Of a DNA stretch of 18,310 bases, positions 1-18,310 are shown piece by piece. This DNA comes from Candidatus Roizmanbacteria bacterium (GTDB lineage Bacteria > Patescibacteriota > Microgenomatia > UBA1406), in contig JANLHK010000050.1 in assembly GCA_024653645.1 (NCBI GenBank), positions 1-18,310 on the forward strand. Reading direction: 5' to 3'. A program made the position numbers and the translations under genes. Every line of letters starts with the position of its first letter. Positions within the stretch are counted from its first letter, which is position 1. Under the pieces are notes generated by a model, which was given only the letters and a program-made list of their open reading frames with translations, did not search any database and was not told the origin of the DNA.

Positions 1-7
1 CGGCCAT
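1..7 (-). CDS. 5' edge of a divergent gene running off the window (two codons visible)
   Basis: An ATG on the minus strand at 7-5 is preceded by a perfect AGGAGG (minus strand, 20-15) with a 7-nt spacer, the ideal geometry for a ribosome binding site. Only ATG GCC and one further base lie inside the window, so nothing can be said about the product. It would be divergent from the LysM/M23 gene and is the only start in the window with a textbook Shine-Dalgarno. It could be chance, because the reading frame cannot be followed. Confidence 0.4.
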
Positions 8-14
8 TTCTCTT

Positions 15-20
15 CCTCCT
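15..20 (-). promoter_or_regulatory. Strong Shine-Dalgarno (AGGAGG) of the edge gene
   Basis: AGGAGG on the minus strand is followed by AAGAGAA and ATG. The full anti-SD complement at 7-nt spacing contrasts with the leaderless or overlapping starts of nearly all other genes here. Confidence 0.45.
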
Positions 21-38
21 GACAGCGCTCCTCCACAG

Positions 39-65
39 GAGTAATCGGATACTAAAAGAGCGCCT
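39..65 (+). repeat. Split copy of a 17-nt intergenic element
   Basis: GAGTAATCG (39-47) and GAGCGCCT (58-65) are separated here by 10 nt, GATACTAAAA. The same two words occur fused, with no insert, on the minus strand at 5129-5113 in the rho/methyltransferase spacer. The insert sits where a -35 box for the downstream LysM/M23 promoter would be. It may be a regulator half-site pair or a degenerate repeat; function unknown. Confidence 0.45.
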
Positions 66-67
66 AA

Positions 68-76
68 TGATATAAT
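68..76 (+). promoter_or_regulatory. Extended -10 promoter of the LysM/M23 gene, leaderless
   Basis: TGATATAAT is a perfect extended -10 (TG-N-TATAAT). Only 7 nt (GTAAGCT) separate it from the ATG at 84, so transcription should start at or within a base of the A of ATG. No -35 resembling TTGACA lies 17 nt upstream, which fits an extended -10 promoter. It supports 84 as the true start. Confidence 0.75.
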
Positions 77-83
77 GTAAGCT

Positions 84-1175
84 ATGTTTCGCCAATCTAC
101 CTTTACCGAGGATCTAGTTGCTTTTTTAGTGTTTTGTAAGCACTACGGTATTCACAAGGCAATGCTGGTAAGCGAACAGTTTGAAAAAATTAAAAACATC
201 ATTGTCGTGTTTTTGATGGTAAAACGCGGTAAGTACCAGCAGTCATTCCTCAACACATCCCTATTCCTATTAGTATTCGCTATTTGGGTAGCGGGACCCA
301 TTATTGCCGAGCAAAACCCTCTCGTGGGTAATAATATCGGCCAAAGTGCTTCATCGGGTCTGGCAGTTATATCGACCTCAAGTCTGGCAAATGCTGACAG
401 TACTGCCACCTTTATATCCACCAAACCCCGCGATACCGTCATTACGTATACCATTAAAAGCGGTGATACGCTTGCATCCCTTGCACGACGGTTTGATGTG
501 AGCGTGGACACCATTAAATGGGCAAATGATATTGAAGACGATACCATTACTGCAGGCGATGACCTGAAAATACCTCCGGTGAGCGGTATTGTGCATAAGG
601 TCAAAAGCGGCGATACCATCTATTCCATCGCAAAAAAATACAAAACTGATGCGCAGAAAATAGTAAACTTCCCGTTCAATGATTTTTCTGACCCCGATAC
701 CTTTGCTATTATTCCCGGACAAACCCTGATCGTACCCGGCGGTATACCTCCTGAGGAACAACTGCAGTACGCTCCTGCGCAGCTTGCCCCTCAGTTTTTT
801 GCCGGTCAAAAAGGTTCAGGCAACTTTATCTGGCCCACCACCGGTCTTATAACCCAATACCCTGTCTGGTACCATATGGCGCTTGATATCGCCAACGCCT
901 CTTCTCCACCCGTGCTTGCTGCTGACTCAGGGACCGTCAGCTATGCCGGCTGTATTGGAAGCGGCTATGGATGCCACATTATCGTTGACCACGCCAATGG
1001 ATATCAAAGCCTATACGGCCACTTATCCAGTATCGGAGTAGCCGTCGGGCAAGGGGTGGGACAAGGACAAACCATCGGCACTATGGGCTCAACCGGCCGA
1101 TCAACCGGCACCCATCTTCACTTTGAGATACGATCAGGAGGGTCACTGCTTAACCCACTCTCATTCCTGCAATAA
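84..1175 (+). CDS. Membrane-anchored LysM-LysM-M23 peptidoglycan endopeptidase
   Basis: Predicted zinc metalloendopeptidase that cuts peptide bonds in peptidoglycan outside the cell membrane. Residues 1-53 would be cytoplasmic, about 55-74 form one membrane segment, and two LysM modules follow (about 119-164 and 169-217, each with a KSGDT core) that bind glycan. The M23 domain spans about 246-358. Its zinc motif is complete: H264-x3-D268, H313 in YGHLS and the HLH pair H344/H346 in the HLHFE box. The usual glycine of HxGxD is alanine (HMALD). The start at 84 is chosen because an extended -10 box lies 7 nt upstream; later in-frame ATGs have no better signal. The last 26 bp overlap the 3' end of the convergent dehydrogenase gene. 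An enzyme rather than a NlpD-type activator is likely because the metal ligands are intact. Confidence 0.93.
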   Translation: MFRQSTFTEDLVAFLVFCKHYGIHKAMLVSEQFEKIKNIIVVFLMVKRGKYQQSFLNTSLFLLVFAIWVAGPIIAEQNPLVGNNIGQSASSGLAVISTSSLANADSTATFISTKPRDTVITYTIKSGDTLASLARRFDVSVDTIKWANDIEDDTITAGDDLKIPPVSGIVHKVKSGDTIYSIAKKYKTDAQKIVNFPFNDFSDPDTFAIIPGQTLIVPGGIPPEEQLQYAPAQLAPQFFAGQKGSGNFIWPTTGLITQYPVWYHMALDIANASSPPVLAADSGTVSYAGCIGSGYGCHIIVDHANGYQSLYGHLSSIGVAVGQGVGQGQTIGTMGSTGRSTGTHLHFEIRSGGSLLNPLSFLQ

Positions 1176-2415
1176 TCCGGGATATGGCAGCCACATAGGC
1201 AGCTTTTGCAATTGAGATCGTATGAGTCGTATGCACGTCCCAGAGCTGACCAAAAGCTATGTGTAGGGTTTCTTTCAGACGCATATTTACCTCATCCAAG
1301 CTCCAGTAGTATCCCTGCAACCCCTGTGCCCATTCAAAGTATGAGACTACCACGCCGCCAGCATTCGATAGTATTCCCGGAACCACCACGATGCCGTTCT
1401 TTTCTAAAATCGGATAGGCATCATCAGTTATGGCTCCATTGGCCAGTTCAATAATGTATTTTGCCTTAATACGTCCGGCATTTTGTTTGGTAATCACGTT
1501 TTCCAGTGCGGCAGGCACCAGTACATCAACCGGCAGCTCCAAAAGGGCCGTATTATCAACCGGCTTACCTAAACGAACGTCACAGACCGATCCTTTGCAG
1601 TAACATCCTGAAACGCTTCCCTTTTCCCGTTTACACTGCATGGTTGAGGCAACACTCAGTCCTTTCGGCACTGATACACCTCCTTTAGAATCAGATACTG
1701 CTACTAACGTATATCCTGCTGCTTCAGCCAATCGGGCAAAATGGTAACCGACATTGCCAAAACCCTGAACCGCAACGGTGATACTCTGAGGCGTTCTTTT
1801 CTTTTCCAGTTTGTGAAAAAGTTCCTGCATAATGATTAATCCGCCTCTCCCGGTTGCTTCCTCTCGCCCCAGACTACCTCCCCGCTCAACCGGCTTACCG
1901 GTCACAATAGAGGGACTGGCGTGTCCCACGATACCCTCATATTCCTCACGCATCCACGCCATAATAAGGCCATTGGTATTTACGTCAGGAGCCGGAATAT
2001 CAACCCGTTCGCCAATTGAAGGCGCAATGGCGCGAATATAGGCGCGTGATAACCGTTCAAGCTCTGCCCTGCTTAAACTTTTGGGGTTAATGCGTACACC
2101 TCCCTTGCCTCCGCCAAAAGGGATACCGGCAATAGCGCATTTGAGTGACATCAGCAGCGACAACGCCATAACCTCTTCCCGGGTGACATCAGGGTGAAAT
2201 CGAATGCCGCCCTTGTACGGGCCCAGTAGGCTACTGTGCTGACTTCTGTAGCCCTGTACGACCTGTTCACTGCCGTCATCCATACGAAGACGGATACTGA
2301 CCTCGATAATGCGCTCAGGATTCACTAATCGTGCGACTTCCGTGGGGGTCAGTTGCAGTATGTCTGCGGCTTCCTCTACTAAACCCCGAACAGCCGTTAA
2401 TATGTCGTGTGCCAT
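1150..2415 (-). CDS. Glu/Leu/Phe/Val dehydrogenase (glutamate dehydrogenase family)
   Basis: NAD(P)-dependent oxidative deamination of an amino acid, most likely glutamate to 2-oxoglutarate plus ammonium, in the cytosol. At 421 residues it has normal length. The substrate site shows GPYKGGIRFHP (about 65-75) and GGGKGG with the catalytic lysine at K104; PAPDVNT is at 141-147; the Rossmann loop GFGNVG is at 218-223; NAGGVVVSYFEW (351-362) is the conserved C-terminal block. Unusual: the loop after the cofactor fold carries four cysteines, C261, C271, C273 and C278, where I would expect none from the family as I remember it. The gene starts 4 bp after trxB with no Shine-Dalgarno, so it is probably the third gene of the csoR-trxB operon and translated by coupling. 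Glutamate specificity cannot be proved from motifs; leucine or phenylalanine remain possible. Confidence 0.93.
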   Translation of the reverse strand: MAHDILTAVRGLVEEAADILQLTPTEVARLVNPERIIEVSIRLRMDDGSEQVVQGYRSQHSSLLGPYKGGIRFHPDVTREEVMALSLLMSLKCAIAGIPFGGGKGGVRINPKSLSRAELERLSRAYIRAIAPSIGERVDIPAPDVNTNGLIMAWMREEYEGIVGHASPSIVTGKPVERGGSLGREEATGRGGLIIMQELFHKLEKKRTPQSITVAVQGFGNVGYHFARLAEAAGYTLVAVSDSKGGVSVPKGLSVASTMQCKREKGSVSGCYCKGSVCDVRLGKPVDNTALLELPVDVLVPAALENVITKQNAGRIKAKYIIELANGAITDDAYPILEKNGIVVVPGILSNAGGVVVSYFEWAQGLQGYYWSLDEVNMRLKETLHIAFGQLWDVHTTHTISIAKAAYVAAISRIIAGMRVG

Positions 2416-2419
2416 ATAA

Positions 2420-3394
2420 TCACGCTTGCGCGTCTGATAAATACCGTTGAGCTTCTAATTCTGCGGCAACCCCCATACCGATGGCCGTTGTTGCCTGGCG
2501 GTACACGTGATCAATACAGTCTCCTGCAGCAAAAATTCCGGGCACGCTGGTTGCATATTGATAGGTAAAATTAAACTGATCATCAGGTAGCTCTTCTATT
2601 TTGCCTTCAAGCGCAATACGGCCACTGGTATAAATATATCCTTTCTTATCAAGCAGAACCCCTGATCCTTGTAAAAAGGTGGTTGATGGCTTGTGTCCGA
2701 TCGCCACAAACAATCCGTCAAGGGGAAGTTCTTTACGGGTACTTAAGATAACGCCCGTTAATTTCTTATCGCCTTGTACCTCTATAATGGATGTGTTCAG
2801 GATGATTTCTATATTTTCAGCGGTCAATACCCGCTCCTGCATAATGCGTGAAGCCCGAAACGTATCGCGCCGGTGAATAAGGATGACCTTCTTGACTATT
2901 TTTGAGAGCGTCAGCGCCTCTTCCATGGCGGTATCACCTCCACCGACCACGCCAACGGTCTTACCACGGAAAAAAAATCCATCACAGGTAGCGCAAGCGC
3001 TCACACCTTTACCCATATACTCATTCTCTCCCGGTACATTGAGCCATTGTGCATCAGCGCCGGTTGCAATGATCACTGCACGCGCAGTTATTGACGATCC
3101 ATTTTCCAGTGCGATGGTATGCGGTTTGTTTTCATGAACCGTAATATTCGATACGCTCGTTGCCAGCATTTCAGTTCCAAAACGCTTCGCCTGCTCACTA
3201 AAACTGGTGACCAATTCCGGCCCCAAAATACCTTTGGGAAAACCGGGATAATTCTCAACGTCAGTGGTGCGCATGAGTTGTCCACCGGGAGGAACGCCTT
3301 CTATCAGCACCGGCTTCAAACCAGCACGGGACGCGTAAATGGCAGCGGCCAGTCCTGCTGGACCCGAACCAATAATGGCCAGTGGTGTGTTCAT
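2420..3394 (-). CDS. trxB: Thioredoxin reductase (NADPH)
   Basis: Flavoprotein that passes electrons from NADPH to thioredoxin. FAD-binding GSGPAG is at residues 9-14, the redox-active CATC at C134-C137, the NADPH-binding GGGDTA at 151-156 with HRR at 174-176, and the C-terminal FAD motif GIFAAGDC at 286-293 followed by YRQATTAIGMG. Its 324 residues are slightly more than the usual ~310-320 because of an insertion of about 20 residues (roughly 258-279, acidic and aromatic) between GYIYT and the TSVPGIFAAGD motif, where typical TrxB has a short turn. Its ATG overlaps the csoR-like stop as ATGA, showing translational coupling, and the dehydrogenase follows 4 bp later. No thioredoxin gene is in the window. 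Confidence 0.95.
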   Translation of the reverse strand: MNTPLAIIGSGPAGLAAAIYASRAGLKPVLIEGVPPGGQLMRTTDVENYPGFPKGILGPELVTSFSEQAKRFGTEMLATSVSNITVHENKPHTIALENGSSITARAVIIATGADAQWLNVPGENEYMGKGVSACATCDGFFFRGKTVGVVGGGDTAMEEALTLSKIVKKVILIHRRDTFRASRIMQERVLTAENIEIILNTSIIEVQGDKKLTGVILSTRKELPLDGLFVAIGHKPSTTFLQGSGVLLDKKGYIYTSGRIALEGKIEELPDDQFNFTYQYATSVPGIFAAGDCIDHVYRQATTAIGMGVAAELEAQRYLSDAQA

Positions 3395-3627
3395 AATCGG
3401 CTTACTTCAGTTAATATTTGATTGACCGTCTGTGAATCTCCCGGCGCCACTTTACACAGCTCGCCCTTGGCAAGCTCAAGTCCGAGGTTGTTGATAGCTG
3501 CCTTAATGGCATTAATCTGCAAAAGGATATCTTTGCATTCCCGCCCCTGGATAATCATGTTGTCAATACCCTTCAATTGACCGGAGATACGGTTGATGCG
3601 CTGATGAATATGTACCTGTTTAGACAT
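3391..3627 (-). CDS. CsoR/RcnR/CstR-family transcriptional repressor
   Basis: All-helical DNA-binding repressor of the CsoR family, 78 residues (family usually 85-105). The family signature is present: RINRISGQLKGI at 10-21 and the GREC-KDILLQ segment with the conserved cysteine C31. The copper ligands are not: the positions 25 and 29 residues after C31 (His61 and Cys65 in the mycobacterial protein) are E56 and V60. A second cysteine, C58, is near where sulfide-sensing CstR has its partner cysteine. By family knowledge this suggests a thiol or reactive-sulfur sensor rather than a copper sensor; this is inference. It is the first gene of an operon with trxB (ATGA overlap) and the dehydrogenase. 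A palindrome overlaps its own start codon, so autoregulation is expected. Confidence 0.9.
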   Translation of the reverse strand: MSKQVHIHQRINRISGQLKGIDNMIIQGRECKDILLQINAIKAAINNLGLELAKGELCKVAPGDSQTVNQILTEVSRL

Positions 3628-3664
3628 ACCCCTATAGGGTATATAAAAACAACATAATTGTCAA
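3626..3664 (-). promoter_or_regulatory. csoR-trxB-dehydrogenase promoter with CsoR-type operator
   Basis: Minus strand: a consensus -35 TTGACA (3664-3659) lies just after the rho stop codon. Two -10 readings exist: TATACC after a 15-bp spacer (3643-3638) or TACCCT after 17 bp (3641-3636), the latter 8 nt before ATG. The palindrome ATACCCCTATAGGGTAT (plus strand 3626-3642) has 6-bp arms ATACCC/GGGTAT and a perfect CCCTATAGGG core, like known CsoR/CstR operators. It spans the -10 region up to the first bases of the csoR start codon, so bound repressor would block transcription initiation. Confidence 0.75.
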
Positions 3665-3667
3665 GGG

Positions 3668-4999
3668 TTACCCGTTTTTCAGCTCATTGAGGATGTCCTT
3701 GTTGCTCTTGGTTTTCTTCAGCTTATCGATGAGCGACATCAAACGCTCTTCGTCTTGTAGCAACAATAACATATGGTGTAAGGTGCTTACTTTTGCAAAC
3801 GTATCCTTGGACAGAAGCTGCTCATCATGGCGCGTTCCTGACCGTTCAATATTAATGGCAGGGAAAATACGACGGTCGGCTAATTTTCGGTCAAGATGCA
3901 GTTCCATATTACCGGTACCCTTAAACTCCTCATAGATAAGGTCATCCATGCGTGAACCGGTATCAACCAGAGCGGTTCCGATAATCGTGAGACTACCACC
4001 TTCTTCACAATTGCGGGCGGCACCAAGAAATTTCTTTGCCGGATATAACGCTGCCGGGTCAAATCCTCCTGACAGAGTTTTACCTGATGGGCCAACGCAC
4101 AAATTGTATGCACGAGCCAAACGCGTAATTGAGTCAAGAATGATAACCACGTCCTGACCCATTTCGACTAATCGCTTAGCACGCTCAAGTCCCAGTTCCG
4201 CAACTTTGGTTTGGTGCTCAGGAGATTCATCAAAATTAGAGGCAACCACCTCACCCTTAATGGACCGTTTCATATCAGTGACTTCCTCAGGTCGTTCTCC
4301 AATGAGTGCAGCAATAATGTGCACTTTCGGATGATTGGCAGATATGCCAGCTGCTATCTCTTTCAGGATAGTGGTTTTACCAGCTTTGGGGGGCGAGACA
4401 ACCAGTCCTCGCTGACCAAAACCAATGGGTGCAAATAAATCTATAATACGCGTTGACAGTATCTGTGGATCATATTCCATGACGATTTGTCGGTCAGGAT
4501 AAATAGCCGTTAATGTCTCGTATTTTTTGCGCTCAATCGTGTCTCCTTTGAGGTTTTGATCATTAATCTTGGTTATTTTTAACAGCCCATGAAATCGTTC
4601 ATTCTGCTTGGGGGGACGAGCTAAACCTTGTACTAGATCTCCCTGGCGCAGCTGAAATTTACGAATTTGAGACATCGAAACATAAATGTCATTATTCGAT
4701 GGGGCGAACTCAGGACGCAAAAACCCATAGCTGGGGTTTACCATATCCAGAAAGCCCTGAACCTCAAACGCCTGTTTGAGATCATCCTGAATGCGGTCCT
4801 CAAAATTGTGCATAACGGGCCGTGATGACGCTGAAGGTTGCTCCTGTGGCATGGGTGTTACCAACGTCTCCTCGGGCTGTGGCACCTCGCGATTCTCTGG
4901 CTGCGGAATAATATTCTTCGGCTCTCGACCTCCTTCAAGCAATTCGGAAACGTCTAACACATCCTCATTATGAGCATTGTCACTCGTTTTTTGTACCAT
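3668..4999 (-). CDS. rho: Transcription termination factor Rho
   Basis: Hexameric RNA-dependent ATPase/helicase that ends transcription. The primary RNA-binding (cold-shock-like) fold is at about 82-145. In the motor domain, Walker A PPKAGKTT is at 203-210, Walker B DVVIILDS at 283-290, the Q-loop GPSGKTLSGG at 303-312, and KGTGNMELHLDR at 360-371 covers the R-loop region. It is 443 residues long. The first ~62 residues are acidic, proline- and glutamine-rich and look disordered, and I see no classical helical Rho N-terminal domain. The start at 4999 has neither a Shine-Dalgarno nor a clear leaderless -10; a possible TATACT lies at 5052-5047 without a good -35. Since no intrinsic terminators were found in the window, Rho may be important for ending transcription here. 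Confidence 0.98.
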   Translation of the reverse strand: MVQKTSDNAHNEDVLDVSELLEGGREPKNIIPQPENREVPQPEETLVTPMPQEQPSASSRPVMHNFEDRIQDDLKQAFEVQGFLDMVNPSYGFLRPEFAPSNNDIYVSMSQIRKFQLRQGDLVQGLARPPKQNERFHGLLKITKINDQNLKGDTIERKKYETLTAIYPDRQIVMEYDPQILSTRIIDLFAPIGFGQRGLVVSPPKAGKTTILKEIAAGISANHPKVHIIAALIGERPEEVTDMKRSIKGEVVASNFDESPEHQTKVAELGLERAKRLVEMGQDVVIILDSITRLARAYNLCVGPSGKTLSGGFDPAALYPAKKFLGAARNCEEGGSLTIIGTALVDTGSRMDDLIYEEFKGTGNMELHLDRKLADRRIFPAINIERSGTRHDEQLLSKDTFAKVSTLHHMLLLLQDEERLMSLIDKLKKTKSNKDILNELKNG

Positions 5000-5085
5000 G
5001 TGTGATGAATAGTTAAGAACTAGTATTGTGAAATAATCCGGTGGAAAGTATAAAACAAGCTACCGTAAAGCAGCTTAACATTGAA

Positions 5086-5106
5086 ATTTTCCCACGAGGG
5101 GAAAAT
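5086..5106. other. 8-bp perfect inverted repeat (ATTTTCCC / GGGAAAAT)
   Basis: The arms 5086-5093 and 5099-5106 are fully complementary around a 5-nt loop (ACGAG). No T-run follows on either strand, so it is not an intrinsic terminator. It lies between divergent genes and could be an operator or a leader hairpin upstream of rho. Confidence 0.6.
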
Positions 5107-5112
5107 GGGAAG

Positions 5113-5129
5113 AGGCGCTCCGATTACTC
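5113..5129 (-). repeat. Fused copy of the GAGTAATCG-GAGCGCCT element
   Basis: Read on the minus strand this is GAGTAATCGGAGCGCCT, 17 nt. The copy at 39-65 has the same two halves split by 10 nt. It is oriented toward rho, about 113 nt upstream of its start. Confidence 0.45.
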
Positions 5130-5149
5130 GTGATGACAACCTCTCATAT

Positions 5150-5169
5150 TCTCCTTAAGTCTCCTTAAG
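5150..5169 (+). repeat. Tandem 10-bp direct repeat (TCTCCTTAAG x2)
   Basis: Two exact adjacent copies of TCTCCTTAAG, spaced one helical turn, begin 66 bp upstream of the putative -35 of the methyltransferase gene. Each copy contains the palindrome CTTAAG. It is a plausible protein-binding site, with no further support. Confidence 0.6.
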
Positions 5170-5215
5170 GATGTTACCCTTGTAAAAGCTTGTGTAGGAA
5201 AATCTCTTCAATGTT

Positions 5216-5243
5216 TTGCCTACCCTACAGTAGCATGTATAGT
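5216..5243 (+). promoter_or_regulatory. Leaderless promoter of the RNA methyltransferase gene
   Basis: TTGCCT (5216-5221, 4/6 to TTGACA), 16-bp spacer, TATAGT (5238-5243) with TG directly before it, then CTAAGAC and ATG at 5251. The 7-nt distance places the transcript start at the start codon. The CTAAGAC segment matches the corresponding one of the LysM/M23 and ACT genes. Confidence 0.7.
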
Positions 5244-5250
5244 CTAAGAC

Positions 5251-5790
5251 ATGGTATCATCGTTGTCAATGTCATTCGCACGGGAACTACGCAAAGGCTC
5301 AGCTGCCCCCGAGCAGCACCAAACAGAAGAAATACGTATAGTATTGGTGCTCGATGATGTCTATGATACCTTTAACGTGGGTGGTATGTACCGTGTCGGC
5401 GATGCGGTGGGGGTAAGTCATATCTATCACGGTGGCGGTACTCCTATGCCTCCTGACCCTAAAATTGCACGCTCATCAGTGGGCCTCTATCAATATATTC
5501 CCTACTCCCATGTAGACAGCACGGTTGCACTTGTCGAAAAACTGAAACACGAAGGGTACCATATCGTCAGCCTTGAGCAGGCGGAAGGGGCAGTGCCCTA
5601 CAACCACTATACCTACCCATTAAAAACAGCACTGGTGGTCGGCAATGAAACATTCGGCGTAAAAAAAGAGGTGATGGACGCTTCAGACGGCATTGTTGAG
5701 CTGCCCATGTACGGCATTAACAAGTCCGTTAATGTAGTGGTTGCTACGGGGATTGTGTTGTATCAGATCCGCCAGTCCCTGACCCGCTAG
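5251..5790 (+). CDS. SpoU/TrmH-family (SPOUT) RNA 2'-O-methyltransferase
   Basis: Predicted S-adenosylmethionine-dependent methyltransferase acting on tRNA or rRNA ribose. It has the three SPOUT motifs: motif 1 N42-VGGMY-R48 (NxGxxxR), motif 2 VVGNETFG at 129-136 with E133, and motif 3 ELPMYGINKSVNVVVA at 150-165, which forms the trefoil-knot cofactor site. At 179 residues it is a minimal catalytic domain, like TrmL-sized members, without the N-terminal substrate-binding domain of RlmB. The start is supported by the -10 box 7 nt upstream. Its final 47 bp overlap the 3' end of the convergent VirB6-like gene. The exact RNA target cannot be read from the sequence. Confidence 0.92.
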   Translation: MVSSLSMSFARELRKGSAAPEQHQTEEIRIVLVLDDVYDTFNVGGMYRVGDAVGVSHIYHGGGTPMPPDPKIARSSVGLYQYIPYSHVDSTVALVEKLKHEGYHIVSLEQAEGAVPYNHYTYPLKTALVVGNETFGVKKEVMDASDGIVELPMYGINKSVNVVVATGIVLYQIRQSLTR

Positions 5791-8647
5791 GCGCACCTGA
5801 GTCACCCTTTTCCGGTTCTTCTTTTTTCTCTTCAGGGTTGTTGATGTCAAGCTCCATCGCCTGGGTCTGCGTTTTTCCAACGGTTGCTGCGGGTTTTGTG
5901 TCTACAAATACCTCAGCTTCCTGCATAGTCGCCTGTAATCGCTGCTTCACAGCTGATTCACGGGTAATAATCGAGAGCACCTCCTTGGCTGCTGCTCGTT
6001 TTGCTTTCAGGTAGACCGCAATGTCCGAAATGGACATGTCTGCCAGTACAAAGAACGGAATACTGTCCGCAACCTCTTTCAATCCCTCAGTACGCACTTC
6101 CTCGTTATCAGAGATAATCTTATTCAGGATGTTTTCAATGGTAACGCTGTCATGATTTACCCAGTCCTCACGGGTCTTTATGGTTTCGCTGATGGGCACC
6201 TCGCCATGGAGATAGTGATTCATCCACAGCTGTTTAATCTCCTCATACTCATCCAGTGACAGGGTATCTTTCTCATTGATCAGCTCATCAACCTCAATCT
6301 CTTCCTTTTTAACCTCCTGTTTGGGTGTGGGAGGAGCGGCTTTCTTCACCGCCTCCATGACCTGTTTCTGAGCAGGCGTGACCACTACCGTTCCATCTGC
6401 GACTTGCTGTATTACTGCCTGTACCGTAACTGCAGGCACGTTGGTGGCCTGAGCTACCTTCTCGGACAATTGAACCGCCGGAGTAGTGGCAGCGAGCTTT
6501 TCAATACTGGTGACCACCTTTTCCACGACTTCTTTCGCCAGTGCGGGAGCCTTCGCAACAGTGCCCAGTGCCTTATCGATGGTCTCGATGGTCTTAGTGA
6601 CCGAGTTCACATCAGAGTGACTTTCCGTTGCTATTTGCGTTAAGGCACTCGACTCCTTGCTCTTATGGACCGCTTCACGGATAATATCACGTACGACTTC
6701 TTTGCTCGTTTGTGATTTCTCACTCAATTTTTCAATAATTTCCTTCTGAGTATTCGTAGCAATCAACGTAGGCAACGATATCACTACATCGCGCACTGAC
6801 TGCTCAGTAGTTTTGACCGACTGGGCAATGGAGGTCAGCTGCTGGGTATTTTTTACCAATAGCTGGGTCCATGTCTGCATGACGCGCTCAATATCAGTCC
6901 GCTCACGCATAACCGTATTGGTCAGTGTTACTATCAGGGGGGTAACGGCAGGACGGCTCTGGGCGAGGGTCTGAATGCGTTGTTGTACTTCGGTTCTGTT
7001 GGCGGTCGTTGCTTCCAAAATTCTGCTTGCCAGCTTGTCGCCACTGACCGCACGTTGTGACATTTCCGCCTTAAGATTCGTAAATGTTGCACGATCTGCC
7101 GGTCGCTCGGCACTCATCGGATTCTTCATGTGTTCTGATAATCGATGGAAGTATTCCCTTCTGTCTTGGCGCGTTTCCATTTGTGCCACCTCTCTGACAT
7201 TAGACACACGCACTTCCAGTTTTTCCGCAATCTTCTCGGTTTGTACCTGTTTGATGTTTTCAAATTCCGACAAACGGGTGGTTACCTTATCTTCAATGCG
7301 AGACGCCACTTCACGGGCTATCTTTTGGGCGGTATCTTGTTGCAAACCGGTGGTACGCGTTTGGGTTGGTCCCGGCACCGGTGCCGAAGGCTGTGGTCCC
7401 AGTCCGCCATTATTCATCATATTAAGCAGGATGTTGCGCATCGCATAAATGCCGTCACAGCAATAGTCACGGAAAATACGCAGCAGCCACCACGGGAATA
7501 CTATCACCGCCCATAACATCACGAGCGAGATCACGTACTCGGCAAACGTATCGACGTAATTTGACGAGTTGACAAACCCACCGGTCGCCTCACCCACCAA
7601 CTCATGCCCCAATCCACCCGGCCGCTGGGACGGACCGCCATAGAGAATATTAATAGCCAGCGGATATACGATCGCTTTTGCCGCGTCAGCCGGAGCGCAG
7701 GCATTATCAGGATTAAATACCGATGGTTCACAGGCATCTTTTGCCCGTTGAAAGTCAAACAAGAATGGTATGCCGGAAGTCCAGATACGGGCCAGCGCCC
7801 CCAGGAAGAGTGCAAACAGGGGTCCATAAAATACCCACTGGAAAAATACGCCGATCCAAATCCAACCGGTATTACGAATGAAAATAAAGGGCATCAGGAT
7901 AGCCAAAAACGGAGAAACAATCAGCAAGAACCAGAGAAGTATTTTGCGCAACACCAGCATAATACCCATGGCGAAGTAGGTAAATGAGGTGAAATCGATT
8001 AAGAAAAGCGACGTCCGTTCAGATTCAGCATAATGCATACCAATACGCTTGTATCCGGTAAAATTGCGGTACCCTTCTTCAGAATTGGCCCCCGGCACGA
8101 AAAAGATCTTAAACAACTGATCGGCACCCAGTGTTTTAATAAAGAAGTCCATCATCACGTCTGACAGCTGAATAATAGCCAGTACAATGAGATATGAGAA
8201 AGCCACATACAGAATGAGCAGCAAGGTCTTATACACAATCGGGACAATGTCCACGTTAAACGACACGTCTTTTCTCCGGGCGATGAGTACGGCCAGTCCC
8301 ATAACCGCAACTACGATGACGATTAAGAATAACGTGGTGCCGGCAGACAACAGCCATACCTGGCGAAAAACCGGATGATTATCAATTGAGGGATTGTCAA
8401 GCACCCAATTAATGAACTGCCGTGCCCGTTCTGCACGCTTACCGACTACCGTCACCTCCTCATCCGCCACCCAACCGGTTTTCGTTATCCCCTTGTCAAC
8501 CGCCTCTTTCACGTTCCAAATGGGAGCTGTTGGAGAAGGGTTCACGATAATAACTTCTTGAGGGGCTTGAGCAAACACCGGGGAACTGAGTGCGGCAGCA
8601 AAAAAATACCCCGCCAACAGCAACATAACCAGGAATTTCTTTGCCAT
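5744..8647 (-). CDS. Polytopic VirB6/TrbL-like membrane protein with long helical C-terminal tail
   Basis: Likely inner-membrane channel component of a type IV secretion or conjugation-like machine; assignment rests on architecture, not a signature motif. From the start used here (8647) it has 967 residues: a signal peptide (about 1-27, ending SPVFAQ), hydrophobic segments near 98-123, 134-165, 213-257 (probably two), 262-288 and 368-391, a proline/threonine linker near 417-433, then ~530 soluble residues rich in helix formers, ending in a Gly/Ser tail. The open frame extends upstream to 8725, but that would overlap the ACT gene by 47 bp and hide the signal peptide. A promoter (-35 TTGAGT, 17 bp, TACAGT) 6 nt upstream of 8647 supports the shorter form. 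The 3' end overlaps the methyltransferase gene by 47 bp. Confidence 0.7.
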   Translation of the reverse strand: MAKKFLVMLLLAGYFFAAALSSPVFAQAPQEVIIVNPSPTAPIWNVKEAVDKGITKTGWVADEEVTVVGKRAERARQFINWVLDNPSIDNHPVFRQVWLLSAGTTLFLIVIVVAVMGLAVLIARRKDVSFNVDIVPIVYKTLLLILYVAFSYLIVLAIIQLSDVMMDFFIKTLGADQLFKIFFVPGANSEEGYRNFTGYKRIGMHYAESERTSLFLIDFTSFTYFAMGIMLVLRKILLWFLLIVSPFLAILMPFIFIRNTGWIWIGVFFQWVFYGPLFALFLGALARIWTSGIPFLFDFQRAKDACEPSVFNPDNACAPADAAKAIVYPLAINILYGGPSQRPGGLGHELVGEATGGFVNSSNYVDTFAEYVISLVMLWAVIVFPWWLLRIFRDYCCDGIYAMRNILLNMMNNGGLGPQPSAPVPGPTQTRTTGLQQDTAQKIAREVASRIEDKVTTRLSEFENIKQVQTEKIAEKLEVRVSNVREVAQMETRQDRREYFHRLSEHMKNPMSAERPADRATFTNLKAEMSQRAVSGDKLASRILEATTANRTEVQQRIQTLAQSRPAVTPLIVTLTNTVMRERTDIERVMQTWTQLLVKNTQQLTSIAQSVKTTEQSVRDVVISLPTLIATNTQKEIIEKLSEKSQTSKEVVRDIIREAVHKSKESSALTQIATESHSDVNSVTKTIETIDKALGTVAKAPALAKEVVEKVVTSIEKLAATTPAVQLSEKVAQATNVPAVTVQAVIQQVADGTVVVTPAQKQVMEAVKKAAPPTPKQEVKKEEIEVDELINEKDTLSLDEYEEIKQLWMNHYLHGEVPISETIKTREDWVNHDSVTIENILNKIISDNEEVRTEGLKEVADSIPFFVLADMSISDIAVYLKAKRAAAKEVLSIITRESAVKQRLQATMQEAEVFVDTKPAATVGKTQTQAMELDINNPEEKKEEPEKGDSGAPSGSGTGGSDTTQSP

Positions 8648-8653
8648 ATCTAC

Positions 8654-8682
8654 ACTGTAGTCTATTGCACGAAAATACTCAA
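8654..8682 (-). promoter_or_regulatory. Leaderless promoter of the VirB6-like gene
   Basis: Minus strand TTGAGT (8682-8677), exactly 17 bp, TACAGT (8659-8654), then GTAGAT and ATG at 8647. The -35 overlaps the stop codon of the ACT-domain gene. The 6-nt distance fits the leaderless pattern of neighbouring genes and decides the start codon. Confidence 0.6.
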
Positions 8683-9335
8683 TAATAGCCGCCATGCGCA
8701 CTCCTGATTGACTCCATAACAGCAACTAAATCCTGTTCGTCGATGATGAGGGTAAGCTCTGAATAGGTTGATACCAGTTCAATGATGTTAATACGCTTCA
8801 ATGCTACGGGACGGATCAGGGAATAGAATACATTCGGCTGGTCAATATAGTCACCGCTGAAGCGTACGCTCACTGATACCAGTTTGGTCATCGTCTGCAG
8901 CGGAGGTATAGATAGCTGCTGTTTCAGCTGCCAGGCTCGTGTTTCGGTTGCAATAACCACGGTTTCACTGGTCCCGTGGGTAATCGTATAGAAATCCTTC
9001 ATACCCGTGCCGCCTGCGGCTTTCCGTTCAAATTGCTCCAGTTCAAGAGTTAATGTCTGGCTGCGCTCATACACTAACTCAACCAAGGGGGATTGTACTG
9101 CCATAGCCTCTATATGGACCCGCACTTCATGGGTTTGCACCTCAACTTTACTGCGCATACGAAGCAGGGCCGCTACAATCGTTGCAACCTTAACTTCTTT
9201 TTGAGTCATCGTTTCAACTTCATGGCGGATATCCTTTGCATAGGCACTGGCATTTAAAATTCCCTGTGCCAAGGCCTGAGTAGCAACGTCTGAACGACTT
9301 AAGATGTCTTGCGTTGCCTGTGCAATAGTAATCAT
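8679..9335 (-). CDS. ACT-domain protein with N-terminal helical domain
   Basis: Predicted regulatory protein of 218 residues. The C-terminus (about 151-214) reads like an aspartokinase-type ACT domain: a first strand LVSVSVRFSGDY, then RINIIELVSTYSELTLIID, followed by a helix; such domains bind amino acids as allosteric ligands. Residues 1-62 (with GILNASAYAKDIRHEVE and a conserved-looking TIVAALLRM end) resemble the helical N-terminal module of stand-alone ACT proteins known mostly from archaea; I recall the family only loosely. There is no kinase domain. The start at 9335 is supported by TAGAAT 7 nt upstream. It is followed by the VirB6-like gene, which has its own promoter, so a shared role is uncertain. 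Confidence 0.75.
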   Translation of the reverse strand: MITIAQATQDILSRSDVATQALAQGILNASAYAKDIRHEVETMTQKEVKVATIVAALLRMRSKVEVQTHEVRVHIEAMAVQSPLVELVYERSQTLTLELEQFERKAAGGTGMKDFYTITHGTSETVVIATETRAWQLKQQLSIPPLQTMTKLVSVSVRFSGDYIDQPNVFYSLIRPVALKRINIIELVSTYSELTLIIDEQDLVAVMESIRSAHGGYY

Positions 9336-9342
9336 GTCTTAA

Positions 9343-9371
9343 ATTCTACAAATTATTGCGATTTGTAACAA
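9343..9371 (-). promoter_or_regulatory. Leaderless promoter of the ACT-domain gene
   Basis: Minus strand TTGTTA (9371-9366), 17-bp spacer, TAGAAT (9348-9343; 5/6 to TATAAT) with TG directly before it, then TTAAGAC and ATG at 9335. The 7-nt discriminator is nearly identical to that of the methyltransferase gene. Confidence 0.75.
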
Positions 9372-9382
9372 CTATAGAAATA

Positions 9383-9412
9383 TTGTACATATCAGCATAC
9401 TCACGCTATACT
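9383..9412 (+). promoter_or_regulatory. Leaderless promoter of the first GNAT-M20 cassette
   Basis: TTGTAC (9383-9388, weak -35), 18 bp, TATACT (9407-9412, 5/6), then 8 nt to ATG at 9421. It stands back to back with the ACT-gene promoter, the two -35 boxes being 11 bp apart. Confidence 0.6.
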
Positions 9413-9420
9413 CCTGATTC

Positions 9421-9975
9421 ATGCACGAAATAATGATAAAAACAAGCAGTATGCTGTCTGAACCAGAACAACGGGAATATGCACAAACCATTGCTCTTTG
9501 GACAGCTGAGGCCGCGCATCGAGGTGAGCCAGTGCTCGCACAATCAGCAGAGCGCCTATGGGAGCAATTTATTAACCATAATTCTCTGGTAGCTTTTGCC
9601 TGTGGACAGCTTTCGGGTCATATAACCACCTACTTACTGGGTGAGCATAATGCAACTCACTGGTATGAGGTCGGCAGTCTTATTGTTCCACCAGAACAGC
9701 GTGGAATGGGATTGGGCAACGCCCTGAGTGAGGCTATGGCATACCAGCACCCTCAAGCCCACCTTATTGCAACATCGAAGTATCCTTATGCTATACGTGC
9801 CTTGTCGCGGGCGGGTTTTCAGGTTATAAATTATCAAACGGTACCCGATGTTATACGAGCACCCCTGTGTTATGATGCATCCTGCTATGTACCGACACAA
9901 CCCCATACTTGTCGAGATGAGCACAATTGTGGCGGTTACTGTTTTGCCCTTGCCCGGCCGCCCATACAACCATGA
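9421..9975 (+). CDS. GNAT-family N-acetyltransferase with cysteine-rich C-terminus (copy 1)
   Basis: Predicted acetyl-CoA-dependent N-acetyltransferase, 184 residues; substrate unknown. The acetyl-CoA pyrophosphate loop RGMGLGN is at 94-100, preceded by the strand YEVGSLIVPPEQ, and the following SKYPYAIRALSRAGF (119-133) matches the usual helix-Gly-Phe motif. The last 40 residues hold five cysteines (C150, C155, C164, C170, C174), enough for a small zinc or iron site, outside the core fold. The start is supported by TATACT 8 nt upstream. The stop overlaps the start of the M20 peptidase as ATGA, so the two are translationally coupled. The same GNAT-M20 order, overlap and cysteine-rich tail recur at 14451-12845, suggesting a duplicated functional unit. 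Confidence 0.85.
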   Translation: MHEIMIKTSSMLSEPEQREYAQTIALWTAEAAHRGEPVLAQSAERLWEQFINHNSLVAFACGQLSGHITTYLLGEHNATHWYEVGSLIVPPEQRGMGLGNALSEAMAYQHPQAHLIATSKYPYAIRALSRAGFQVINYQTVPDVIRAPLCYDASCYVPTQPHTCRDEHNCGGYCFALARPPIQP

Positions 9976-11054
9976 TTAATCAACAACGCCTCATTGATAC
10001 GTTTATAACCATCGTGCAAATTGACAGCACCACCGGTTATGAAGATGACATGGCATCATATGTGGTAGCCTCTGCTCAAAAACTCGGCTACCATCCTGTC
10101 ATTGATCGGGCAGAGAATGTCATCATCACGTGCCCCGGCATCGGTGAACCACTGCTCTTTACTGCCCATATGGATACCGTTGAACCAGGGCATGGCATTA
10201 AGCCACGGGTCCGTAAGGGAGTTATAACGAGCGACGGTACAACGATTCTGGGTGCTGATAACAAGGTGGCTGTTGCGGTACTGCTTGAGCTACTGGCCCT
10301 ACGTTCAGGGCATAGTACCATGGGGCGGCCGCTTGAGCTTGTCTTTACCAGAGGCGAAGAATCGGGAAATATAGGGGCAACCCACCTGGACGCCTCACGT
10401 ATTACCAGCAAGATCGGCTATTCATTTGATTCAGGCGAACCATTGGGAACTCTCTTTACTGGCTCCCCTTTCTACGACCGCTTTGACATAACCATCACCG
10501 GAAAAGGTGTCCATGCGTCTGTTCCTGAAGAAGGAAACAATGCGCTGCTTGCTGCCCTACCATTACTGCAGCACATTCGTGTCGGACATATAGACGAGCA
10601 TACCATTGCCAATGTTGGCGTCATTCAGGGTGGATCAGTCCGCAACACGGTTCCCGAGGAAGTTCAGCTACAGGGAGAAGTACGCAGCTTTGTTGAATCA
10701 CATATCAATACGGTCGGGAAAAAGCTCCAACGGGACGCTCGGCAGGTTGCAGCTAGTACCAAAACAAACATCAAAGTATCAATCGTGCGAGAAAATCCCG
10801 GTTATCTACTCAAAAATAATCATCCACTTATCATGAGGGCACTGCAGGTATTGCAAGCATTGCATATCCATCCCATACTAAAAAAGACGTACGCCTGTTT
10901 TGATGCTAATGTATTTCAACAGCATGGTATTACGGTACTGAATATCTCTGATGGCTCCCGGGATAACCATACCACGCGTGAATCAATACGAGTGCAGGAT
11001 CTGTACGCATTGGCAAAAATTGCCTTGAGCCTCAGTGGACCTGACCGGATTTGA
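9972..11054 (+). CDS. M20-family metallopeptidase, PepT-like (copy 1)
   Basis: Predicted dinuclear zinc peptidase or deacylase, 360 residues, cytosolic. The metal and catalytic residues are complete: H66 and D68 (AHMDTVEPG), D96 (TILGADNK), E129-E130 (RGEESG), D153 (SFDSGEP) and H333 (RDNHTTRES). The insert near 165-265 is the usual dimerisation domain. The AHMDTVEPG...SDGTTILGADNK sequence is typical of PepT-like M20 proteins rather than ArgE or DapE, as far as I recall; aminopeptidase activity on short peptides is the best guess. An ATG at 9927 is in frame, but 9972 is preferred because it makes the ATGA overlap with GNAT copy 1. The last 19 bp, including the stop, lie antisense to the 3' end of tRNA-Ala. 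Confidence 0.88.
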   Translation: MINQQRLIDTFITIVQIDSTTGYEDDMASYVVASAQKLGYHPVIDRAENVIITCPGIGEPLLFTAHMDTVEPGHGIKPRVRKGVITSDGTTILGADNKVAVAVLLELLALRSGHSTMGRPLELVFTRGEESGNIGATHLDASRITSKIGYSFDSGEPLGTLFTGSPFYDRFDITITGKGVHASVPEEGNNALLAALPLLQHIRVGHIDEHTIANVGVIQGGSVRNTVPEEVQLQGEVRSFVESHINTVGKKLQRDARQVAASTKTNIKVSIVRENPGYLLKNNHPLIMRALQVLQALHIHPILKKTYACFDANVFQQHGITVLNISDGSRDNHTTRESIRVQDLYALAKIALSLSGPDRI

Positions 11055-11107
11055 ACCGGCAACCTTCTCTATGCCATAGAGACGCGCTACCGTTGCGCCA
11101 CAGGCCC
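11036..11107 (-). tRNA. tRNA-Ala (anticodon GGC)
   Basis: A full cloverleaf of 72 nt folds on the minus strand: acceptor GGGCCTG/CAGGTCC with a G3-U70 wobble (the alanine identity element), D arm GCGC-AACGGTA-GCGC, anticodon stem TCTCT/AGAGA with loop ATGGCAT giving anticodon GGC, a 5-nt variable loop, and a T arm with loop TTCAAAT. The discriminator base is A (11036) and CCA is not encoded, so it must be added enzymatically. Its 5' end is only 4 nt after the argS stop codon, so it is probably processed from the argS transcript. Its 3' end overlaps the convergent M20 gene by 19 bp. Confidence 0.95.
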
Positions 11108-11111
11108 GTTG

Positions 11112-12848
11112 TCACATTTTTTCAACCGTCGGTATTCCTAACCAATACAGTCCGTTTCGCAATACCTGTGCTATGGCACTGGTAAGTGAAAGTCGAAACA
11201 CCTCAGCTTCCTTCCCTTCTTTTGCCCCTATAATTCGGTGAACGGCGTAGAACGTATTATACGCCTGTGCCAGGGCATTTAGGTAGCTCGCTATGTATTG
11301 GGGTGAATATTCGCGTGCTGCCTGCACAACAACCCCGGGAAATCGCTCTAATAATGCAACCGCATTACGCTCTTCAGGATTCATTATATAGCTCGAATCA
11401 CCATCCTTTTTAACTTTTTGATTGCTCAGTACGCTTTTTGCACGGGCGTACGTATATTGTAAATAAGGCCCTGCATCACCCTTGAACGAAAGACTTGCCT
11501 CCAAATCAAAGGCGAGATACTTGTACGGACTCATTTTGAGATACGAATATTTCACCGCACCCACGGCAATGGCATCAATATCCTCATCAGAAATCGATGA
11601 CATACCATTCTCTTTCACGATTTGCGCAATGCGGGTATGTGCCGTTTCCAATATGGATTCAGCTGTGACCACCGAGCCTTTTCTAGACGACATCTTGCCG
11701 CTTTTTAAGCCGACAAATTCATACGCATTATGATACTGTTTGCCGGCCATATCAGGCCATAAGAGTTCCTCAACTTTAAAGGTGACAGCAAAAAAACTAC
11801 GCTGCTCAACGGCTACATTATGGATACATTGGTCAAGCGTACCAAAGTCAGAAAACTCCATTTGAGCCAGACCCAATTCTTTGCCCTCATAGGTTAAAAA
11901 TCCTTTACCGTTTAAAAATACGCGGGTGTCCAAATTATATGGAGAACCATCAAATATAACAGCGCCGTCTGACTTGGTTAATATTCCCTTTTCTAACGCC
12001 TGTTCAACGGCCTTGTGGGCCCTGTCAACTGTTTCGCTCTCCATATATTCACGGTCAAAGCGGGTATCCAGCCGCTGGTATACCTCATGAAATTTTTCCA
12101 AACTCCAGGAAATGCCCAACTGCCACAATTCATTCATGAGCGCATCGCTTTTCGTATAAATAGCAGCGTTCACTGCCATAATCTCCTCCTTTGCTTGTTC
12201 ATCTTCCTCAAAAGCTGTTGCACCCTCAACATACCGTTCACCCAAATAGCGCACCCGTTCATCAATCGGCCTTCGGGACAGCTCACTTAATTCGGTTCCT
12301 TTTTCAAGGTCTTTGCGGAATGCCCAAATATTTTTGGCCACATGCATACCCACATCGCCCTGGTAATTCGTGCGTATCAGCTTTGCCCCCTGAGATTCCA
12401 ATAACCGGACCAATGACTCGCCAATGCAAAAATTGCGCAAATGGCCAATATGCATGACCTTAAACGGATTAGGGTGGCCAAATTCAATCATGATGCGTTT
12501 TCCTTTAAGGTCTTCACCGGTGCCATACGCTTCTTTTGTATTGAGTATTGAGGGTATAACACTCATCAGGGTGGCATCGTCGAGTGTAATATTGACATAG
12601 CCGGGAGGTGCCACAGCCACCCGCTTAATGATATCTGACGGTGTTTTCTGCAGCTCGTCTGCTATTTCCTGAGCTATTAACAGGGGTGCTTTTTTCAGTG
12701 CCCGTGCCAGCTGCATGGCAATATTCGTCGCATAATCGCCATGCTCGGGCCGATCAGTCGGGATCAGCTGTACCGGTGACCCACGAGCAACATCAGGGCC
12801 ATATACGGTTTCTACGGCACTGGCTACCAGCGTTTGTAATGGTTTCAT
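11112..12848 (-). CDS. argS: Arginyl-tRNA synthetase
   Basis: Class I synthetase that charges tRNA-Arg. With the start used here it has 578 residues, normal for the family. The ArgS N-terminal (tRNA D-loop recognition) domain covers about 1-110; the HIGH motif HIGH is at 133-136 inside GHPNPFKVMHIGHLRN; KMSSRKG is at 385-391; and the DALR-type anticodon-binding domain runs from about 450 to a typical end GLYWLGIPTVEKM. An ATG four codons earlier (12860) exists, but 12848 makes an ATGA overlap with the M20 stop, matching every other junction in this operon. It is the third gene behind the T-box leader and is followed after 4 nt by tRNA-Ala. The motif before HIGH (GHPNPFK) differs from the SPNPTGP of many bacterial ArgS. 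Confidence 0.97.
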   Translation of the reverse strand: MKPLQTLVASAVETVYGPDVARGSPVQLIPTDRPEHGDYATNIAMQLARALKKAPLLIAQEIADELQKTPSDIIKRVAVAPPGYVNITLDDATLMSVIPSILNTKEAYGTGEDLKGKRIMIEFGHPNPFKVMHIGHLRNFCIGESLVRLLESQGAKLIRTNYQGDVGMHVAKNIWAFRKDLEKGTELSELSRRPIDERVRYLGERYVEGATAFEEDEQAKEEIMAVNAAIYTKSDALMNELWQLGISWSLEKFHEVYQRLDTRFDREYMESETVDRAHKAVEQALEKGILTKSDGAVIFDGSPYNLDTRVFLNGKGFLTYEGKELGLAQMEFSDFGTLDQCIHNVAVEQRSFFAVTFKVEELLWPDMAGKQYHNAYEFVGLKSGKMSSRKGSVVTAESILETAHTRIAQIVKENGMSSISDEDIDAIAVGAVKYSYLKMSPYKYLAFDLEASLSFKGDAGPYLQYTYARAKSVLSNQKVKKDGDSSYIMNPEERNAVALLERFPGVVVQAAREYSPQYIASYLNALAQAYNTFYAVHRIIGAKEGKEAEVFRLSLTSAIAQVLRNGLYWLGIPTVEKM

Positions 12849-13918
12849 AAGTAAGCCCAATTATATACAATCCTGCCAACAAGTTTCTCCAAACTATACA
12901 AGGTATCGACAGATATATGTTCATGCACGGTATGAGGCTCTTCTACGCCATCAGATAACACGACCGTTGTAATACCCATACTGTTTAATATATTCGCATC
13001 ACTGACACTAAAGACAGTTTCATACCCAACAGCATACCCTTCTTCAATAAGGCTTTGTGATAGAAAAGGCATAAGCGAACTGGTGGCATGCACATACCCG
13101 GGACAATACCCATTGGTAGACACAAAAGCCTGGCATCCATAATGTTGAGCACTAACCTGAGCTCGTTTCTGTATGTTGTGCCGGTGCTGGTTAAAAAATG
13201 CCTTTGATAAGGAACGGAGCTCTCCGGTGCACAGAACGAGGTCTGGTATAGTGTTGTTACCGCTACCTCCCTGCACCCGACCGATATTCAGAAGCGTTTT
13301 GCCCCCATCAAGTCTGCCCAGTCGAATATGAGAGGCAAAATCAATAAAAGCCAACAGCGCATTGGCACCTTTCTCTGGTTCACTGGCATGGGCGGCCCTA
13401 CCTTTAAATTGCACTGCAATATTGGTAATATACGGCGCACCGGTAACGATTCTTCCCAACGGCTTCGCATAATCAAAAATAACCGCCTTCGTACTCTGCA
13501 GCCAGTTTTTCTGTATATAGTCAACGCCTCCACCAGTTTCCTCTTTTACCGTAAACAATAACTCAACCTGCGGCAAGCGTTTGTATTTCTTTTTATATTG
13601 CCAGACACCAGTCAGTATGGCAGCGATAGCCGCTTTATTATCCGCACCCAGAATAGTGCTGCCATCGCTACTAATAATGCCATCGTTGACCAGCGGCGTA
13701 ACACCCCGCCCGGGCTCAACGGTATCCATATGGGCACAGAGCAGCAACGGATGACTGGTTGCTGATCCCTGCAATCCATACACATTACCAACCGAATCAA
13801 CCCTCGTTTCAAACCCTATATGCTGAAGATGCTTTATTATATACGTTCGCACCTGCCCCTCATGCCCCGAAGGACTGTCCAGCTTTACTAGCGCTAGTAT
13901 ATGTGTAAGGCTACTCAT
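12845..13918 (-). CDS. M20-family metallopeptidase, PepT-like (copy 2)
   Basis: Paralogue of the peptidase at 9972-11054, 357 residues, predicted zinc-dependent and cytosolic. Metal and catalytic residues: H63, D65 (AHMDTVEPG), D93 (TILGADNK), E126-E127 (VKEETGG), D149 (IFDYAKP) and H329 (EEPHTVHE). In copy 2 the DSGEP of the other paralogue is replaced by DYAKP, which may alter substrate preference. It overlaps GNAT copy 2 upstream and argS downstream, each by ATGA, so all three are one coupled unit behind the T-box leader. A role in releasing amino acids from imported or recycled peptides when charged tRNA runs low would make sense, but this is inference. A deacetylase role paired with the GNAT is the main alternative. 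Confidence 0.9.
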   Translation of the reverse strand: MSSLTHILALVKLDSPSGHEGQVRTYIIKHLQHIGFETRVDSVGNVYGLQGSATSHPLLLCAHMDTVEPGRGVTPLVNDGIISSDGSTILGADNKAAIAAILTGVWQYKKKYKRLPQVELLFTVKEETGGGVDYIQKNWLQSTKAVIFDYAKPLGRIVTGAPYITNIAVQFKGRAAHASEPEKGANALLAFIDFASHIRLGRLDGGKTLLNIGRVQGGSGNNTIPDLVLCTGELRSLSKAFFNQHRHNIQKRAQVSAQHYGCQAFVSTNGYCPGYVHATSSLMPFLSQSLIEEGYAVGYETVFSVSDANILNSMGITTVVLSDGVEEPHTVHEHISVDTLYSLEKLVGRIVYNWAYL

Positions 13919-14451
13919 CGCTGATACAGTATCTTGGTAACCACCGGCCTAAGATCAAAAATTTCATCCGCGCATCGTCTTCCCTTGCCAAAAAGCTCTT
14001 TCCCCTGGCACAAACAAGTAGCGCATGGGGCAAATGCCTCAGGCTCAAGAGCATAAAATGCATCATGATCATAAGGAACCGCTCCCAGTTTCTTAAAAAT
14101 AGGGGCAGAATTTTCATTGCCAAACGCTATATAATTTCTGTCAGGACCTATCTGACTAAACAGTGCTCCCATGATGGCCGTTCCATAGCCATGCTTTACG
14201 AGTTCAGGCTGCACCGCCCAAGCCCCAAACTCATTGTGACCATGGGGAAATTGAAAGCTGATGGCCGCCGTTGCAATCACTGCATTCTCCTGGCACAGCA
14301 GTCCCAAAAGGCCCTGGGCCGCAATTGATAATAACTTATCAAACGTCACTGAAAGCATCATGCCTTCCTGGGCGTATTGATTAATAAGATGTTGGGCGCT
14401 GGTAATCAGTGCCGTTTCATCAGGCGTAGGAAAGATTAATTGTTCTTTCAT
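13915..14451 (-). CDS. GNAT-like N-acetyltransferase with cysteine-rich C-terminus (copy 2)
   Basis: Predicted acetyltransferase, 178 residues, first gene behind the T-box leader. The acetyl-CoA loop is VKHGYGTAI (85-93), preceded by NEFGAWAVQPEL, and NENSAPIFKKLGA (112-124) corresponds to the helix-loop after it. The C-terminus has four cysteines, C143, C146, C148 (CATCLC) and C160, like the five in GNAT copy 1, although overall similarity between the two is low. It ends in an ATGA overlap with M20 copy 2. Its ATG is one nucleotide after the 3' arm of a 12-bp hairpin, which should hide the start when the T-box is unbound. The acetylated substrate is unknown. Confidence 0.82.
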   Translation of the reverse strand: MKEQLIFPTPDETALITSAQHLINQYAQEGMMLSVTFDKLLSIAAQGLLGLLCQENAVIATAAISFQFPHGHNEFGAWAVQPELVKHGYGTAIMGALFSQIGPDRNYIAFGNENSAPIFKKLGAVPYDHDAFYALEPEAFAPCATCLCQGKELFGKGRRCADEIFDLRPVVTKILYQR

Positions 14452-14452
14452 A

Positions 14453-14481
14453 TCTCTACAGTTAATTGATAACTGCAGAGA
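14453..14481 (-). promoter_or_regulatory. Sequestrator hairpin masking the GNAT start codon
   Basis: Minus strand TCTCTGCAGTTA (14481-14470) pairs with TAACTGTAGAGA (14464-14453) around a TCAAT loop: 12 bp with one G-U. The 5' arm contains CTCTGC, which is also the 3' arm of the T-box antisequestrator, so the two structures exclude each other. The 3' arm ends one nucleotide before ATG. There is no U-run, so it should block ribosomes rather than terminate transcription. Confidence 0.8.
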
Positions 14482-14665
14482 CGAGGATTCGTCGTGGTAC
14501 CACTCTGCTTTTTCCTATTCTCGCGAATAGGAACTCTCCAGCTCACTCCATCCCTGTATGTCGGAACGACAAGAGCCTGATGCTATTATGGGCATCTCCC
14601 ATCTGCTATTTTGAGCAGCAGCTTATTCCGGATCGCGACTCCGGCACCTGATTGCGCATTTCAGG
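14453..14665 (-). ncRNA. T-box riboswitch leader (translational type) of the GNAT-M20-argS operon
   Basis: The conserved T-box AGAGTGGTACCACG lies on the minus strand at 14506-14493, within an antisequestrator GCAGAG (14508-14503) ... CTCTGC (14480-14475); the CGTCTCTGC end is also typical. The UGGU of the bulge would pair with an ACCA tRNA end, so discriminator A is expected. A 9-bp hairpin TTCCTATTC-GCGA-GAATAGGAA (14533-14512) with a GNRA tetraloop is in the stem III position, separated from the T-box by a short A-rich stretch. The 5' half folds into several short hairpins (CCTGA/TCAGG, CCGGA/TCCGG, CTGCT/AGCAG, ATGGG/CCCAT, TGTCG/CGACA), and I cannot draw a standard stem I or assign the specifier codon. 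Arginine is the natural guess from argS; alanine is possible given the tRNA-Ala in the operon. Confidence 0.82.
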
Positions 14666-14670
14666 AATAC

Positions 14671-14699
14671 AGTATAAAGAAGAGTTTATTAAAAATCAA
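14671..14699 (-). promoter_or_regulatory. Promoter of the T-box operon
   Basis: Minus strand TTGATT (14699-14694), exactly 17 bp, TATACT (14676-14671). The start would be near 14665-14663, giving a ~210-nt leader, in contrast to the leaderless genes around it. The -35 lies inside the last codons of the upstream single-pass membrane protein gene. Confidence 0.75.
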
Positions 14700-15066
14700 T
14701 TGATATATCAGGAGTTTTCACGTCAGCAGTATCTGCATCCATCGTGCTTTCAAAGGTCATCAACTCGTCTTCAAGCGCCTCAATGGTATTTTTAGGCGCC
14801 ATGGTTACTGCCGGGCTGGGGGTTGTCATTTGGTATACGGCCACCGTTGGTGTCGGTGTTGACGCTTTTGAGGTAAATGGGATAAACGATTGGTTTGACA
14901 AATAGTAGATTAAGTAACCAAAAACTCCTATAAAGGCGAATCCTGAAACCAGCAACGGAATTGTACGTGAACCGTGGTGTGGTTGCGGCGTGCCTAATGG
15001 TTCACCTAAGGGAACCGGCGGCTTATCGGTCGGTAAGTTTAGCGGGGTATAGTTTATTTCGTTCAT
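14689..15066 (-). CDS. Single-pass membrane protein with proline-rich cytoplasmic N-terminus
   Basis: Unrecognised protein of 125 residues. The first ~33 residues are proline-rich (PTDKPPVPLGEPLG), one membrane segment follows at about 36-57 (LLVSGFAFIGVFGYLIYYL), then a Thr/Pro/Ser stretch and an acidic tail. Its ATG overlaps the stop of the secreted coiled-coil gene as ATGA, so they are coupled and may act together at the cell surface. Location downstream of the TraD-like ATPase suggests, but does not show, a link to the secretion-like system. Its 3' end contains the -35 box of the T-box operon. Confidence 0.7.
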   Translation of the reverse strand: MNEINYTPLNLPTDKPPVPLGEPLGTPQPHHGSRTIPLLVSGFAFIGVFGYLIYYLSNQSFIPFTSKASTPTPTVAVYQMTTPSPAVTMAPKNTIEALEDELMTFESTMDADTADVKTPDISIDF

Positions 15067-15791
15067 AACGATGGGGTAATTGATAACGAACGTAAGGCCT
15101 GTTTCCCATTTTCTACTGCTTTACGCAGTAATCCAATACCGTCTTTTATGTTTAATCGTCCGGGTGGGGTCGCTTCACGTTCAAGTGTCTCTTCACTTAA
15201 ATTGACAAAGTTTGTTTTTGCTTCTTCCAGCAAACGATTCGCCTCATCCAAATTTGCCTTCATGTCAATTAACGACTCATTGTCAGCCTCCACTTTTGAT
15301 TCGACTTCAACTGAAAACTCAAACACACGGCTGTATAGTTGTGCAAAGTGACGAATACGCTTTAATTCTCCATAGAGTCGTGCTACCTGTTTGCGTGTTC
15401 TCCACTGGAGACTCAATTCATCACGGGTGGTACGCAACTCTTCAATGGTGGTGGCACTTTGCACCTCGTTTTGCGCTTCACTGACCCACTGTTTTTGTGC
15501 CGTGATACGTTCAAGTACGAAGCCGTTCAGCTCATCAACCGTACCTTCACCGGTAATATTCATCTCAATGCTCGTGATAAATTCAAGGGCGGTATCAAGG
15601 AGGTTCGTAAGGCGCACTTTTGCCTCATCAAGCGAGATGGGGCCGGTGGTTACTGATTTTTTCAACAACGATTCACGAAATACATTCGGCCGCTGTGGCT
15701 TAACGGTTACTGATGGAGCTGCCTCCTCCTGGGCAATGACCGGAGAAACAACGAGTAGTGCACACAGAAATCCAATAAAAAAACCTTTCAT
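15063..15791 (-). CDS. Secreted coiled-coil protein of unknown function
   Basis: From the start used here it has 242 residues: a classical signal peptide (MKGFFIGFLCALLVVSPVIAQ, cleavage near AQ-EE), then mostly charged helix, with heptad-like stretches through the middle (LRTTRDELSLQWRTRKQVA) and near LDEANRLLEEAK. No family recognised. An upstream in-frame ATG at 15803 is possible, but the 15791 start gives a cleaner signal peptide and has TATGAT 7 nt upstream. The following single-pass gene overlaps by ATGA. It lies outside the cytosol and could be a surface or secretion-associated component. Confidence 0.75.
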   Translation of the reverse strand: MKGFFIGFLCALLVVSPVIAQEEAAPSVTVKPQRPNVFRESLLKKSVTTGPISLDEAKVRLTNLLDTALEFITSIEMNITGEGTVDELNGFVLERITAQKQWVSEAQNEVQSATTIEELRTTRDELSLQWRTRKQVARLYGELKRIRHFAQLYSRVFEFSVEVESKVEADNESLIDMKANLDEANRLLEEAKTNFVNLSEETLEREATPPGRLNIKDGIGLLRKAVENGKQALRSLSITPSL

Positions 15792-15798
15792 AATATTA

Positions 15799-15826
15799 AT
15801 CATACAGGATTTTAAAAGTTTGCAAA
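15799..15826 (-). promoter_or_regulatory. Leaderless promoter of the secreted coiled-coil gene
   Basis: Minus strand TTTGCA (15826-15821, 4/6), 16 bp, TATGAT (15804-15799, 5/6) with TG directly before it, then TAATATT and ATG at 15791. The 7-nt distance favours the 15791 start over 15803. Confidence 0.55.
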
Positions 15827-15846
15827 CAGTACTGTGCTGGAGAGCG

Positions 15847-18024
15847 TCACTTATTCTTCTTGTAGTAGAGTTCGAGACATCGCTTAATGATTTTGTCTTT
15901 TTGATTATTCACGACAGCCGGTGGCGCCATGGTTTTTGCAATAAAAGGTTCACTGGTTAATCCATCAATAGCCATCTTGAGAATCACCTCATACTTCCCC
16001 AGATTGACCAAGTCATCTGCCGAAAATTTACCGCCAAATTCTTTTTCAAAGAGGCTCGCATCGCGAGCACCGACTAAAAAGGTCGTGAGGGTACCAACAT
16101 TTCCAAAGATAGCTTTTTGTATTTCCTCCTCTACTTGACCAATGTACTGATTGGCCAGGGCCAGGTTCAATTTGTATTTGCGTGCCTCAGACAAAATTTT
16201 AACAAACGAAGTGGTCGCAAAATTTTGAAACTCATCAACATACAAATAGAAGTCTTTGCGCTCACTCTCCGGTATATTGACCCGACGCATGGCAGTCAGC
16301 TGCATTTTGGTAATAAACATAGCACCAAGTAACGCGGTCGTATCTTCTCCTAGCTTTCCCTGTGATAAATTAACAATCAGAATCTTTTCATTATTCATGA
16401 TGTCATCAAATGAAAAGGTTGATTTATTGCTGTCCATGATATTGCGGATACGAACCGATGATAAAAACTGTCCGACTTTGTTTAATATCGGAGAAATAGA
16501 CTCGGTGCGCAAACGCTCACCCATCTTGTCAAATTCGCTTTTCCAAAAGGCAGATAACACTTCATCATTTTTGCCAATCTTTTCAACCACCTTGTTACGA
16601 AATGATTGATTCGTCAGTAATTTAGGCATATCGATGAACGTCGCGTCCCCATACAGAAGCAAGGTCAGAATCGTATTGCGCAACATGTATTCCAGTCGAG
16701 GTCCCCAAGAGTTGTGATACAATTTATAAAACACTGATACAATCCCTGACGCAACTACATCAGTATGTTCACTCCCCTCCTGATCAAACAAATTGATCGT
16801 AAATGAGCGATCTGCGGATAATGTCGGATCCAAGTACACCACGTCGTTCACACGACGCTTGGGAATATAATTCAAAATCATTTCAGAGAGGTCGCCATGA
16901 GGATCAATCACCGCAACTCCCTTCCCGTTGCGGATATCGTTAATGGCCATGTTGGCAATGAGGGTTGATTTACCCGTACCGGTTTTACCAATAATATACA
17001 TATGTTTACCACGATCGTTATTTTTAATACCAAAGTTAACCTCACGATTACGCCATTCAGTTTTGGCAAAAAAATTTATGTCCTCAGCTGTATTTTTTGA
17101 TCCTTCTGCCGTTGTGGGAAGATTATCGGGCGACTCACTTAAATACGTTTTCCCCCACCATATGCCCTTTACTTTTTCTGACTGCTTGCCCGGCAGACTC
17201 CACAATGAAGCCAACTCATCCAGGTTTAATGTCAGTGGCTTTTTAAATGCCCTAAATTGACGCAGTGCGACATGGCGGAAAAATCCCTTTTTCCCCCAGT
17301 CATCAATAATATGGGGAACGAAATTATTTGATTCGGATTTGGTATACACGCCAAAAGTTCCCGCCAGTTCTTTCAAGCGTTCCTTGGCCTGCTTTTTATC
17401 CGTCGTTGCCAGTACCAGGCGAATGTCAGCCTCAAGCAAAGGATTTGCTAATTTTTCACTTACAAAACTTGCGAACGGATTCTTTTCTTGTTTAATTCCC
17501 TTTTCAGTTTGCTGGGTCGTACTCATCGTTGCTCGTATGGCAGATTGAGCATGTTCTTGGCTTCCGGGCGCCTTAACGATAATCTGAATAAATGCACTTT
17601 CATGAGGTTCAAGTTTTCCCAAAAAACCTAAGACACTGGTGTTCAACATACCGCTATCCTTCCCATCTTTATGGGTTTTAATAGGGTATTGATTACCATA
17701 AGCTAAGGTAAGCGAAGCACAGGCAACGTATTTTCCCTTTACCACTTCGCGCAATGGGTCCTCTTTTTCCTCAACCACCAGTGTTTTGGGGTATTGACTC
17801 ACCAGTTGGCTTTCAAAATACTTATCCAACTCATGGGGTGGATTCAGATAAAACCGGGTCCGCTGGTCAATAGATGCGATTTCAAATGAAAGCACCTTAG
17901 GAGAGCGCAAAAAAAGCTTATCGAGCCATGAACGTTTCCCGATTGACAGGAACGAGGCCAAGAGTCCTACCTGACTACTAGCGTTCGTTTCTTCTGTTTT
18001 AGCGGGACGAAGAAGCAGATACAT
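15847..18024 (-). CDS. Soluble TraD/VirD4-like secretion or conjugation ATPase
   Basis: Predicted P-loop ATPase of the HerA/VirD4/TraD class, 725 residues, which would bind and push DNA or protein substrates through a type IV secretion-like pore. Walker A GKTGTGKST is at 346-354, followed by AVIDPHGDL (371-379); Walker B FYLYVDEFQ at 592-600 (D597, E598); ARKYKLNLALANQY (614-627) is the usual post-Walker-B helix and strand, with a Gln finger. About 330 residues precede the motor and fit no domain I can name. Unlike VirD4/TraD it lacks N-terminal membrane helices; the small membrane protein encoded just upstream could serve as its anchor. The start is fixed by TATAAT 7 nt upstream. A VirB4-like role is less likely because the DPHG and Q-Y-I features resemble coupling proteins. 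Confidence 0.82.
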   Translation of the reverse strand: MYLLLRPAKTEETNASSQVGLLASFLSIGKRSWLDKLFLRSPKVLSFEIASIDQRTRFYLNPPHELDKYFESQLVSQYPKTLVVEEKEDPLREVVKGKYVACASLTLAYGNQYPIKTHKDGKDSGMLNTSVLGFLGKLEPHESAFIQIIVKAPGSQEHAQSAIRATMSTTQQTEKGIKQEKNPFASFVSEKLANPLLEADIRLVLATTDKKQAKERLKELAGTFGVYTKSESNNFVPHIIDDWGKKGFFRHVALRQFRAFKKPLTLNLDELASLWSLPGKQSEKVKGIWWGKTYLSESPDNLPTTAEGSKNTAEDINFFAKTEWRNREVNFGIKNNDRGKHMYIIGKTGTGKSTLIANMAINDIRNGKGVAVIDPHGDLSEMILNYIPKRRVNDVVYLDPTLSADRSFTINLFDQEGSEHTDVVASGIVSVFYKLYHNSWGPRLEYMLRNTILTLLLYGDATFIDMPKLLTNQSFRNKVVEKIGKNDEVLSAFWKSEFDKMGERLRTESISPILNKVGQFLSSVRIRNIMDSNKSTFSFDDIMNNEKILIVNLSQGKLGEDTTALLGAMFITKMQLTAMRRVNIPESERKDFYLYVDEFQNFATTSFVKILSEARKYKLNLALANQYIGQVEEEIQKAIFGNVGTLTTFLVGARDASLFEKEFGGKFSADDLVNLGKYEVILKMAIDGLTSEPFIAKTMAPPAVVNNQKDKIIKRCLELYYKKNK

Positions 18025-18031
18025 GAATAAG

Positions 18032-18037
18032 ATTATA
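18032..18037 (-). promoter_or_regulatory. -10 box of the TraD-like gene, leaderless
   Basis: A perfect TATAAT on the minus strand (18037-18032) is followed by CTTATTC and ATG at 18024, 7 nt away. No good -35 is visible at 16-18 bp. Confidence 0.65.
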
Positions 18038-18073
18038 CTCGTTGCAAAAAAAGTATTCGGCGAAGATGCGAGA

Positions 18074-18298
18074 TTACAGTCCCTTTTGCTTTACGCACTT
18101 TTCGTACTGATCAGGCAAAGGATACGAAATTTTTGCATTATCATCCTCTGCTACTGTTTTTTCATACCGGGCTATAGTTTGACAATCATGAATACCGGTC
18201 ATACGCAAATACGTGTCGACTCGCTGCAATAGCATTGAGATAACAATAATGATAACAATACCCATAATGATCGCATTGATGTGTGTCGTTATATTCAT
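18074..18298 (-). CDS. Small single-pass membrane protein
   Basis: A 74-residue unrecognised protein. Residues about 9-25 (AIIMGIVIIIVISMLLQ) form one membrane segment; the rest is charged and has two cysteines, C39 and C68, that could form a disulfide. The start is supported by the same motif as other leaderless genes: ATAAGCT directly before ATG, with ATACT at the window edge that may complete a TATACT -10 just outside. It lies 49 bp upstream of the TraD-like gene, so it could be the membrane partner of that ATPase. It is short, so a chance open frame cannot be excluded. Confidence 0.62.
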   Translation of the reverse strand: MNITTHINAIIMGIVIIIVISMLLQRVDTYLRMTGIHDCQTIARYEKTVAEDDNAKISYPLPDQYEKCVKQKGL

Positions 18299-18310
18299 AG
18301 CTTATAGTAT

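Follow-up and report, generated by a model that had tools for sequence, protein, structure and literature searches.

A probable arginine-specific, Class III-like T-box of translational type at the head of a GNAT, M20 and argS operon in a Microgenomates-type CPR bacterium

Introduction

The closest described systems are the translational Class III T-boxes of actinobacterial ileS genes, which have an ultrashort Stem I and were reportedly described by Sherwood and colleagues in 2015 in Nocardia farcinica and Mycobacterium tuberculosis. Translational T-boxes have also been predicted earlier in other phyla. Class III is defined in passages of PMC10482949, PMC7583486 and PMC10651847, the last of which names a K-turn in Stem I as a feature. 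According to a passage of PMC10482949, Classes I and II generally act on transcription and Classes III and IV mostly on translation, and section 6.2 of PMC7583486 places the short Stem I mainly in translational T-boxes. Both reviews account for the long Stem I of transcriptional T-boxes by arguing that the tRNA has to be captured quickly. For the T-box database TBDB, a section of PMC7778990 describes a class II model that was run in Actinobacteria and also on those class I hits whose Stem I was truncated; given the search scope set out there, short Stem I elements outside Actinobacteria are not wholly unseen. Among open-licence papers, judged partly by title, we found none on T-boxes or riboswitches in the Candidate Phyla Radiation (CPR) or Patescibacteria, and the relevant part of a Patescibacteria perspective (PMC11665869) treats riboswitches only as possible tools.

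The window analyzed here is an 18,310-nt contig (JANLHK010000050.1) from a Candidatus Roizmanbacteria genome. An initial annotation, made from the sequence alone, had proposed a translational T-box in front of an acetyltransferase gene of a CPR bacterium. The host assignment is borne out, as a genome of the same class includes Ca. Roizmanbacteria contig MGAO01000020.1. We think it probable that the locus is an arginine-specific Class III-like T-box with a translational-type platform, heading an arginine-supply operon of the order GNAT > M20 > argS in a Microgenomates-type CPR bacterium.

Results

The leader occupies positions 14452-14661 on the minus strand, is complete, and lies directly before the ATG at 14451. 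The Rfam T-box model RF00230 matches it with 31 bits (E 1.4e-5 for the 806-kb draft genome in 133 contigs; E 3.2e-5 within the 451 bases scanned). The gathering score is 93, and at that threshold the T-box goes unreported. In an Rfam scan of the leader region the T-box was the sole convincing family. A lineage covariance model (R1), built from the leaders of 15 other genomes with the window excluded, finds one place in the window (14667-14565, minus strand) with 52.7 bits and E 4e-14, or E 1.8e-12 genome-wide; this score and its E-values are partly built in, since the R1 sequences were mostly selected via a 13-base string, GGAGTCGCGATCC, that the window also contains. RF00230 alone is a poor detector in this class: a leader in genome G281 that is a T-box by anatomy, with Stem I GUCUACCGCAGUAGAC, scores only 17.1 bits (E 0.93). 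The window's own genome has a second RF00230 match (L001, 55.8 bits), before a gene that clusters with AspRS-type synthetases. By eye, its Stem I loop CUGACA reads GAC (Asp), it has a U-run terminator, and its bulge UGGC faces a tRNA-Asp with a G discriminator.

The R1 alignment covers the first 95 nt of 15 leaders, all from other genomes. Thirteen were chosen by GGAGTCGCGATCC with a downstream TGGNACC and two (L036 and L042) by CTACCGCAGTAG; three of the 18 candidate leaders (L167, L189 and L039) were omitted by choice. The helices (Stem I, Stem II and IIA) were marked as drawn on a single row, L164, some rows are closely related (e.g., L183 and L184), and those of L036 and L042 are visibly misaligned. 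In this alignment 90.4% of the cells at paired positions are paired, versus 65.7% after shuffling, with 0 of 500 shuffles as high. Both sides have changed in 12 of the 14 pairs, and there are 44 double-change cells versus 13.2 in shuffled alignments. Sliding the partners wipes out most of the covariation signal, an excess over slid alignments that is partly expected given how the structure was drawn. It is near certain that the leader is a T-box, as the initial annotation had held.

The anatomy is given here 5' to 3' on the minus strand. A promoter-like site, TTGATT-17-TATACT (14671-14699), lies upstream of Stem I; it was recognized by its match to the consensus (one found versus 1.1 expected in shuffles), and its first base, 14699, is the upstream limit that had been drawn in the initial annotation. 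The ultrashort Stem I (14621-14657), with the base GCGC...AGC, is supported by the R1 match and by helix covariation in the 15 other leaders. It ends in the 5-bp hairpin CCGGA-GUCGCGA-UCCGG (CCGGA 14644-14640, UCCGG 14632-14628), whose stability taken alone is unremarkable (z -0.3; matched by 72 of 200 shuffles). The predicted specifier CGC (Arg) is located in the apical loop (14635-14637). The Stem II hairpin CUGCU-CAAAAU-AGCAG (14603-14618) and Stem IIA AUGGG/CCCAU (14602-14588, within 14579-14602) are both supported by the fold, by R1 and by covariation in other leaders, and a IIB pseudoknot, GAUG/CAUC (14596-14593 with 14582-14579), is proposed by eye. No S-turn was clearly seen in Stem II of the window leader. 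The short Stem I with its specifier in the apical loop is as in Class III; the loop has 7 nt in the predicted fold versus the 5 or 6 nt of that class, so we call the leader Class III-like only.

Downstream, the predicted fold contains an accessory hairpin GGCUC...GAGCU (14540-14577). It holds UGUCG/UGGAG, which we assign by eye as a variant of an internal loop of the lineage, UGUCG/CGGAG, since an extra U on each side makes it fail the lineage pattern. GAGAG (RRRNG-type) and Stem III, UUCCUAUUC-GCGA-GAAUAGGAA, occupy 14512-14538 according to the RF00230 alignment and the fold; an RRRNG-Stem III-AA motif is described in a section of PMC7778990. Stem III itself (14533-14512) is GNRA-capped, and 2 of 200 shuffles are as stable (z -3.8). 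The antisequestrator (14475-14508) consists of GCAGAG, the bulge UGGUACC, ACGA-CGAAUCC-UCGU and CUCUGC. It includes the T-box sequence AGAGTGGTACCACG (14506-14493), in which the UGGU of the bulge (14499-14502) is complementary to the ACCA of tRNA-Arg(GCG), and the 3' arm CGTCTCTGC (14483-14475). The T-box sequence, its matching arm, the GNRA-capped Stem III and the exclusive 12-bp hairpin without a U-run, all listed in the initial annotation, are present on the minus strand. Missed at that stage were the ultrashort Stem I with its apical loop and the conserved Arg T-box before the GNAT genes of relatives.

Comparison with other genomes bears on the amino acid sensed. Exact matches to GGAGTCGCGATCC number 21 in 373 genomes; 14 of the 16 loci examined besides the window are followed by a T-box, and the remaining two fall, by eye, within coding genes. 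Flanking GGAGTCGCGATCC, the next two pairs are standard in 16 of 16 T-box cases (the window, the 14 and L093), where they occur as C-G, G-C, U-A and G-U, and one of the two loci in coding genes has standard pairs there as well. Leaders with the GUCGCGA loop precede argH in L093 (TIGR00838) and, by eye, argG, argF, more argH genes and a GNAT gene elsewhere. Six sister leaders carry the loop GUCACGA (CAC, His), and the tRNA-His(GTG) gene is downstream in five of the six. The discriminator of tRNA-His is C; the bulge is UGGG in four of the six. These His leaders establish the register by placing the specifier at loop positions 3-5, which in the window hold CGC (Arg).

Of 36 ultrashort-like leaders of the class, 27 contain in the apical loop a codon for the amino acid tied to the gene behind them (shuffled mean 10.3, maximum 21 of 36 in 10,000 shuffles); the count is not curated, since the automatic Stem I finder picks wrong hairpins in some leaders (e.g., in L001, where CUGACA is seen by eye). 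The 36 are those with labelled genes and an automatically chosen hairpin. Labels came from profile matches, sequence clusters and, for some, inspection by eye; 48 leaders were labelled in all, three of them from the window's GNAT family, two of which are among the 36.

The window's genome (G000) encodes a tRNA-Arg(GCG) (L144, G000:C33:14473-14545) with discriminator A, so UGGU faces A73-CCA, and CGC matches the anticodon of a tRNA charged by the product of argS, which lies in the operon. No tRNA-Arg with anticodon ACG was found among 30 loci scanned of the genome's 37 tRNA matches. In the 20 genomes searched, tRNA-Arg(GCG) was recovered in seven, and the bulge-discriminator pair is Watson-Crick in six of these (U-A in four, C-G in two); the exception, G407, has UGGU versus a G discriminator. 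Of the ligands suggested earlier, tRNA-Arg is retained as tRNA-Arg(GCG), and tRNA-Ala is dropped; the tRNA-Ala(GGC) encoded behind argS cannot pair with CGC. Specificity for arginine is very likely, and the ligand is probably tRNA-Arg(GCG), read by the predicted CGC specifier.

After the antisequestrator, CUCUGCAGUUA can pair alternatively with UAACUGUAGAG in a sequestrator hairpin that reaches the start codon (14482-14452, minus strand). The hairpin contains 12 bp, to which a closing G-U adds a thirteenth; in the 13-bp form there is no mismatch and two pairs are G-U, and the 12-bp form ends one nucleotide ahead of the ATG. The 47 nt of this region fold at -18.3 kcal/mol (z -6.6; 0 of 200 shuffles). 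CUCUGC serves both as the 5' arm of the hairpin and as the antisequestrator's 3' arm, so that only one of the two structures can form at a time. Computed without tRNA, the hairpin state is 9 kcal/mol more stable (-91.8 versus -82.7). A sequestrator exclusive with the antisequestrator and without a terminator is what a translational platform comprises, and the hairpin followed by a U-run that marks a transcriptional one is not present in the window: at 30-135 nt past the bulge the longest T-run is 3 and lies in the coding region, and the sequence after the hairpin is AUGAAAG. The platform thus looks translational, as had been claimed. No GGAGG-like sequence was found in the 30 nt before the GNAT AUG, where the hairpin covers -1 to -31, and by eye few of the 16 gene starts listed for the window show a Shine-Dalgarno sequence. 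The leader would work like a translational T-box; since no Shine-Dalgarno is masked, we do not file it with the Shine-Dalgarno-masking kind.

The four homologous GNAT leaders that have a T-box carry U-run terminators (T6-T7), which leaves the window's genome as the only one in which the sequestrator is seen. The initial annotation had staked its case on a covariance match and on conservation in related genomes; the T-box survives on both counts, and the sequestrator is not conserved in the homologous leaders found. Relatives conserve an Arg T-box before their GNAT genes, where it has a transcriptional look, and it is the translational platform that sets the window apart. Two relatives at the genus or family level (G001 and G002) have no GNAT match, and their argS genes start at contig starts. 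A T-run of 5-7 is present in 18 of 18 Arg-type leaders of other genomes (those listed up to L039); for L171, L174 and L183 the hairpin itself contains the longest run, and terminal runs are visible in the sequence. Two further Arg-type leaders are weaker (L221, TTTATTATT; L216, TTTGTTTTT). In a good part of the leaders the U-run passes straight into the start codon, as in the GNAT leaders of G083 (GGGGGATTTTTTTATGG) and G214 (ATCGGGATTTTTTATG); a count of start codons near the U-run, 47 of 92, includes clear false cases and serves as illustration only. A translational platform, with a start-codon block in place of Shine-Dalgarno masking, is the likely reading for the window.

All genes of the operon are on the minus strand. 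The first (13915-14451) encodes a GNAT acetyltransferase with a Cys-rich C-terminus (CxxC...C), identified by PF00583 (21.8 bits, just over the cut-off) and by an alignment of three members. The gene for an M20 peptidase-T-like/ArgE-DapE-like hydrolase (12845-13918; PF07687 and PF01546; TIGR01883 203 bits, below the cut-off) overlaps it by 4 nt. The third gene, argS for arginyl-tRNA synthetase (11112-12860; TIGR00456 364.7 bits, over the cut-off), overlaps the M20 gene by 16 nt if a TTG start is used. A tRNA-Ala(GGC) gene (11035-11107) lies 4 nt behind argS and is possibly co-transcribed with it. The operon had been described as opening with an acetyltransferase, not a synthetase. That is correct for the first gene; the operon is not synthetase-free, since argS is reached as the third gene via overlapping genes.

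The GNAT family is rare, with eight matches of at least 98 bits and two weak ones in 373 genomes. Seven of the eight, window included, are beside M20 and/or argS genes: GNAT > M20 > argS in the window's genome and G281, GNAT > M20 in G003 and G297, GNAT > argS in G083 and G013, and a convergent M20 gene in G258. In G214 the neighbor encodes an unassigned 487-aa protein, homologues of which are found by eye behind Arg T-boxes in G188 and G319. A T-box lies upstream of the GNAT gene in five of the eight (G000, G003, G083, G214 and, by anatomy, G281), with CGC in the loop of four; the leader in G083 has a long Stem I, whose specifier we guess by eye to be CGA. In G258, G297 and G013 (gene start uncertain in the last) the region upstream of the gene yielded no TGGNACC. 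More broadly, argS was found in 136 of 144 genomes. By eye, among the matches listed, at least nine genomes (G000, G083, G101, G112, G113, G120, G121, G135 and G142) have a T-box within ~2.5 kb upstream of argS on the same strand, mostly with another gene between. Other GNAT-type genes are first behind T-boxes in L090 (G103:C4) and L011 (G107:C7) by Pfam and in L170 (G364:C3) by eye.

The window's genome, from an assembly that is 87% complete, has no match to argC or argH, so the operon's role is probably to salvage arginine and charge it to tRNA rather than to make it. For the same reason we do not favor an N-acetylglutamate-synthase role in arginine synthesis for the GNAT protein. A profile search of solved structures with this protein returned only weak matches (best E 0.013), mainly but not exclusively to GNATs. 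Our guess is that its substrate is arginine or an Arg-containing peptide, and that the M20 enzyme reverses or feeds the reaction.

A second GNAT gene with a Cys-rich tail (9421-9975) is followed by an overlapping M20 gene (9927-11054) on the plus strand, convergent with argS; no T-box was detected before it. BLASTP detects no relation between the two GNAT proteins (E 0.095), and the two M20 proteins are 35% identical. Elsewhere in the window, 5744-8725 and 15847-18024 have the look of a conjugation or type IV secretion-type cluster, with a TraD/TrwB-like ATPase (PF10412) and a 993-aa protein that is membrane-like by eye and has no Pfam match.

A census of 144 genomes of the class, window included, yielded 118 RF00230 matches, 114 with sequence and 104 with a clear bulge motif. 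Ninety-five of the 104 pass an automatic terminator test and nine fail; of the ultrashort-like leaders, 49 of 54 pass. The test errs both ways. Several of the nine failing leaders still show a U-run by eye; those without one at the end of the T-box hairpin are the window, G081:C208 (argH family) and G109:C1 (trpS family). Two leaders that passed look translational by eye: G007:C4 (L091, glyA-like, AGGAG masked) and the second tandem T-box in G084:C3 (L027, AGGAGG masked). The leader in G081:C208 (L015), with a hairpin that ends 3 nt before the AUG, also looks translational by eye. The class thus seems to hold translational T-boxes more than once, though in small numbers.

Other features of these leaders were also recorded. 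Tandem T-boxes occur in L013 (G064:C13) and L027. An accessory hairpin with the UGUCG/CGGAG internal loop and a covarying outer stem is conserved in 24 T-box leaders (e.g., L019, L022, L042, L167, L183 and L189). Of 69 ultrashort-like leaders, 20 contain the pattern, one of them (L106) by coincidence in Stem I, against a mean of 0.08 after mononucleotide shuffling of the 69; it also occurs in 5 of 50 others. Among 111 distinct loci scanned, T-box leaders lie upstream of tRNA genes on the same strand in 11 cases of tRNA-Tyr (L003, L004, L009, L017, L021, L026, L056, L060, L065, L072 and L073) and one of tRNA-Phe (L050). Ten of the tRNA-Tyr genes are within ~150 nt of the T-box and that of L072 at ~550 nt; the apical loop shows UAC (Tyr) by eye in L021, L026, L056, L060, L065 and L073. 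In a scan of seven further loci, tRNA-His lies behind five CAC-loop leaders (L207-L211). Among open-licence papers judged by title, we found none on T-box control of tRNA genes.

Discussion

The window leader shares with the actinobacterial ileS Class III T-boxes the short Stem I with an apical-loop specifier, Stem II, IIA, Stem III and the antisequestrator/sequestrator logic. It differs in reading Arg rather than Ile, in its CPR rather than actinobacterial host, in a loop of 7 rather than 5-6 nt, in a plain CAAAAU hexaloop on Stem II without a clear S-turn, and in an operon that begins with a GNAT gene. Unlike in characterized translational T-boxes, the hairpin covers the start-codon region and masks no evident Shine-Dalgarno. 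With canonical Class I T-boxes (RF00230, Bacillus subtilis tyrS type) it has in common the antiterminator core, the UGGN bulge and Stem III; it lacks their long Stem I, and its 31 bits compare with the gathering score of 93. The nearest likeness is to the Arg T-boxes of the same class, which have the same or a similar Stem I loop with CGC, Stem II, IIA and the bulge, and from which the model that finds the window was built. Theirs have a T-run of 5-7 (18 of 18 listed up to L039), several passing straight into a start codon, whereas the window has none.

Starting from what sequence and comparison establish (the T-box, its helices, the specifier, the exclusive hairpins, the absent U-run and the gene order), we infer a switch in which tRNA binding, switching, action on translation, coupling and the arginine-supply roles of the enzymes are predicted steps. 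When arginine is scarce, the anticodon of uncharged tRNA-Arg(GCG) would pair with CGC (14637-14635), and ACCA at the 3' end of this tRNA would pair with UGGU (14502-14499). Binding would stabilize the antisequestrator (14508-14475) and withdraw CUCUGC from the start-codon hairpin (14482-14452), opening the ribosome entry site of the GNAT gene. With tRNA-Arg charged, the hairpin would form against the AUG and initiation would be blocked. Given that no Shine-Dalgarno is evident at the GNAT start, such a block would bury the 30S landing site rather than mask a Shine-Dalgarno. Control may extend to the overlapping M20 and argS genes by coupled translation or by polarity of the Rho type; positions 3668-4999 of the window hold a gene that we name by eye as rho.

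That same gene figures in another account, in which the T-box still acts on transcription, either through a hairpin at the AUG that stops RNA polymerase without a U-run or through Rho terminating the untranslated leader mRNA. Most T-boxes of the class look like attenuators, to judge from the 95 of 104 that pass the terminator test, and the four homologous GNAT leaders show T6-T7. Past the window's bulge, however, the T-run never exceeds 3 and is coding, and the hairpin gives way to AUGAAAG; we consider action on transcription unlikely here. Loss of the U-run could also have left a dead switch with a leftover hairpin, and the low RF00230 score, the derived platform and the draft state of the genome, in 133 contigs, are compatible with decay. 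Yet the modelled helices, specifier, bulge and Stem III are intact, and the 13-bp hairpin, free of mismatches with its two G-U pairs, abuts the AUG. Decay is therefore a distinctly improbable outcome.

Least probable of all, to the point of being hardly credible, is a T-box for another tRNA, such as a tRNA-Ala reading GCG one base further along the loop. GUCGCGA does contain GCG, the genome has a tRNA-Ala(CGC), and a tRNA-Ala gene ends the operon; against this stand the arg genes behind the same loop in other genomes, the loop GUCACGA of the His sister leaders, which has CAC at the same positions, and argS in the operon itself. The reading that we prefer remains an arginine T-box with a start-codon block.

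Many terminators of the class run straight into the start codon, so loss of the U-run could convert attenuation to start-codon blocking. Judging from this geometry, a hairpin that already touches the start codon would become a start-codon blocker once the U-run is lost. On a wider scale, we propose, with the chances in our estimate evenly balanced, that Microgenomates-type CPR bacteria have their own branch of T-boxes: apical-loop, Class III-like sensors that act mostly on transcription, partly with the UGUCG/CGGAG hairpin, and that also govern tRNA genes. U-run loss would convert attenuation to Shine-Dalgarno-independent start-codon blocking, and the window would be one such converted switch.

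The class often couples a short sensor to terminators, opposite to the association made in the reviews. Given these short sensors with terminators, and GNAT leaders that carry both platforms on similar sensors, the kinetic argument for a long Stem I and the path from terminator to sequestrator are both testable in this lineage. For the organism, the finding links an uncharacterized GNAT-M20 pair to arginine, and it suggests how an arginine-auxotrophic CPR cell may sense its amino-acid supply.
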